DNA of 64,000 nucleotides from Hyphomicrobiales bacterium (GTDB lineage Bacteria; Pseudomonadota; Alphaproteobacteria; Rhizobiales; RI-29), in NCBI GenBank assembly GCA_016125495.1, contig WGLQ01000015.1:1-64000 (forward strand). The letters run 5' to 3'. The translations under genes were made by a program, and so were the position numbers. Positions 1 through 64,000 of this stretch are shown here, piece after piece (position 1 is the first letter of the stretch; each line of letters opens with the position of its first letter). The notes beneath the pieces were generated by a model. The model was not told the DNA's origin. It saw only the letters and a program-made list of their open reading frames with translations, and did not search any database.

Positions 1-89
1 CCCGGAGCCTCCCGGGGATTGGGGCAAGTTGCTCTGGGGCGGATCCCCCCGGTCTCTGCGCTCCGGGACCACCCCCGTTTCTCCCCCCT

Positions 90-113
90 CCCCCCCCCCC
101 CCCCCCCCCCCCC
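90..113. repeat. 24-base poly-C tract
   Basis: An uninterrupted run of 24 C, preceded by a T and another six C, lies about 80 bases beyond the stop codon of the neighbouring minus-strand gene. Read on the minus strand it is a poly-G run. I see no convincing gene in bases 1-194. Such a run is prone to slippage in replication and in sequencing, so its length may be unreliable. It could also form a G-quadruplex downstream of the gene. Confidence 0.85.
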
Positions 114-194
114 GTCTTCCAGAAGCGATCGACCGACCTGTGGACCTGATCGACAGTGCCGCACCGCAGTCGTCTGCAGAGCGGCGCCTCCAAT

Positions 195-2315
195 TCAGTT
201 GCCGACGATTTGGCGCTCGATGATCATCGAGAAGGTGCGGCTCTGGCGGAGTTCCTCGAGGGCCCCGTTGAGGCGCGCGAGGATCTTCTGGGCGTCGGGA
301 TGCGCGCGCAGAACGGCGGCATGCAACGTGATGACGCCGACCGGCGATTCGAGCAGACGCACGCGCTCCTGAAGGCCCGCGGCCTCGACCGCAGCTTGGC
401 CGATCCGGTCGTTCGTCATCATGAGATCAGCGCTGCCCTCGGCCAGAAGCGCGAGGCAGGCGGCAGGAGTCGCACGGCGCTCGACGACGACGCTGCCGAG
501 CGAGACGCCACGATCCTCGACGAAGTCGCGCAACGGCGAGACGTCCTGATCGTCCGGAACGCAGACCCGCTTGCCGACCAGTTCCTCGCCCTTGGCGAGG
601 TCGATCTCGAGCGAATTCCTCGCAAACAGGACGAGGAGTGTCTGCATGATCGGCGCCGAGAAGCGATAATTGTCGCAGGCCAGCGCCGAGCGCAGCGTGA
701 TCTCGCCGGGTCGCTCACAATTCGGCAGGACAACGGGAAGCATGGCGTCGAACTCACCGGCCGCGAGCCGCTCGACGAGCATGGTTTCGCCTTCGCCCAC
801 CCACTCGAGGCTCGCGACGGCGGCACCCTCTCCCTCCGGCGTCGATTCCGTCAACGCCGTCCGGAGCAGCTCGACGGCGACGCCACCGGCTGGAAGCGAC
901 TGGTCGGCGAACTGGTCGATGGCCACAGCGGCGAGCCGTAGGCCGAGGCCGGGTGTCTCGTCCGAGACATCGTCCGCCACCTTGCGGGGGCCCGACGAGG
1001 CGCCGTCACTCGAGGTGGTGGCCGATGCCGCGCCTTCAGCATTCGCCAGTCGGGTCGGCGGCGAGGCGCCCGCGTTCGATGACTCGACGGGGCTTGCCAC
1101 CGCGTTCGCGCCGCCAGGCGGCGCCACGGGTACGGTCGCGGCATCCACCACGGCGGCCGTGGTCTCGCCCCGGGTGGTCAGGCCCGTCGATGCGGTGCCT
1201 CGGTCAGCAGGCGGGGGTGTCGCACCGGATGCCGCAGGAAGCCGCGCCAAGGGCACTTCGACGGAACGGGGGTCCTCGCCCTCGGGGGCCGGACGCTGGA
1301 CCGGGGAAGCTGATGGTGGAACACGCTCGGCATCGATCCGCGCACGGGCGGTCCGCGTCGACGACAGCAGTTCGGCAACCCGATCGAGGTGCTGCCATTC
1401 CGGGATCGCGGTGTCGGGATCGAAGGTGCGCCAGATCGGGTGGCGGGACGGGTCCCGTAAATCGGCGAAGCGGCGGAACATCGTGTCGATGAGGGTGCGA
1501 ACGGGCTGATAGCGCGGCGAATCCGACTTCCAGTTGAAGCTGACCAGCAGGGTCGCGACTCCGACCGTATCGAGCCCACCGGGGGTCGCGGCCGACGCGA
1601 CACGGACCGGGCGGTAGACCGCGGCCACGGCTTCGCTCGCGGGCACCGGCAGAACCCGCAGTCCCTTGCGGCGCGCCACGGCGCCGAGCGCGGCATCGAG
1701 ATCACCCGCCACGATCAGCGTTGCATCGGCACGCCCGGCGGCGACCTGGTCCAGCGGATTTCGGTCCTGGCGATGCTCGATGGCGATTTCGATTCCGAGG
1801 AGGGAAAACAAGGTGCGCGCGCTGATGTGCTCCGGGGTGTCGAGCCCCGGCGTGACGAGGACGCGGCCGGCGAGGGAGGCGAGGTCGGGCACATTGTCGC
1901 GGGCCACGACCAGAAGCGTATTCTCATAGAGGGGCGTGACGAGCCTGAGGTCGCGCTGTGCCCTCGCGAACTGGCGCTCGATGGACAGGAAACGCAGCAC
2001 GTCCGCGTTCATGACCCCCATGTCGATGCCGCGCAAGCGCAGTACGTCGCGCACGTTCGCGACCTGGCCGTAGCCGAGGGCCGGCACGATCCGCAGCCGC
2101 CCCGGGCGATCGAAGAGGCGCGCGAGATCGGCGATGGCGGCGATGGAGGGGGCGGACGGATCGGCCACGCCACTGGTCAGGATCGTCAGCCGGCCCTGGT
2201 TGACCTCGTCGAGGGAAGCGGTCGTCTGGGCCAACGCCCGCGGCGCGAGAACGATCAAGAACAGCGCCAGTGCAAGGCCGGGCCGCAATCCTTGCGACAG
2301 CAGAATCCTCGCCAT
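195..2315 (-). CDS. Exported protein: TAXI-like domain fused to a family-3-like solute-binding domain
   Basis: This 706-residue protein begins with a signal peptide (basic start, hydrophobic LALALFLIVL, cleavage near ALA-Q). Residues of roughly 35-330 resemble the TAXI/NMT1 type of periplasmic solute receptor. A long Pro/Ala/Ser-rich linker follows. The last 230 or so residues resemble a family-3 (amino-acid type) solute-binding domain. The ATG at 2315 is chosen over an upstream GTG because GGGGGAG sits just before it and it opens directly into the signal peptide. No permease or ATPase gene is nearby, so transport is not implied; sensing or scaffolding in the periplasm is equally possible. 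It is divergent from a second protein with a related C-terminal domain. Domain types are assigned by eye. Confidence 0.72.
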   Translation of the reverse strand: MARILLSQGLRPGLALALFLIVLAPRALAQTTASLDEVNQGRLTILTSGVADPSAPSIAAIADLARLFDRPGRLRIVPALGYGQVANVRDVLRLRGIDMGVMNADVLRFLSIERQFARAQRDLRLVTPLYENTLLVVARDNVPDLASLAGRVLVTPGLDTPEHISARTLFSLLGIEIAIEHRQDRNPLDQVAAGRADATLIVAGDLDAALGAVARRKGLRVLPVPASEAVAAVYRPVRVASAATPGGLDTVGVATLLVSFNWKSDSPRYQPVRTLIDTMFRRFADLRDPSRHPIWRTFDPDTAIPEWQHLDRVAELLSSTRTARARIDAERVPPSASPVQRPAPEGEDPRSVEVPLARLPAASGATPPPADRGTASTGLTTRGETTAAVVDAATVPVAPPGGANAVASPVESSNAGASPPTRLANAEGAASATTSSDGASSGPRKVADDVSDETPGLGLRLAAVAIDQFADQSLPAGGVAVELLRTALTESTPEGEGAAVASLEWVGEGETMLVERLAAGEFDAMLPVVLPNCERPGEITLRSALACDNYRFSAPIMQTLLVLFARNSLEIDLAKGEELVGKRVCVPDDQDVSPLRDFVEDRGVSLGSVVVERRATPAACLALLAEGSADLMMTNDRIGQAAVEAAGLQERVRLLESPVGVITLHAAVLRAHPDAQKILARLNGALEELRQSRTFSMIIERQIVGN

Positions 2316-2540
2316 CGTACTCCCCCAATCACGCCAGCCCAAACCGCCAACCCGAACCCGGCGCAAGACGACGCGCCGCTTCCCCCAGCCCGAGCCGACG
2401 TGAAACGCGAACCCCGCCACAGTAATTCGTGGTCCGACAGTGCCCGATGGACACGATCAGGGGGCGCCTGTCATCATTCCGCCGTCGGTGCCCGACAAAT
2501 TCGGCAAAGAAAGTGGTGTGGTGATGGCCTAGGGGGGCAA

Positions 2541-3722
2541 ATGCGCAAACTTCGAGATCTTTCGACCTCATTGATGGCCCTAGTCGTGGTCCCGATGCTC
2601 TTGGCCGGGCTTTCCAGACCGGCGGCGGCCCAGGAGTGCGGCCGCGAATACGTCGTCCAGGAAGGCGACTCGCTCGCGCGCATCGCACGCACCGTCTACG
2701 GACAGGCGGCCAGCTGGACCATCATCTTCTATGCCAACCAGGACAGGCTCGGGGCCGGCAACTCGCTTCTGGTGCCCGGGCTTTCCATCCGTATTCCCTG
2801 CGTCGGCCAGGAGACGAACCTGCCGCCCGCCGCGACCGTCGAAGCGATCCCGGCGGCACCCGCGCCGATCACGACGTCGTCGAGCCTGCGCCGCGTCGAA
2901 TTCCTCACGGCGAGCGGGTATGCTCCCTTCACCGAACGGGCACTCGAGAACGGCGGCATGCTGACCGAGGTGGTGACCGCCGCCATGGAGCGGCTCAAGG
3001 CCGAAGCGACGACGCCGATCGAATACAATATCTCCTGGGTGAACGACTGGGCGGCGCACCTCAATCCGCTGCTGCGCAACCGGGCGTTCGACCTCGGTTT
3101 TCCCTGGTTCCAGCCGCCATGCGAGCAGTTCAACCAGCTCGATGAAGACAGCCAGATGCGCTGCCAGAGCTTTTTCTTCTCGGAGCCGCTTTTCGAGCCG
3201 CTGATCCTGCTCTTCGTGCGCAAGGATTCGACCTTCGAATTCAACAGCGACGGGGAAATTCTCGGTCGAACGCTCTGCCGGCCCGCCGGCTACTTCGTGT
3301 TCGACCTCAACCAGGATGGTCGCAACTGGCTGTCGGAAAACCGGATCACGCTGCTCAGGCCGCAGTCGGTCGAGGAATGCTTCCGGTTGCTCGTGGACGG
3401 GCGCATCGACGGGGTTGCGCTCAACGAGTTCACGGGACGCGCCGCGCTCGCCTCGCTCGGTTTGTCCAACCAGGTCAAGGCGATCGAACGACCGCTCGCG
3501 ATCTCGGCCCTGAGGGTGACGGTGCCAAAGACGCATCCGCACGCCCGCACGCTGCTCTATTACGTGAACAGCGCGCTGCGTCGTCTTCGGGAAGACGGCG
3601 AGTACGATCGCATTATCGACCGCCACCTCACGGCCTATTGGGAGCAACTCGCCGAGGAGGAGCGCGCACGCACCGCAGAGCAGGCTCCGAAAGCCGAAGG
3701 CGGTTCGTCATCGGCCAATTGA
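2541..3722 (+). CDS. Exported LysM protein with a solute-binding-like domain
   Basis: This 393-residue protein starts at an ATG preceded by AGGGGGGC. It has a signal peptide (MALVVVPMLLAGLSRPAAAQ) and then a LysM motif (residues about 37-85: YVVQEGDSLARIARTVYG), which binds peptidoglycan. A linker leads to a domain of about 250 residues resembling family-3 solute-binding proteins and the C-terminal domain of the divergent neighbour (compare the RADLMMTNDRIG-like segment there with RIDGVALNEFTGRAAL here). The LysM would hold the binding domain at the cell wall. There is no transporter partner nearby. The C-terminus is charged and low in complexity. The ligand is unknown. Confidence 0.75.
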   Translation: MRKLRDLSTSLMALVVVPMLLAGLSRPAAAQECGREYVVQEGDSLARIARTVYGQAASWTIIFYANQDRLGAGNSLLVPGLSIRIPCVGQETNLPPAATVEAIPAAPAPITTSSSLRRVEFLTASGYAPFTERALENGGMLTEVVTAAMERLKAEATTPIEYNISWVNDWAAHLNPLLRNRAFDLGFPWFQPPCEQFNQLDEDSQMRCQSFFFSEPLFEPLILLFVRKDSTFEFNSDGEILGRTLCRPAGYFVFDLNQDGRNWLSENRITLLRPQSVEECFRLLVDGRIDGVALNEFTGRAALASLGLSNQVKAIERPLAISALRVTVPKTHPHARTLLYYVNSALRRLREDGEYDRIIDRHLTAYWEQLAEEERARTAEQAPKAEGGSSSAN

Positions 3723-3857
3723 GGCCGGTGCACGGGTGACGGCGGCGCGATATGGCGCTCAATGGGCGGATCGCCGGTTCGGGCTCACCGGCCGGCGACG
3801 CCATTCATGGCGGCGGTCGCCGCTGGCGCGGAACAGCGAAGCGCGCCGCGCCTTACC

Positions 3858-5861
3858 TCACCGGGTGTCGCTGGTGATGGCACCCGCCGAGGCCGGCGCA
3901 CGATGGCGGCGCATGGCACGGATGATGGCGTCGACGTTGGCGCTCTCGGACAGCGAACCTTCATCGATCGCCAACCCCTGCCACTTGCGGTACCAGCTCT
4001 CGGCCTCGGCGACATCGGCCAGGGCCGTTCCCCCCGGAACCCGAGCCAGCAAGCTCGGATCGTAAGTTCGCGCCATGGCAAGGGCGACCTCGGCGCTCGC
4101 GATCACACGAGCCGTCGCCGCCAGGAGTTCTCGCGCCGACAGGATGTCGCCGCGCGCGACCATGGCATTCGCCTCGCCCAGGGCCACCGGCAACACGGCC
4201 TGGGCGACCAGGGGATTGGCCGCTTCGAGGCGAGCCCGCAAGGGAGGGTAAGCCGAGCCGACGAGATCGGCGACGCTCGAGTAGAGCGCGAGAGCGCGGC
4301 CAGCGGAGGCCTGCGCCTCGGCACCGGCATTGCGGCCCAGGATGATGGGATCATAAGTCTCGGCGAGCGCGAGAATGGCATCAGGGTGATCCGGCGTTGC
4401 CAACGGCCCGAGCAACGCGCGGGCGGTGCCGACGTCGCCCTTCTCGAGGTGCTCGGCCGCCAGCTCCATGGCGAGGCGCGGATCGCGATCGCTTGCCCGG
4501 CTGCTTTCAGTGGGCGTGGTCGAGAGTTCCACGTCGGCGTCCGTCGCGGTCAGGCGGACGGTGGGGGCGCGGTGGCTTTGGCGCTCGGCGGCCAGGACCT
4601 CGGTCTCGAGGGATGGAAATTCCGCGGCTCGTGCCGCGACAATCAGCGGCCGGACACCGCTCGCGGCGCGGCCCGGCGGCCGTGGAGCGAGTTCGATACC
4701 CGCAATCGACGGCTCTCGCGGCAGTGACGCCAATGTCCGCGTCGCCTGGACGCTCGACGGCATGCGGGAGGGGACCGCCTCGGACGCCCCGGTTTCGCGT
4801 TCGAGGGGCGCACCGCCCGAGCCGGGATCCCCGGGCTCGACGGCGAGCGTGCCGACGGTCGCGACTTTGGCGAGCGACCCGAACTCGACGGGGACGGAGA
4901 TATCGGCATCGACCTTCGATGCCTCGGCGCCCGCGGTGGGGCCGACAGCTCCCGAAAACGCGATCGCCCCCGGGACGGCGGCCTCCAAGCGCAGTTCCGC
5001 AGGTGCGTGAGCAACCGAGGCGATCGGGGCGCGATCGAGCGACGCCACGACGAGCCCGGTACCGGTGGAATTTCGATCCGGTGGCAACGAGCCCGAGGCC
5101 GCGCTCAGCAGTTCGTCAGTCGGCTCCGGCCAAGGCCCGAGTTGCTGCGCCGCGACGACGAGGCCGAGAACCAAGGCGCCGGCCGCGCTCGTGGCCATGA
5201 GCCATGGCCGGGCGCCATGAGCCGTAGTGCCACGCGCCTCGTTCGCGACACCTTGGAGGCGACGGGCGCGCCGGGAAATCGGGATGAATTGCGCCGCGCG
5301 TGGGCGGACGGGTTCTGGTTCGTCGGCGATGACGAGGTGTGACTGCGGTTCGTGCTTGCCGCTGCCCGCAGCTGCGGGTTCGCAATCCAGGTGGGGCGGG
5401 TTCGTCTCTATGCCGCCGGACCGGGTCGGAGCAACTCCCTGACGCGAATGCGCACCTTCCAGCCGCTGCTCGAGATCACGTAGTGTCGACGGAGCGCAGT
5501 CGGAAACCCCTGCGGGAAAGGCGAGAGGGCGCACGGCTAGGGCGGCAACGTTGCTCGCCACCGCCTCATCGGCCGGCGGGATGGGCGCGACTGGCGTGGC
5601 GGGCCTCTGCCCCGGGCGCACCGAGAAATCCATGTCGAGATCTGGAAGTGCGCGATGGGGCATGCCGCCGCGCACCGTGGTGCTGACGGCCGTGCGCACG
5701 GCACGAAGCACGCTTTCGCGCAGTTCGTCCGTGGCCGCCAACTGGCCTGAACCCTGGCGGGCCGGCGACGTCTTGTCGGCCTGCGCATGGTCGCCAGCCG
5801 CACGTCCCTCCTCGGCACGCTGTTCGGCCCGCGGGTCGTCTCCTCCAGCGACCGACGACAT
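3858..5861 (-). CDS. Single-pass membrane protein with periplasmic TPR/Sel1-like repeats, function unknown
   Basis: This 667-residue protein is not assigned to a family. The first 215 or so residues are Pro/Ala-rich and charged, with a basic cluster (SRRARRLQG) just before one membrane span at about 219-241 (TSAAGALVLGLVVAAQ). This predicts a cytoplasmic N-terminus and a periplasmic C-terminus. The middle is low complexity. The last 190 or so residues are helical with two related units, GDVGTARALLGPLA and GDILSARELLAATA, each followed by an ALA(E/M)xYDP motif, like TPR/Sel1 solenoids. ATG at 5861 is chosen; a TTG lies directly before it. It converges with the LysM gene, so the two could share an envelope role, but that is inference. 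Confidence 0.65.
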   Translation of the reverse strand: MSSVAGGDDPRAEQRAEEGRAAGDHAQADKTSPARQGSGQLAATDELRESVLRAVRTAVSTTVRGGMPHRALPDLDMDFSVRPGQRPATPVAPIPPADEAVASNVAALAVRPLAFPAGVSDCAPSTLRDLEQRLEGAHSRQGVAPTRSGGIETNPPHLDCEPAAAGSGKHEPQSHLVIADEPEPVRPRAAQFIPISRRARRLQGVANEARGTTAHGARPWLMATSAAGALVLGLVVAAQQLGPWPEPTDELLSAASGSLPPDRNSTGTGLVVASLDRAPIASVAHAPAELRLEAAVPGAIAFSGAVGPTAGAEASKVDADISVPVEFGSLAKVATVGTLAVEPGDPGSGGAPLERETGASEAVPSRMPSSVQATRTLASLPREPSIAGIELAPRPPGRAASGVRPLIVAARAAEFPSLETEVLAAERQSHRAPTVRLTATDADVELSTTPTESSRASDRDPRLAMELAAEHLEKGDVGTARALLGPLATPDHPDAILALAETYDPIILGRNAGAEAQASAGRALALYSSVADLVGSAYPPLRARLEAANPLVAQAVLPVALGEANAMVARGDILSARELLAATARVIASAEVALAMARTYDPSLLARVPGGTALADVAEAESWYRKWQGLAIDEGSLSESANVDAIIRAMRRHRAPASAGAITSDTR

Positions 5862-6262
5862 CAATCACGCCCCGTCCGCAAGCCTTACGTCCGATCCACC
5901 CGGGCCGCGCCGCGACGATCGCCGCCACTCCACGGTCCGTCCCCAATATCCGATCCGCCAGCCCCGATCCCGCGATCGGCGCGCCGACGGGCCACCGCTC
6001 CCGGCGATAGCCAGCAACGCGATGGCGCCGAACCGGACACGACTGAAACCCTGTCACGCGACGGCGACCGAAATGCGGCGATGGCGCCGCTTCCGCGTGG
6101 CTGCTCAAGTGGTTGCGGTAAGGAACCGGTCGAACGGCCAGAACCTGGAAGCCTCAACCAAGATTATTCTATACGGTATCCACAAGAATTCCACATTTCG
6201 TGGCTCTCAATACGGCTGGGGACCATGGCCGCAAGGCCGATCGTTGCGTACCGGGGGGCTCG
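5862..6262. other. 401-base intergenic region, no gene seen
   Basis: This region lies between two divergent genes, so it probably holds promoters for both. Bases 6155-6200 are clearly more AT-rich than the surroundings (contains TATTCTATAC), as expected near a promoter for the downstream plus-strand gene. I cannot assign a convincing -35 element. Open frames here have poor composition and no ribosome-binding site. Confidence 0.4.
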
Positions 6263-7177
6263 ATGTCGTTCTGGAGTAACAGTCTGGGGTTCGGCCGGGC
6301 AAAGGCCATCGGTAACGGGCATTTGCGGGTCAGCGAGTTGGGCGACGAGCAAAGGGACATCGACCACGAGGTGGCGCCAGAGGGCGATGGCGTCGTCATC
6401 AGTGTTGGCGCTAACGACGAACGACCGCTTTCGCAGCGCCTCGGAGAGGTCGACGCCGGGCGCGCCGAGCAGTATTCCAAGAGCATCCAACGCATCGAAG
6501 CGGCGGTCTATCTCGTCGCGGGCGCCGTCGCGTCGCTGGACTCCCTCGAAATCCAGATCGTTCGCGCAAAAGCCGAACTGGAGCGCCTGCGGCTCGCGGG
6601 CGAACCGGTCGATATCGACAAGGTCCACCTCGTCGTCCAACAGATGGTCGAGCATGTCGCCAACGTCGTCGGCGACTTCGAGAACGGCGACATCAACCTC
6701 CTGCGTGACGCACGCCTGCAGGTCCGCTTCGTGACGACCAAGGACCTCGACCGGCCCGTGCAGGACTATGGCCTCGACCTCACGCTCATCGCGCTCGACA
6801 ATCTCGCAGCGCTGCACGTGCGCGCGGGCCGCGACCCGGTCAAACTCGAGCGCTTCCTCGATGGACTGCACAAGATCGTGCACTCCAACATCCACATCCT
6901 CTCGAGCCTTATCCTCGCCCTCTTTGCATCGCGTGACTACACGAACGAAGTCACGCGGCTCGCGCTCGATATGGGCGTGCTCGGGCAGCAGGAGCGCCGC
7001 GAACTGCCCTCGCTCGCCGACCTCAAGTCCATGAACGAGGCCTTGCGGCGCAAACCCATCCTGCTCTCGGACGCAACGCGTGAGGCAGGCGAGCGATTGC
7101 GCCAGCAGTGCCAGGATGGTCGGAGCAGTCTGCTCGCGCTGCTGGAGCCCGGCCGGACCAGGACGGTCGGAAGCTAG
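6263..7177 (+). CDS. Helical protein of unknown function upstream of a dynamin-like GTPase
   Basis: This 304-residue protein starts at an ATG with GGGGGGCTCG in front. I do not recognise the family. It has no signal peptide and no clear membrane span. Most of it looks helical, with a long region at about 70-180 of heptad-like hydrophobic spacing (SLEIQIVRAKAELERLRLAG and following). The region near NIHILSSLILALFAS is the most hydrophobic. It lies 230 bases upstream of the dynamin-like gene on the same strand, so an operon and physical partnership are plausible. Bacterial dynamin-like proteins often have a co-encoded helical partner. That link is inference from position only. Confidence 0.7.
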   Translation: MSFWSNSLGFGRAKAIGNGHLRVSELGDEQRDIDHEVAPEGDGVVISVGANDERPLSQRLGEVDAGRAEQYSKSIQRIEAAVYLVAGAVASLDSLEIQIVRAKAELERLRLAGEPVDIDKVHLVVQQMVEHVANVVGDFENGDINLLRDARLQVRFVTTKDLDRPVQDYGLDLTLIALDNLAALHVRAGRDPVKLERFLDGLHKIVHSNIHILSSLILALFASRDYTNEVTRLALDMGVLGQQERRELPSLADLKSMNEALRRKPILLSDATREAGERLRQQCQDGRSSLLALLEPGRTRTVGS

Positions 7178-7407
7178 GGGACCCGACGCAGTTCCTGCGC
7201 GAACGCGCCCACCGCAAGGCGACAGGCCCGAAACCTCAGCGAAGCCGCTGACCCGTGGCGGTGCGCGCGCGGCCGTTCTTGCGAGTGTGCGAGGAAGGAT
7301 ATTGGCAAGGTGAGGCCGTCGGACGGCGGACGGCGTCCCGCGCGCCCCGGCGACGGAAGCCAAGGCCAAGCAGGGAAAGAAAGCCGGACACGGCGGGGAG
7401 GGGGACA

Positions 7408-9612
7408 ATGGGCGCGCGAGCGGCGAACATCGCGGCACTCGGGCGACTGGCGCTCGGCGGAGAGCTCAGGGAGGCAACCGACTCGCTGCTGGCACTCGGA
7501 GAGCAGCTGGCGCGCGAACTCGATGGCGAAGGGGCCGACCTCGTTCAGCGGGCCCTGCGGGCGATGCGGTGCGAAACCTGCCAGATCAGCGTGATCGGTC
7601 AGGTCAAAGGAGGAAAAACATCACTCCTGAACGCTCTGATCCGCCGACCGAAGCTGCTGCCCACGGCGGACGTGCCCTGGACGGCGGTCGTCACCCGCGC
7701 CCACTTCGGATTTCCCGAAGGCCCGAACAGCGGCGCGACGTTCACGTTCTTCGATGAAGCGGAGTGGACGCGGCTGGCGGAGGGCGGGGGACGGCTTCGC
7801 GAACTGGCGGAGACGCTGCTGCCGAACTTCAACCAGGGAGAACTTCAGCGCCAGCTCGAGCAGATGCGTTCGAACGTCAGCCGGAGGCTGGGAGACGATC
7901 TCGGTGGATACCTCGGAAAGGCACATCATTTCGAGGAGGCCAGCCCCGAGCTGATCGCCCGCTACGTCGCCGCGGAGGCGAGCGCCGGAGCAACGGAGCG
8001 ACAGCACTTCGCCGACATCACGCGCTCGGCGGATCTCTATTTCGATCTCGACAGCAGGGGATTCCCCCTGACCCTCATCGATGCGCCGGGCACGAACGAC
8101 CCGTTTCTCGTGCGTGAGGAGATCACACTGCGGATGATCGAGGACGCGGAGGCCTGCGTGGTCCTCGTATCCGCGCACGAGCCGATGGGGCTGTCCGATC
8201 TCGGACTTCTGCGGCTCCTCAGAGGACTGCGCAAGGAGCGGCTCCTGCTCTTCGTCAACCGGATCGACGAGGTCGACGATCTGCCCGATCGTGCCGAGGC
8301 ATTGCGCCAGCGCATCCGCAACGTGCTCGCCGCCGAACTGCCGGGAACGCGCGTGCCGATCGTGCTCGGAAGCGCAAGGTGGGCAAATCTGGCGCTGTCC
8401 GGAGATTCCTCCCGGCTCGCGCCGACCGAAGTGGACAGGCTCATCGCCTACGCGACGAGGCTGCTCGCACCCGATGAGGATGAGAAAGAAAACTGGCTTC
8501 GCAGATCTGGCGATGCGGAATTCCGCCAGGGGTTGATGCTGCGCTGCTCAGGCCTTGCCGACCTGGAACTCAACCTGTCCTGGCTCATGTCGCGCGGCCG
8601 GGCCAGCCACTATGCGCATCAGGCCAGCGCGACATTTGCAACGGTTGCCGAGAGTGTCGAGATGGGAATCCGTGGCGATCTCGAGGATATGCGAAGGCAG
8701 AAGGAGAACGCCCTCGACCAGAGCCGTCTGGTGGAAGCGGAGCGGAACCGGGCGGACCGCGAGCGTAAGCGCCTCAATTCCATAGCGGAACGGCTCAACG
8801 AATTGTGTCGGCGCTCGATGAGCGATCTCGACCAGGTCGGCCCGAGCCTTCGGTCGTCGCTCGAGGCGAGCCTTCGCAAGGAGATATACGCCTTCGCCCG
8901 CAACGAGCGCGCCCGGCTCCTGGAGCGGTTGGAAGGCGGTGGAGGTGGCGAGCGCGTCTATCGCTGCGACACCAGCCCGCTCCACCAACGCATCTCGGAG
9001 GTTTTCGTGCGCGAGTACCGGTGGGCGAGGCAGGGTCTCGTCAACACCCAGCGCATCACGGCCATCCGCATGCGTCACCTCCTCATGGAGGCGTTGCCGG
9101 ACATCGAGATCGATCTCGACTTCGCGGCGATCGGTAGCTCGTTCGTCTACCCGCCACTCGCCCCGCTCGGTCAGGCGCTGGCGTTCGATCTCGAGCAGAA
9201 GTGGTGGCAACAGTGGTGGCGAAGGCGGCGCGAGCCGGTGGTCACGGCCGGTGCGCTCGAACAGCTCATCCTGCACGAATTCCTTCCGGTGGCCCAGAAA
9301 CTCGTCGGCACAGCGACCGAGCAACTGAGCGAACAGGTGGATTCCGCCAAGTGGCGGATTTCCCTCAGCGGTCGAAAGGCTCAACAGACCATCGAGCACC
9401 TGGCATTGCGGCTCGGAGCGCTTCGGGCACCGGATACCGATGAATTGATCGGGGTGGAGACTGCAAGGGGGGCTTCAAGGGATTCTGGCACATCCTCGAC
9501 GGCGCCGCTTTCGGAGCGGATTTCAGCACTGGAGGTTCGGCTCGAAGCGTGCGCGCGACTGAAGCGGAAGCTGCAGACGCTGACGACGCGTCTCGAGGGG
9601 CTGCTGCGCTGA
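7408..9612 (+). CDS. Dynamin-like GTPase
   Basis: This 734-residue protein starts at an ATG with GGGGAGGGGGACA in front. The GTPase domain shows the P-loop GQVKGGKT (64-71), G3 DAPG at 225 and G4 NRID at 284, in the order and spacing of bacterial dynamin-family proteins. A coiled coil rich in charged residues follows (about 430-520). Near 570-610 is a hydrophobic stretch ending in [11 protein letters not shown], a candidate membrane-inserting paddle. The C-terminus is again helical. Dynamins remodel or protect membranes by GTP-driven assembly. The upstream gene may encode its partner. The specific process served here is unknown. Confidence 0.85.
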
Positions 9613-9645
9613 ACGCAGCGCCGCGCAGAGCACTGTCGCGGCTCC

Positions 9646-10968
9646 TCACGCCTCGTCGAGGCGCGTGACGATGACGCTGCTCAGCTCGAGCGTCTTGTGC
9701 ACCGGACAGAGATCCGCGATCTCGAGCAGGCGCGCGCGCTGCTCCCCTGTCAGGTCGCCTTCGACCTTTATTCTCCTCTCAAAGCAATCGATTCGCCCGA
9801 CGCGGCCCTCGCCGCAGTCGCTGCAATCCTCGGCGTGGACCTTGCCATGACTGACGTCGACGCGAACCCGCGTCAAGGACAGGCCTTTTCGCGCGCCGTA
9901 CATGCGCAGCGTCATGGAGGTGCAGGCTCCGAGCGCCGCGGCGAGGAGATCGTAGGGTCCGGGCCCCGAGTCGTCACCTCCGACGTCCAGCGGTTCATCC
10001 GCAAAGAGAATATGGGAGCCGCTCGAGACACGCTGCTGGAAACGCCCCACGCCGGTCTCCTCGATCCGGACGACTCCCGCAGGCGGTGGTCCGTCGCTCG
10101 CAGGGCCGAGAGCGGCAAGCTCGTCCCGGTTTTCCATTCCGCCAGGACCAACCCCAAGCGCACCCATTGCCGCCTGCTCCTTGCCCCCATCGTGCGCACC
10201 GTCGACAGCCACGTAGCGTTCCGCCCAGGCGGCGATGACGCGTGCACAATACGTCGCATCACGCCGGCGCGTCAGGAGGTGATCGGCGTCGTCGAGGGAG
10301 ACGAAGCTCTTGGGGTGGCGGGCGGCCACGAAAATCCTTGCCGCATTCTCGATGCCGACGACCTCATCGCGCGGAGCGTGCATGACGAGGAGCGCACGAC
10401 CGAGCGCGGCGACCTTGCCGAGGAGCCCGGCGGCGCGGGCGTCCTCGACGAACTCTCTCCGAATCTTGAATGTTCGACCGCCGAGCGTGACATCGGCCGC
10501 GCCGCGCTCCTCGATCTCGCCGAGCCGTGGAGAGATATGCGCGAGAACGTGAGCGACATCGGCCGGGGCACCGATGGTGGCGACGGCACGCACCTCGGGA
10601 ATGCGCGATGCGGCCGAGATCACTGCGGCACCGCCGAGGCTGTGTCCGATGAGAATGGAGGGTGCCGCGAGCACCCCGCGCAGATGATCGGCAGCGCGCA
10701 CGACATCCTCCACATTGGAGGAAAAATGCGTGCCGGCGAACTCACCCTCGCTTTCGCCGAGGCCCGTGAAGTCGAAGCGGAGCACGGCAATTGCCCGGTC
10801 GGCGAGCCCCCGGGCGATGCGCGTGGCGGCAAAAACGTCCTTGGAACAGGTGAAACAGTGCGCAAAGAGCGCGACTGCGCGGGGCGGTTCGGAGGGCAGC
10901 TCGAGCCGGGCCGAAAGCTTGGCGCCGTTCCAGCCCGCGAACGACATCTGTGTGGAGGTGCTGCCCAT
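9646..10968 (-). CDS. Alpha/beta-hydrolase fused to OsmC domain
   Basis: This 440-residue fusion begins at an ATG with AAAGGAACCGAT in front; an upstream in-frame GTG is less likely. The N-terminal 250 or so residues are an alpha/beta hydrolase with nucleophile elbow GHSLGG and later HAPRDEVVG and DADHLL segments that would supply the acid and histidine. A Gly/Ala-rich linker joins an OsmC/YhfA-like domain (about 310-440), with [20 protein letters not shown] and [10 protein letters not shown] holding the two cysteines expected for thiol peroxidase activity. This domain combination is known in proteobacteria. Its substrate is not established. It converges with the dynamin gene across 33 bases. 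Confidence 0.88.
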
Positions 10969-11068
10969 ATCGGTTCCTTTCGCCCGGCATCCGCCGCCTG
11001 CGGTTCCCACGCGACCCGCATCGCCCGCCCCAACGCCAAACTCACCTCCCGCCCGACCTGCCGGTCGC

Positions 11069-11563
11069 TCAGGGGGCGCGGTCGGATTTCAGCAATTCGG
11101 TGAGCCGCTGCTGCTCCTCGGGTGAAAGGGGCGCCACCTGGCGCGAGGCTGGCCTGCCGCGTGCGACCTCTCGGGTGCGCCAGAAGATGGCCAGCATGCC
11201 GAGCAGAAACAGCGTCGGCGGCGCCAGCCACAATACCAAGGTATGCGTTCCAAGGCGCGGGCGAAGCAGCACGAACTCGCCATACCGCGCGACGACGTAG
11301 TCGATCACCTCGGCATCGGAGTCGCCGGCGGTGAGCCGTTCGCGGACGACGATGCGCAGGTCCTTTGCAAGCGGCGCGTTCGAATCGTCGATCGACTGAT
11401 TCTGGCAGACCACGCAGCGCAGTTCCGCCGAAAGGGACCGCGCGCGCTTCTCCAACGCCGCATCGGAGAGGATCTCGTCGGGCTGGACGGCGAACGCCGC
11501 GGTGGCCGCGATGATCGAGGCCGAGAGCATCCCGAGGAGGGCGATCTGACGACCGGCCTTCAT
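11069..11563 (-). CDS. ccmH: Cytochrome c maturation protein CcmH/CycL
   Basis: This 164-residue protein has a signal peptide ([17 protein letters not shown]) and the CcmH redox motif in [10 protein letters not shown], the C-x2-C pair that reduces the apocytochrome haem-binding cysteines in the periplasm. A membrane span near [19 protein letters not shown] anchors it, with a short cytoplasmic tail. Its ATG overlaps the ccmF stop (ATGA), so the two are translated together. It is the last gene of ccmI-ccmE-ccmF-ccmH. It is expected to work with CcmF and CcmI in haem ligation. Confidence 0.95.
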
Positions 11564-13545
11564 GCGCCCTCCGTCACCGGCTCGCGCGACCTTGCAAGAC
11601 GCGGCGCGCCGATCCGGAGCCGGCGATCGGAGAGGGAGACGATCGCGGCGAAGAACATGATCACGGCGCCGATCCAGATCCAACGCACGAGGGGATGGAA
11701 ATTAACGCGCACCGCGTAGCTGCCGTCACCCGCCGAATCGCCGAGCGTCAAATAAAGATCGCCGAGAAGGGAGGGGCGGATGCCCGCTTCCGTGGTGGCC
11801 TGGCGCGGCGCGACGTAAAGGCGCTTGGAGGGCTCCAAGACGAAACGTACGGCGCCGGCCTCGTCGAGAACCGCGAAGGTGCCGACAGTCTCGCGGTAAT
11901 TCGGTCCCATGCGATCGCTCGTACCATCGAAACGTAGGGTATAGCCGGCGATCGAAACCGTCTCACCCGCACGCATCGAGACGATCCGTTCACTCATCCA
12001 GCCGCTGGAGCCGACGATCCCGAGCACCATGACCCCGACGCCGGCATGGGCGAGCAGGGTGCCGTACGACGAGCGAGGCAGCCCCCGGGCACGGGTCCAG
12101 GCCTCGGACCAGCGGCGCTCGTGGAGCCGAATGCGCCACGCCCACTCGCTGACGGCGCCGAGTATCACCCAGACGCCCAGTGCCGCGCCGACGAGTGCGA
12201 GCCAGGGAGCCGGTTGGGCGACGGCGAGGAGGACGAGCGGCACGAGCAAACCGATCGCAGCGGCCGCATAGAGCCGCTCGGAGGCCGCAAGCAGGTCGCC
12301 ACGCTTCCAGGAAAGCAGCGGGCCGAACGGCAGTGCCAGCAACAGTGGCAGCATCAACGGCATCGTCACCATGTTGAAGTAGGGCGGTCCGACGGAAATC
12401 TTCTCCCCGGTGCGCGCCTCGAGTAGGAGGGGATAGAGAGTGCCGATGAGGACGGCCGCGCAGAACACGGTCAGCAGCAGATTGTTGAGGACGAGACTGG
12501 CCTCGCGACTGATCGGGGAAAAGATGCCGCCATTGCGAAGCAGCGGCGCCCGCCAGGCGAAGAGACCGAGCGCACCACCGATGAACACCCCCATGATCGC
12601 CAGGATGAAGGCGCCACGCTCGGGGTCGACCGCGAAAGCGTGCACCGACGTCAGCACTCCCGAGCGCACCAGGAAGGCACCAAGGAGGCTCAGCGAGAAC
12701 GTCATGATCGCGAGCAGAATGGTCCAGACCTTCATGGTGTCGCGCTTTTCCATGACGCTGGCGCTGTGGAGGAGCGCGGTGCCGGCGAGCCACGGCATGA
12801 AGGAGGCATTCTCGACGGGGTCCCAGAACCACCATCCGCCCCAGCCGAGCTCGTAATAGGCCCACCAACTGCCCATGGCGATGCCGAGCGTCAGGAACAT
12901 CCAGGCGGCCAGTGTCCAGGGTCTCACCCAACGTGCCCAGACCGCATCGATGCGACCATCGATGAGCGCGGCGACCGCGAAGGCAAAGGCGATGGAGAAG
13001 CCGACGTAGCCGGCGTAGAGGAACGGCGGATGGAACGCGAGTGCCGGGTCCTGGAGGATCGGATTGAGGCCCTGCCCCTCGACGGGGGCGGGATCGATGC
13101 GCGAGAAGGGGTTGGACGTCAGTGCGATGAAGAGGAGAAAGGCAAAACCGATCGCGCCCTGCACACCGAGGACATTGGCCTTCAGCCGGTCGTGCAGGTT
13201 CTGCCCGAATGTCGCGACACCGGCGCCGAACAGCGCCAGGATGAGGACCCAGAGCAGCATCGAGCCCTCGTGATTGCCCCAGACGCCCGAAAGCCGGTAG
13301 ATCAGCGGCTTGGCGCTGTGCGAGTTCTCGTAGACGTTGCGGACGGAAAAGTCCGAGCCGACATAGGCGATCGTCAGGGAGATGAACGCGGTCACGAGGA
13401 GTGCCAGCTGGGCCTGGGCGGCGGCGACGGCCATACGCGGCAGGCGGGCGTCGCCCAGCGCCATTCCGACGAAAGGCAGGCACATCTGCGCGAAGGAGAC
13501 CGCAACCGCCAGGAGGAGAGCGAAATGGCCGAGTTCGATGGTCAT
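11560..13545 (-). CDS. ccmF: Haem lyase subunit CcmF
   Basis: This 661-residue polytopic membrane protein is the normal length for CcmF. The tryptophan-rich WWD domain is visible ([20 protein letters not shown]), which holds haem during ligation to apocytochrome c, and conserved histidines flank it. The ATG at 13545 opens into [12 protein letters not shown], the usual CcmF beginning, and has GGAGG ten bases upstream. Its stop overlaps the ccmH start. It follows ccmE by 25 bases, the common alphaproteobacterial order. The ccmABCDG genes are not in this window. Confidence 0.97.
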
Positions 13546-13570
13546 GCGCAAAACGCCTCCTCGTTCGTGG

Positions 13571-14029
13571 TCAGTTCGTTGCCCCGGCGCCCGCGCCCGC
13601 GCCCTTCCATTGCCCCTGGCGTTTGAGCGCCTCGGCAACCTCGGGGGGCATATAGGTCTCGTCGTGCTTTGCCAGAACCGTGTCGGCGACGAAGACGCCG
13701 TCCGACCCGATGCGCCCCTCGGCGACCACGCCCTGGCCTTCCCGGAAAAGATCGGGCAGGACGCCACTATAGCGCACGGAAAGCGTGTTGGCGGTGTCGG
13801 TCACCGTGAATTGCGCGGTCGTCGAGCCGTCACGCACGAGGCTGCCCTCGCCGACGAGGCCACCGAGCCGGAAGCGCTGACCGACGGGGATGGCCTTCTC
13901 GATCACGTCGGTCGGACTGCGAAAGTAGAGGAAGCTCTCGCCGAGACCGTAGAACACCAGCCCGGCCGCCACGGCGAGCACCGAGCCGAAGGCCGCGATC
14001 ATCGTCAATCGGCGCTGCTTGCGGGTCAT
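13571..14029 (-). CDS. ccmE: Haem chaperone CcmE
   Basis: This 152-residue protein is a periplasmic haem chaperone tethered by one N-terminal membrane span ([20 protein letters not shown]). The haem-binding histidine of the conserved HxxxY motif is visible: [12 protein letters not shown], with H122 and Y126. The ATG at 14029 gives the standard MTRKQRRL start. CcmE receives haem from CcmC and passes it to CcmF/H. It lies between ccmI and ccmF on the same strand. Confidence 0.96.
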
Positions 14030-14066
14030 TTCGCCTCGCTGCCTCCCCTCGTCAAGGACCGCACTA

Positions 14067-15212
14067 TCAGAGCCCCTCGAGCGCCGAAAGGGCCGCCGGG
14101 TCGCCAACGAACAGACCGCGGGCCTCAGCGAGGGCGGCATCGGCCTTCTGCGTTTCGCCAAGCACACGGTAGGCCCGCACCAGGCGCTGCCAACCCGCAA
14201 GGTCGGCGCCATTCTCGGCTAGCCTTGCCGCAAGCCCATCCACCATGCCGCGAATCATCTGCGCGCGTTCGTCGGCCGACATGGCTGCGGCAGCAGCGAC
14301 ATCGGCGGCGGATGGTCCGCCGCTTCCCGTGGGCGTCGGGCTACGGGTCGTCTCGCCCGCACCGGCGTTCGCCTCCGACCGCGAGCCACCTGTCGCGAGG
14401 GCCGCCAGGCGCGCGCTCACCATGTCGCGCCAGGGTGCGTCGGCCGCAGCGGAGGCCAGGAGTTCTCGATATCGCGTCTCGGCGGACGACTTGTCACCGT
14501 CCTGCTCGTCGGCCACGGCCAGCCAGAACCGGGCCTCGACGACACCCGGCTCGAGTGCGAGGACACGTTCCAGCGCAACCCGCACTCTCGGTCCGATCAC
14601 ACCCTCGGCCGCCTTCGTCGTGGCCTCGGCAAAGCCCATCAGGCGGCGGACGCTTTCACCCTCCAGACGGATGGCGTTCACGAATGCCTCAGCGGCATCG
14701 TCGTAGCGCTCGAGCCTCAGGTAGACCGGCCCGACAACGTCCCAGCCGCGGCCGTCGTCGGGATTGCTTCGCAGGCGGGCCTCAACCTGGGCGACGAGGA
14801 ACTCGATGCGCTTTCCTTCGATCGGGTCCGCCATGCGTTCGGCAAGCGGGCGCGCCGGAAGTTCGGGCGCCCCGAGCACCAAGTAGAGGCCGAGCGACAG
14901 TGCGGGCAGCGCGATGCCCACCAGAGCGAGCCCGAGCCTCGCTCCGATCGCGGTTCTCGAGGCCACGCCGCCTTGCGCGATCCGGGCATCGGCGGCGAGA
15001 AGACGGCGCGCGATCTCCGTGCGGGCGGCCTCGGCCTCGCCGACGTCGATGACGCCGTTGTCACGGTCGCGATCGAGTTCGGACAGTTGGCTGCGATAGA
15101 CCTCGACATCGTATTCGGCCCGACGGCGGCCGGCAGCGTCAGAAAATAGTGGTCGCGCGATATAAACGACGACGGCAGCCGTCATCAAAGCGAAAATGAC
15201 CCACAAAATCAT
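14067..15212 (-). CDS. ccmI: Cytochrome c maturation protein CcmI/CycH
   Basis: This 381-residue protein begins with a membrane span ([20 protein letters not shown]), followed by the conserved [17 protein letters not shown] region, a second span near residues 97-118, and TPR repeats in the C-terminal part (for example [20 protein letters not shown]). CcmI acts as the apocytochrome chaperone that delivers substrate to CcmF/H. ATG at 15212 has AGGTAACCG in front. As in many alphaproteobacteria it is the first gene of ccmIEFH. Confidence 0.94.
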
Positions 15213-15395
15213 CGGTTACCTGAACCGCCGGTTCCACGTCGTCGGCTGTCGCAGCTTGCGCGCCAGTCACCGACCGGCGCGCCCTTGCGTTCCGTTCCTG
15301 TCTTTAGGGATCAAGCCGGCCGGCTGCAAGGAGCGCAGGTCAAGATACGGCTCGAATTCCGGCCCCGAGAAACCCATATTCGCCCTTGCCGCCGG

Positions 15396-15872
15396 CTAGG
15401 CCACCTTGCGCCAGGTTCCATCCGGATTGCGGCAAGCCGTTCCGCGCATGGTTTCGGGCTCACCGCCGATGTAGATCGTGTGGGTGTAGTCTCGGCAGTG
15501 TGTGCCCGCGCGTTCATAGGGCTGCTCGGGCACCACCATGCCGTAGTGGCCACTGTCCGGATTGCGCCATGGCGTCGAGGTGCCGGACGGCCCCTGTTCG
15601 AGGGCCTGGAACTCGGCGTATGCGGCAGCCCGGCGGTCGGCTTCGTCCATGGAGCGCCCGATCTCACTGCCGACGATGCCTCCGATCACCGCGCCGACGG
15701 CGGTTGCCACCGTATTACCTTGGCCCTGGCCGAACTGGTTGCCGATGACGCCACCGGCAATGGCACCGATGGCAAGGCCGGCATCGGACTTCGTCGGCTG
15801 ACCATTGGGACCGCTGCATGCCGCGAGGGCTGATACCGCGACAATCGTCGCAAAGAAGGCACGTTTCATCAT
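15396..15872 (-). CDS. 17 kDa surface-antigen-type lipoprotein
   Basis: This 158-residue protein starts at an ATG with AGGAACCG in front, followed immediately by a second ATG. The lipobox VSALAAC predicts a lipidated N-terminus. Residues of about 30-72 form a glycine zipper (AIGAIAGGVIGNQFGQGQGN then VGAVIGGIVGSEIGRSMDE), as in the rickettsial 17 kDa antigen and RT0821-type proteins, which sit in the outer membrane. A C-terminal domain with two cysteines (GTHCRDY, GTACRNPDG) follows. It is likely an envelope-integrity or assembly lipoprotein. It stands alone between ccmI and the feuQ-like gene. Confidence 0.88.
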   Translation of the reverse strand: MMKRAFFATIVAVSALAACSGPNGQPTKSDAGLAIGAIAGGVIGNQFGQGQGNTVATAVGAVIGGIVGSEIGRSMDEADRRAAAYAEFQALEQGPSGTSTPWRNPDSGHYGMVVPEQPYERAGTHCRDYTHTIYIGGEPETMRGTACRNPDGTWRKVA

Positions 15873-16089
15873 CGGTTCCTGTCCTGTAACCGTCCGGTGC
15901 GGGTCGCGACGTCGCGCGCCTCCTCGGATCACCAACAATTCACGTGGCGGCTGACGGCAGCGGATGGGACGGCGCCGAAGCCCCGGCGAATCACGAACGC
16001 AATCGACAACTGTCGAGAAGGGACATGCACTCGGGATTCGGGCGAAACTTCGGCCCCTGATAGTGCCGTGCCAGAACCGAGGGACGCGG

Positions 16090-17532
16090 TCAAACCGCCT
16101 CGGGAAGCTCGAGGCGGGCACGCAGCCCTCCCAGCGGCGCATCGGCCAGCCTGAACCGGCCCTGGTAGAGGCCCGTCAGGTCCCTCACGATCGATAGGCC
16201 GAGACCCGAGCCCGGCTTGCTTTCGTCGAGGCGCTGGCCGCGCTTCATGGCGGCTTCACGCTGGGCGACCGACAAACCCGGCCCGTCGTCGTCGATGTCG
16301 ATGACCAGCATCGGCCGATGGCCTGGCGATGCTTGGGCTTGGCGACTGACGCGCACCTCCACACGCGATCGCGCCCACTTGCAGGCGTTGTCGACCAGAT
16401 TACCGAGCAGTTCCTCCAGATCCTGGCGCTCACCGCGGAAACTGAGGCCGTCCGGGCAGTCCACGTCGATGGCAATCGCGCGCTCGCTGTTGATCCGCTC
16501 GAGCGTACGGGCGATGGCCAGCGCCGTCGGGCGGACCGGCGTCATGGCACTGATGACGCCGACGCGGGCGGCCATGCGTGCCCGATCGAGGTAATGGTTG
16601 ACCTGATCACGCATGATGCCAGCCTGCTCGTGAACCTTGCAGGCGAGGGGGGACTGCTCCCGGCTCGCTTCGTTGGCGATCACGGAAAGCGGCGTCTTGA
16701 GGGCATGCGCGAGGTTCCCGACGTGGGTGCGGGCCCGCTCGACGACCTCCTGATTGCTTTGGATGAGCGCGTTGAGCTCGATCTGCAGCGGCTGGATTTC
16801 GCTCGGCAGTTCGCCCTCGAGGCGCGTTGCCTCGCCGGAACGGATGCGGGCAAGGCCGGCCTTCACCCGATCGAGCGGGTGCAGACCATAACCGACGAGA
16901 ACCAAGGTGAGGGCGACGAGCCCGACGCCGAGGGCGCCGAGCGATAGGGCGATCCGATTGGCGAAGTAGGCGACATCCTGGTCGACCTCACGGCGATTGC
17001 CTGTGACGAGGTAGAGGAAGCGTCGCGCAATGCCTGCAACCTCGGTTTGAACCGGCCTCTGGATTGCCCTGAGACGCTGGCCGTCCGGGAGATCCAGATC
17101 GAAGGGGGCAGCGGACAGCGCTTGCGGGCTTTCGGGAGCAATACGGGGGTCCGCGAGCGGCTCGCCGAGCAGCGATTCCGACATCAGACGCCAATTGCCC
17201 CGGGGCTCGACCGGCTCGATCTGCCAGTACCAGCCGTTCTTGATCGGCAGGCTGAACAGCGGACCACCGAAATCGTCCGGCGCCACCGGCCGTTCACCCT
17301 CGTCCAGTCTCGTCGAAGCGAGCAGCAGGGTCATGAGCTGATCGAGGCGCCGATCGAACTCCTGCTCGACTTTGTCGCGGTAGATGGAATTCAGCGTCCA
17401 GCCGGCCAGCGGCAACACCAGCAGGGCCCAGAGCGCGGTCGCCGCGATGATCCGGAACTTGATCGACCCGGGGTCGATGCGCAGCACGGACATGAGGCCC
17501 GCACGCCAAGCCAACTTCGACACTTGGCTCAC
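16090..17532 (-). CDS. feuQ: Sensor histidine kinase, FeuQ/PhoQ-like
   Basis: This 480-residue kinase has a first membrane span (residues about 25-47), a periplasmic region of about 150 residues, a second span near IALSLGALGVGLVALTLVLV, a HAMP-like linker, and the phosphoacceptor helix NLAHALKTPLSV with H276. The ATPase domain has N (GNLVDNACKWA), G1 (DIDDDGPGLS) and G2 (GSGLGLSIVRDL) boxes. A GTG at 17532, 13 bases after the partner regulator's stop, is taken as the start; ATG at 17493 is an alternative. The ALKTPLSVI-type box and pairing suit the FeuQ/PhoQ subgroup of alphaproteobacteria, which watches the periplasm. The exact signal is not visible. Confidence 0.88.
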   Translation of the reverse strand: MSQVSKLAWRAGLMSVLRIDPGSIKFRIIAATALWALLVLPLAGWTLNSIYRDKVEQEFDRRLDQLMTLLLASTRLDEGERPVAPDDFGGPLFSLPIKNGWYWQIEPVEPRGNWRLMSESLLGEPLADPRIAPESPQALSAAPFDLDLPDGQRLRAIQRPVQTEVAGIARRFLYLVTGNRREVDQDVAYFANRIALSLGALGVGLVALTLVLVGYGLHPLDRVKAGLARIRSGEATRLEGELPSEIQPLQIELNALIQSNQEVVERARTHVGNLAHALKTPLSVIANEASREQSPLACKVHEQAGIMRDQVNHYLDRARMAARVGVISAMTPVRPTALAIARTLERINSERAIAIDVDCPDGLSFRGERQDLEELLGNLVDNACKWARSRVEVRVSRQAQASPGHRPMLVIDIDDDGPGLSVAQREAAMKRGQRLDESKPGSGLGLSIVRDLTGLYQGRFRLADAPLGGLRARLELPEAV

Positions 17533-17545
17533 GTGCGCTGCCCCG

Positions 17546-18211
17546 TCAGTCCGTAGGCGCCGACAGGCAATAGCCGAGGCCGCGGATCGTCCTGATCATG
17601 TTGTCGGGCAACTTCTTGCGAAGCCTGCCGATGAAGACTTCGATCGTATTGCTGTCGCGGTCGAAATCCTGGTCGTACATGTGCTCGACGAGTTCCGTCC
17701 GCGAAACGACGCGGTCGATGTTGTGCATGAGGTAGGAAAGCAGCCGGTACTCGTGCGAAGTCAACTTGATGGAGACGCCATTCACCGTGGCGCGCGCCAG
17801 ACGTGTGTCGAGTCGAACCGAACCGCATTCGATCTCGTTGCTGGCATGGCCGGCCGAGCGCCTCAGAAGTGCTCTGATGCGGGCCAGAACCTCCTCCATG
17901 TGAAAGGGTTTGGCCACGTAGTCGTCCGCTCCGGCGTCCATGCCGGCCACCTTGTCGCTCCAGCGGTCACGCGCGGTGAGAATGAGAACCGGCATATTGC
18001 GCTCGTTACGGCGCCATTGCTCGAGAATGCTGATGCCGTCCATGGTCGGCAGACCGAGGTCCAGAACGACGGCATCGTAGGGCTCGGAATCGCCCAGGAA
18101 ATGGCCATCCTCACCGTCGCTCGCCGTGTCCACGGCATAGCCGGCCTCGCTCAAGGCCTCCTTGAGCTGCCGGTTGAGGTCCGGATCGTCCTCGACAACC
18201 AGTATGCGCAC
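17546..18211 (-). CDS. feuP: OmpR-family response regulator, FeuP-like
   Basis: This 221-residue regulator has a receiver domain with acidic pocket E7/D8/D9, phosphoacceptor D51 (VVLDLGLP), T and K (ILTARD, YVAKPF), then an OmpR/PhoB winged-helix domain (about 125-218; LTSHEYRLLSYLMHN, RDSNTIEVFIGRLRKKL, IRTIRGLGYCL). The ATG at 18211 has GGAGGAATCGGCG nearby. It is encoded just before the kinase and should be phosphorylated by it. Close similarity to the FeuP/PhoP type is a judgement from sequence flavour and gene order. Confidence 0.92.
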   Translation of the reverse strand: MRILVVEDDPDLNRQLKEALSEAGYAVDTASDGEDGHFLGDSEPYDAVVLDLGLPTMDGISILEQWRRNERNMPVLILTARDRWSDKVAGMDAGADDYVAKPFHMEEVLARIRALLRRSAGHASNEIECGSVRLDTRLARATVNGVSIKLTSHEYRLLSYLMHNIDRVVSRTELVEHMYDQDFDRDSNTIEVFIGRLRKKLPDNMIRTIRGLGYCLSAPTD

Positions 18212-18244
18212 GCCGATTCCTCCATGCGAGGAGCTATGCGCGCT

Positions 18245-18250
18245 ACTATA
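18245..18250 (-). promoter_or_regulatory. Candidate -10 element (TATAGT) before feuP
   Basis: TATAGT on the minus strand matches five of six positions of the TATAAT consensus, 34 bases before the feuP-like ATG. No good -35 hexamer lies at 16-18 bases, so an activator may be needed, which would fit autoregulation by a PhoP-type regulator. It sits directly after the hairpin that ends the upstream gene. Confidence 0.35.
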
Positions 18251-18258
18251 GCGTCGGC

Positions 18259-18281
18259 GACGGCGAAGGCTACTCGCCGTC
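18259..18281 (-). terminator. Hairpin after the small exported-protein gene
   Basis: A perfect 8-base inverted repeat (GACGGCGA / TCGCCGTC) with a 7-base loop begins two bases past the stop of the upstream gene and ends just before the candidate feuP promoter. There is no T run, so it may be a factor-assisted terminator or a partial attenuator that lowers read-through into feuPQ. Confidence 0.5.
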
Positions 18282-18283
18282 GC

Positions 18284-18619
18284 TCACTTCGGAAAAGGGT
18301 CGTCGGCCCGCACCGTATGGGTCCGGATCTGACCGGCGTCGTCAATCATGACGATGCGGAAATGATAGACGCCATCCACCGTGGCACGACACAGCGAAAG
18401 GCGCAGCATCGAGCCGCCGAGCCGCTGCTCGGCAATGGCGCGCAACCGTGCGGGGTCCATCAAGCGCTCGGCGCGAAGAACCGGGCCCGCATCACTCCAG
18501 CTCGAAAAGCACGCCAACTCGTCGGCTCCGCCGGCAGAACCGGCGAGACCGGAGGTTGTGAGCAGGCTGGCCAGAAGCGCCGCCAGCGGCATCGCGACCG
18601 ATCGAATGTATTTCGTCAT
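18284..18619 (-). CDS. Small exported PepSY-like protein upstream of feuPQ
   Basis: This 111-residue protein has a signal peptide (SVAMPLAALLASLLTTSGLA) and a short mature domain whose end (VYHFRIVMIDDAGQIRTHTV) resembles the strand-turn-strand of a PepSY domain. One Cys pair (ACFSSW, SLCRATVD) may form a disulphide. In Sinorhizobium a small periplasmic protein (FeuN) next to feuPQ holds that system in check. This gene has the same position and location, but I see no convincing identity to FeuN, so a role as a FeuPQ modulator is only a hypothesis. The ATG at 18619 has a weak ribosome-binding site; GTG at 18637 is an alternative. Confidence 0.65.
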   Translation of the reverse strand: MTKYIRSVAMPLAALLASLLTTSGLAGSAGGADELACFSSWSDAGPVLRAERLMDPARLRAIAEQRLGGSMLRLSLCRATVDGVYHFRIVMIDDAGQIRTHTVRADDPFPK

Positions 18620-18657
18620 GGTGCTAGAAAGCGCCACGTACGCTGAACGTGCGATGA

Positions 18658-18681
18658 ACCGGGCGGTGGGCGTCGCCCGGT
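18658..18681 (-). terminator. Hairpin after the GTA cluster
   Basis: A perfect 8-base inverted repeat (ACCGGGCG / CGCCCGGT) with an 8-base loop lies 25 bases past the stop of the last GTA gene. It has no T run. It would separate the late GTA transcript from the feuPQ region. Confidence 0.5.
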
Positions 18682-18705
18682 CCCTTCGTCGGGCATGCCG
18701 GCTGC

Positions 18706-20016
18706 TCAGACCCGCAGCGCGAACGACCGCTGCGTCAAGGGCGAGGTCGCCCTCAGACGACCGTAAACCGTCATCGCCGTGCCGACGAGACCGCCGAGAA
18801 CCTGCAGCATCCGGGTCACCTGGTCACCGAACTCGATGATCGAGGAGGCCGATAGATCGAGACCGACCAACGGCCCGACGAGCGGCAGGATGGTCGAAAG
18901 GGAGGTGATGATCGCCCCCCAGATCGTGAGGGATTGCCCCCACCATTTCGGTGCACTGGACATGTCGGTGTCATCCTTTCCTGATTTGCGGGACTGATGC
19001 GGTGGTCGGGGCGTCTCGACCCGCGGCATCGGGGCCGGGACGGCGGCCTCGTTGGCGCGCCGCGTGATGTCGTCGAGGCGGGCGATCCAGCCACGCCCGA
19101 AGCGCCAGAAGTGGGGGAGCGAACGGTAGTGCCGGCGCCGGAGGTCGCCATAGGCGGCAATCGCCACCCGTGGATCGCTTCGATGTGCGGCCGCGAGGGT
19201 GAGGGGGCCGATCTCACCGTCGACCTCGGCGCCGACAGCGGACTGGAGAAAGCGCGCGGCCCGCGCCGGGCCCTGGTTCACGGAACAGTCGAAGTGGAGG
19301 AGTGAAAGACCGGCAGGCAATAGTCCGGCTTTCGAGACGGTCCAGTAACGTCGATGATAAATCTCGCGAACGAGGTCGGAACCAATCGACTTCAACGCAG
19401 CAACGAGGCGAGGCCGGGAGCCGCCGTCGATGGCTTCGCCGAGGTGACGCGCGAAAACCTCGAGTGTGATTCCCTGATTGGTCTCTCCACCCGGATCGTG
19501 CGGATCGTTCGACCATCCTCCCTCGTGACGCAGGACATGAGCGAGCGCGGCGAGAAAATCGATATTTTCCTCTCCATGAAATGGAACCGTCACACCGGCG
19601 GGCCAGCGCAGCCCGAGAAGACGGGAGGCTGGATAGCGCGCCACGCTGACGCTGTCGGACTGGTTGCCACCCAGCACCTCGACATGGTCGCGCGAGCGTT
19701 CGAGCAGGAAGGCAACGTGGCCCGAGCGCGGGTCGCTGCCGCGGCTGAAAACCGCGATGGCGCCGGGCAGGGGGACGTCGGTCGACACGCCCCAGTCGAG
19801 ATAGGACCGGGCGAGCAGGGAACGCGAGCCCCGCAAGCCGACGCGCTCGAGGGCGGCGCCGACGAAGGCGGCGCACCAGGGTGTCTCGTCCGAGCGGACC
19901 CAATTCTGTCCGGCCTCCCGCGCATACCGCACGATGCGCTCGTTGTGGCCGGAGCCTGGCACTTCCCTGGTGCCGTGCTCGCGAAAGGCCTCGGACAGCC
20001 ACGGCGGGGGAGACAT
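18706..20016 (-). CDS. GTA endolysin: peptidase-like domain, GH108 lysozyme and holin-like tail in one protein
   Basis: This 436-residue protein has GGAGGT before its ATG. Residues 1-145 look like the TIGR02594/CHAP-type hydrolases, with C48 (ETPWCAAFVGA) and H100 (PRSGHVAFLL). Residues of about 150-325 are a glycoside hydrolase 108-type muramidase with the signature HEGGWSNDPHDPGGETNQG, catalytic E165, and a C-terminal peptidoglycan-binding part (NQGPARAARFLQ). After a basic linker, the last 75 or so residues carry two hydrophobic segments (IITSLSTILPLVGPLVGL; MLQVLGGLVGTAMTVYG) like a small holin or a membrane anchor. No signal peptide is seen. Placed directly after the megatron gene, it most likely lyses the cell to release GTA particles. 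Confidence 0.85.
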   Translation of the reverse strand: MSPPPWLSEAFREHGTREVPGSGHNERIVRYAREAGQNWVRSDETPWCAAFVGAALERVGLRGSRSLLARSYLDWGVSTDVPLPGAIAVFSRGSDPRSGHVAFLLERSRDHVEVLGGNQSDSVSVARYPASRLLGLRWPAGVTVPFHGEENIDFLAALAHVLRHEGGWSNDPHDPGGETNQGITLEVFARHLGEAIDGGSRPRLVAALKSIGSDLVREIYHRRYWTVSKAGLLPAGLSLLHFDCSVNQGPARAARFLQSAVGAEVDGEIGPLTLAAAHRSDPRVAIAAYGDLRRRHYRSLPHFWRFGRGWIARLDDITRRANEAAVPAPMPRVETPRPPHQSRKSGKDDTDMSSAPKWWGQSLTIWGAIITSLSTILPLVGPLVGLDLSASSIIEFGDQVTRMLQVLGGLVGTAMTVYGRLRATSPLTQRSFALRV

Positions 20017-20088
20017 GGGCAGACCTCCATTGTTTGGACGAACGGGGCAAGCGGTCGCGGCGGCGCTGGCCTTGGCTGCAACCGGCGC

Positions 20089-23000
20089 TCAGAGAACCGC
20101 GAGCAGGGCTTCGCGGGCGGCACCGGGGCCGACGAGGGCACTCAACTGGCGGACGCGCACACGGTAGGTGGATTGTGGAGAACCGAAATCGGCAATCTGT
20201 TGGGCCGCCGTATAGACGACCTCGGGATCAACAGTCGTCCACGAGCGGCGCACGGAGAGGCCATCGAGAACCTCGATCAGATAGCTCTCATCCACCTCGC
20301 CGAGTGGAACCTCCGCCAGATGCCATCCGTCACCGCCGATGCGCGTTCGTCTCGTCCAAGCGAAGATGACGTCACCAGCCGAGACCCGCGCGCGCAAATG
20401 CACAGGTGCCAGCGGCCGCAGCGCCGCACCGCTGAAGGCGTGCGAGCGCGCGGTCCAGGAGGCGTGTGCGATATCGCGGCTCGGGGGACCGAAACGCCAT
20501 TCGGTCGCCAGGCCGACATCGTCGAGCGAGAGTGGCAACGGCGTCTCAGCACCATCGATGAGCGCGCATCGCCGACCGGGCGGCACGCTCGGCGCCATTT
20601 CGACATCGCTGCCGAAGCGCCCCCGCAGCAGTCGGGTGATGCGGTAACGGCTTGCGGCGACAGGCTCGGCACGGGCGAACTGCAGAAGTTCCCAGCCAGT
20701 GTCCTGTTCGACAGCGAGAAGATTGCCGCCGGCGAGCACGAGTGCATCCGGAAGCGAAGTCAGCGCCCCCCTCGCCAGCTCGATCTCGCAGGTCCCTGCA
20801 TTGTCCCAGCGCGCCAGGGGCCCCGCAGTGAGCGGCGTTGCCAGGGTGCCGAGGACGGCCCGCCGTCGCACCGTCACAGGAGCAGCGACGACACCACCAG
20901 GCGCCTCGCGCAGAACGGAAACGGCGCCCGGCCATGGCGTTTGATCGCACATGACGAACGAACCGATCTGACCGCCTCCGCCTTCGGCGAACGGCAGGTC
21001 CAGAAAAAGCAGATCGCTCGCGCCGTGCACCGCCGGCAGTGCGATCGATGCCTGCGTTTCGGTTTCTCCGAGCACTCCGTAGATCGTCGGGTCGACGGGG
21101 CGCGCCTCGATCGCGAGCGAATCGCCGAGACCGACCGAGACCACACGCAGGCGGGAGGTGGTTTGCGCGGAGGACAACACGATATGATCCCCGGGTTCGA
21201 TCGCGAGCGCACTCGGGGGCAACGTCGCTCGAGCCTCCTCTCGTGCGGTCCAGGTCTCGTGAAGCCAAAGGTCGGCGATCGCCTGGGCGGCACCGTCACC
21301 GAGGGCGAGGGGGACTTCCGCGACCGCGACGCGCTCGGTGTGGCCAGCGAGCCGGCGGCTTTCCACCGCGGACTGGCGGTAGTCGAGAGCGGGGTTCACG
21401 TAGGCGATACGCGCGGAGGAGGGCAATTCCGCCTCCTCCGCCCGGCGGACGGTGACGAGCGGAGCACCGGGCGCAGTCTCCACGAGCCCGTCACGGTCGA
21501 ACGTGGCGGCGAGGGCGGAACGGTTGCGAGGGCGAAAGGCGATGTCGGCGCCGATCTCGATGCTATCGAAGAAGTACGCGAGTTCGAGCGGCTGAAGCGC
21601 CTGGCGTGCCGAGCCGAGCCGATCGATCAAATACCCTTCCACGAAGCCATGCAGCTGCGATGCGTCGCCCACCGAATGGCCGTGATCGTCGAGGATCGCT
21701 CGCACCACGGCTGCCAACGAGGAGCCGGACGTACGACCGTTGAGCCAATGGCCCCGTGCCCAGTTGTGGCCGTCGCCCCAAACCTCGATGGCCAGTGGGA
21801 ACGCTGGGTAGGGCCGAGCGTCCCAAGCATAGACATAGACCCGTTCGATATCCAACATGCGGCCGGGATAGTGGGGCGACTGCGGATTGTCGTCCTCGGA
21901 GAAGTCCGGTCTGGTGGAATCGAAAAATCCGATCAGCGCTTCGAGATAGCGACGCTGCATGAGGTCGTCGCGCTTTCCAAGAGAGAAATGCGGCAACGCC
22001 GACTCTGCGCTCTTGGGATCGTAGAAGACGTTGGGCTGGTTGGCGCCGAGGTCGACGGCAGGGCAGCCGGCCTCGGTCAGCCAAATCGGCTTGGAGCGCG
22101 GAACCCAGCCGGTCGGGGTTGCCGATTCCACTCCTCCCGGGCGGTCGAAGTGCTGGTTCGACCACCACGACCAGATATCCTTCGGGCGGAACACCCACGG
22201 CTTGCCGAGGCCATCGGTGATCGCCACCCGGTTCTGGGCCCTGCGGTCGGTCTCGCTCGGGTAGTACCAGTCGAAGTATTCCCCTCCACGTATGTTGGAG
22301 CGCAGATAAGCGAGGTCGTATATGCCGGCGGGGGCGGTGGCGGCATCGAGGGGACTGATGCCCGACCGCCAATCCGACAAGGGCCAGTACGCATCGATGC
22401 CGACGGCATCGATCGCGGGCGATGCCCAGAGCTTGTCGAGATGGAAATGTACGTCGCCGCTGCCATCCGCCGGCTGATGACCGAAGAATTCGCTCCAATC
22501 CGCGCCGTACGTGATACGCGCGGAGGGGCCGAGAATCGCCCGGACATCGGCCGCCAGCGCGACGAGAGCATCGACGAACGGATACCCCCCGGTGCCATCA
22601 CGAACGCTCGTCAGGCCGCGAAGCTCCGATCCGATCAGAAAGGCATCGACGCCTCCGGCGAGCGCGCAGAGATGCGCATAATGCAGGACGAAACGGCGCA
22701 GGGACCATTCCGCCGGGCCGGAATAGACGATTTCACCTGAGACGATGGAAAAGTCGGTGGGAGCGGCGAGGCCGACGAAGGCGGCGATTTGCGATGCGGC
22801 CGCCGTGGTGCGATCAGCCGTTCCGGGCAGACCGGCGGCTGGGGTCACCGTGATGCGTCCCCGCCAGGGATATGCCCCCTGCAAGGTGGCGCCATAGGGA
22901 TCGGGCAATGCGTTCGCGGGTGGCACGTCCATGAGGACGAACGGATTGAAAGTGACGGCGAGGCCACGTGACTTGAGGTCGGCAATCGCGGCGAGCACCG

Positions 23001-24039
23001 AGCGATCGCTCGGCGTGCCGCCATAGGCGGGGCGACCTTCGATCGTCGAGACGACGTGGGCATCGGCGCGGTCGAGGCCAGCAACCCGCCATGGGTAGGG
23101 CAGCGTCACCTTGGTTGCGCCCTCCACGGCTGGTCGAATGCGGCAGTCGCCAGCCCGGAGATCATCGCCGAACCAGGCGACGACGAGTGCGGAATTGCGA
23201 ACGGAGGGCAATTCGGCCTGCAGTTGATCGATCGAGACACTCCAATCCGTGCCCCCCGAGAATGCATGCACGTTTTCCGCAACCGTGACGCCCGGGCCGG
23301 CGCTTCGCGTGACCTCGGTCGTGTCGTAGGCGAACTCCCCCGATGCGGGGATGATATTGATGGCCGCGATGCTGCGGTTGAAGTCGTCGACGACCCGGAC
23401 CACCTCGAAACTCAGTTGCGGAATGCGATTGCCGAAAGGCGTGAGGTCGAGATCCTCGAAGACGATGTAGGCGAGTCCCCGGAATCCGGGGACCGAGCCG
23501 GCACCTTCGACCGCCTCGATGAGACTGTCCGGAAGCTGGTCCTGCGTTCCCCGGTGCAACCGTGTGAGGTGAAGGGAGAGGTCGAGCGGCTCGCCGTCGG
23601 CCCAGACCCGTCCGATCCGCGTGATCTCGCCCTCGCAGAGCCCGACCGCAAAGCTCGCGTGGTAGGTATAATCGGTTCGCGTGCCCCCACCCGAACCGCC
23701 AACGCCCTTGCCGCCACCGCCGAGGCCCGACGTCACGGCGCGCTCCTCGATGGGGCGCGCCCAGATGACCTGACCGGAAAGGCGCGTGGTCCCGTAGACC
23801 CGCGCGATCGCGGCCCCCTCGGTCGACCCCAGAACGCGCAGTTCGGATAGTCGCGGCCCCTCGACCACGCCCGACTGGCCCGATGCCCCGAACAGGGCCT
23901 GGTCGATGAGGCCACCCGCAAAGGCGCCGACGGCCTGGCCGATCGCTGCGCCCGTGATCGTCGTGCCGAGCAGCGAAACGGCCGGGATGACCTGAGCCCC
24001 GATCGCAGCTCCAGCCACGCCGAGTGCGAGTGTCGCCAT
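20089..24039 (-). CDS. g15: GTA megatron / host-specificity protein (g15)
   Basis: This 1316-residue protein matches RcGTA g15 in size and position. A glycine-rich hydrophobic N-terminus (VAGAAIGAQVIPAVSLLGTT) is followed by a tail-assembly region, a TIM-barrel-like central part (around 420-760, with YGADWSEFFG, DAVGIDAYWPL and IWLTEAGCPAVD) and a phage tail fibre-hub region to the end. In the RcGTA particle this protein forms the tail tip that contacts the recipient. The ATG at 24039 lies 14 bases after the g14 stop; longer in-frame starts would overlap g14. Confidence 0.95.
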   Translation of the reverse strand: MATLALGVAGAAIGAQVIPAVSLLGTTITGAAIGQAVGAFAGGLIDQALFGASGQSGVVEGPRLSELRVLGSTEGAAIARVYGTTRLSGQVIWARPIEERAVTSGLGGGGKGVGGSGGGTRTDYTYHASFAVGLCEGEITRIGRVWADGEPLDLSLHLTRLHRGTQDQLPDSLIEAVEGAGSVPGFRGLAYIVFEDLDLTPFGNRIPQLSFEVVRVVDDFNRSIAAINIIPASGEFAYDTTEVTRSAGPGVTVAENVHAFSGGTDWSVSIDQLQAELPSVRNSALVVAWFGDDLRAGDCRIRPAVEGATKVTLPYPWRVAGLDRADAHVVSTIEGRPAYGGTPSDRSVLAAIADLKSRGLAVTFNPFVLMDVPPANALPDPYGATLQGAYPWRGRITVTPAAGLPGTADRTTAAASQIAAFVGLAAPTDFSIVSGEIVYSGPAEWSLRRFVLHYAHLCALAGGVDAFLIGSELRGLTSVRDGTGGYPFVDALVALAADVRAILGPSARITYGADWSEFFGHQPADGSGDVHFHLDKLWASPAIDAVGIDAYWPLSDWRSGISPLDAATAPAGIYDLAYLRSNIRGGEYFDWYYPSETDRRAQNRVAITDGLGKPWVFRPKDIWSWWSNQHFDRPGGVESATPTGWVPRSKPIWLTEAGCPAVDLGANQPNVFYDPKSAESALPHFSLGKRDDLMQRRYLEALIGFFDSTRPDFSEDDNPQSPHYPGRMLDIERVYVYAWDARPYPAFPLAIEVWGDGHNWARGHWLNGRTSGSSLAAVVRAILDDHGHSVGDASQLHGFVEGYLIDRLGSARQALQPLELAYFFDSIEIGADIAFRPRNRSALAATFDRDGLVETAPGAPLVTVRRAEEAELPSSARIAYVNPALDYRQSAVESRRLAGHTERVAVAEVPLALGDGAAQAIADLWLHETWTAREEARATLPPSALAIEPGDHIVLSSAQTTSRLRVVSVGLGDSLAIEARPVDPTIYGVLGETETQASIALPAVHGASDLLFLDLPFAEGGGGQIGSFVMCDQTPWPGAVSVLREAPGGVVAAPVTVRRRAVLGTLATPLTAGPLARWDNAGTCEIELARGALTSLPDALVLAGGNLLAVEQDTGWELLQFARAEPVAASRYRITRLLRGRFGSDVEMAPSVPPGRRCALIDGAETPLPLSLDDVGLATEWRFGPPSRDIAHASWTARSHAFSGAALRPLAPVHLRARVSAGDVIFAWTRRTRIGGDGWHLAEVPLGEVDESYLIEVLDGLSVRRSWTTVDPEVVYTAAQQIADFGSPQSTYRVRVRQLSALVGPGAAREALLAVL

Positions 24040-24053
24040 GGTCGAACTCCGTA

Positions 24054-24500
24054 CTAGAGGTCGGTCAGTCCAGGAAGCGAAAAGAGACCGGCGATGCGCC
24101 GACGCCACCATGGACCGAGCGCGACCTCGGCCACGCAATGACCCTCCTGGGCGTGGATCATGCGGTCGGGACTGGAAAGAATGGCGACGTGCTTGGCGGG
24201 CCCATGCAGGCGCGGACGAAAAATCACGACGTCGCCCGCCTCGAGGCGGTTTCGCGCCTCGTGCACGAGATGACGCCGAGCCACCTCCAACAGGGGCTCA
24301 CCGGCGTCGAGTTCCGCCCACTCACGGGTGTAGGGTCGTAGCGCCTCGGGTTCGGGTCCGACGAGGGATCGCCAGACGCCGCGCACGAGACCGAGGCAAT
24401 CACAACCGACGCCGAGGAGGCTCGCCTGATGCGCGTAGGGCGTGGCGAGCCAGCGCCGTGCCTCGGCGACGACGCGCGCGCGCGACAGGGCATCCTCCAT
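24054..24500 (-). CDS. g14: GTA tail peptidase, NlpC/P60 family (g14)
   Basis: This 148-residue protein shows the NlpC/P60 catalytic pieces: GVGCDCLGLVRGVW with the nucleophile Cys, PAKHVAILSS with His, and a following HAQEG. It matches the GTA-specific cell-wall peptidase that digests recipient peptidoglycan for DNA entry. Its ATG shares one base with the g13 stop (TGATG), showing coupled translation. Confidence 0.95.
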   Translation of the reverse strand: MEDALSRARVVAEARRWLATPYAHQASLLGVGCDCLGLVRGVWRSLVGPEPEALRPYTREWAELDAGEPLLEVARRHLVHEARNRLEAGDVVIFRPRLHGPAKHVAILSSPDRMIHAQEGHCVAEVALGPWWRRRIAGLFSLPGLTDL

Positions 24501-25387
24501 CAGCGTATACTCCCGCCGCGCGGACCATCGCCGGCGCGCGCGACCGAGAGGACGAAATCATTCCCGGGCATATGCGGAAATCCCCTGAAGTTGACGGCGT
24601 TGGAGAAACGGTCGCGGCAGGTCGCCAGGCGTTTGTCGCAGCCGGCGGTGAGACGGATCACATCGCCGGGAAGCACCGGCCCCGCAGGCGCGTGCCAGAG
24701 TTCGAGGGCGTCGCCGTCGGCATCGCGGACATGGCGCCGAATCTCGACGGCGGCGCCGGCGTTCGCCCCTGAAATCCAACGCAGGAGGCCGTGCGTGAAC
24801 CACCCAGAGGAAAATGCGGAAAGGCCGGAGACGCGATAGTGCCGCGGCCCCACGACGGCGGTGATGACCGCATCGCCCGTGAATTGGGGAGAGGAAAGTG
24901 AGATTCCGCAGCGCGCATCCCCGAGGTCGGCATCGCATGTGAACTGGTAAAGGCGCCCGCGCGGCTGCTGGAGTCGGTTGGAGAGCCCGCGTACCTCCGC
25001 CTTGAACGCGGCACCCGCACGATCCACCTCGCCGATCGTGCCGGAGCGGATGAGAACCCGTTCGGCGACATCGTTCCAGTTGACCCGGTGGATCTCGATG
25101 ACAGCGGCGTCGAAGAGGCCGTTGGCGAGGTCCTGTTCCGTCAAGGTGGCGTCGGAGAGTGCGCTCTCGACGTCGAAATCATCCACCTGCAAGCCGACGG
25201 TCTGACGCATCTCACTGGCGCTCAGACCACTGCTCGCGCGATAGATCGTGCCGTCGAATTCGAGGTCGCGATCATGATCGGTGAAGCCGAGGACCACGCC
25301 GTCGCGTCGCTCGACCCGCCAGCACCAACAGAGGGTCGTCACTCCCGATGCCAGATGGACCGCGAGTCCGGCCGGAAGCGTCCTCAT
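24500..25387 (-). CDS. g13: GTA tail hub protein (g13, DUF2163)
   Basis: This 295-residue protein has the DUF2163 N-terminal region (LCWCWRVERRDGVVLGFTDH, typical opening) and the BR0599-type C-terminal part with cysteines (GDARCGISLSS; TAGCDKRLATCRDRF; NFRGFPHMPGND). In RcGTA it forms the tail hub that joins the distal tail to the megatron. The ATG overlaps the g12 stop (ATGA). An upstream extension of the frame lies within g12 and is ignored. Confidence 0.94.
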   Translation of the reverse strand: MRTLPAGLAVHLASGVTTLCWCWRVERRDGVVLGFTDHDRDLEFDGTIYRASSGLSASEMRQTVGLQVDDFDVESALSDATLTEQDLANGLFDAAVIEIHRVNWNDVAERVLIRSGTIGEVDRAGAAFKAEVRGLSNRLQQPRGRLYQFTCDADLGDARCGISLSSPQFTGDAVITAVVGPRHYRVSGLSAFSSGWFTHGLLRWISGANAGAAVEIRRHVRDADGDALELWHAPAGPVLPGDVIRLTAGCDKRLATCRDRFSNAVNFRGFPHMPGNDFVLSVARAGDGPRGGSIR

Positions 25388-26019
25388 GGGCGAACCTCGA
25401 CGATCGGGATGCTCGGAATGGCGCCGTGACGGAATCCGGCAATGTTGATTTCCAGGCTGTCGGTGTCGAAGCGCACGGGCACGTCGAACTCGAATCCGGC
25501 GGTAACGACCGCACCGGGCGGCGGAACATCGCCAGGAAGGAACGATATGATGCCAGTGGTCGTGTCGATCATAAATGAACTCCCCTCGACCAGTTCCAGG
25601 CCATCGACCGCGAGGCGAACCGAGCCGGAAACGGGCTTTTCGATCGCGCGCACCCACGGATTCGCGGCGCCATAACGCTTGACGAGCCGAAAATCGGACG
25701 TGACGCCGTCTCCGGTTCCGAGAACCTGATCGCCCGGCACCACTGGAGACTGCGGCGATCCGGAGCGGAAATCGGCATGATCCTTGAAGCGGAAGGCGTG
25801 CAGGCGGCCGCGCCGCTCCTCGAAGAAGGCGAGGACTTCGTGGATGTCGTCGAGATCGCGGACGCCATAGCCCGCGTTGTAGCTCCGGCGCGAGTCCGCC
25901 CAGCGGCTGTTGCGCTCCTCCCGCCCCGAACCGAGCACGACGACTTCGGTGCGGCGGCTCGGACCACCCGTTGCGCCGAGCGAAACCCCAGTCGGAAACC
26001 TGACCTCGTGAAATGCCAT
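25384..26019 (-). CDS. g12: GTA distal tail protein (g12, DUF2460)
   Basis: This 211-residue protein has the DUF2460 signatures: start MAFHEVRFPTGVSLGATGGP, RRSYNAGYGVRDLDDIHEVL, FFEERRGRLHAFRFKDHADF. RcGTA g12 forms the ring at the tail end. It lies 54 bases after the tape-measure gene, the largest gap in the tail section, and overlaps g13 by four bases. Confidence 0.95.
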   Translation of the reverse strand: MAFHEVRFPTGVSLGATGGPSRRTEVVVLGSGREERNSRWADSRRSYNAGYGVRDLDDIHEVLAFFEERRGRLHAFRFKDHADFRSGSPQSPVVPGDQVLGTGDGVTSDFRLVKRYGAANPWVRAIEKPVSGSVRLAVDGLELVEGSSFMIDTTTGIISFLPGDVPPPGAVVTAGFEFDVPVRFDTDSLEINIAGFRHGAIPSIPIVEVRP

Positions 26020-26073
26020 GCCGTCTCTCCTGGAATGAACCGGGCGAACCGATACGGGGGGTCGCTCGACGGA

Positions 26074-26655
26074 TCAGAGATTGCGCCGGCCGCGTGCGAC
26101 GGCTCGCGACAGGAGCGCCGTGAGTTGCCCCTCGGAGCGCCGGAACCCCTCGACGTCGGGAGTGGAGATCGACACGTTGACGACGGTGCCGGCGCCGGAT
26201 CCCGCAGCGACTCCGAGACGTCCGTCGGAGCCACGGCGTAGGGGAAGTATGGCCTCGGCTCCACGTTCACCTGCGATGCCGAGTTCGCCCCGCCCGAAGG
26301 AGAACGCAACGGGAGACGAAACAACGCCGCCCGATGCGAAGGCCGTGACGCCGGGACGCCCGGGTACCCCGCCCATGGCGAAGGGCGCCGCCCCCGCCAG
26401 CAACTGGCCGAAGACCGATCCGATCGCATTCTCGAGGGGGCGAAATGCCGCCTTGAGGGCGAGGTCCGAAAGACTGAGAGCAAGGCGACGCAGACGATCC
26501 TCCAGGGACTGCCCCTTGACCGCGACATCGACGAAGGCGCGTGACATGTGCTGGGCGAAGCTCTGACCGAGCCGGGACATGTCGGCCAGCGCGCGCTGCG
26601 CCGCGGCGGTATCGACCTCGACAGAAAAACGCAGATCGTCCGAGAATTCGTCCAT
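26074..26655 (-). CDS. g11: GTA tape-measure protein (g11)
   Basis: This 193-residue protein is short for a tape measure, as expected for the short GTA tail. It has a helical first half (AAAQRALADMSRLGQSFAQH) and a Gly/Ala-rich second half (GGVPGRPGVTAFASGGVV, GERGAEAILPLRRG), the latter common at the end of phage tape measures. Position between the tail chaperones and the distal tail protein supports the call. Confidence 0.92.
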   Translation of the reverse strand: MDEFSDDLRFSVEVDTAAAQRALADMSRLGQSFAQHMSRAFVDVAVKGQSLEDRLRRLALSLSDLALKAAFRPLENAIGSVFGQLLAGAAPFAMGGVPGRPGVTAFASGGVVSSPVAFSFGRGELGIAGERGAEAILPLRRGSDGRLGVAAGSGAGTVVNVSISTPDVEGFRRSEGQLTALLSRAVARGRRNL

Positions 26656-26668
26656 ACTCGCGCCCTCC

Positions 26669-26902
26669 TCAATTGTCCGGATAACGCGCCATGAGCGCGA
26701 GAAGGTCGGCTCTCAATGGAGCTCCCGCGACATCGAAGCGCCCCTCGAGGCCGCGGATGGCGGCATCGAGTTCGATCGGGGTCATGGACCAGAATTCGCG
26801 GGGCGAAAGCCGAAGAACGCCGAGTCCCAGGGCCATCGCGTCGTCCCAGGGAAAGAGCCTGGTGCGAGCCAGCGCACCCCACTGTCGCGTGCAACCGCTC
26901 AT
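26669..26902 (-). CDS. g10.1: GTA tail assembly chaperone (g10.1)
   Basis: This 77-residue protein contains the LGLGVLRLSPREFWSMTPIE segment typical of the small tail-assembly chaperone between g10 and the tape measure. It overlaps the g10 stop by four bases (ATGA). No classic slippery heptamer is seen at the junction, so re-initiation rather than frameshifting is likely. Confidence 0.9.
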   Translation of the reverse strand: MSGCTRQWGALARTRLFPWDDAMALGLGVLRLSPREFWSMTPIELDAAIRGLEGRFDVAGAPLRADLLALMARYPDN

Positions 26903-27219
26903 GAGTTGGAGCCCGACGGAAAGGCGCCAGCCAGGAGGCGGGCGACGATGGCGACGTAACCGGCCACACCATCGGGGCAGTCGAGCCGGGCAACATCCCC
27001 GTCGGATATCTCCTCACCGGCGCCGCGCAATCCAGCCCCGATGATGGAGATCGCATCGCGGGCGGCAAGTCGTCCGCCCGCCAGTCGCTCGGCGAGGGCC
27101 GAGAGGTCGGTGGCGCCAAGCCCCGATTCGAGTTCCGCCAGCGCGCCAAGGGTGAGAACGAGGCGACGCTCCCGGCCGCCCAGAACCGCGGATATCTCTC
27201 CGCGTCGTGCGTTCGCCAT
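26899..27219 (-). CDS. g10: GTA tail assembly chaperone (g10)
   Basis: This 106-residue protein has the GTA family pattern ANARRGEISAVLGGRERRLV and the helical region LGALAELESGLGATDLSALA, matching the g10 tail chaperone. The ATG at 27219 is preferred over a GTG six bases upstream because AGGA lies seven bases before the ATG. It overlaps g10.1 by four bases and follows the tail tube gene by ten. Confidence 0.92.
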   Translation of the reverse strand: MANARRGEISAVLGGRERRLVLTLGALAELESGLGATDLSALAERLAGGRLAARDAISIIGAGLRGAGEEISDGDVARLDCPDGVAGYVAIVARLLAGAFPSGSNS

Positions 27220-27229
27220 GGTCACTTCC

Positions 27230-27643
27230 TCATGCCGCCGTGAATGTCAGTTGGCCCGCGCTCTCCAGGGAGATTTCGAAGGTCAACTCGGCATCGTGAT
27301 TGCCAGCCAGTTCGAGAGCGGTTATCTGGAAGGGGCCGCTCATCGTCCCGAAGTCGGGGATCACGATCTGCCATTCGAGGATGGCGCCATCGAAGAACGC
27401 GGCCCTGATCGTCTCGTCGGAGGCAGCGTCCTTGAAGACGCCGGTGCCGGCGATGCGCGCCGAGCGCACACCCGCGCCGGAAAGCAATTCACGCCATCGG
27501 CCGGCCGATTCGGTGTGGGTCGAATCGACGGTCTGGGCGTTCAACGCGAGAGTGCGCGAGCGCAGCCCGGCGACGGTCGTGAACGTGCCGAGGCCGTTGG
27601 CGTCGACCTTGAGGAGGAGGTCGCGGCCACGTTGAGCAGCCAT
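27230..27643 (-). CDS. g9: GTA major tail tube protein (g9)
   Basis: This 137-residue protein is a TP901-1-type tail tube subunit: AAQRGRDLLLKVD start, LRSRTLALNAQTVDSTH, then RWRELLSGAG and FEISLESAGQLTFTAA at the end. It polymerises around the tape measure to form the tail. A good GGAGCCAGAC ribosome-binding site precedes the ATG, fitting high expression. Confidence 0.95.
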   Translation of the reverse strand: MAAQRGRDLLLKVDANGLGTFTTVAGLRSRTLALNAQTVDSTHTESAGRWRELLSGAGVRSARIAGTGVFKDAASDETIRAAFFDGAILEWQIVIPDFGTMSGPFQITALELAGNHDAELTFEISLESAGQLTFTAA

Positions 27644-27701
27644 GTCTGGCTCCTTTCCGATACGAGGACGATTATCTTGATGACGTCATGGCGCCGCCCA
27701 C

Positions 27702-28112
27702 TCAGAGCGGTTCGGTGACGGCGCGCCAGCGCATGCTCGCCCGAAAGCCTCCACCATCCTGGTCGGGCGTGAGCGTGGTCGAGACCTGCCGGAGATCGAC
27801 GAGGTGATGGCCGACGAGGGCCGGCGACGACGTCTCGAGGGCATCGCGGATTGCAGCGGCGATCGAAAGGGCCTGCCTACGGCCGGGTGCATCCGACCAG
27901 ATGTCGAGGGTGAGGACGTGCTCCGTGGCAGCGCATTCGCTCGTGCCGGCATCGATTTCGCTGGCGTTCGCAAAAACGACGTAGGGGCGCTCGGCATTGC
28001 GCGGAACATGATCGTGAATGCGCGCGCCGCCGAGGATGGAAAGAACACCGGGCGCTGCAACGAGGGTCTCGAAGAGCGCCCGCTGCAACGCCCAACCAGG
28101 TGCGGGGCTCAT
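27702..28112 (-). CDS. g8: GTA tail terminator (g8, DUF3168)
   Basis: This 136-residue protein is a DUF3168 member (LQRALFETLVAAPGVLSILG, RPYVVFANASEIDAGTSECA, HVLTLDIWSDAPGRRQALSI). In RcGTA it caps the tail at the head side. The ATG at 28112 has GGTGGAGG at good distance; a GTG at 28124 is a weaker choice. Its start overlaps the stop of a small open frame (see 28109-28270). Confidence 0.93.
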   Translation of the reverse strand: MSPAPGWALQRALFETLVAAPGVLSILGGARIHDHVPRNAERPYVVFANASEIDAGTSECAATEHVLTLDIWSDAPGRRQALSIAAAIRDALETSSPALVGHHLVDLRQVSTTLTPDQDGGGFRASMRWRAVTEPL

Positions 28113-28270
28113 GGCTGCCTCCACCCGATTACGGGCAGTTCGCCCGCTGGACCCAACCGGTTCTGCCGAACGAGCACGCCACGCACCGGATGGCGGGCGA
28201 TCATGGGGCGGCGATCGAGGAGCCGGAGGGCGCGAAGGCGTGCCACGAGGCGCGAGCGGGACTCACCCAT
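28109..28270 (-). CDS. Possible 53-residue basic protein between g7 and g8
   Basis: This short frame fills an otherwise odd 193-base gap between g7 and g8. It ends in an ATGA overlap with the g8 start, the junction style used throughout this cluster, and its third codon positions are rich in G and C (about three quarters). The protein is basic (many Arg) and matches nothing I know. The start codon has only a weak GCAGGC in front. It could be a real small gene, or merely a leader that couples translation of g8. Confidence 0.4.
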   Translation of the reverse strand: MGESRSRLVARLRALRLLDRRPMIARHPVRGVLVRQNRLGPAGELPVIGWRQP

Positions 28271-28305
28271 GCCTGCAGCATGTCGTGCGGATCTGAATTC
28301 GACCT

Positions 28306-28635
28306 TCAATGCTCGACCTCCTCGCAGTGGCAAGTGCGCCAGCGGCCCGGCTCGTAATCGTCGATCACAGCGAGAATTTCGAAGACGCGCGTGGCGAGCC
28401 GCAACCGCATGCTGGGCAGGACATCGGTGCGATAGCGAACGGTGATCTCGTGCGTGATCCGGCTGGCGAGCTTTCCCTTCGCCACGAATTCGCGTCCGGA
28501 GAGGGGTTTCAACCGACCCCAGACCACCCCGCCATCCTGCCACGTCCGCTCGAAGCCGCCGGCTCCATCGGGGACATCGACTGGCGTCTCGAGCGTCAGG
28601 CGGTGGCGCAGATCGCCGATCGAAATCGTGGTCAC
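28306..28635 (-). CDS. g7: GTA head-tail stopper/adaptor (g7)
   Basis: This 109-residue protein fits the phage head-tail joining family: IGDLRHRLTLETPVDVPDGA, WGRLKPLSGREF, ITVRYRTDVLPSMRL. It begins with GTG overlapping the g6 stop (GTGA). It would seal the head exit before tail attachment. Confidence 0.92.
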   Translation of the reverse strand: MTTISIGDLRHRLTLETPVDVPDGAGGFERTWQDGGVVWGRLKPLSGREFVAKGKLASRITHEITVRYRTDVLPSMRLRLATRVFEILAVIDDYEPGRWRTCHCEEVEH

Positions 28636-29210
28636 AGGCGAATCCTCCTATAGGGGCGAACCAGTTCCTCGACACTCACCGGCAGCGGGGCGACGCTGCG
28701 CCCGACCTCGATCAGTTCGCGGCGCTCGAACCAGTGGGCGACGAGCCGCAGGATGGCCTGACGTAGCGGCTGGGGCACACCGATGCCGGTTGCAGAAAAG
28801 CCCGCTGTGAAGTCGATCTCGATGCCGCCGAGCACACGGGTCGGTTTGGGCCAGACGGCTCCAGTGCGACGCACGATGCGCGAGGGACGCGATGCCGCGT
28901 CGACGAGATAGGTTGCCGGGTCGACCACCTCGACGCTGCCGTCACCGGCCAGAACACGGATCACATCGACGCTCATGACCGGGTGGAGAGGAAGGCAAAC
29001 CGAATACTCGCGGGGCCAGCGGTCCAGCACGTAGGTCCAACTCTGGGCGATCATGGCAATGGCGAGTTGCTGCTCGAGGTGGACCCGGGCGGCCGAGACG
29101 AGGCTGGCGATGAGCGTGTCCTCGTCGGGGCTGTCGACGCGAAGATGCGCCTTCGTATCCTCGATGGCGACCGGCTCGACGGACGGTTGGGCGATCGGAA
29201 TGAGGGGCAT
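28632..29210 (-). CDS. g6: GTA head-tail connector (g6)
   Basis: This 192-residue protein has the gp6-like connector pattern: VAIEDTKAHLRVDSPDEDTL near the start and a hydrophobic helix RQAILRLVAHWFERRE before a conserved end (SVEELVRPYRRIRL). The ATG at 29210 has GGAGG nine bases upstream. It follows the capsid gene by about 130 bases and sits below the portal in the particle. Confidence 0.93.
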   Translation of the reverse strand: MPLIPIAQPSVEPVAIEDTKAHLRVDSPDEDTLIASLVSAARVHLEQQLAIAMIAQSWTYVLDRWPREYSVCLPLHPVMSVDVIRVLAGDGSVEVVDPATYLVDAASRPSRIVRRTGAVWPKPTRVLGGIEIDFTAGFSATGIGVPQPLRQAILRLVAHWFERRELIEVGRSVAPLPVSVEELVRPYRRIRL

Positions 29211-29339
29211 GGGCCGGGACCTCCTCGGGCCAGGGCGGGGACGATATGATGGAGACTGACGGAATGCGGGTCGGGCCGGGACTCGACGACCCGAAGCGGT
29301 CGGCGGACTGATGTCCCGCCGGCCGCCCCGCGGCATGGG

Positions 29340-30593
29340 TCAGGCCGCCGCGAACCGCAGGAGCTTTATTGCGTTGAAGTCCTGGACGCCACCGCCGACA
29401 CGCTTGGTGGTGTAGAAGAGGACGTAGGGCTTGGAGCTGTAGGGATCGCGAAGGACCCGAATGCCGATGCGATCGACGACGAGATAGCCACGCGAGAAGT
29501 CACCGAAGGCGATCGAAAAGCTGTCGGCGGCGATGTCAGGCATCTCCTCGGCTTCGGCGACGGGGAAATTCAGGAGCATCGGCGCTTCCCCCGGGCGCGG
29601 CGCAGGCTGCCAGATATAGTTTCCGTCGGCATCCTTGATCTTGCGGATTTCACCCTGCACACCGCGGTTCATCAGCCAGTGACCATTCGCCCGGTAGCCG
29701 GCGCGCACGGCATAGACGAGATCGATGAGCTTATCGCTCGGCGCGCTCGCCGGAAACCCTCCCGATACACCCGTCGCGAGATAACCGAGATTGCCCCACG
29801 ACCAACTCGCGTTCGCCACCTTGGTGTAGGTGAGGAGCCCCTTTGGCTGCGTCGTGCCGTTGCCGTGGACGAAGGCTGCGCCCTCCTGCTCGGCGAAGGC
29901 GACGCGGACCTCCTCGGCGATCCACTGGTCGATGTCGACGGCGGCATCGTCGAGCAGGGTCGCCGTCGCCGCCGGCATGGCATAGAGCTCCATGGTCGGG
30001 AAGCTCAGTTCGTCGAGGGTCGGGCTCGCTGTCTCGGGGCGGGCCGCCGTCTCGCCGACCCAGCCGGCGCCGGGACCGGTGATGGTGAAGGGTTTCTTGT
30101 AGACCGTGCCGCTCACCTGCCGGTTGCCCGAGATCGCGCGCATCGGTGAGATGGCGGAGAGCGCACGCATCACCTGGCGTTCCGTCTCCTCGGGCACGAG
30201 ATAGCCGCCATCCGGATTGCTCCCCTGCGACAGGGCCTTGCCCTCGAGCCGGACGAGACCGGCCGCCTCTCCGTGCCGCACGTACTCGTGAAAGCGCGCG
30301 CGATGCTCACTCGAGACGCGCTCGCTGGCCTGACCGTCGCGCGGCGTGCGCGCACCTTTGAAGCTCACCTCGTCGAGAACCCGCTTCTGGCGATCGAGGG
30401 CATGATTGATGCGCTCGAGCTTGTCACTGGTCACGACGTCCGTCGTAAAGCGCCGCTCGATCTGCGCAAGACGCTCGTCGTTCGTTTCCTTGAAGGCCTC
30501 GAAGGCACGCATGAAGCCCTCGAAGGCGCCCGCCACGTCATTGGCGGCGCCGGATCCGGTACCGCGCGAGGCGCGGCCTGTGGCATCGTTCAT
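29340..30593 (-). CDS. g5: GTA major capsid protein, HK97 fold (g5)
   Basis: This 417-residue protein is an HK97-type major capsid protein. The first 110 or so residues form the helical delta (scaffold) region (ERRFTTDVVTSDKLERINHA), expected to be removed by the neighbouring protease. The capsid core begins near GSNPDGGYLVPEET and shows NFPVAEAEEMPDIA and FGDFSRGYLVVDRIGIRV. The ATG overlaps the protease stop (ATGA). Confidence 0.96.
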   Translation of the reverse strand: MNDATGRASRGTGSGAANDVAGAFEGFMRAFEAFKETNDERLAQIERRFTTDVVTSDKLERINHALDRQKRVLDEVSFKGARTPRDGQASERVSSEHRARFHEYVRHGEAAGLVRLEGKALSQGSNPDGGYLVPEETERQVMRALSAISPMRAISGNRQVSGTVYKKPFTITGPGAGWVGETAARPETASPTLDELSFPTMELYAMPAATATLLDDAAVDIDQWIAEEVRVAFAEQEGAAFVHGNGTTQPKGLLTYTKVANASWSWGNLGYLATGVSGGFPASAPSDKLIDLVYAVRAGYRANGHWLMNRGVQGEIRKIKDADGNYIWQPAPRPGEAPMLLNFPVAEAEEMPDIAADSFSIAFGDFSRGYLVVDRIGIRVLRDPYSSKPYVLFYTTKRVGGGVQDFNAIKLLRFAAA

Positions 30594-31321
30594 GTTTTCT
30601 TTCCTTTCCTCGTTCCGTAACTGGTCTCGAGCAACCGCCGCGCGGTGTCGATGGTGCGGCAGAGTTCCTCGCTGTCGTCGGCCCCGCCCCGCGCCTCCAG
30701 ACGGCGGGACAGTGCCCGAAAGCCCTCGGAGATCAGCACCCGGGCCTCGGTGCGCGTGAGGCCGGCGTCCCGCGTCAGCCAACGTTCGAATTGCCTCTCC
30801 GTCGGCTGGCCGGCGGCGAAGGGAGAGGCGGCGACCTGCGCGACCCGGGCCATCGGCTGCATCGGAAAGGTGACGACTGAAATCTCCCAGAGGTCGAGCT
30901 GTTCGATGATCCTCAGACCGCTCGAACGGTCGCGATGGGCCTTCACCACGCGAAAACCGATGGAGAGCCCATCGAGCGCACCGGCCCGCATGAGGGAGAG
31001 GATCTCCCGGGCGCGGCGGACATCCGGCAGGAGTTGCCCCACACAACGCAACCCGCGCTCGTCCTCCGTCAACTCGCTCCACCTGCCGATCGGCTCGGCA
31101 GGATCGTGCTGGAAGAGCATCTTGACGCCACCGGCACCGCGACGCGCCAACGTCCCGGCAAAGGCGCCGCGGCGGATCAGATCACGGCCGAGGTCCTCGC
31201 GATCGAAGAGGCTGGCGTACCCCTCGAACAGTCCCTCTTCACCGACCGATTTCAAGTCGAGGGCGGTAAAGGCGTACTCGCGTGGACCGGCATGCGCCGA
31301 TGGCCCTTTGGCATTCTCCAT
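30590..31321 (-). CDS. g4: GTA prohead protease, HK97 family (g4)
   Basis: This 243-residue protein shows the HK97 protease (peptidase S78) pattern: EGYASLFDREDLGRDLIRRG, MLFQHDPAEPIGRW with the catalytic His, GALDGLSIGFR with the catalytic Ser, and LWEISVVTFPMQP. It trims the capsid N-terminus during maturation. The C-terminal 80 residues are helical and charged. It starts four bases after the portal gene ends. No separate g3.5 gene is present between them. Confidence 0.95.
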   Translation of the reverse strand: MENAKGPSAHAGPREYAFTALDLKSVGEEGLFEGYASLFDREDLGRDLIRRGAFAGTLARRGAGGVKMLFQHDPAEPIGRWSELTEDERGLRCVGQLLPDVRRAREILSLMRAGALDGLSIGFRVVKAHRDRSSGLRIIEQLDLWEISVVTFPMQPMARVAQVAASPFAAGQPTERQFERWLTRDAGLTRTEARVLISEGFRALSRRLEARGGADDSEELCRTIDTARRLLETSYGTRKGKKT

Positions 31322-31324
31322 ACT

Positions 31325-32554
31325 TCACTCTCCCCGCTGTCCGGCTTCGCTTGCGGTGACGATGCGATCGCCACCCGCGACCGGTGGGTAGCCGACGGCG
31401 GCACGCCGCTCGTTGAGCGTCAGGAAGCTCGCGGCTTCTATTTTTTTCCAGTGCGCTTCGCGCTCGCTCGCCAGAGCCGCGATGGCCTCGAGATCGGGAC
31501 AGAGCCGGACAGGCTCGCCAAAGGCCGGCGCGAGCCAACGCTCGAATGCCGTCAGTGTTCGGCGCACCAGCGGAAGCACGGTCTGACGCCAGAACGTTCG
31601 ATTGGCCTCCTGGAGATTGGCGTAGGTGTTGTCGCCGGGGATCCCGAGGAGCATCGGCGGCACACCGATCGCCAGGGCGATCTCGCGCGCGGCGGCGTTG
31701 CGCGCCTCGATGAAATCCATGTCCTTGGGACTGAGGGCCATCGACTTCCAGTCGAGACCACCCTCGAGGAGAAGGGGCCGTCCGGCATTGCGGGCGCCCT
31801 GATAGCTCGCCTCCAATTCCTCCTTGAGACGCGCGAACTGCTCGTCGGACAGGTTGCCCTGCGCTGCCTGATAAACGAGCGCCCCCGAAGGTCGCGCGGC
31901 ATTGTCGAGCAACGCCTTGTTCCAGCGGGCGGAGGCGTTGTGGATGTCGATGGAAGGAGCCGCGGCCTCTATGGGGCTGAAGCCGAAGTGGTCGTCGAGA
32001 GGATGAAAAAGTCCGAGGTGCAGAACGCGCGAGACCGGCGCGTCGGGGTCGTCACGGAGATGAAGGCGCTCGCCGCCGACACTGTAGATGTAACCGTCGA
32101 TCCAGCCATCGCGGCCGGGCAGGACGGAAATCCGATCGGGGCGCAGGAGACGAAGCTCCCGCGGTTCTCCCGAGACGGTTGCCACCTCGCAGTAGGCGTT
32201 TCCTGCGACCAGCAGGTAGCCGTACCAGGCCTCGAAAAAGTCCGCAGCGCCACAGGTATCCCTCGCCCCCTCGATCAGCTCGACGAGCGGGTGGGTGTCG
32301 AGGCGGCGGCCGAGTTCGGTGACGACGAGCGGCACGCTGGCGGCCGCTTCGGCGATCAGCCGGACGGAGCGGTAGACGACCGCATTCTGCATGAACCCTT
32401 CGCGAGCGAACGCGCCGTAGTCACGGGGCGACCAGCGCGGGGAGTTCGCGTCGTGGAATGCGACGAGGTGATGGCCCGGCGCCGATTTCGTCCTCAAGGG
32501 TGAAATCGAACGCGCGAAGGCGATCCCGGCGGCGAGCCGCGAGACAAGTGACAT
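31325..32554 (-). CDS. g3: GTA portal protein (g3)
   Basis: This 409-residue protein is an HK97-family portal: MQNAVVYRSVRLIAEAAASV, LVAGNAYCEVATVSGEPREL, GFSPIEAAAPSIDIHNAS and ALAIGVPPMLLGIPGDNTYANLQ split over the middle and end. Twelve copies form the DNA channel at one head vertex. ATG at 32554 is the start that matches the family. It is encoded 58 bases after the large terminase gene. Confidence 0.95.
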   Translation of the reverse strand: MSLVSRLAAGIAFARSISPLRTKSAPGHHLVAFHDANSPRWSPRDYGAFAREGFMQNAVVYRSVRLIAEAAASVPLVVTELGRRLDTHPLVELIEGARDTCGAADFFEAWYGYLLVAGNAYCEVATVSGEPRELRLLRPDRISVLPGRDGWIDGYIYSVGGERLHLRDDPDAPVSRVLHLGLFHPLDDHFGFSPIEAAAPSIDIHNASARWNKALLDNAARPSGALVYQAAQGNLSDEQFARLKEELEASYQGARNAGRPLLLEGGLDWKSMALSPKDMDFIEARNAAAREIALAIGVPPMLLGIPGDNTYANLQEANRTFWRQTVLPLVRRTLTAFERWLAPAFGEPVRLCPDLEAIAALASEREAHWKKIEAASFLTLNERRAAVGYPPVAGGDRIVTASEAGQRGE

Positions 32555-32612
32555 GGGGCTGGTCCGTTCCTGTTGAAGCGGTTCCTGCGTCGCTCGAGCG
32601 ATCGAGCCGGTG

Positions 32613-33953
32613 TCAGACCGTGCGCAGGCGCGGGGCGGCGCCGCCAACGAGCATGAGTTCCGTCAGCGCCCAGACGAGCGCATCCATACGGTCCGGGCTG
32701 CCGCGGCCCGCGAGACCATCGGGACCGAATGCGGCGAGCTGGTCCTCGAGGGCCGGAAAATGGCCGACGTGCGAGACGAGACCACGAGCATAGAGGGCCG
32801 CCACGGGCTCGGCGCGCACCCACTTTCCGCGGCTGGCGCGAACCTGACGCACGGCGACACCGGGGCGGATCTGCTGGAGGAGGTCATCCACGAGGTCGCC
32901 GCCCTGGTTCACCTCCGCGACGATGCAGTCCGCGCCATGGGCCTCGAGCAAGCGCACCCCATACGTTGCCCAGACGTGCGGCGGGGCGCGCTGCAGCGTC
33001 TCGTCGGCGAGCACATAGGCGCGACCGTCCTCCCCCTTGGCGGCAACGACGAGACCACAGGCGTCGGAGCCGGCATGAGCCGTGACGGGAGGATCGATGG
33101 CAACGACGATCCGCGCAAGGGGCGGGGCTGCCGCGACGCGATGACGCTCGAACCAGTCGCGTCGCCAGAGCGCATCCTCGCGGTCCTCGATGAGTTCGCC
33201 ATCCAGCTCCTGGCGGCCAAGCAGGCTGGCTCCGTATCTCTCCTCGACAGCGGCAAGGAAGGTCGCTGCGAGATTGGCCTCGTTGTCCCTGGTGCGAGCG
33301 CGGCTCACGGCAACGCCGTCGCCGTCGTCGATCAGTCGACGCAGCAGCGGCATGGCACGGGGCGTCGTGGTGACGACTTGACGCGGATGGCTACCCAAGC
33401 GGAGGCCGAACTGCAGCATGTCCCAAGTCTCCTCGGCGTGTCGCCACTTGCAAATCTCGTCGCACCAGGCCGCATGGAACTGCGGCCCCCTGAGCCGCGA
33501 CGGCGTCTCGGCGGAAAACAATTCGGCAATCGAGCCGCCAGGCCATACGAGCCGATGGCGGGCGGCCTCGTAGCGGGGCCGTTCTCGGGGCGGGTGGACG
33601 GCGAGAAGGCCCGAGACGCCCTCGACCATCACCGCGCGCGCGGCGTCCAGTGTCTCGCCGACCAGGGCGATGCGGAAGGCTGAGGGCGCGCCCGCCACTT
33701 CGGCGCGCACCCACTCGGCTCCGGCCCGCGTCTTGCCGGCCCCGCGCCCACCGAGGATGAGCCAGGTGCGCCAGGCGCGGCCGGTTGCGGTCGCGGCCGG
33801 CGGCAGTTGATCGTCTCGTGCCCAGATCTGCCAGTCGGTCGCGAGGCGGACGAGTTGATCACGGTCCAGCTCATTCAGCGCCAGCTCCAGACCGCCCTCC
33901 CGCGCCAGCCGCCGCAAGGCGTCGCGCAATCTCATGGCGCCAGCTTTCCGCAT
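32613..33953 (-). CDS. g2: GTA large terminase / DNA-packaging ATPase (g2)
   Basis: This 446-residue protein has Walker A LGGRGAGKTRAG, a Walker B region ending FHAAWCDEICKW, and a C-terminal RNase H-like nuclease with Asp residues in VVAIDPPVTAHAGSDACG and a terminal D in GSPDRMDALVWALTEL. It pumps host DNA into GTA heads. The ATG at 33953 overlaps g1 by 83 bases; an in-frame ATG at 33935 is the alternative start. Confidence 0.95.
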   Translation of the reverse strand: MRKAGAMRLRDALRRLAREGGLELALNELDRDQLVRLATDWQIWARDDQLPPAATATGRAWRTWLILGGRGAGKTRAGAEWVRAEVAGAPSAFRIALVGETLDAARAVMVEGVSGLLAVHPPRERPRYEAARHRLVWPGGSIAELFSAETPSRLRGPQFHAAWCDEICKWRHAEETWDMLQFGLRLGSHPRQVVTTTPRAMPLLRRLIDDGDGVAVSRARTRDNEANLAATFLAAVEERYGASLLGRQELDGELIEDREDALWRRDWFERHRVAAAPPLARIVVAIDPPVTAHAGSDACGLVVAAKGEDGRAYVLADETLQRAPPHVWATYGVRLLEAHGADCIVAEVNQGGDLVDDLLQQIRPGVAVRQVRASRGKWVRAEPVAALYARGLVSHVGHFPALEDQLAAFGPDGLAGRGSPDRMDALVWALTELMLVGGAAPRLRTV

Positions 33954-34506
33954 CGCGCTCGTCCGCGTCCCCGTTCACGCCGGCACCGGGGGCGCCAACC
34001 TTCTGGTTGGCCGAGCCCCCGCGCCGATCGAGGTAGTCGTTCAACTTCTCGAATGTCCGAGCCAGGCTGGCGAGGAGCCTGGCGCTGCGCTCACTGGCGA
34101 CACTTTCGGGGTCGTCGTCATGCGCCTCGATCCGACGCAAACGGCGGTCGAGTTCGGCATAGAAGCGACGGACCATGTCGAGCCGCCGCTCGCTGAGGTT
34201 GGAGGCGCCACCAGGCGCGGCAACGTCGTGGCACGGAACGGCCAGGCTGCCCTGCGGATCGATGCCCGGGCGCGGCGCTTGTTGACCCGCCTCGGGCGGA
34301 CGATCGACCTCGGGCTTGGACCAGCACTCCTTCTTGCGTCGGCGATAGATGCTCGATCGCGGTATCGTGAAGCGCTCGGCAAGCTCTCCTATCGTGCATT
34401 TGCCGGATTCGTAGTCGGCACGCACTTGCACCCAGTCGATGCGACTGATGCGGGGGACCGTTTGGGTCGAAATCTGCACCCCCCCAGAACAAAAAAAGGC
34501 AACCAC
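33871..34506 (-). CDS. g1: GTA small-terminase-like protein with helix-turn-helix (g1)
   Basis: This 211-residue frame is the first gene of the cluster. It holds a helix-turn-helix near residues 25-60 (GELAERFTIPRSSIYRRRKK), as in small terminases, then a Pro-rich linker and a helical segment (FYAELDRRLRRIEAHDDD). RcGTA g1 is a small terminase that has lost specific DNA recognition. The start is unclear: GTG at 34506 and GTG at 34479 are both possible and neither has a good ribosome-binding site. The only well-placed ATG (34522) is in another frame. Runs of seven T and seven G lie between these candidates. Confidence 0.78.
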   Translation of the reverse strand: MVAFFCSGGVQISTQTVPRISRIDWVQVRADYESGKCTIGELAERFTIPRSSIYRRRKKECWSKPEVDRPPEAGQQAPRPGIDPQGSLAVPCHDVAAPGGASNLSERRLDMVRRFYAELDRRLRRIEAHDDDPESVASERSARLLASLARTFEKLNDYLDRRGGSANQKVGAPGAGVNGDADERDAESWRHEIARRLAAAGAGGRSGAGAE

Positions 34507-34554
34507 CTAGGTGATCGCCCATCCTCCTGGCCGCACTTCTCCGACCATACGAAT

Positions 34555-34583
34555 TTTTTACATCGTCACCGTCACGCTGTCAA
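34555..34583 (-). promoter_or_regulatory. GTA cluster promoter
   Basis: On the minus strand a perfect -35 TTGACA (34583-34578) is followed by a 17-base spacer and TAAAAA (34560-34555), which matches four of six -10 positions. Start of transcription would be near 34548, about 40 bases before g1. The copies of AACAGAA at 34582-34588 and 34601-34607 lie 19 bases apart, and the first overlaps the -35 box, so a regulator may bind here. Confidence 0.65.
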
Positions 34584-34607
34584 CAGAAATCGTGATGACT
34601 AACAGAA
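34582..34607. repeat. Direct repeat AACAGAA at the GTA promoter
   Basis: Two copies of AACAGAA (34582-34588 and 34601-34607) start 19 bases apart, about two turns of the DNA helix, on and just upstream of the -35 element of the GTA promoter. This is the geometry of a site for a regulator binding one face of the DNA. The regulator is not known. Confidence 0.45.
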
Positions 34608-34664
34608 GTTTTGGTCACATATACATGAGAAATACTGTCGAACCGGTCATGCTAACCCGGCTCG

Positions 34665-34700
34665 CGCCGACCGGGGATAAGTCGTCGTCACCGGTCGGCG
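34665..34700 (-). terminator. Hairpin at the end of the YcgN-type gene
   Basis: A perfect 10-base inverted repeat (CGCCGACCGG / CCGGTCGGCG) with a 16-base loop spans the stop codon of the YcgN-type gene. It separates that gene from the GTA promoter downstream on the same strand. No T run follows. Confidence 0.5.
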
Positions 34701-35140
34701 AAGTCATCGACGAGGTAGTCGAAGTAGTCGTCTTCCTCGACACGCTCCTCGCTGATCGCGAAATGACGTACGGAGATACCCGCAAGGTGCACCGTCTCGC
34801 GCGACCCGCTCACGAGGGGATGCCACCAGGCCAGATCACGGCCTTCGGCGAGCCGGCGATAGGCACACGAGGCGGGCATCCACGGAATCTGCGTGATGGT
34901 CTGCGGCGTCATCGGCAAGCAATCGGGCACGCGCACGTGGCGGTTCGCATAGTCGGTGCATCGGCACTGACCGATGTCGAAGAGGCGGCAGGAGAGGCGC
35001 GTCTGATGCAATTCGCCGGTATCGACATCCTCGAGCTTGAGAAGGCAGCAACGGCCGCAACCGTCACAGAGCGCCTCCCACTCGTCGTGTGACATCTCCG
35101 CCAGGCTTTTGTTTCGCCAATATGGTAAGGAATCACTCAA
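34688..35140 (-). CDS. YcgN/YkgJ-type cysteine-cluster protein (UPF0260)
   Basis: This 150-residue protein has the family's cysteine pattern: [50 protein letters not shown]. These probably bind zinc or an iron-sulphur cluster. TTG at 35140 is chosen because the homologous N-terminus ([20 protein letters not shown]) begins there and GAGGCGTCGGC precedes it; the first in-frame ATG (35095) would cut into the conserved part. Function is not established in the family. Confidence 0.9.
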
Positions 35141-35354
35141 GCCGACGCCTCAGGCACGGGCCACGGGCGCACGCGGCAGGACTGTCGTGCGCCAGCGACC
35201 ACTGCTACCAAGGCGGCCTCGACGTCAAGGCTGTCGATGGACGGGATGGCGGAGGGGGCACGGCGACGGCCGAGAGCAAGGCGAAGCTGGCGTCGGGTGA
35301 GCGAAGCGCGCGAGCGAAAGTGGGATTGGCTGCAGATCGGGACAGGTCGGAAAC

Positions 35355-37529
35355 GTGAGCGACTGGTTCTTCAAGCGTGGTGGCGGAAGCCGGTTCATCA
35401 GTCCGTTGGCGGTGGACGCCTGGCTGGATTCGAGCCTCTATCGCCTCTGGTGCATGCTGCTCGACAAGTGGGCCGCCGCGGCTGCCTTCGCCGGACGGTT
35501 CAGGGTCACCGGCTTGCGGCGGGTCGCATGCGAGGTTCTCTCGGAAGGCTTCACGCTGGGCACGGCAGGCGCGGCCGCCATGCTGCTGCTCGCCATTCCA
35601 TCGTTCCAGGCCGTCGACCGTGAGGACTGGCTGGCGCGCGGCGAGTACAGCGTGACGCTGCTCGACGTGAACGGCAAGGAAATCGGCAAGCGCGGCGTTT
35701 TGCACTCGGACGCGGTGCCGCTGGAGGAGATCCCCGATTATCTCATCAAGGCGACGCTGGCGACGGAGGACCGCCGCTTTTATCAGCACATCGGCATCGA
35801 CTTCCTCGGAACCGCGCGCGCCCTCATCGAAAACCTCAGAGCGAACGCGGTGGTCCAGGGCGGCAGCACGCTCACCCAGCAGCTGGCAAAGAACCTCTTC
35901 CTGACGTCGGAACGCTCCATCGAGCGCAAGATCAAGGAGGCGTTCCTCGCCTTCTGGCTCGAGACGCATCTGACCAAGCAGGAGATCCTGAAGCTCTATC
36001 TCGACCGGGCCTATCTCGGTGGCGGCGCCTTCGGCGTCGAAGCGGCCTCGCAGTTCTATTTCAACAAGTCCGTTCGCGACCTCACGGTGGCGGAGGCGGC
36101 GCTGCTCGCCGGGCTCTACAAGGCGCCGACCAGCTACGCCCCGCACATCAATCTCGCGGCCTCCCGCCAGCGCACGACGGAGGTGCTCGACAACCTCGTC
36201 GAGGCGGGCTTCATGACGGAAGGACAAGTCCACGCCGCCCGCATCAATCCCGCCGAAATCGTGCAGATCGAGAACCCGAACAGCCCGGACTGGTTCCTCG
36301 ACTGGGCGTTCGAGGAAGTGCGGCGGCTGCTCGACGGGCGCAACACGTATGTCGTGACAGCACGAACGACAATCGACCTCAGACTTCAGCAGGTCGCCGA
36401 CAATGCCGTGGCGCACGTGATGCGGACGGACGGCAAGGTGCAAAAGCGTAGTCAGACCGCGTTGGTCGCCATGGAGACGGATGGCGCGGTGCGTGCCCTC
36501 GTCGGCGGCCGCGACTATGGCGAAAGCCAGTTCAACCGGGCGACGTCCGCCCGCCGCCAGCCGGGCTCGTCGTTCAAGCCCTACGTCTATCTGACGGCGG
36601 TCGAGCATGGCTACCGGCCGAATACCATCGTCAGCGACACGCCCTTCTCGTGCGGACGAGGCCACGTCGTCAAGAACTACTCAGGCGGCTACGGCGGCCG
36701 GCTGACGCTGGCCTCGGCCCTCGCACGCTCGACGAACACGGTCGCCGTAAAGCTCAGCCACGAGGTCGGGCGCGAAACCGTCATCGACAACATGGAGCGC
36801 ATGGGCATTCGGCGGGTGCGGCCGAGCTGCACGATGGCGCTCGGCGACGACGGCATTACGGTGCTGGAGCAGACTGGGGCCTATGCGGTGTTCGCAAACG
36901 GAGGCATGTCGGCCAAGCCCTACGGTATTCTCGACATCACGTCGAGCAGCGGGGAGGTGGTCTACCGCCGCGACCGGGATGCCGAGCCGCGGGTCCGGCT
37001 CTTCGAGGAGCGCGTCGTCGCGGACCTCAATTACATGCTGGGGGAGGTGGTGACGGCCGGTACGGGCAAGCGCGCCTTCCTGGATTTCACGACGTCGGGC
37101 GGCAAGACGGGCACCAGCTCGAGCTATCGCGATGCGTGGTTCCTCGGGTTTACGGGCAAGTACGCAGCAGGGGTCTGGTTCGGCAACGACGATTTCACGC
37201 CGACGGCGCGCGCCACGGGGGGCAGCGTGCCCGCCTCGATCTGGCGCGAGTTCATGGTGGGGGCGCACGATTCACCGAACATCCCGGCAATACCCGGATT
37301 GCCGCTCCACCCGAACCAGATCGCCGAACTGCAGCGGCTTGCGGCGCTCGCCAAGAGCCAGCCGACCGCTGCGACCGAAGAGGAGCGCAACAGAATAATG
37401 CCGGTCGCGACGCGGGACCTGCTCGCGGCGATCGCGGAAAAGCTGCGTGAGGCGAGCGAACAGGCGGAGGCGCTCGGCGAGCGGGCAGCGCTCGATGGCA
37501 ACGGCATCGCCCGTGGAGCGGCGCAATGA
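35355..37529 (+). CDS. Class A penicillin-binding protein (PBP1-type)
   Basis: This 724-residue bifunctional cell-wall enzyme has one membrane anchor (about 70-90, GTAGAAAMLLLAIPSF). The glycosyltransferase 51 domain shows ATEDRRFYQHIGID and QGGSTLTQQLAKNL with catalytic Glu residues. The transpeptidase domain has SSFK (S405 nucleophile), STN near 458 and KTG (K584). It polymerises and cross-links peptidoglycan in the periplasm. It starts with GTG; it is divergent from the YcgN-type gene. The C-terminal 80 residues are a helical, charged extension. Confidence 0.95.
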   Translation: MSDWFFKRGGGSRFISPLAVDAWLDSSLYRLWCMLLDKWAAAAAFAGRFRVTGLRRVACEVLSEGFTLGTAGAAAMLLLAIPSFQAVDREDWLARGEYSVTLLDVNGKEIGKRGVLHSDAVPLEEIPDYLIKATLATEDRRFYQHIGIDFLGTARALIENLRANAVVQGGSTLTQQLAKNLFLTSERSIERKIKEAFLAFWLETHLTKQEILKLYLDRAYLGGGAFGVEAASQFYFNKSVRDLTVAEAALLAGLYKAPTSYAPHINLAASRQRTTEVLDNLVEAGFMTEGQVHAARINPAEIVQIENPNSPDWFLDWAFEEVRRLLDGRNTYVVTARTTIDLRLQQVADNAVAHVMRTDGKVQKRSQTALVAMETDGAVRALVGGRDYGESQFNRATSARRQPGSSFKPYVYLTAVEHGYRPNTIVSDTPFSCGRGHVVKNYSGGYGGRLTLASALARSTNTVAVKLSHEVGRETVIDNMERMGIRRVRPSCTMALGDDGITVLEQTGAYAVFANGGMSAKPYGILDITSSSGEVVYRRDRDAEPRVRLFEERVVADLNYMLGEVVTAGTGKRAFLDFTTSGGKTGTSSSYRDAWFLGFTGKYAAGVWFGNDDFTPTARATGGSVPASIWREFMVGAHDSPNIPAIPGLPLHPNQIAELQRLAALAKSQPTAATEEERNRIMPVATRDLLAAIAEKLREASEQAEALGERAALDGNGIARGAAQ

Positions 37530-37610
37530 GGCGGCGCGCGGGATCGAGGCTCGGCGACACCCGGCGTCGCGGCGGCCAACAAATCGTCCACGCCGCCCGG
37601 AGCATGTGAC

Positions 37611-38240
37611 GTGCGCCCGGTGGGTCTGATCCGATATCGCAAGCGGCCACCCGAGGCCCTGCGGTTCCTCGTCAACTTCGCGATCCTGGTGGTGGTGGCG
37701 CTCGTCACGGGCATCGGCAGCGCGTGGTATGCCATCAGCGCCGGCACGCCGCTCTGGGTGCGGAAAATCGGTCCTTGGACGGTCTGGGCGGCGGCTGGTC
37801 GGGTCGACGCCGATCCCTATACGCGCGCCTATATCGCCCGCTCGGGACGCCTGCCCGTGACCAGCACGTCGGCGCTCTATTATTTCGCCACGACCGACAG
37901 TGACGGGCGCAGGCTCGATGCCGACTGCACGTATCAGATCGAGGGACGCGGACCGAACGCGGAGTGGTGGAGCCTCACCGCATACGATCTCAACGGTCAA
38001 CTCATGCGAACGGTGGCCGAGCGCTATTCGCTCAACGGGTCGGCGCTGCTGCGCGATCATTCGGGCAACTACAAGATTTTCCTCGCTCGCGAACCCGTCC
38101 CGGGCAACTGGCTGCCCACGGGCGGCGATAGTCGGATGCAGCTCGTCCTGCGCGTCTATCGACCGACCTACCGAGCCGACGAGCGCACGAGCAGCGAGGA
38201 GGCCGCAGAGCTGCCGTCGATCCGGAGGCTCAAATGCTGA
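37611..38240 (+). CDS. DUF1214 membrane protein
   Basis: This 209-residue protein has one N-terminal membrane span (FLVNFAILVVVALVTGIGSA) and a periplasmic DUF1214 domain (YYFATTDSDGRRLDADCTYQ, WWSLTAYDLNGQLM, RDHSGNYKIFLA). GTG at 37611 has GGAG eight bases upstream. It overlaps the following DUF1254 gene by seven bases; the two domains are often fused in other bacteria, so the products probably form one complex. Function is unknown. Confidence 0.88.
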   Translation: MRPVGLIRYRKRPPEALRFLVNFAILVVVALVTGIGSAWYAISAGTPLWVRKIGPWTVWAAAGRVDADPYTRAYIARSGRLPVTSTSALYYFATTDSDGRRLDADCTYQIEGRGPNAEWWSLTAYDLNGQLMRTVAERYSLNGSALLRDHSGNYKIFLAREPVPGNWLPTGGDSRMQLVLRVYRPTYRADERTSSEEAAELPSIRRLKC

Positions 38241-38806
38241 GGCTGAAGGGACTGCTCGACAGCTGGACATACTATTATGTGCTGCTCGGAGTGCTGGCGG
38301 GCGGGCTCGTTCACGTGCTGGCGATCCTGACGCTGCCCCACATCGCACCGGCGCGCGCATGGCAACAGCTCGGTGTGCGCTATCCCGTCAATACGCTGCA
38401 GGTGCTGGCCCGGGCAAAACCGGGCGAGATGGCGCTGCCGCTCATGTCACCGGACGTGCACTACGCCGTTTGCCAGTTCGACGTGACGAAAGGCGCCGTC
38501 ACCTTTTCCACGGAGATGCTCGAGGGTTCCTGGTCGATCGCCATCTACAATCGCCTCGGCCTCAACAGCTACACGATCGGCGGAACCGACCTGCAGCATC
38601 AGAAGATTTCGCTGGTATTGACGCGCTCGCAGGCTGAAACGACGTCGGCCCCCGTTGCCGAAGGCGCGATGGCAAGCACACTCACCGTGCCGCTCACGGA
38701 GCCCAAGGGCATCGTAATCCTGCGTGCGCCCGTCAAGGGCCCGGCCTACGAAGCCCTCACCACCGAGGCGCTCTCGCGCGCACGATGCGAAGAAACCGAA
38801 GAATAG
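38234..38806 (+). CDS. DUF1254 membrane protein
   Basis: This 190-residue protein has one membrane span (YYYVLLGVLAGGLVHVLAIL) and a DUF1254 domain (ALPLMSPDVHYAVCQFDVTK, SWSIAIYNRLGLNSYTIGG). It overlaps the DUF1214 gene and is its natural partner. Two cysteines occur (YAVCQF and ARCEE near the end). The role of the pair is not known; homologues are surface or periplasmic proteins. Confidence 0.88.
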   Translation: MLRLKGLLDSWTYYYVLLGVLAGGLVHVLAILTLPHIAPARAWQQLGVRYPVNTLQVLARAKPGEMALPLMSPDVHYAVCQFDVTKGAVTFSTEMLEGSWSIAIYNRLGLNSYTIGGTDLQHQKISLVLTRSQAETTSAPVAEGAMASTLTVPLTEPKGIVILRAPVKGPAYEALTTEALSRARCEETEE

Positions 38807-38874
38807 TCTCGGCAGGATGGACGATCGCTTGCGAAGCCGACGCGAACGCGAAGGCACGACCGCTCCCGCGTCAC

Positions 38875-39054
38875 CTACTCGCCCGGGATGCCGGCCGCCG
38901 CCAGACGGGTGTCGCTCTGCTGCGGACGGTCACCGTAGCGCTCGATGCGCACCCCCGGGAAGATCACGACCTCACAATTTCCATCCCCAGTCGAGGCGAC
39001 GCGGCGACGGCGCGTGCCGCTCTCGCGCGGTCCGAATTCAAGAATAATCCCCAT
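38875..39054 (-). CDS. Conserved-looking 59-residue protein
   Basis: This gene of 60 codons begins at an ATG preceded by GGGGGACTGCAC. Its product runs from MGIILEFGPRESGTRRRRV to a core CEVVIFPGVRIERYGDRP and a short tail. The EVVIFPGVRIERY core resembles very small uncharacterised proteins common in alphaproteobacteria (recalled, not searched). Codon use is strongly GC at third positions, as in neighbours. It converges with the DUF1254 gene. No function can be proposed beyond a small cytosolic basic protein. Confidence 0.7.
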   Translation of the reverse strand: MGIILEFGPRESGTRRRRVASTGDGNCEVVIFPGVRIERYGDRPQQSDTRLAAAGIPGE

Positions 39055-39283
39055 GTGCAGTCCCCCGCCCGGATTGCCGCCAAGCCACCCCAGCGTGGCG
39101 GGACCCGGAAATGCACGTCCATGCGATGCGCCGAACTTGCACGAACATGGTTTTCCAAATGAGGGTTAACCGCTGTCTAAGAGCAAGATATTGCTGACGT
39201 CATGATATGAAAATGACTTCGGAGTGTGCTGATTTGGCAAGTATCCGAGGTCAAGTTGTATTGGCGCGAAATAATGCGGAACA

Positions 39284-39625
39284 TCAGTTGAGCCAATCGG
39301 TGAGGAAATGCCTCCCACCCCGATCCTCAACCTCGATGATCCAGATATCCCGATCGTATGAGAGGAGGCCGGCGAGGCGCTCGTCCACCTCGCGCTCCGG
39401 GCGGGCATCGCCATCGAATTCGGCAGCCCAACTCTGCGCCGGTCCTTCCGGCGAGAGCGAGGGAGGTGCGGGGGAAAACAGCCAGGCGAGGCCCCCGAGG
39501 TCGCAAATCTTGATGTAGATCGCACCTGCATCGCGGTCGCCGCGGCGAACCAGCATCGCGCTCGCCCCTGCGGCGTTGACCCGCCGCAGATAGGCCTGGA
39601 CCCAGACTTCCGATTTCAGACGCAT
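39284..39625 (-). CDS. DUF1491 family protein
   Basis: This 113-residue protein matches DUF1491: MRLKSEVWVQAYLRRVNAAG, AMLVRRGDRDAGAIYIKICD, and the C-terminal ISYD-like segment LLSYDRDIWIIEVEDRGGRH. It is alphaproteobacterial and uncharacterised. It lies just after the peptidoglycan-binding gene on the same strand (45-base gap), so the two may share a transcript. Confidence 0.92.
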   Translation of the reverse strand: MRLKSEVWVQAYLRRVNAAGASAMLVRRGDRDAGAIYIKICDLGGLAWLFSPAPPSLSPEGPAQSWAAEFDGDARPEREVDERLAGLLSYDRDIWIIEVEDRGGRHFLTDWLN

Positions 39626-39670
39626 GAGCGGACAGGAGCCGACTTCAACACGAACGTCAATGCCCGCCGC

Positions 39671-40444
39671 TCAATTCCACTCCGCCACGATGGTCATGCG
39701 CACATTGCCGGCGCGGCTGATCTGGCTGACGAGCCGGCCGGATATCCGCCCCGTCGGCGCCATGCCGTGATCACGCTCGAAGGCGCGGATGGCCGAACGC
39801 GTGGCGGCATCCTGCTCGCCCGTCGCCGGCCCCCCCGCATAGCCCAGTCGAACCAGCAATTCCTGGACGCTGCGCGTGACGCGGCGGGCATTCTCGCTCG
39901 CCGAACGCGGGTTGCCGTCACCGCGCATGGAGGTTCCGCCGAAAACGAGGTGCTTCAAGAGCGCCTGGCCGGGTTCAGCCGTGATTGCGAGACCTTCGTC
40001 GAATTCGTAGGCCATCACCGCAGCGCGGGTCATGAGGCCGACAACCCCATCGATCGGCCCGGGTTCATAGCCCCGCTCGATCAACTCTCTCTGAATAGTG
40101 GCGACCGGATTGGACTTCGTCGGATCCTCGCCACTCGCGGCGGCCGTTGGCGCGGCGTTCGAGGCGCCAGCGCCGCTGCCGGAGCCGGCCGAGGGGCTCG
40201 AAAGGCCTGGCACGGGTGCCTGGTCGACGATCCGAACGAGGCGCGCCCCGCCGCCTGCTCCAGAGGTCGTGTCGATCGTCGCTCCGCCGGTGCCGGCGGC
40301 GGCCTGGGGCCACGCCTGCGACTCTACCGGGGCTCGCCACCTTGCGCCGGTCCCCTCGGCCTGCAAGAAGAGGGCATTGCCTGCGACCCCTGCCATCAGC
40401 AGCAGAGGGCCGAGGATCGAGAAGCGCGCTTGAATCGGTGTCAT
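39671..40444 (-). CDS. Membrane-anchored protein with two peptidoglycan-binding domains
   Basis: This 257-residue protein starts at an ATG with TTGAGGACC in front. It has one membrane span (SILGPLLLMAGVAGNALFLQ), a Ser/Ala/Gly-rich linker and two PG_binding_1 domains: QRELIERGYEPGPIDGVVGL and VQELLVRLGYAGGPATGEQD. It would be tethered in the inner membrane and bind the cell wall. It is divergent from sufE. Confidence 0.87.
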   Translation of the reverse strand: MTPIQARFSILGPLLLMAGVAGNALFLQAEGTGARWRAPVESQAWPQAAAGTGGATIDTTSGAGGGARLVRIVDQAPVPGLSSPSAGSGSGAGASNAAPTAAASGEDPTKSNPVATIQRELIERGYEPGPIDGVVGLMTRAAVMAYEFDEGLAITAEPGQALLKHLVFGGTSMRGDGNPRSASENARRVTRSVQELLVRLGYAGGPATGEQDAATRSAIRAFERDHGMAPTGRISGRLVSQISRAGNVRMTIVAEWN

Positions 40445-40522
40445 GGTCCTCAACGCCGTACAATTCCGGGCCATTCCCCCAAAGCTATGCCCCGACAGGG
40501 TGAAGCTTTCCTGAATTCGGCT

Positions 40523-40551
40523 CTGACAAGTCGCTGCAATGTCGATATTTT
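40523..40551 (+). promoter_or_regulatory. sufE promoter
   Basis: CTGACA (five of six to the -35 consensus) is followed by a 17-base spacer and TATTTT (four of six). Transcription would start near 40558, about 45 bases before the sufE ATG. It lies in a short AT-rich stretch between divergent genes. Confidence 0.6.
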
Positions 40552-40602
40552 TTGTCGCCGTTAGGGGTGTCCGACGGCGGTGTGGAAGAAAGCGAGGCGG
40601 CA

Positions 40603-41064
40603 ATGGCGAGCAAACCGGCCGACATCGACGCGATCCGCGAGGACTTTGCCTACCTGGACGATTGGGAGGACCGTTACCGCTATGTCATCGAGCTCGGGCG
40701 GGCGTTGCCCGTGCTGGCGAGTGAGGCCCACAACGACGCCAACAAGGTCCGCGGCTGTGCCAGTCAGGTCTGGCTCGAAACGCACGTCATTCCGACGGAG
40801 GACCCCGCCAATCCGCGCCTTGAATTCCTCGGCGACAGCGACGCCTCCATCGTCAAGGGACTCATCGCGGTGTTGTTTGCCCTCATGTCCGGACGTCGGG
40901 CACGCGAGATCCTCGAAATCGATGCCCAGAGCGTGTTCGCGGAGCTGGGCCTGACCGAGCACCTTACACCACAGCGCTCGAACGGCCTGGCGTCCATGGT
41001 CGAGCGCGTGCGTGCCGACGCGCGGCGGGCCTCGGCTGTGGGGAGCGGAGGCGGATCGGCCTAG
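40603..41064 (+). CDS. sufE: Cysteine desulphuration protein SufE
   Basis: This 153-residue protein matches SufE. The sulphur-accepting cysteine is C52 in KVRGCASQVWLE. Other family parts are LDDWEDRYRYVIELGR near the start and GLIAVLFALMSGRRAREIL in the middle. It takes persulphide sulphur from SufS for iron-sulphur cluster assembly in the cytoplasm. The ATG has GCGAGGCGGCA in front. The other suf genes are not nearby. Confidence 0.96.
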   Translation: MASKPADIDAIREDFAYLDDWEDRYRYVIELGRALPVLASEAHNDANKVRGCASQVWLETHVIPTEDPANPRLEFLGDSDASIVKGLIAVLFALMSGRRAREILEIDAQSVFAELGLTEHLTPQRSNGLASMVERVRADARRASAVGSGGGSA

Positions 41065-41107
41065 GGGCCGCGAAGGGCCCGGCCAGCGGCTGCCCGGCGG
41101 CCACAGC

Positions 41108-41968
41108 TCAATCGCCGTCGAGCCCCGGGCGGTAGCCGTCGGCACCCCAATGGGTAAAGCGTGGAACGGTCTGGCGCGCCGGTCTCGCGATCCCATAATG
41201 CACCGCCAGCATCTGGAGCGCGATCTCGAGGATGTGTTTGCCGGAACGGGGTGACCAGCCCATGCGCCGTTCGACCTCCGCGATGCCGGTCTGCTCGCAA
41301 CAAACGAGCCGCAAGACCAAAGCAAGGTCCCTGCCCACGGCATCGAGCGCTCGATAAACTCGCTCGCGGGCCGCGAGCACGTCGTCACGCAGATCGCCCG
41401 GGTTCGGGGCCGGGCCCCTGCGACCGGAACGGCCGGCGCCGCCCGCCGGCGCCCACGACATCGTCACACGGGGCTCCATGGAGGCGAACGTATAGTCGCG
41501 CCGCAACCGCTCGCCGGCCGCGAACGCCTCGTCCGAGATGAACGGCTTGCCGTCCCGGCCGGTGCGGCTCCGCAACCAGGCGAGGGGGCTTTCCATGAGG
41601 TTCTCCACCAGCACGTCGGCTTGGCGCGGGCCGACCGGGCGCGACACCTCGACGCGATGCTGGCCGGTGAACCCATCCCCGTCGCACATCCGGCGTTTCA
41701 ACCAGGCGAGGCCGGCGGGTGATAGGCGCACCCGACCACCGTCACGCGTCAGCACACCCGATGAGAGCGCGGCTTCGACGATCGAGTTCTCGATGTCGAG
41801 GGATCGCGACTGCATTTCGCCGTCGGGGCCGTTCGGAACCGCAATGCACCAGCGTGACGTGCCCGGCCCGATGGCCAGGTGCGCGTTTGGGCGGGCAAGC
41901 GCCTTGACCAGGGCAAGGAGACCGATTCCGGCGTGCGCCCCGCTTCCGGTCGTCGTTCGCGCGATCAT
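41108..41968 (-). CDS. DUF6456-type DNA-binding-like protein
   Basis: This 286-residue protein has a winged-helix-like N-terminal half (LLALVKALARPNAHLAI, GVLTRDGGRVRLSPAGLAWL) and a C-terminal domain with NLMESPLAWLRSRTGRDGKP, SDEAFAAGERLRRDYTFASM and a helix-turn-helix-like end (GIAEVERRMGWSPRSGKHIL). It matches the DUF6456 family of alphaproteobacteria. Its ATG overlaps the stop of the DnaA-like gene (ATGA), so the two are made together and probably act together. GAGAGGACTGCCG precedes the start. Confidence 0.82.
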   Translation of the reverse strand: MIARTTTGSGAHAGIGLLALVKALARPNAHLAIGPGTSRWCIAVPNGPDGEMQSRSLDIENSIVEAALSSGVLTRDGGRVRLSPAGLAWLKRRMCDGDGFTGQHRVEVSRPVGPRQADVLVENLMESPLAWLRSRTGRDGKPFISDEAFAAGERLRRDYTFASMEPRVTMSWAPAGGAGRSGRRGPAPNPGDLRDDVLAARERVYRALDAVGRDLALVLRLVCCEQTGIAEVERRMGWSPRSGKHILEIALQMLAVHYGIARPARQTVPRFTHWGADGYRPGLDGD

Positions 41969-42375
41969 CGGCAGTCCTCTCCCGGAATACCGTGGATGCC
42001 GGCCCCGCGCAGGCGGACCATCGCAATGGCTTCCAGGACATCGAGGGCCTGATCGAACGGCGCCTCGTCGCGCCGCAGTTCGATCAAGCGGCAGGCATGG
42101 GCGACGGTCGTGCGGTCGCGATCGAAGAGGCGACCGACCTCCGTCAACGTCAGTCCGCAAGTGACGTGCGCAAGATACATCGCAACCTGTCGCGCAAAGG
42201 CGATCGGGGCCCGTCCGCGCGTGCGCAAGGCGAGTTCCGCCAAGCCGACGCCGTGGACGCTCGCAACGAGTGCGACGAGCGATGATCCCACCGCGATGCG
42301 CACTCCCCGTTGCTCGGCGTCGAGCAAGCCGGGGGCGTGACGAATGGCAGCTACGTGGTCAAGTTGTCGAAGCAT
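41965..42375 (-). CDS. Orphan DnaA domain IV (origin-binding) protein
   Basis: This 136-residue protein has only a DnaA C-terminal DNA-binding domain, at about 60-120: YLAHVTCGLTLTEVGRLFDR followed by DRTTVAHACRLIE, close to the DnaA signature (RDHTTV-A--KI). No AAA+ ATPase part is present, so it cannot start replication as DnaA does but could bind DnaA-box-like DNA. It is the first gene of a two-gene operon and has a CRP-like site upstream. Confidence 0.88.
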   Translation of the reverse strand: MLRQLDHVAAIRHAPGLLDAEQRGVRIAVGSSLVALVASVHGVGLAELALRTRGRAPIAFARQVAMYLAHVTCGLTLTEVGRLFDRDRTTVAHACRLIELRRDEAPFDQALDVLEAIAMVRLRGAGIHGIPGEDCR

Positions 42376-42439
42376 TTTTCAACCCTGTCACTGGAGCACT
42401 GGCACCAGGACAAGATTAGGCACGATATGGCGTGCGGGG

Positions 42440-42459
42440 ACTGTGACGGGCCTCACAGT
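42440..42459. promoter_or_regulatory. CRP/FNR-family operator upstream of the DnaA-like operon
   Basis: ACTGTGA-CGGGCC-TCACAGT is a perfect inverted repeat whose core, TGTGA-N6-TCACA, is the textbook CRP half-site pair with the exact 6-base spacer. Its centre lies about 43 bases upstream of the transcription start expected from the TAATCT -10, which is the position of a class II CRP activator site. A CRP or related regulator should therefore control the DnaA-like/DUF6456 operon. Confidence 0.6.
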
Positions 42460-42633
42460 GAAATGATGGGTGCCCTCGAGGGTAAATTTCCCCATCCAAA
42501 CGAAGGGTGGAGGCAAGCCATCGGCCGCCGATCGCTCGCAGAGCAATCGGGAGCCGGGGTTTGGTCCTCGTTCGTGTCACAGCACCTCGGCGCGCACGCG
42601 GTTCGCGCAGCTGTGGCTGGCGGTGGGTCGAAG

Positions 42634-42655
42634 GGCGCGCCGGGTCCTGCGCGCC
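42634..42655 (-). terminator. Hairpin downstream of mucR
   Basis: A perfect 7-base inverted repeat (GGCGCGC / GCGCGCC) with an 8-base loop lies about 40 bases past the mucR stop. No T run follows, so only a tentative terminator. Confidence 0.35.
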
Positions 42656-42693
42656 AGTCCGGAGGTACGGGGGGAGGCAGGAAATGCGGGGCG

Positions 42694-43134
42694 CTAGACG
42701 CGGACGGCCTTGGGGCGACCAGTCTTGCGGCGCTGACCGAGCCCCATCTGCTTTGCCAGCTGGGAACGGGCCCTGGCATAGTTGGGCGCCACCATCGGGT
42801 AATCGGCCGGCAAGCCCCACTTCTCGCGATAGTCCTCGGGCGAGAGATCGTAATGCGTGCGCAGGTGCCGCTTGAGCTGCTTGAACTTCTTGCCGTCCTC
42901 CAGGCAGATGATGAAATCGGGGGTGACCGATTTCTTGATCGGGACGGCCGGACGAAGCTCCTCGCGGGCCAGCGGCTCGCTTCGATTGGTTGCCCGCGAC
43001 AAAGCGTCGTGGACTTCGCTGATGAGGCTCGAGACGTCAGTCACGGCAACCGCGTTGTGACTGACGAAGGCAGCCACGATCTCGGCGGTGAGTTCGATCA
43101 ACTCGTAGCGCTCCTGCGAGTTCGGATCGTCCAT
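42694..43134 (-). CDS. mucR: MucR/Ros-family zinc-finger regulator
   Basis: This 146-residue protein has the Ros/MucR DNA-binding finger in full: VTPDFIICLEDGKKFKQLKR and then HLRTHYDLSPEDYREKWGLP, with one Cys, Asp and two His as metal-binding candidates. The N-terminal helix (YELIELTAEIVAAFVSHN) matches the oligomerisation part of MucR. Such proteins act as H-NS-like silencers of AT-rich promoters, including exopolysaccharide, motility and cell-cycle genes. The ATG has AGGGAG in front. Confidence 0.96.
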   Translation of the reverse strand: MDDPNSQERYELIELTAEIVAAFVSHNAVAVTDVSSLISEVHDALSRATNRSEPLAREELRPAVPIKKSVTPDFIICLEDGKKFKQLKRHLRTHYDLSPEDYREKWGLPADYPMVAPNYARARSQLAKQMGLGQRRKTGRPKAVRV

Positions 43135-43590
43135 TGCGTTACTCCCTTTGCCGCGTACCCCCCGTCATGTCCCACGCCGATCGACCGATCGATGCGCCGG
43201 AACACGGCGAGCCCCCTCATGACGAAGCGCTCATCGGGGCCGCCGCCAACCGGTCCCGATCTGTGCATCGTCTTGGTGAATCTGGTCGCGGTCCTCTTCG
43301 ATAAACATGTTCACTCTGCGCGCGACTGCACCCGCAACAGAAGCGCCCATGCGCTCATCTGTAGCGATACTACGGGTGCCAGATCAACTTTGAATTCGCA
43401 GAAACATTAAGCGCATAGCGAGAGTAGTCTTCGAGCTTTCGCCACATTCAGACAGAAGGTTCGGCAGACAACGGGCACTGCATACGATGGGTCACTTGCC
43501 CGCCGTGAGCGTTGGATCGCTGTGGAATGGTGCCCAACAAGTATTCGTGAACCTTGTCGCTGGTCACGCGTTGGCCAGCTCGCCGAGGAC
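43135..43590. other. 456-base intergenic region upstream of mucR, no gene assigned
   Basis: This long, relatively AT-rich region most likely holds the mucR promoter and a long leader; mucR genes usually repress themselves through AT-rich sites. A weak candidate promoter on the minus strand is TTGATC (near 43388-43383) with TACAGA 18 bases on. A 25-codon frame starting at 43308 could be a leader peptide, but support is weak. The part near 43500-43590 follows the antiporter operon. Confidence 0.4.
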
Positions 43591-45282
43591 TCACTGCCAA
43601 TAGTACGCCAGTAGCGAACCGCCCAGCAGCACCGTGGTCCAGAAGGCCATGCTGCCGGTCGGCCATTGGCGACCGAGCAAGCCATGTGGCCCGTTCTGGC
43701 GGGTGAGGGTGTCCAGCGCATAGGAGCCACTCGCTCGCACGACGCCCGAGCCGAACCTCCAGAGTTCGGAGAGCAGCATCCAGAGCGTTGCGGCCACCCA
43801 TGCTCCGGGGCGACGCCAGAGCCAGTCGAAATCGAGCGTGATCGTCAGCGTGCGCCTCAGCCAGCCGAGCATCAGGAAGAAGGCGAGGCCGGAAAAGAGC
43901 AGCAACTGCAGCTGATAGACGATGTGCGATGCCGTGTTGGGCTCGTAGTCCACCGGGTGCGGCAGGAGATCGTAGAGCAGGCGGGGGGCAACGCCCACGG
44001 CAATGCAGGCGACCGAGAGCAGCGCCATGACGGCAAGCATGTTGAGCGGCGGCTCGGCCGGGCGAAGGCCGGAATCCCGGTCGAAAAAGACGAACCAGGG
44101 AAGCTTCAGACCAGCATAAATCATGGCACCGGCCGAGGCTGCCGCGAGCAGAAACCAAACGGTCGCCAGATGGGCCTCGGCCACGGATGCGGTGATGAGC
44201 GATTTGGCGGAAAAGCCCGCCGTGAACGGGAACGCAGCGAGCGAGAGCGCGCCGATCACGGTGAAAAGGCAGGTGAGCGGCATGGTCCGGAACAATCCGC
44301 CGAGATCCGTACACTTGCGCTTACCGGTCATCAGCAGCACCGATCCGGCCGCCATGACCAAGAGGGTCTTGTAGAGGATGTGCGCGAAGGCATGGGCTGC
44401 CGCGCCGTTGAGCGCCAGTGTCGTGCCGACACCGACGGCCGTTACCATGAAGCCAACGTGATTTACGATGCTGTAGGCGAGAACGCGGCGCACGTCGTTC
44501 TCGAGGATCGCAAAGACGATCCCGTAGAACACCATGAAGAGACCGATCGGCACGAGCAGTTCGACCCCCGGAAAGCCGCGGATGAGCGCATACACAGCCG
44601 TCTTGGTCGTAAATGCGGAAAGGAAAACCATGCCGCTCCAGGACGCCTCGGGATAGCTGTCGGGCAGCCAGGCCGCGAGCGGTGGGGCGCCGGCGTTGAT
44701 GAGGATGCCGGCCAGCATGAGCACGCGCGGCCAAGTCGAGATATCGAAGGCCACGAAGGCGATCGAACCCGTCGAGGCCACCTCGCCGGCAATCCCCGCC
44801 ATGAGCAGGACCCCGCCGAGAAAGTGAATGGCGGCATAGCGCAGGCCCGCCCCGCGCGCCGCAGGACCGCCCGCGAAGACGACGAGCGTCGAGGCGATGG
44901 CCATCACTTCCCAGAAAACGAAGAGCGTGATCAGATCACCCGCAAACACCGCCGAAATCGCCGCACCGCCATAAACGAAGGCGGCCGGTATCTCGAGACG
45001 GTTCGACTGGCCGAGCGCAAAGACCGCCCCCGTCACGGCCACCAGCGAAAAGACGAGGCCGAACAAACGGCTCAGATCGTCGCCCGCAACGGGGACCAGG
45101 GTGTGGCCGAGCCATTGGTGGGTCAGCTGCGGCCCATCGCCGGTCGCGAGCACGAGGAGCACCGAGAGGATCGGGGCGCCGAGCACCAATAGCGGTCTGA
45201 GCACGGCCGGCAGCAGCGGCAGCAGCAGGCCGGCGACGATGAGCGGCAGGCCCGGCGGATACGTGTTCGCCTCAATCATCAT
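43591..45282 (-). CDS. Mrp-type antiporter-like subunit D'' (third D-type subunit)
   Basis: This 563-residue polytopic protein belongs to the NuoL/MrpD proton-translocating family. Key residues are visible: Glu in LFVFWEVMAIAST, Lys in SAFTTKTAVYALIRGF, and a broken-helix region around NHVGFMVTAVGVGTTLALN. The C-terminal 100 residues extend beyond MrpD, with amphipathic segments (DFDWLWRRPGAWVAATLWML). It is the last gene of the operon and overlaps the 83-residue gene. It could carry ions or stabilise a larger complex. Confidence 0.88.
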   Translation of the reverse strand: MMIEANTYPPGLPLIVAGLLLPLLPAVLRPLLVLGAPILSVLLVLATGDGPQLTHQWLGHTLVPVAGDDLSRLFGLVFSLVAVTGAVFALGQSNRLEIPAAFVYGGAAISAVFAGDLITLFVFWEVMAIASTLVVFAGGPAARGAGLRYAAIHFLGGVLLMAGIAGEVASTGSIAFVAFDISTWPRVLMLAGILINAGAPPLAAWLPDSYPEASWSGMVFLSAFTTKTAVYALIRGFPGVELLVPIGLFMVFYGIVFAILENDVRRVLAYSIVNHVGFMVTAVGVGTTLALNGAAAHAFAHILYKTLLVMAAGSVLLMTGKRKCTDLGGLFRTMPLTCLFTVIGALSLAAFPFTAGFSAKSLITASVAEAHLATVWFLLAAASAGAMIYAGLKLPWFVFFDRDSGLRPAEPPLNMLAVMALLSVACIAVGVAPRLLYDLLPHPVDYEPNTASHIVYQLQLLLFSGLAFFLMLGWLRRTLTITLDFDWLWRRPGAWVAATLWMLLSELWRFGSGVVRASGSYALDTLTRQNGPHGLLGRQWPTGSMAFWTTVLLGGSLLAYYWQ

Positions 45283-45523
45283 AATAGGTATCCGGGCGCT
45301 TGAGGACGAGGCCGAGAAGCTTCGATCCAGCCACGAGGACGACGCACACGGCAAAGCCGAACCAGGCGCCGAAACCGAAGCCGTCCTCGATGCCGAAATG
45401 GTTGTAGTGCTCGACGAAAAGATCGGCGAGCACGGTCAGGGCGAGGAGTGCGGCGAACGCTCCCCAGAGCACGCGCACGGTGCCCGGTCGCACCAACCAG
45501 TGATCCTGACGCGGCTCGCTCAT
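45272..45523 (-). CDS. Small two-span membrane protein of the Mrp-like operon
   Basis: This 83-residue protein has two membrane spans (VLWGAFAALLALTVLADLFV; FGFAVCVVLVAGSKLLGLVL) joined by HYNHFGIEDGFGFGAWF, and an end LKRPDTYYDD. It sits between two D-type subunits with ATGA overlap on one side and overlap on the other. It is probably an accessory subunit of the same complex. Its position is conserved in some related operons as I recall, but I cannot verify that. Confidence 0.8.
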   Translation of the reverse strand: MSEPRQDHWLVRPGTVRVLWGAFAALLALTVLADLFVEHYNHFGIEDGFGFGAWFGFAVCVVLVAGSKLLGLVLKRPDTYYDD

Positions 45524-47031
45524 CGGCCTTCTCCAACCACGACCATCTGACGTGCCAGTTCGAGAACAGGGTCGGGATAGAAAAAGAGGGCGAGCGTCAT
45601 GAGCGCGGTCATCGAAATGGCGAACACGATCTGCCAGGGCGCGCCGTGGAATTCATCGGCGCGGGCATGACCAGACGCATGCGCGGCGCCGACGTCGGCG
45701 GCGGGGGGCAGGAACGCGGTGTAGATGATCGGGAGGAAATAACAAGCGTTGAGCACCGTGCTCGCCACGATGACGGCAACCGCGAACCATTGCCCGCTGC
45801 CAGCCGCCCCCGAAAGGATGAACCACTTGCCGAGAAAGCCGGCCGTCGGCGGCAACCCGATCATACTTATCGCGCCGATCGCGAATGCGCCCATGGTCAC
45901 AGGCATACGCCGTCCGATGCCACGCATCTGGCTGATCTCGGTGATGTGGGCGGCGGTGTAGACGGAGCCGGCGGCAAAAAAGAGCGTGATCTTGCTGACG
46001 GCGTGCGCGGCGATGTGCATGGCGGCGCCAACGGCCGAGATCGGTGTCAGGATGGCGGCCGCCAGGATCACGTAGGAGAGCTGCGAGACCGTCGAATAGG
46101 CGAGGCGCTTCTTGAGGTTGTCCTGGTGGAGCGCGATGAGGGAGGCGGTTATCAGCGTGAAGCCGGCGAGCCACACGAGCCACTCGCCCTGACCCGAGGC
46201 GGAAAGCGCGTCGAGACCGAAGGTGTAGACCACGACCTTGAGGAGCGTGAAGACGCCGGCCTTGACGACCGCAACGGCGTGCAGCAGCGCCGAGACCGGG
46301 GTCGGCGCTACCATCGCGGCCGGCAACCAGAAATGGCCAGGCATCAGGGCGGCCTTGCCGATCCCGAAGGCGAAGAGAAAGAGGAGAAAGCCGAGCGTCG
46401 CATAGTCCGCCTTGCCGGCCAGGACACCACCAGCGGTGAAATCCGTGGTTCCGGCGAGCGCATAGGTGAAAATCACGGCCGGCAGCAGCAGGACCACCGA
46501 CGATCCCATCAGGAGCGCGAGATAGACGCGTCCGGCGGCGACCGCCTCGCTGTTGGCCTTGTGGACGACAAGCGGGTAGGTGGAGATCGTCAGGATCTCG
46601 TAGAAGATGAAAAGCGTGACGAGGTTCGCCGAGAGGGCGAGCGCGATGGTTGCTGCAATCGCGATGGCGAAGCAGAGATAGAAAACGGTCTGACGCGGCT
46701 CGTCGTTGCCACGCATGTAGCCGATCGAATAGATCGAATTCACGATCCAGAGGCCGCTCGCGATCACCGCGAACAGCATGCCGAGAGGCTCTACGGCGAA
46801 CGCGATCGAAAAGCCGGGCGCGATCTCTGCGACCTCGAGACCAGGGCGGGCGCCGGCGAGCACACGCCCGGCGAGTTCGACGATCCCGAGAAAAAGCGCT
46901 GCGGCCGTCGCGAGCGTCGCGGTCTCGCGCAGATTGCGCTCGAACGAGAACAGCAGAATTAGCAGGCAGCCAAGCGGGGCGACCAGCAGGATCGCGGCGA
47001 GCAGCTCGACATCGGAAAGGGAAGCGAGCAT
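45520..47031 (-). CDS. Mrp-type antiporter-like subunit D'
   Basis: This 503-residue polytopic protein is a second NuoM/MrpD-like subunit. Glu in VTLFIFYEILTISTY, Lys in GIGKAALMPGHFWLP and in VVKAGVFTLLKVV are the expected ion-path residues. It begins at 47031, one base shared with the upstream stop (TGATG), and ends overlapping the small gene (ATGA). As such it belongs to the same complex as the neighbouring D subunit. Confidence 0.9.
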   Translation of the reverse strand: MLASLSDVELLAAILLVAPLGCLLILLFSFERNLRETATLATAAALFLGIVELAGRVLAGARPGLEVAEIAPGFSIAFAVEPLGMLFAVIASGLWIVNSIYSIGYMRGNDEPRQTVFYLCFAIAIAATIALALSANLVTLFIFYEILTISTYPLVVHKANSEAVAAGRVYLALLMGSSVVLLLPAVIFTYALAGTTDFTAGGVLAGKADYATLGFLLFLFAFGIGKAALMPGHFWLPAAMVAPTPVSALLHAVAVVKAGVFTLLKVVVYTFGLDALSASGQGEWLVWLAGFTLITASLIALHQDNLKKRLAYSTVSQLSYVILAAAILTPISAVGAAMHIAAHAVSKITLFFAAGSVYTAAHITEISQMRGIGRRMPVTMGAFAIGAISMIGLPPTAGFLGKWFILSGAAGSGQWFAVAVIVASTVLNACYFLPIIYTAFLPPAADVGAAHASGHARADEFHGAPWQIVFAISMTALMTLALFFYPDPVLELARQMVVVGEGR

Positions 47032-48545
47032 CAGGGACCCCTTGCGATCAGCATCTCGGCGGCCGCGCGCGCGAGGTCGGCCCCGTATGTCGCATCGAGA
47101 CCGAGGGCCACGACCGCGAGCGTCAGGACCGCGAGCGGGACCGTCATGGTCCACGGCGAACTGGCAACCGACGGCTTGCGGTAGGCCATCACCTCCGGCT
47201 GCGGGCGCATGAACGCCAGTTCCAGGACGCGCCCGACGTAGAACAGGGAAATCAGCGAAGAGACCATGATGGCGATCACCATCCACCACCAACCCTTCTC
47301 TATGGCCCCGAGCGCCAGATACCACTTGGAAACGAAGCCGGCCGTGCCCGGCACACCGACGAGGCTCATGCCCGCGATGGCGAAGGCGAGCAACGTCAGC
47401 GGCATCCGCCGGCCGATGCCGGCGAGGTCCTCGAGCCGACAGGTGCGCCACTGCAGGAACACGAAGCCGACGGCGAGGAAGAGGGCGGCTTTCGTGACGG
47501 CATGGTTGAGGAGATGCACGAGGCCGCCCGTCAGGCCGTCGAGATTGGCGAGGCCGACCCCGAGCGTCATGTAGCCGATCTGTGAGACGGAGGAATAAGC
47601 GAGCAGCCGCTTGATGTCGCTCTGGAAGAACGCCACGATCGAGGCGCCGAAAATGCCGGCGAGCGAGAGCGCTATCAGGATGTCGTTGATCGGGAGGGCC
47701 TCGAAGATGCGGCTCGCCGTGAAGACGGAATAGAAATACCGCACCATGAGATAAATCGCGACCTTGGTGGCCGTGGCGGCGAGGAAGGTCGTCGCGAAAG
47801 ACGGCGCATAGGCATAGGCGCCAGGCAACCAGCTGTGGAGCGGAAAGAGCGCGAGCTTGAGGCCGAGGCCGACGAAGAGGAAGGCGAGGGCGGCGAGAAC
47901 GGGCGGGGCGAAGCCGAGCGCACCGAGACGCGTCGACACGTCGACCATGTTGAGGCTGCCCGTCAGACTGTAGAGGAAGCCGACACCGATGACATAGAAG
48001 GTCGCCCCGATGGTCCCCATGACGAGATACTGGTAGGCCGCGACCAGTGCCCGGCGGTCGCGACCGAGCGCGATCATCGCATAAGCTGAGAGCGAGGAAA
48101 TCTCGAGGAATACGAACGCGTTGAACGCGTCACCCGTCACCACGATTCCGACCAGGCCACAAAGGCAAAGCAGGTACATGGTGTAGAACCACGCCTGCTT
48201 GTGCGATGCGATCTCGCTTTCGACGCTGCGCAGCGCGAAGGGCACCATCACCGCCGATACACCGGTGACGAGGAACAGCAGGAAGGCGGACAGCCGGTCG
48301 ATCCGGTACTCGATCCCCCACGGCGGTGGCCAGCCACCGAGATGGTAGGAGATCACCTCCCCCCCGGCGACCTTGCCGAGGAGGAGAAACGCCATCACCG
48401 CGCACGCCCAGGTGACGAGCAGCGAAACGGCCCATGCGAGATGGCCGCGCGGCAACACGGCGGTCAGCAGCGAGCCGATCAGCGGCGTCACCACAACGAG
48501 CGCCGGCAACTGCTCGGCGAGGCCCATGGTCGCGGATGCGTTCAT
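47031..48545 (-). CDS. mnhD: Mrp antiporter subunit D
   Basis: This 504-residue polytopic protein is a MrpD/NuoN-like subunit: AFNAFVFLEISSLSAYAMIA with Glu, GLGLKLALFPLHSWLPGAYA and TATKVAIYLMVRYFYS with Lys, SDIKRLLAYSSVSQIGYMTL. It follows the MrpC gene with a short overlap (ATGA) as in mrp operons. It is expected to form the main antiport channel. Confidence 0.92.
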   Translation of the reverse strand: MNASATMGLAEQLPALVVVTPLIGSLLTAVLPRGHLAWAVSLLVTWACAVMAFLLLGKVAGGEVISYHLGGWPPPWGIEYRIDRLSAFLLFLVTGVSAVMVPFALRSVESEIASHKQAWFYTMYLLCLCGLVGIVVTGDAFNAFVFLEISSLSAYAMIALGRDRRALVAAYQYLVMGTIGATFYVIGVGFLYSLTGSLNMVDVSTRLGALGFAPPVLAALAFLFVGLGLKLALFPLHSWLPGAYAYAPSFATTFLAATATKVAIYLMVRYFYSVFTASRIFEALPINDILIALSLAGIFGASIVAFFQSDIKRLLAYSSVSQIGYMTLGVGLANLDGLTGGLVHLLNHAVTKAALFLAVGFVFLQWRTCRLEDLAGIGRRMPLTLLAFAIAGMSLVGVPGTAGFVSKWYLALGAIEKGWWWMVIAIMVSSLISLFYVGRVLELAFMRPQPEVMAYRKPSVASSPWTMTVPLAVLTLAVVALGLDATYGADLARAAAEMLIARGP

Positions 48546-48910
48546 CGATCCTCATCCATCTCAAGGATGCGGTCCTCGTCGATCGATCCGTAACTCTCGT
48601 GGATGCGAACGACGAGCGCGAGGCCAAGGGCGATTGTCGCGACACCGACGACGATCGCGGTCAGGATCAGTACGTGCGGCAACGGGTTGGAATAGACCGC
48701 GAACCGTGGATCGAGGATTGGCGCCGTACCGCCGAGGATCTTGCCCGGTGAAATGTAGAGGAGAAAGACGGAGGTCTGGAACAACGCGACGCCAACGAGC
48801 TTCTTGATGAGGTTGTCCTTGGCGATGACAATGTAGAGCCCGGCCACCATGAGGAAGATGGTGATCCAGTGATTGTAGTGGGCGATGAATTCGGAAAGCA
48901 AAGGGTTCAT
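48542..48910 (-). CDS. mnhC: Mrp antiporter subunit C
   Basis: This 122-residue protein has three membrane spans and the NuoK-like pattern of MrpC: VAGLYIVIAKDNLIKKLVGV, FQTSVFLLYISPGKILGGTA and PHVLILTAIVVGVATIALGL. It overlaps mnhB and mnhD with ATGA junctions. Confidence 0.93.
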   Translation of the reverse strand: MNPLLSEFIAHYNHWITIFLMVAGLYIVIAKDNLIKKLVGVALFQTSVFLLYISPGKILGGTAPILDPRFAVYSNPLPHVLILTAIVVGVATIALGLALVVRIHESYGSIDEDRILEMDEDR

Positions 48911-49326
48911 CGGCCACGCCCCGCAAAGAGATAGAAAAGCGCCGCCATGGTCGAAGCGACCGTGACGAGAACACCGAGTTCGACGAGGATGATGCCGATG
49001 TGCTGGCCGTGCGCCGGATCGTGGCTGTCGAGAACGGAATAGTTGAGGAACTGGCCACCGAGAAGCATCCCGGCGACGCCGACCCCGGCAAAGATCAGAA
49101 CGCCGAGCGGCGCAAGCACGGCCAGAACGCGCAGCGGCACCACGCGCTGGACGGCATCGAGACCGAAAATGAGCGCATAGAGGATGAGGGTCGCCGCCAC
49201 GATCACACCGGCCTGGAAGCCACCGCCAGGTCCAAAGTCGCCGTGGAACTGCACATAGAGCGCGAAAATCAGCATGAATGGCATGAGGAGCTTGGCGACG
49301 ACGCGCAGGATGATGTCGAGCTTCAT
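48907..49326 (-). CDS. mnhB: Mrp antiporter subunit B
   Basis: This 139-residue protein has the MrpB signature VQFHGDFGPGGGFQAGVIVA and membrane spans near residues 10-25, 40-60, 70-90 and 110-135 (HIGIILVELGVLVTVASTMA). It overlaps the upstream A' gene by four bases. It belongs to the membrane domain of the complex. Confidence 0.94.
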   Translation of the reverse strand: MKLDIILRVVAKLLMPFMLIFALYVQFHGDFGPGGGFQAGVIVAATLILYALIFGLDAVQRVVPLRVLAVLAPLGVLIFAGVGVAGMLLGGQFLNYSVLDSHDPAHGQHIGIILVELGVLVTVASTMAALFYLFAGRGR

Positions 49327-50021
49327 TTGCGATGCCCCTTGCCGCGCGCGTGCTGTGGCCGGCGCTTGGTTGCGGCTGCGCCGCCCTCGGCGCGCGGCTT
49401 CAAGTCGTCGGTGAAGAGGCGCGGAATGCCGCGCGTGGCTTCCGCCTTGACATCGTCGGGCAGAGCCTCGCCCTCGTCATCGGCGGTTCGGGCGCCGGGG
49501 CGCCGCATGCCGGTCAGCAACATGAAAACGCCAATGCCCGCGGTGAAGACGACAGCCACCTCGCCGAGCGTATCCATGCCACGGTAGCTCGCCAGAATCG
49601 ACGTCACGACGTTGGGCACCGTCGTCTCCTCGATGGACTTGGCGAGGTATCGGTCGGCGACGTGTTTGTGGATCGGCGCGTCGGCGGTGCCAAACTCCGG
49701 CAGGCCGAGCGTGGCGTAGATCAGAACGCCCGCGGTGACCAGCGCGAGGGTCAGCGCCACGCCCCCCGAGTGCAGCGGACCGGCCGAGCGCGCGCTCGTG
49801 AGGTAGAGGGCACTGAGGAACAGTACGGTCGACATGCCGGCGCCGACGGCCGCCTCGGTCATCGCGACATCGACGGCATCGAGCACCACGAACACGCTCG
49901 CCATGAGGAAACTATAGATGCCGGCGAGGATGACGACGCCGAACAGGTCCTTCATGCGCATGATGGCCAGAGTGACGATGGCCATCAGGGTCAGGAGGAT
50001 CATGTTGATGAAGGCTTCCAT
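49323..50021 (-). CDS. Mrp subunit A C-terminal half as a separate protein (A')
   Basis: This 232-residue protein corresponds to the DUF4040 part of MrpA plus an MbhE-like region: MRMKDLFGVVILAGIYSFLM, VDVAMTEAAVGAGMSTVLFL, and VTSILASYRGMDTLGEVAVV. The large NuoL-like first half of MrpA is missing from the operon. The last 60 residues are a charged, low-complexity cytoplasmic tail. GGAGGCGGC precedes the ATG. This split form is known from membrane-bound hydrogenase and related Mrp-type modules. Confidence 0.88.
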   Translation of the reverse strand: MEAFINMILLTLMAIVTLAIMRMKDLFGVVILAGIYSFLMASVFVVLDAVDVAMTEAAVGAGMSTVLFLSALYLTSARSAGPLHSGGVALTLALVTAGVLIYATLGLPEFGTADAPIHKHVADRYLAKSIEETTVPNVVTSILASYRGMDTLGEVAVVFTAGIGVFMLLTGMRRPGARTADDEGEALPDDVKAEATRGIPRLFTDDLKPRAEGGAAATKRRPQHARGKGHRK

Positions 50022-50031
50022 GCCGCCTCCC

Positions 50032-50400
50032 TCAGCGCCGTGCAGCCGGCTTGCCGGCGCGCTGATGGCGCGGATCGGCGAGCTTCAGCGAATCGTCGGA
50101 GACCCGCGGCCTCAGCCCGGCATAAAGCGCGGCGCGCGCCAGGGCATGGCTCGCAACCGGGCTCGTGAAAAAGAACAGCAGGAGAAGAACGAGCAACTTC
50201 AGAGAGATCAGGGTGAATCCGGACTCCAACACCAAGCCGGCGATGATGAGCGCGGCGCCGAGCGTGTCGATCATGCCGGCCGCGTGCATGCGGGTGAACA
50301 TGTCCGGCATGCGGATGATCCCGATCGCGCCGGTGACAACGAAGAACGAGCCGAGCCCGAGGAGGCTGGCCGTTGCGATTTCCCGGGCCAGCTCCAGCAT
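50032..50400 (-). CDS. mnhG: Mrp antiporter subunit G
   Basis: This 122-residue protein has the MrpG pattern TGAIGIIRMPDMFTRMHAAG and LGAALIIAGLVLESGF, then a hydrophobic run LKLLVLLLLFFFTSPVASHA. ATG at 50400 shares a base with the mnhF stop (TGATG); a TTG just before is ignored. The C-terminus is basic. Confidence 0.94.
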   Translation of the reverse strand: MLELAREIATASLLGLGSFFVVTGAIGIIRMPDMFTRMHAAGMIDTLGAALIIAGLVLESGFTLISLKLLVLLLLFFFTSPVASHALARAALYAGLRPRVSDDSLKLADPRHQRAGKPAARR

Positions 50401-50681
50401 CAAGCCTCGTCCTCCGTCCCGCTGCCGCCGAGCGTGCCGTAGCGCCAGTATTTGAGGACCGCCAGCGTACCAACCAGGTTCAAGAGACCATAGGTGATGC
50501 CGATGTCCAGGAAATCCGGCCGTCCGGTCATGAAGCCGAACACTGCAAGGAGGAGAATGGCGAGGGTGCCGATGGTGTTGGCGGCGAGTACCCGGTCGAA
50601 AACCGTCGGGCCGCGCAGCGCGCGAACCAAGGCAAGAGCGAGGGCAACGAGAATTGCCGTGGCGACCGCGGCGAACATCAT
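50400..50681 (-). CDS. mnhF: Mrp antiporter subunit F
   Basis: This 93-residue protein has the MrpF pattern RGPTVFDRVLAANTIGTLAI and FLDIGITYGLLNLVGTLAVL with three membrane spans. It starts at 50681, sharing a base with the mnhE stop (or at the next ATG, 50678). Confidence 0.94.
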   Translation of the reverse strand: MMFAAVATAILVALALALVRALRGPTVFDRVLAANTIGTLAILLLAVFGFMTGRPDFLDIGITYGLLNLVGTLAVLKYWRYGTLGGSGTEDEA

Positions 50682-51154
50682 CAGCTCCCCTCGAAGGATT
50701 TGACGCGCCTGTCCATGGAACCGGCGACGACGTCTTCGGCGCCCTCCTTGGTCAAGGCATGCACCGTGAGCGACTGGCCGGCGATGCCGACCGTGACCGT
50801 TCCCGGCGTCAGGGTGATGGAGTTGCCATAGGTGCAGAGACCGACGGCGGTGCGCTGATGGCCCTCGACCTCGACCATCCTCGGTGAGATGGGCAGCGAC
50901 GGGGACCAGATGATGCGGGCGACCGAGACGCTGGATTTGGCGATTTCCCAAGCGAGCCAGGGCCAATAGGTCATGGCGCCCCAGGCAAATCCGATCGGGT
51001 GGCCTTCATCGTCGATGAGGCCCATGCGGCTGGTCAACGCCACGACGCCCAGGACCGATAGCGCGCCGAGCGCCAACAGCATGGGTGTATAGTGGCCGGA
51101 AAGCAGCAGCCAGAAGACCGAAAGAAAGAAAGCCAGGCTCGCGAGCCGCATCAT
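50681..51154 (-). CDS. mnhE: Mrp antiporter subunit E
   Basis: This 157-residue protein is MrpE-like: N-terminal membrane spans (LAFFLSVFWLLLSGHYTPML), WLAWEIAKSSVSVARIIWSP, then the cytoplasmic part GNSITLTPGTVTVGIAGQSL. It is the first gene of the ten-gene operon. GGGGGA lies directly before the first ATG, so the second ATG (51151) may be used. Confidence 0.93.
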   Translation of the reverse strand: MMRLASLAFFLSVFWLLLSGHYTPMLLALGALSVLGVVALTSRMGLIDDEGHPIGFAWGAMTYWPWLAWEIAKSSVSVARIIWSPSLPISPRMVEVEGHQRTAVGLCTYGNSITLTPGTVTVGIAGQSLTVHALTKEGAEDVVAGSMDRRVKSFEGS

Positions 51155-51214
51155 TCCCCCGAATTCAAAGGCCCGCGGCGAGTCCCACTCCGGATGCCCT
51201 CACCAAGTGCCACG

Positions 51215-51242
51215 GTTCTATTACAATCGCGCCCAATATCAA
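51215..51242 (-). promoter_or_regulatory. Weak candidate promoter of the Mrp-like operon
   Basis: On the minus strand TTGATA (five of six) is followed by a 16-base spacer and TAGAAC (four of six), about 60 bases before mnhE. It is the best match in the 270-base region between mnhE and msrB, which are divergent. Confidence 0.3.
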
Positions 51243-51426
51243 GGCCGTTCGCGGTCCAAGAGCATGTTCGAGGCAGGCGTATGCGCTGCTCCCGACGACG
51301 GGGCCTAGGAAGGCGCTGCGCCAACGACTATCCTGTCCGTCAAGTCGTCGCTGCGAGTGACCTGCCCCGGTGCTCGACGAGCCGCCATTCCCCAGGCGCA
51401 GCGAGCCGTGCAGATGTGGAGCCGAG

Positions 51427-51849
51427 ATGAGCAAGCCGCAAGAGACACAGCGCCCGCGCGTCCAGAAATCGGACGACGAATGGAAGGCGCAATTGACGAG
51501 CGAGCAGTACCGCGTCGCGCGCAAGCATGGCACCGAACGTGCCTTCAGCCACGCGTATCACGCCCACAAGGACGCCGGCATCTACAAGTGCGTGTGCTGC
51601 GGCTCACCGCTGTTCGATGCAGAGGCCAAGTTCGATTCCGGCACCGGTTGGCCGAGCTATTTCGAGCCGGTCAGCCCCGATGCCGTGACGGAGCACGTGG
51701 ACCGCAGTTGGCTGATGGTGCGAACCGAGGTGCGCTGCGCGACATGCGATGCCCATCTCGGTCACGTCTTTCCGGATGGACCCGAGCCGACCGGTCTCAG
51801 ATACTGCATGAACGGGGTTGCACTCGACTTCGAGCCATCGCAGGACTGA
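51427..51849 (+). CDS. msrB: Peptide methionine (R)-S-oxide reductase MsrB
   Basis: This 140-residue protein is a full MsrB: start [20 protein letters not shown], zinc-binding cysteine pairs in [11 protein letters not shown] and [13 protein letters not shown], substrate pocket [14 protein letters not shown], and catalytic C127 in [11 protein letters not shown]. It repairs oxidised methionine in cytosolic proteins. The ATG at 51427 has GGAG in front; upstream frame is not conserved. Confidence 0.97.
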
Positions 51850-51959
51850 CCTGCCGATCGGCCGCCCGAGCGGGTGGCCTCCCGGCTCCACTCCCTAGCG
51901 AGACGCGGCGGTGCGACCGGCCCGCGTCATCGATCCTCGGCGAACGCACCATACAAGCC

Positions 51960-51971
51960 CCCTCTAGAGGG
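51960..51971. repeat. 12-base palindrome CCCTCTAGAGGG upstream of ptrB
   Basis: A perfect 12-base palindrome with the rare CTAG centre lies 90 bases before the oligopeptidase start. It might bind a small dimeric regulator; nothing else supports it. Confidence 0.25.
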
Positions 51972-52060
51972 AGGCTGCGTTGCCGTTGGTTCGCACAGGG
52001 GCGCGCAACGCTCGGACATGCTCCCGCCCGCGCGCCGAAAATGATTGGAAAGGACACACC

Positions 52061-54187
52061 ATGGCGCTCACCCGCAGCACCCATCAGCCACCGGCGCCGG
52101 ATCGCATCGAGGTCCGGCTCGAAGCCCACGGTCGCAGGCGCGCGGACGAGTATGCCTGGATGCGGGCGGAGAACTGGCAGCAGGTGATGCGTGATCCGGC
52201 AACGCTCGCCGAACCGATCCGTGCCCATCTCGAGGCCGAAAACGCCTACGCCGACGCTGTCCTCGCCGACACCGCCGAGTTGCAGGAAACGTTGCTCGCC
52301 GAAATGCGCGGTCGCATCAAGGAAGACGATTCGAGCGTACCGACGCCGCACGGTCCCTACGCCTACAGCGTGCGCCACGTGCAGGGCGGGGAGTATCCGT
52401 TGGTCTGCCGTTCGGCCCGTGACGGCGGCGGCGACGAGGTTCTGCTCGACGGCAACGCCATGGCCGAGGGATGCGACTTCTTCAATCTCGGCGCGGCCGA
52501 GCACTCGCCCGACCACCGGTTGCTGGCCTATGCCGTCGACCTCGCGGGGTCGGAATTCTACACCATACGAATCAAGGATCTCGTGAGCGGAACGACGCTC
52601 GCGGACAGCATCGCGAATGCATCCGGCGGGATGGTCTGGGCGGCCGACTCGAGCACGCTGTTCTACACCCTCCTCGACGACAACCACCGCTCCTACGCCG
52701 TCATGCGTCATCGTGTCGGGACACCGTCCGACGACGACGTAGAGGTCTACCGGGACGATGACCCGGCATACTTCGTCAGTGTTTCCTCGACGCTCAGCGG
52801 TGCCCACATCGTCATCCGTTCGAACGACCACGAGACCGTCGAGCTGCACGTCGTCGACGCCCTCGCCCCCGAGACGGCCCCGCGCCTCGTTTCGGCCCGC
52901 CGCAGTGGCCACGAATACGGCCTCGAACACGTCGGCGACCGCTTCGTGATCCTGACGAACAACCAGGGTGCCGAGGATTTCAGGATCGTCACCGCGCCGG
53001 TCGACGCGCCCGGCGAGGAGCACTGGGAGGAGATCGAGCCACACCGACCTGGACGCCTCATTCTCGATGTGACTGCCTTTGCCGGCCATCTCGTTCGGCT
53101 CGAACGCGAAAGCGGGCTGCCGCGCATCGTCATTCGCGAAGGGCTGACGGGCGCCGAGCATGCCATCGCGTTCGACGAGGAGGCCTATGGGCTCGGGATG
53201 TCGCCTGGCTACGAGCACCAGACGACGACGCTGCGCTTCAGCTACTCGTCCCTGACCACGCCGGCCCAAGTGTTCGACTACGACATGGTCACGCGCGCCC
53301 GCGTGCTGCGAAAGACGCAGGAGGTTCCCTCAGGGCACGACCCCAGCCACTACATCGCGCGGCGGATCATGGCGACAGCACCCGATGGCGAGAGCGTGCC
53401 GATCTCGCTCTTCCACCACCGCGATACGCCCATCGACGGCACCGCTCCGGTGCACCTCTACGGTTATGGCTCCTACGGGATCTCGATCCCGGCCGCGTTC
53501 AACACCAACCGGCTCAGCCTCGCCGACCGGGGCATCATCTGCGCCATCGCGCACGTGCGCGGCGGAAAGGACAAGGGCTATGCGTGGTATCGCCAGGGCA
53601 AACGCGAGCACAAGGTGAACACCTTCACCGACTTCGTCGCCGCCGCCGAGCATCTCATCGCTGCAGGCTACACCGGGAAGGGACGCATCGTTGCCGAAGG
53701 CGGCTCGGCGGGAGGGCTCCTCATCGGTGCGGTCGCGAACCGAGCGCCGGAGCTCTTTGCCGGGATGGTCGCGTTCGTGCCGTTCGTCGACGTGCTCAAT
53801 ACCATCCTCGATGCGAGCCTGCCGCTGACGCCGCCGGAGTGGACCGAGTGGGGCAACCCGATCGAGTCGGCCGAGGCGTACGACCTCATCGCCTCCTATT
53901 CGCCCTACGACAACGTCGCACCAAGGCCCTATCCGCCGATCCTGGCCATTGCCGGCCTCACCGATCCCCGCGTCACCTACTGGGAGCCGGCCAAGTGGAT
54001 CGCCCGCCTCAGGGCGCACTCGACGAGCGGCCAACCGATGTTGATGCGCATGAACATGTCGGCAGGTCACGCTGGCGCGCCCGGTCGATTCGAGCGGTTG
54101 CGCGAGTTCGCACTCGCCTATGCCTTCACCATCCGGGTGACGGGTGCGCACAATCCGGCGGACAAGGCCGAGGCGGCCTCGACTTGA
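52061..54187 (+). CDS. ptrB: Oligopeptidase B (prolyl oligopeptidase family)
   Basis: This 708-residue protein is a serine peptidase of family S9A. A beta-propeller of about residues 75-400 precedes the alpha/beta-hydrolase domain. The catalytic triad is visible: S549 in [10 protein letters not shown]635 in [13 protein letters not shown] and H670 in [11 protein letters not shown]. Oligopeptidase B cuts short peptides after Arg or Lys; the acidic residues for this lie in the ERRLxxD-like regions I could not check in detail. The ATG has AAAGGACACACC in front. It is probably cytosolic, as no signal peptide is seen. Confidence 0.95.
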
Positions 54188-54311
54188 TCGGCCGGCGCCG
54201 CTTGCCGCCAACGAGCCGCGAGTGGCATGCTGGTGGAGAGACCATGGTGCCGACGACCCGGACCGATCATCGAAAGCAGTCGGGCGGCCCACGCGACAAC
54301 GGAGCAGCGAG

Positions 54312-55550
<1,239 letters not shown>

Positions 55551-55568
55551 TCCGGGCCAGCCAAGGCA

Positions 55569-55961
55569 ATGCGCCGTGTCATCGCGTACGGCCTGATCGT
55601 CTTTGCCGCCGGCTTCTGCCTGGGCGCCCTGCGGGAATTGGCGCTCGCGCCGCTTTTTGGAGCGCAGGCGGCACACTGGATCGAGTTCCCGCTGATGCTG
55701 ATCGCCGTGTGGCTCATCGCACGGTGGATCTTCGGCGAGACGACGGAGGGGCATGGTCCAGGCCGGCTTGCCGAGGGCGCCCTCGCCGTGCTGCTACTGG
55801 TGGTTCTCGAGAGCGGCCTTGCGATCCTCGTGCTCGGCCTGCCCCTCGACGTCTATCTGACGAGCTACGATGTGCGCCGAGGCGCGCTGTTTCCATTCGG
55901 GCTCGCCTTCATGGCACTCGCTCCATTGCTCTTCGGGAACAGGGCCCGCAGGCTGCCATGA
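55569..55961 (+). CDS. Small membrane protein, four spans, function unknown
   Basis: This 130-residue protein has four predicted spans (YGLIVFAAGFCLGALREL; WIEFPLMLIAVWLIARWIF; EGALAVLLLVVLESGLAILV; LFPFGLAFMALAPLLFG). It begins 18 bases after the gcdH-like stop with AAGGCA in front, so it is likely co-transcribed. I do not recognise it. Confidence 0.75.
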   Translation: MRRVIAYGLIVFAAGFCLGALRELALAPLFGAQAAHWIEFPLMLIAVWLIARWIFGETTEGHGPGRLAEGALAVLLLVVLESGLAILVLGLPLDVYLTSYDVRRGALFPFGLAFMALAPLLFGNRARRLP

Positions 55962-56080
55962 CCATCCCGGCCTGACGAACCGCCGGCAGTGGTCCGGGTC
56001 ATTGGGGGCGGTCGGAACACGGCTGCGCACCGCCCCACAACGACGGACGAAATTCATTCAACAACTGCAAAGGACGAGCG

Positions 56081-57127
56081 ATGATCGACCTCAGGAGTGA
56101 CACGACCTCGCGGCCGACCGCGGCGATGCGCGAGGCGATCGCGCGTGCCGAGGTCGGCGACGACGTCTTCAGCGACGACCCGACCGTGAACCGGCTCGAA
56201 GCGGAGACCGCACGGCTGGTCGGAAAGGAGGCCGCACTTTTCGTTCCTTCCGGCACCATGGCCAACCAGATCGCCCTGCGCCTCCACCTTCGGCCGGGCC
56301 AGTTCGTCGCGGCGGAGACCGGTTCGCACGTGCTGCGCGTCGAAGCGGGAGCAACGGCTGGCGTCTCGGGCGTGGCGGCGATCGCCATTGCCGGCGAGGC
56401 AGGAAAATTCACTCCGGAGCAACTCGAGTCGGCACTGCCGATCCGGCACCCCGAGATGCGGCTGCTCGATCATTATCGTCCCGGACTGGTCTGGATGGAG
56501 AACACCCACAACGCCGGCGGCGGAACCGTCTGGCGCCCCGACACGACCGCCGCCGTCGCCGAGGTCGCGCGCCGGGAGGGGTGCCGCCTCCATCTCGATG
56601 GCGCCCGACTCTGGAACGCGGCCGTCGCCCTCGGGCTCACCGAGGCCGAACTCGCCGCCCCGTTCGATACGGTGAGCGTTTGCTTTTCCAAGGGACTCGG
56701 CGCGCCGGTCGGCTCGGCCATCGCGGGCTCGCGCGACCTCATCGCCCGCGCGCGCGGCATCCGTTCGCAGTTCGGCGGGGGCATGCGTCAGGCCGGCATC
56801 CTGGCCGCCGCCGCGCTCCATGCCCTCGAGAACCACCGCGCCCGTCTCGCCGAGGACCACGCCAATGCGCTTGCATTCGCGCGAGGCATCGCCGACGCAC
56901 CGGGGATCAAGGTCGAGCCCGCCGGCGTGGAGACGAATATCGTGCGCATCGACCTCGAGACGATCGATGCCGGGACATTCGTCGACGCGCTTGCGGCCGA
57001 GGGCGTGCGCATGCTGCCGCTCGGCCGGCGCCTCGCGAGGGCGGTCACCTGCCTCGATGTCTCGCGCAACGAGGCCGAGGAAGCAGCGGACATCACACGC
57101 CGCGTGGCAGAGCGGTTGGCGCGGTGA
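56081..57127 (+). CDS. ltaE: Low-specificity L-threonine aldolase
   Basis: This 348-residue PLP enzyme of the beta-eliminating lyase fold has MIDLRSDTTSRPTAAMREAI, GDDVFSDDPTVNRLEAETAR, VWMENTHNAGGGTVW, LHLDGARLWNAAVAL and the Schiff-base lysine K204 in CFSKGLGAPVGS. It splits L-threonine into glycine and acetaldehyde. The ATG has AAAGGACGAGCG in front. Confidence 0.95.
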   Translation: MIDLRSDTTSRPTAAMREAIARAEVGDDVFSDDPTVNRLEAETARLVGKEAALFVPSGTMANQIALRLHLRPGQFVAAETGSHVLRVEAGATAGVSGVAAIAIAGEAGKFTPEQLESALPIRHPEMRLLDHYRPGLVWMENTHNAGGGTVWRPDTTAAVAEVARREGCRLHLDGARLWNAAVALGLTEAELAAPFDTVSVCFSKGLGAPVGSAIAGSRDLIARARGIRSQFGGGMRQAGILAAAALHALENHRARLAEDHANALAFARGIADAPGIKVEPAGVETNIVRIDLETIDAGTFVDALAAEGVRMLPLGRRLARAVTCLDVSRNEAEEAADITRRVAERLAR

Positions 57128-57816
57128 ACGCATGGGCCGCGCTGCCGTCGATCCTTCGGGACATCGCAAGGAAAGGAAAAGGCCGGCGCTTGGCCGGCCT
57201 TCCATCGTTCTGGCCCGGAGCCGGCGAGCCGGCCGTCGTTCGGGCTGACGCTCACACGCGACTAGTGGGAGGATGCAAATTCGAGCGTCGCCACAAGAGG
57301 TGATCCACATGCGAAAGATCCGGACGACGTCCCGTCAAGGGAACCGACGTCCCGGCGCACCGACGTGTACAAAGGGTCATGTGCAATCGTTTCAGCATAT
57401 GCCGCTCCATTTCTGGCGGTAGTGATGCCTGCGACCTGCGTTTCCGCCGGACCTGACCACGCATGGAGAGAAATCCGGTGAACGCCAGCGCGTCCGCCAG
57501 AGATCCGGCCCATTGGTCCAGTCGCCTGATCGATTGATACGGGGTCCGCATGGGGAACATGCGGTGCCTGCCGGAAGCAGATCACGTCTCGAAGCCGTGG
57601 CAGCCGGCCCCAGCAGGCGTGAGGTGTCATGCGCCTTCACCCCAGATGGGCGCCGCAGATGACGACACCCCTGCAGGCCCCCAAGTCAACCTGCGTGCTC
57701 CAGGTTCGGCTGATTTGCTCCGCCGGGCAAGGCCGTGCAGAGGATCGATACGATGTGCCCGCGCTCGCGTGTCCTCGCAGCAACGAGGAGTTGCGATGGC
57801 AATGCAATCGGTTGCT
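57128..57816. other. 689-base region, no gene assigned; lower-GC composition
   Basis: After the terminator hairpin at 57179-57201, this region has open frames on both strands that match nothing I know. The longest (minus strand, 57252-57560 and 57262-57630, in different frames) have third-position GC of around 60%, well below that of neighbours, and no good ribosome-binding site. It may be an eroded gene or a former insertion. Confidence 0.4.
57179..57201 (+). terminator. Hairpin after ltaE
   Basis: A perfect 9-base inverted repeat (AAGGCCGGC / GCCGGCCTT) with a 5-base loop lies about 50 bases after the ltaE stop. The closing TT is followed by mixed sequence, so it has the stem of a Rho-independent terminator but not the full T run. 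Confidence 0.65.
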
Positions 57817-59970
57817 TCAGGACGTGAGCCCCGAAATGCCGGCAAGAAGGAACGCCGAGAACAGGTAGCCGACGAGTTGATAGAGATAGAGAGCGTACCT
57901 TGCCAGCGGGTCGTCGAGTTCGAATCCGTAATGCGCGTCGCGGAGTTTTATGAAGGGCACGAACATGTCGACGGCATAAAAGAGCCCGGGGCGCACGTAC
58001 TCGCTCTCACTCTGGCCGGTGCGCACGCGGTAGACCTTGCCCGCCTCGCGCCAGCGAAGGATGAGGACGAAAAGAATGACCGTGCCGATGATCCAGGTGA
58101 CGATCTTCAGCGGTCGGTGGCCGAAGTCGATCAGAACCCCGTAGAGGCGCAGAATCTGCACCTTCGACCACGACCAGAGATACCGAGCGGCCTGATCCGC
58201 CATCAGGGATGTAGCGGCAAAGTCCCCCATGGCCGCGCGGGCGGACTCGATCGCACCATTCTCAGGGAAGATCGCGCGGGGCGCCGCCTCCACCAGTTCG
58301 CGCAGCCGCAGGCCCGCGAGCGCCACCTCGATCTCCGTCGCGTCGCGGCCGATACTGCGCAGCACCTGGACGACCTGCCCATAGCTCTGGGCGGAATGAA
58401 TTCCATTGCGCTCCAGCCATGACACCAGGGCCTCGTCGCTCGGCGGCCTGAACATCACCAGACCGCCCGAGGCGGTGGACCCGGTGATTTCGGGCTCGAG
58501 TTCACAGCTCGAGCGCCCGTCGATCATGCGGTCGAAGGCGACATCATGGAACTGGAATGTCGTCGGCCAAGCCGCAAGTTCGCTGACGATGCTGCGGGTC
58601 TCCATGCCGACCATCTGCCAGAGCGCGTTCGGCCCATCACGCAGGAAGCCGCCGTCGCCGGCGCGCTCGGACCAGTTGAGGACGATGGCCCCTTCGCTGC
58701 GCACGCCGTTGAGCATGACGCGGAACGGCTCGGCCTCGCGCCAGCCATCGCCAGCGCCGGCCCCGCTACGATCGCCATAGACGTTGCGCAGGCAGAGCGT
58801 CCCGCGCACCCGTTGCTCGTTGAGTTTCAAATAGCCGAAAAGGGGCCGCCCATCGCGCGTGCGACAATCGCCGTAACGCCACTCTCCCTCGCCCTCGTCT
58901 CGCATGCGGGCGCGCAGGAAGTCTTCCACGCGATCGCGTTCTCTCGGCGAAAGACCCGTGAGCCAGCTCGGCCAGTCGCCCTTGCCAAGCGACCAGGTGA
59001 AGATGTCGCCCTCACGGCCGGAAAAGCGCATCCCGTCGATCACGAGATCGCCCTCGATCGTGTTGCCGACCAGCGTGGCGCCGCAGCGCGCCTGTGTGCC
59101 ATGCAGCGAAACATCGGCGCCGATCGTGGCGTGCTTCATCGTGAGGTGGGAGAGCATGGCGTCGCCGAAATCGAGGCGACCGGTGATGCGCGCGCGCGCA
59201 AGGGTGGCAAAGAGGTAGACGAACGCGTTTCGGGCAACCAGGCTCGAGTCGACGACGAGGTCCTGGCTGACGAGACTGCCGATGGCGCTGCCGGAAAGGA
59301 ACAGCGAGCCCTCGATGCGGGTCCGCCGGAGGCTCAACGTCTGGGCGATGTTGGCAGCCTCGATGGAGAGGTTCTTGGTGGTCCGGAAATTCTGGAAGCC
59401 GACCGGACCGTGGAAATACGACTTGTCGAGCACCAGGTTGATGTCGGTATGGACGTTCTCGAGGTCGAAGCGGTCGCAGAACACGGCATTCGAAATGCGG
59501 ATGCCGATCGGCTTGACGTGCTCGCGGTAGGTCGCCTCGGTCATGATCGTGGCCAGGAACGAGGAGCGCAGACGAGCGGCGACCTGCGGTTCGTGAGGCA
59601 GCCAGTCGAAGGTGCGGTCGCAGAGCGCCCGCCGGAAGATCATCGGCGGGGAGCCGCGCCTCGGCGCCACGCAGCGGCCGGCATAGAGGTCAGCCTCCAA
59701 CCCTTTGGAAATACACGACCACGCCAGCCGCTCGCCGGCCAGCCAGTCGGAGGCGGGGGGCGGCGGCGCGCCGGCCTTGGCCGACAGGCTGGAGAGGAGC
59801 GCCACGATCAGAAGGAGCGGTACCGCGAAGGACCTCAGCCCGGCAGATTGCGTCCGATGGCGCAATACGAGGCGGCAAACCGCCACGACGCCGCGCGCCA
59901 GCAGACTCGGCCCATCCGACGCCGCTGAAGTACGGCCAATAGCCAATGGCAGATACGCGGTGCCCGGCAT
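57817..59970 (-). CDS. Exported beta-helix protein with C-terminal membrane spans
   Basis: This 717-residue protein has a hydrophobic export segment (RSFAVPLLLIVALLSSLSAK) about 50 residues in, then a long region of short repeating units of the kind LSLRRTRIEGSLFLSGSAIG and ARITGRLDFGDAMLSHL, which suggests a right-handed beta helix. A cysteine-containing stretch follows (GDCRTRDGRPL, GTLCLRNVYG). Two membrane spans are near the end (TWIIGTVILFVLILRW; YLYQLVGYLFSAFLLAGISG) with a cytoplasm- or periplasm-facing loop between. ATG at 59970 has GGAG in front; a TTG lies further upstream. It looks like an inner-membrane protein with a large periplasmic solenoid. I do not recognise a function. Confidence 0.7.
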   Translation of the reverse strand: MPGTAYLPLAIGRTSAASDGPSLLARGVVAVCRLVLRHRTQSAGLRSFAVPLLLIVALLSSLSAKAGAPPPPASDWLAGERLAWSCISKGLEADLYAGRCVAPRRGSPPMIFRRALCDRTFDWLPHEPQVAARLRSSFLATIMTEATYREHVKPIGIRISNAVFCDRFDLENVHTDINLVLDKSYFHGPVGFQNFRTTKNLSIEAANIAQTLSLRRTRIEGSLFLSGSAIGSLVSQDLVVDSSLVARNAFVYLFATLARARITGRLDFGDAMLSHLTMKHATIGADVSLHGTQARCGATLVGNTIEGDLVIDGMRFSGREGDIFTWSLGKGDWPSWLTGLSPRERDRVEDFLRARMRDEGEGEWRYGDCRTRDGRPLFGYLKLNEQRVRGTLCLRNVYGDRSGAGAGDGWREAEPFRVMLNGVRSEGAIVLNWSERAGDGGFLRDGPNALWQMVGMETRSIVSELAAWPTTFQFHDVAFDRMIDGRSSCELEPEITGSTASGGLVMFRPPSDEALVSWLERNGIHSAQSYGQVVQVLRSIGRDATEIEVALAGLRLRELVEAAPRAIFPENGAIESARAAMGDFAATSLMADQAARYLWSWSKVQILRLYGVLIDFGHRPLKIVTWIIGTVILFVLILRWREAGKVYRVRTGQSESEYVRPGLFYAVDMFVPFIKLRDAHYGFELDDPLARYALYLYQLVGYLFSAFLLAGISGLTS

Positions 59971-60125
59971 CGAAACTCCGGCTGGCGGTGAGCAGGTCGA
60001 GCGGACGCTGAACGAGGCAACCGCCCAATTCAAGGGCGAACAGGCGGGCCCAACCGCGTTCGCTCGACACTATGGCCGTGCATCGACACCCCCCTCCCTC
60101 GATGCGCCGATCGCGGGGAACCGCG

Positions 60126-61217
60126 TCAAGCCATCACGGAGGGCGACCGCTGCTCAGCGACCAGTTCCTGGAACAGGGCCACGAGGCGCGGCGCGGTCGC
60201 GTCGTAGGTGTATTGGGAAAGCACGAGATCGCGACCACCCGCGCCGAGGCGTGCACGCAGGGCCGGGTCGCCGGCGAGCCGCTCGAAGGCCATCACCCAG
60301 GAAGCCGTGTCGGTTGCGTGAAAGCCGTTCACATCGGGCCGGACCACGTCGTTGTTCATGCCGACCGGACTGGCGATGACGGGTTTGCCCGAGGCCATGT
60401 ACTGGAGGAGCTTGAACGAGCATTTGCCCAGCGACCACGGTGTCTTGTCGAGCGGCATGATGCCGACGTCGATGGCGGCGAGGCTCTCGGCCTCGGTGGC
60501 GAGCGTCCAAGGAACGTAACGCACCGGCAACCCGTCCAGCGGTGAGGTTGCGGTGCCGATCAGGACGATCTCCACAGGTTGCCTGCGCGCGACCTCGGCA
60601 ATCGCATCGCGCACGATGGAGAGATAGCGCGCGGTGACCGGCGTGCCGATCCAACCGATGCGGAGCGGTCCGTTCAATGGCTGCGCTGCCGGCGGCTCGC
60701 GCACGACGCGCGCCGCTTCGATCGGGGTCGGAACATTGAGGATGCGGCGAGCACCAGCGGCCTCGGCGCGGCCGGCCAGATAGGAGTTGCCTACGGTCAC
60801 TGCGCTGGCCCGCGCCATGGCGACGTCGATCTTGCGACCGAGCAGGCCGCGAACCAGTGGGCTCGGACTCATGTCGTAGTTGTGAAAGATCGCATCGTCG
60901 AAATCGAGCACGAATGGCCTCGACACCAACCGCTCGAAGACGGACGGAAGATAGGGAAAGAGTTCGTACTCGATCCAAAGGATGTCGAACTTGCGCAGGT
61001 TCGTGAGCTGGCCAAGGCGGCCTGCGAGACGCCCCATCAAGTGCAGGCGATCGCGCGGGCGCCCGGCATAGAGATTGCGCAGATACTGACCATCGAGCAG
61101 TGGATAGTAGTGAGGTTCGATGCCGGCCTTGCGAAAGCGATCGGCATACCCGTAGAGGCGTACTCGCGAGCTCGCGCCTTGCTCGTCATATTTGGAGAAG
61201 ACGCAGACCCTGACCAC
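60126..61217 (-). CDS. Glycosyltransferase family 4-like protein
   Basis: This 363-residue protein has the two-domain GT-B pattern: ASSRVRLYGYADRFRKAGIE near the start, DILWIEYELFPYLPSVFERL, LRIGWIGTPVTARYLSIVRD, and the C-terminal sugar-nucleotide part GKCSFKLLQYMASGKPVIAS with PVGMNNDVVRPDVNGF. GTG at 61217 is chosen because AGGAG lies six bases before it and it enters the conserved VRVCVFSKYD strand; an upstream GTG (61349) would add 44 residues of low-complexity sequence. It probably builds a surface polysaccharide. The acceptor is unknown. Confidence 0.86.
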   Translation of the reverse strand: MVRVCVFSKYDEQGASSRVRLYGYADRFRKAGIEPHYYPLLDGQYLRNLYAGRPRDRLHLMGRLAGRLGQLTNLRKFDILWIEYELFPYLPSVFERLVSRPFVLDFDDAIFHNYDMSPSPLVRGLLGRKIDVAMARASAVTVGNSYLAGRAEAAGARRILNVPTPIEAARVVREPPAAQPLNGPLRIGWIGTPVTARYLSIVRDAIAEVARRQPVEIVLIGTATSPLDGLPVRYVPWTLATEAESLAAIDVGIMPLDKTPWSLGKCSFKLLQYMASGKPVIASPVGMNNDVVRPDVNGFHATDTASWVMAFERLAGDPALRARLGAGGRDLVLSQYTYDATAPRLVALFQELVAEQRSPSVMA

Positions 61218-61750
61218 CCCCGGCTCCTGCTCGATGGCGCGCCGTTGTCTTGTCGCTCGCCCCGTCCCGCCGCCTCCGGGAGCGCACCCGCCGTTACCGG
61301 ATGCAGGCACCGGACGCAATAGCACCCTACTGATCTCGAACGCGTTCACATCTCAACGAGGCGTGCCCAGGCGCAAACCCGATCCCACCTACCCACTTGC
61401 CGGCCGCCCAACCGCAAGGCTCTGTACGCTGCGTCGCTTCCAGAAAAGCTACGAACCGCCGCGCGCGACAGCCTACGCGGTGGTCAATCGCCGTCAACCA
61501 CCGCCCGGCAGACAGGAGCTTTGCCCCGACGATAGCTCAGTTCGATCCGATTGTTTGCGGCAAAGATGGTCGTGCAGAAGGCCGGAGCGAGGAATCCGCT
61601 GCACTTTGCGGTTCGCACGCCCCCGGACGGGCGCCAACCCTTGGCCAAGTAGCGCAAACGGGGGGCGTGGCGAACCACAGCGAGGCAATCGCCCCCCACC
61701 ACCAGACCAGACGGACGGCCCCCGAGGCAAGACCGGGGGCCGCGTCGATG
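61218..61750. other. 533-base intergenic region, no gene seen
   Basis: This region between the glycosyltransferase and fhs genes holds the hairpin at 61716-61742 and otherwise nothing I can support. Its plus-strand open frames are antisense extensions of the fhs shadow. Confidence 0.5.
61716..61742 (-). terminator. Hairpin after fhs
   Basis: A perfect 9-base inverted repeat (CGGCCCCCG / CGGGGGCCG) with a 9-base loop begins eight bases after the fhs stop. No T run follows. Confidence 0.55.
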
Positions 61751-63427
61751 CTAGAAGAGGCCTTGGACCAGCCCGTGCTCATCGAGCCGGATCGATTCGG
61801 CGGAGGGCACCTTGGGAAGGCCCGGCATGGTCATGATGTCACCCGTGACGGCGACGATGAAGCCGGCACCGGCCGAAAGGCGAACCTCGCGCACATTGAC
61901 CGTGTGGCCCTCGGGCGCACCCTTGAGGTTCTGGTCGGTCGAGAACGAGTACTGCGTCTTGGCCATGCAGATGGGAAGGTTGCCGAAGCCCTCCTGCTCC
62001 CAGGCCTTCAGCTGATTGCGAACCGAAGCGTCCGCCGTCACCTCGCTGGCGCGGTAGAACTCCTTCGCGATCGTCTCGATCTTGGCAAAGAGCGGCATGT
62101 CGTCGGGATAGAGGACCTTGAAGTTCGACTTGCCGCTCTCGACGATGCGCACGACCTCGCGCGCGAGTTCCTCGGTTCCCTTGCTGCCGTTCGCCCAATG
62201 CGAGGCGACGATCGCCTTGGCCCCGAGGCCTTCGGCGGTCTGGCTCACGGCCGCGAGTTCGGCCGGGGTATCCGTGATGAACTGGTTGATCGCCACCACC
62301 GGCTGGAGGCCAAGCTTCTTCATGTTCTCGAGATGGCGGGCGAGGTTCGAGCAGCCGCGGCGCACCGCATCGACGTTCTCGTGTTTGAGATCGTCCTTTG
62401 CGACGCCGCCGTGCATCTTGAGGGCGCGGACAGTCGCGACCAGGACCACGGCGTCAGGTTTGAGACCCGCCTTACGGCACTTGATGTTGCTGAATTTCTC
62501 GGCCCCGAGGTCGGCACCGAAGCCGGCCTCGGTGACGACGTAGTCGGCGAGCTTGAGGGCCGTCTGCGTCGCCATCACGGAGTTGCAGCCATGGGCGATG
62601 TTGGCGAACGGACCGCCGTGGATGAACGCGGGGTTGTTCTCCAGCGTCTGCACGAGGTTCGGCATCAGCGCGTCCTTCAGCAGGACCGCCATCGCCTCGT
62701 GCGCCTTCAAGTCGCGGGCGCGGATCGCCTTCTTGCCGCGCGTGTAGCCGACGACGATGTTGCCGATGCGCTCGGTGAGGTCGGCAAGGCTGGTCGCCAG
62801 GCAGAAGATGGCCATGATTTCGGAGGCGACGGTGATATCGAAGCCATCCTCGCGCGGGTAGCCGTTACCGGTGCCGCCGAGCGAGTTGACGATCTTGCGC
62901 AGCGCGCGGTCGTTCATGTCCACGACGCGGCGGTATTGGACGCGTCGAACGTCGATGCCGAGTTCGTTGCCCCAATAGATGTGGTTGTCCAACATGGCGG
63001 CGAGCAGGTTGTGTGCCACGCCGATCGCATGGAAATCGCCGGTGAAATGGAGGTTGATGTCCTCCATTGGGACGACCTGTGCATATCCGCCGCCGGCCGC
63101 GCCGCCCTTGACGCCGAAGCATGGGCCGAGGGACGGCTCGCGCAGGCAGATCGCGGTCTTCTTGCCGATGCGATTGAGACCGTCGCCGAGGCCGACCGTC
63201 GTCGTCGTCTTGCCCTCGCCCGCCGGGGTCGGGTTGATCGCCGTCACCAGCACGAGCTTGCCGTCGGGCCGGCCCTTCAGCGAGTTCATGAAGTCGTAGG
63301 AGATCTTGGCCTTGACCGGGCCGAATTGCAGAAGTGCGTCGGCCGGAATTCCGAGCTTGGCTCCGATTTCGACCACCGGCTTCATCTTTGCCTCGCGGGC
63401 AATCTCGATATCACTCTTGACCGTCAT
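61751..63427 (-). CDS. fhs: Formate-tetrahydrofolate ligase
   Basis: This 558-residue protein is the full length of the family. The ATP-binding loop [33 protein letters not shown], and [20 protein letters not shown] are typical. It makes 10-formyl-tetrahydrofolate from formate, ATP and tetrahydrofolate in the cytoplasm, feeding C1 metabolism. ATG at 63427 has GGGAGGAGACAGTCG in front. A TGGTAT / ATACCA operator-like repeat lies about 65-80 bases upstream. Confidence 0.97.
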
Positions 63428-63781
63428 CGACTGTCTCCTCCCGACGCCATGTCGCCACCTCGCGCAGCGCTCACGTTGCTGAGCGCCCCTGGTATCACAA
63501 ATACCACTGGGATGCGAACTCGCTCGCGCGCCACGCGTTGGCGCAAAGGCGACCTCGAATGGCGCCCTGCGGGTGACGAGTCGTGGATTGCTCGATGCGT
63601 GGGAAGTCGATTTCGGAGAGCCCCCCCCAACGGGAAATCCGTTCGCCTCGGCAAGGGGTGCGCCGGAGCGGTCGGCCGGGGGGTCGAGAGCCGGAGTCGT
63701 CGGGCGGGCCGTCACGGCGATTGCGCAATCGCGAACAACCGTCGAGTGATTGCCCGAACCATCCCAATCGGCGGTCCGGGC
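63428..63781. other. 354-base intergenic region upstream of fhs
   Basis: It holds the operator-like inverted repeat at 63490-63506 and an 8-base C run at 63621-63628. No gene is supported; both flanking genes are on the minus strand. Confidence 0.5.
63490..63506. promoter_or_regulatory. Operator-like inverted repeat upstream of fhs
   Basis: TGGTAT-CACAA-ATACCA is a perfect 6-base inverted repeat with a 5-base spacer, about 65-80 bases before the fhs ATG. The size and arms suit a dimeric repressor of the GntR or LacI type, but no regulator gene is nearby. Confidence 0.4.
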
Positions 63782-63931
63782 TCAGTTCACGGCGATCGGT
63801 AGAACGGGGTTGCTCGCCGCAGCGCCGGCCGCGCAGACGATCGCAAGGGCAACGGCACCGAGCACGGCCGCAAGACCTTGGACGAGGGTCATCGTCTCGT
63901 TCGTCACTGCGATCATCTCTTGGCGGTTCAT
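63782..63931 (-). CDS. 49-residue membrane peptide
   Basis: This short gene begins at an ATG with GGGAG eight bases upstream. The product (MNRQEMIAVTNETMTLVQG, then LAAVLGAVALAIVCAAGAAA and NPVLPIAVN) has one hydrophobic segment that could be a membrane span or a signal peptide. Codon use is GC-rich at third positions as in real genes of this genome. Function is unknown. It is too short to compare with known families by eye. Confidence 0.6.
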   Translation of the reverse strand: MNRQEMIAVTNETMTLVQGLAAVLGAVALAIVCAAGAAASNPVLPIAVN

Positions 63932-64000
63932 CGTCGTTGCTCCCGGTTCGGCCAATCTGGTGCACGAATGGAAGGGCGAGAGGACATCGGTGCCCAGCCA

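Follow-up and report, generated by a model that had tools for sequence, protein, structure and literature searches.

The locus considered here raises the question of whether a set of Mrp-type membrane genes, in which MrpA is represented by its C-terminal part and three antiporter-like subunits follow, encodes a cation/proton antiporter or the membrane portion of some other energy-coupled complex. The genes lie on the minus strand at positions 43591-51154 of the window, by which we mean the whole 64,000-nucleotide stretch of Hyphomicrobiales DNA that was analysed. A sequence-only reading had entertained both answers, had described the NuoL-like half of MrpA as missing and two NuoL/M/N-like proteins as extra, and had pointed to a likeness to membrane-bound hydrogenases (MBH). 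We consider that the operon probably encodes a Mrp-type (CPA3) cation/proton antiporter in which the N-terminal half of MrpA has been replaced by a D2-S-D3 unit, to which reading—based on sequence comparisons—we assign a probability of about 0.7.

Layout of the operon

The interval is occupied by ten genes in the order E-F-G-A'-B-C-D1-D2-S-D3, and both the Pfam matches and the ORF coordinates bore out the position, strand, and order that the sequence-only reading had given them. The first six comprise MrpE (157 aa, 50681..51154; PF01899, MNHE, 5.5e-30); MrpF (93 aa, 50400..50681; PF04066, MrpF_PhaF, 1.5e-16), with Asn at the canonical Asp35 position; MrpG (122 aa from an ATG, 50032..50400, a TTG start 3 nt upstream being possible; PF03334, PhaG_MnhG_YufB, 1.9e-25); the MrpA C-terminal part A' (232 aa, 49323..50021); MrpB (139 aa, 48907..49326; PF04039, MnhB, 2e-29, with NF009162 above cut-off); and MrpC (122 aa, 48542..48910; PF00420, Oxidored_q2, 2.5e-21, with NF005624 above cut-off). 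These are followed by the antiporter-like subunits D1 (504 aa, 47031..48545), D2 (503 aa from an ATG, 45520..47031), and D3 (563 aa, 43591..45282), with the small protein S (83 aa, 45272..45523) between the last two. The starts of F, G, D2, and D3 were revised from the sequence to 50681, 50400, 47031, and 45282 (45279 being another possibility). Because eight of the nine junctions overlap and the remaining one is a 10-nt gap, the ten genes most likely form a single operon. MrpE is the one MNHE match of the genome, this operon being the sole MNHE/Mrp system found there; and a search of the whole window against Rfam at gathering scores matched nothing.

The gene content is that of a Mrp (CPA3) system in the wide sense, a single operon providing subunits E, F, G, B, C, and D together with the C-terminal domain of MrpA. 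The feature of the canonical groups 1 and 2 that is absent is the NuoL-like N-half fused to MrpA: A' has MbhD (PF13244, 1.1e-16) and MbhE (PF20501, 1.9e-10) domains only, an arrangement that is found in MBH and MBS.

The subunits D1, D2, S, and D3

The model Proton_antipo_M (PF00361) matched three proteins of the operon (1.3e-58, 1.3e-54, and 1.5e-39), the first two values being those of D1 and D2. Since the MrpA N-half and MrpD give a canonical Mrp two subunits of this type, the three NuoL/M/N-type proteins represent a surplus of one, and not of two as had been supposed. In the tree, D1 groups with MrpD, NuoN, and MbhH as a MrpD/NuoN-type subunit, and its best solved relative is MbsH (6u8y_H, 2.3e-65). 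D2, which also matched PF00662 (2.3e-05), is sister to MrpA-N plus NuoL (support 92/91), while MrpA-N and NuoL are joined at 100/99. The sequence-only reading had staked its case on no D-type subunit being a plain MrpA N-terminal half; the tree does not cleanly place D2 as such a half, although a clade of D2 with MrpA-N was not rejected in the AU test (p-AU 0.166). As D2 falls to the side of MrpA-N and NuoL in the family, the missing half, which A' does indeed lack, looks replaced rather than lost. D3 (NF009310, 617.8 bits against a cut-off of 564) forms its own clade, which loosely joins MbsH' (94/86) at a point where the program flags long branches meeting.

The AF2 model of D2 (pLDDT 89.1) stops after the core helices, with neither the lateral helix HL nor TM16, whereas that of D3 (mean pLDDT 87.1; Z 44.5 against NuoL chains) contains helices at 488-531 and 543-563 of a 564-residue translation; D3 is accordingly the subunit for which the bracing HL and a terminal membrane helix are predicted. 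The Glu of TMH5 and the Lys of TMH7, TMH8, and TMH12 are kept in nearly all rows of D1 and D2 (in these column counts, one row each of D2 and D3 comes from L126, a complex I locus). In D3, the TMH7 Lys is replaced by Asn in 64 of 80 rows, that of the window among them, and a third proton channel is therefore not assured. S, for its part, apparently has two membrane helices, as we read its sequence, and keeps a conserved place between D2 and D3; it matched no Pfam or NCBIfam model at E 0.001 and nothing credible among the solved structures of the PDB.

As to the likeness to MBH, C, D1, F, and the profile of D3 scored best against MBS/MBH chains, above Mrp chains, and A' possesses a Glu of the MbhD type; D2, however, scored best against NDH/NuoL chains, and A' roughly equally against MBS and Mrp chains, so that the resemblance holds for a part of the operon.

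Spread of the gene order and the D2-S-D3 unit in complex I

NF009310 was above its cut-off in 63 of the 289 sampled genomes of the class, the own genome included (the order, class, and phylum sets each contain the window's genome and partly overlap). D2 was present in each of the 66 class genomes in which D3 was matched at 1e-130. Conversely, among the 74 class genomes with D2, D3 was matched at 1e-130 in 66, was broken by a contig end in two according to our own reading, and adjoined D2 as a diverged full-length form in another two; in the last four, D2 was adjoined only by a weakly matching antiporter-like ORF.

The gene order was followed in 80 named loci, which rank best among at least 584 relatives; this sample is not random and, having been found through D3, is unusable for the co-occurrence of D2 and D3. 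The arrangement is no accident: of the 59 Mrp-type loci in this best-80 sample for which 7.5 kb or more of sequence precedes D3, 55 had the same order, A' and B being separate in 37 of those 55 and called as a single ORF in 18. The S profile matched in all 80 of these best relatives, and S preceded D3 in every one of them: in 79 by script and in L118 by hand, where we counted the two as adjacent, the end of S being at 8996 and the start of the D3 match at 9001 (L118 was left out of the D3 counts, its ORF having been missed by the D3 profile). As exceptions, L083 consists of C-D1-D2-S-D3 with no E-B in front, and L084 of S-D3 with D2 missing. A haloarchaeal plasmid operon has the same order minus S. 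The archaeal D2 is longer, and a fusion of S to it was considered and rejected; since the S profile found no match in that D2, S looks absent from the one archaeal operon read.

The arrangement appears to be a form of Mrp that is widespread yet has been little described, and no activity measurement for any family member was found in the literature searched. The group 3 Mrp systems with extra large subunits, mrpCD1D2EFGAB of Aphanothece and mrpFGBCDDAE of Microbacterium TS-1 (PMC5703873), have in common with it an irregular order and more than one MrpD-like gene, but differ in the gene order itself, the comparison being with the orders as described in that source. In Nitrospira, nuoL/nuoM-like genes beside mrpD have been described as probable extra mrp/mnh genes, the available portions of the two reports mentioning neither S nor a link with complex I (PMC7784846, PMC12342949). 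A Nitrospira MAG locus (L127) contains the full gene set, and the Nitrospira system is probably the same as the present one.

The D2-S-D3 unit also takes the place of NuoL in the green complex I of rhizobia, as on pSymA, where it sits between nuoK and nuoM; nine of the 80 named loci, the best of at least 584, are of this kind. D2 and D3 are each united with the corresponding green complex I subunit in a single clade (100/100), and S is common to both systems. In that complex and in Complex_I_3 of the Manganitrophaceae, as far as the available part of the report describes them (PMC9040806), the same unit is attached to NuoM/N and a redox arm. The operon in the window bears the marker of green complex I—a MrpD-like pair replacing NuoL—and none of the NuoA-K redox and coupling subunits. 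L126, in which NuoA-D- and NuoI-K-like ORFs are seen by eye in front, was removed from the Mrp-type counts as a complex I locus; its genes of the NuoJ and NuoK types fall into the same clusters as those of the green loci. The C-terminal tail of D3 had a median length of 104 in 70 Mrp-type loci versus 126 in nine complex I loci, about 22 residues more, and reached 152 in one complex I locus from a Nitrospiria MAG. That HL serves as a length ruler for the host complex is only suggestive, because the tails of 11 of the 70 Mrp-type loci are of 125 or more.

The cation path and the competing explanations

In the column counts, which take in ORFs scoring above 30 bits, the Asp35 position of MrpF was Asn in 59 of 61 family rows versus Asp in all six comparison sequences, and the Asp29 position was kept. 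The window's MrpC has Gln-Thr-Ser-Val-Phe where that of A. flavithermus has Ser-His-Gly-Ala-His; the Gln is invariant (64/64 lettered family rows), and the His pair is absent, position 37 being Thr, Ser, or another residue and position 40 Phe, Tyr, or Ile. That pair does not define the group, since it varies too in the four canonical Mrp loci that were compared, where position 37 is Asn and position 40 either Asn or His. At the position of MrpA Glu706, all 58 lettered family rows have Gly; a Glu stands one turn earlier in A' in 53 of the 58 and aligns, by alignment offset, with residue 69 of MbhD. The exit pair Asp792/Glu796 of MrpA-C was retained (60/60 lettered family rows), and the Pro/His columns of MrpE and MrpG are conserved in common with canonical Mrp. 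The one haloarchaeal operon read had the same changes at three cation-path places. Gene content, order, kinship, residues, and the HL prediction are what the comparisons show; the assembly, the direction of transport, the ion, and the stoichiometry are matters that we infer, the last two tentatively in view of the altered residues.

With canonical Mrp/Mnh/Pha systems of groups 1 and 2, then, the operon shares E, F, G, B, C, MrpD, the MrpA C-terminal domain, and the exit pair; it differs in possessing D2-S-D3, in having no NuoL-like half on A', and in the changed residues of C, F, and A'. With MBH and MBS of the Thermococcales it shares the MbhD-type Glu and the loose attachment of D3 to MbsH', and differs in its lack of a redox module and its larger number of antiporter-like subunits. 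The conserved, ordered operon with a residue signature of its own favours the distinct antiporter that had been proposed. In such an antiporter, homology suggests that E, F, G, A', B, and C would be the cation-handling part and D1 a MrpD-type proton channel; D2, with the full set of key Glu and Lys residues, would be a second proton-channel subunit, and D3 the distal one, whose predicted HL would extend backward along the complex, as the HL of NuoL and MrpA does. S, from its constant position, may join D2 to D3. Proton inflow via D1 and D2, and perhaps D3, would drive cation export via A', C, and F, through a path with altered coordinating residues. Against an antiporter count those alterations in MrpF, MrpC, and at MrpA Glu706, the Asn in TMH7 of D3, and the exceptions L083 and L084.

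The same alterations would suit an Mrp-like machine that exchanges neither Na+ nor K+, carrying another ion or being driven by pH for some other purpose, an explanation for which the family-wide change at three places, extending to the haloarchaeal operon, speaks but which is improbable: the Asp/Glu pair of MrpA-C, Asp29 of MrpF, and the Pro/His of MrpE and MrpG are kept, the MrpC histidines vary in canonical loci as well, and MBH, according to the part of the report available, differs at MrpC His40 and has still been proposed to bind Na+ (PMC7419157). Rather improbable, too, is an ordinary Mrp whose MrpA is merely split, with D2 as the N-half, A' as the C-half, and D3 and S as dispensable additions. 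Although the side of the family on which D2 falls and the AU test agree with a split, MrpA-N joins NuoL before D2 does, and splitting by itself would deprive the complex of its brace, HL being absent from D2 and carried by D3; moreover, D3 in clear, broken, or diverged form accompanies D2 in 70 of 74 class genomes, the other four having the weak antiporter-like ORF beside D2.

That the operon might be the membrane arm of a redox-driven complex with peripheral subunits encoded elsewhere in the genome would fit the MBS/MBH-leaning scores of C, D1, F, and the D3 profile and the employment of D2-S-D3 in green complex I. The operon itself contains no redox gene, as the sequence-only reading had observed, and no MBH/MBS redox module lies beside its membrane genes; the search for partners elsewhere in the genome, which is 99.35% complete, turned up no large subunit of a NiFe hydrogenase and only one NuoD, encoded on the contig with the ordinary nuoLMN genes. 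A redox partner is unlikely on those two grounds. Nor did the flanks supply one: among up to three genes before and four after in 81 loci, none was common to more than 8 of 81, the largest cluster (8/81) being NuoJ-type genes of complex I loci, and those beside Mrp-type loci reached at most 7 of 81, that cluster looking by eye like cold-shock proteins. The membrane part of an unknown energy-coupled complex, as which the operon had alternatively been regarded, has thus become a very improbable reading.

Returning to the antiporter, we advance as a tentative possibility that the D2-S-D3 unit has been exchanged as a whole between an antiporter free of redox subunits and a respiratory complex I, forming a movable end piece within the complex I superfamily that brings along its connector S and a HL brace whose length would depend on the host. 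As an antiporter, the complex might then run more protons per cation than canonical Mrp, by way of a rebuilt cation path, and steeper ion gradients could be sustained as a result. A unit common to both types of complex makes testable whether added antiporter-like subunits change the number of protons per turnover, the coupling ratio being measurable in an antiporter through ion-gradient thermodynamics alone. S, which separates D2 from D3 in loci from many bacterial phyla and is covered by neither a Pfam nor a NCBIfam model, offers a simple genetic handle; and in a family as common in the class as this one, the bare label "subunit D" conceals a genuine difference in architecture.

The operon and its distribution

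The ten genes at 43591-51154 lie on the minus strand exactly where the sequence-only reading had placed them, in the order E-F-G-A'-B-C-D1-D2-S-D3 and with overlapping gene ends at eight of the nine junctions. Through Pfam and NCBIfam we identified MrpE, F, G, B, and C; A' as a 232-aa C-terminal piece of MrpA with MbhD and MbhE domains; and D1, D2, and D3 as three Proton_antipo_M proteins; the 83-aa S, between D2 and D3, had no match in either collection. A SelR-domain (MsrB-type) gene on the opposite strand flanks the operon upstream, and a ROS/MUCR-regulator gene downstream.

D3 scored 617.8 bits against an NCBIfam cut-off of 564 (NF009310). Of the 61 genomes in the order set, 23 exceeded that cut-off, as did 63 of 289 in the class set and 21 of 398 in the phylum set; the window's own genome is in each set, and some genomes are common between sets. 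Scanning the D3 alignment against named genomes gave 80 loci—the best 80 of at least 584 relatives—whose hosts are Alpha-, Beta-, and Gammaproteobacteria, several Deltaproteobacteria, Desulfobacterales MAGs, Nitrospira, Nitrospinota, Planctomycetota, and a Brocadiaceae MAG. The S profile matched next to D3 in all 80 (L118 being assigned by hand); among the controls, it recovered S in L188, the only other such operon in the stretches examined, and had no match in L184-L186, which are canonical Mrp clusters, or in L183, the nuo region of the window genome. Among the 59 Mrp-type loci of these best 80 in which 7.5 kb or more precede D3, 55 had the full order E-F-G-A'/B-C-D1-D2-S-D3, with A' and B called separately in 37 and, in 18, as a single call that we read as a fused pair. 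The exceptions were L114, lacking a G call; L132, with B called between E and F; L084, with S-D3 but no D2; and L083, where C-D1-D2-S-D3 is preceded not by E to B, but by two D1-like (NuoM/N-like) and three reverse-strand ORFs. The departures of L083 and L084 may be either assembly errors or real variants.

Because the named loci had been found through D3, the D2-D3 linkage was judged on the class set. There D3 matched at 1e-130 in 66 genomes, every one of which had D2 (NF006236) at that limit too, and eight of the 74 genomes with D2 had no such D3 match. When those eight were re-searched for D3 at a looser limit, we read the matches in two of them as a D3 split between contigs; two others had a diverged full-length D3 (366-369 bits) adjoining D2; and the remaining four, three of one genus, had nothing more in that position than an antiporter-like ORF that matched weakly (≤209 bits).

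A Haloarcula marina plasmid (L193, 3140-10587) carries E-F-G-DUF4040-B-C-D-D-D, whose D3 scores 641.2, above the NF009310 cut-off, and in which S was not found. Genes for a TrkA C-terminal domain and for a universal stress protein flank that operon.

Kinship of the large subunits and their place in complex I clusters

In a 68-row tree D1 fell within the MrpD/NuoN/MbhH half (97/95), D2 was sister (92/91) to the joined NuoL-like N-terminal half of MrpA (MrpA-N) and NuoL (100/99), and D3 formed a separate clade (100/100); a 92-row quick tree placed D2 and D3 likewise, and D1 with MrpD at 88. That one of the three might be a plain N-terminal half of MrpA is thus opposed by the position of D2 outside MrpA-N plus NuoL, whereas a clade of D2 with MrpA-N alone was not rejected (p-AU 0.166); we therefore consider that D2 takes the MrpA-N/NuoL place, though not demonstrably as a split-off half of MrpA. 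Two extra NuoL/M/N-like proteins had been proposed, of which D3 is the true extra subunit, while D2 fills a place already existing. A different split-MrpA type of Mrp, with only two large subunits (619-646 aa for the second), appeared in two genomes from the window genome's taxonomic order (L190, L191); its branches are long and its position in the tree is unsure.

In nine of those best 80 of at least 584 loci, D2-S-D3 lay not in an Mrp operon but inside a complex I cluster. In eight of these the unit is followed by a single NuoM/N-type gene or a pair of them; L126, the ninth, stops shortly after D3, with complex I-type genes ahead of the unit. By Pfam, NuoH, I, J, and K directly precede D2 in two of them, NuoG as well in L131 (2090-11873, a Nitrospiria MAG), where the NuoJ gene is split into two ORFs and the D3 tail measures 152 residues, 26 above the median for complex I loci. 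The annotated record of Sinorhizobium meliloti pSymA lists nuoJ, nuoK, 'antiporter subunit D family', a hypothetical protein, 'antiporter subunit D', nuoM, and nuoN. This cluster encodes the green complex I, where two MrpD-like subunits stand in for NuoL (PMC9040806), so that the D2/D3 pair was already known. In the 68-row tree the Mrp-type pairs stand apart from the green-type ones (Mrp-type D2, 96/87; Mrp-type D3, 98/88; green D3, 99/82; green D2 weakly, 66/4), and S is alignable between both contexts.

A review divides Mrp into groups 1-3, the clusters of group 3 being irregular (PMC5703873), and two papers on Nitrospira record nuoL/nuoM-like genes beside mrp (PMC7784846, PMC12342949). In a partial literature search, neither S nor the common D2-S-D3 unit nor the residue signature below was seen described; we confine our claim of novelty to a variant.

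Residues, predicted structure, and probable function

Transmembrane helices (TMH) were named by analogy with PMC7419157, which also served as reference for the Mrp cation path. D1 and D2 keep the Glu of TMH5 and the Lys of TMH7, TMH8, and TMH12 nearly throughout; D3 retains all but the TMH7 Lys, which position is Asn in 64 and Lys in 16 of 80 rows (the window and loci from among the best 80 of at least 584), Asn occupying 55 of 71 Mrp-type rows, the window included, and 9 of 9 complex I rows. Along the cation path, MrpF Asp35 is Asn in 59 of 61; MrpA Glu706 is Gly in 58 of 58 lettered rows, with a Glu one turn earlier—the MbhD Glu69 position—in 53 of 58; and MrpA Asp792/Glu796 are kept in 60 of 60 lettered. 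The MrpC site reads Gln-Thr-Ser-Val-Phe in the window, its Gln fixed in 64 of 64 lettered rows; the canonical MrpC histidines themselves vary (Asn at 37, Asn or His at 40, in four loci compared). Read by eye, the haloarchaeal sequences have the same path changes.

The AF2 model of D3 (564 residues; mean pLDDT 87.1) ends in a helix at 488-531 and a terminal helix at 543-563, where confidence is lower, and its fold matches NuoL chains (Z 44.5, 507 aligned, rmsd 4.6) over model range 6-531, through the lateral helix; MrpA, MrpD, and MbsH' match almost as well. The D2 model (pLDDT 89.1) stops after the core helices. The lateral helix would thus be on D3, whereas that of canonical Mrp, a brace, is part of MrpA (PMC7419157). 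Within the best 80 of at least 584, the median D3 tail was 104 in 70 Mrp-type loci, 11 of which had at least 125, and 126 in the nine complex I loci.

A membrane part of some energy-coupled complex had also been suggested for the operon, and redox partners were accordingly sought throughout the window genome (99.35% complete), which search yielded a single NuoD (contig 9) and no NiFe hydrogenase. The genome has seven Proton_antipo_M matches: three belong to the operon, three are NuoL, M, and N, likewise on contig 9, and the last adjoins a DabA gene. MrpE is present in one copy. A redox arm for the operon is, on these results, unlikely. The DabA gene (L182, contig 29, 6447-8852; PF10070, 2.1e-247) and the adjoining DabB-like 516-aa Proton_antipo protein (8871-10421) are a DAB-type inorganic carbon transporter, next to a LysR-like regulator recognized by eye.

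Proton-driven cation export, as in Mrp, is the most likely function, in view of the subunits present, of D1 and D2 channels that are intact, and of exit carboxylates that are retained; the altered path residues are the reason why we name no particular ion. Were D3 to conduct, more protons would be spent per cation than in Mrp; since the window D3 lacks the TMH7 Lys, that subunit may be mainly a distal brace rather than a channel. S, from its constant place and the overlapping genes, is probably a connector of D2 and D3, though one absent from the archaeal operon. The three-subunit type (L188) and a canonical Mrp (L184) lie about 90 kb apart or less on contig 19 of one genome, which genome offers a natural pair for the functional comparison of the two.
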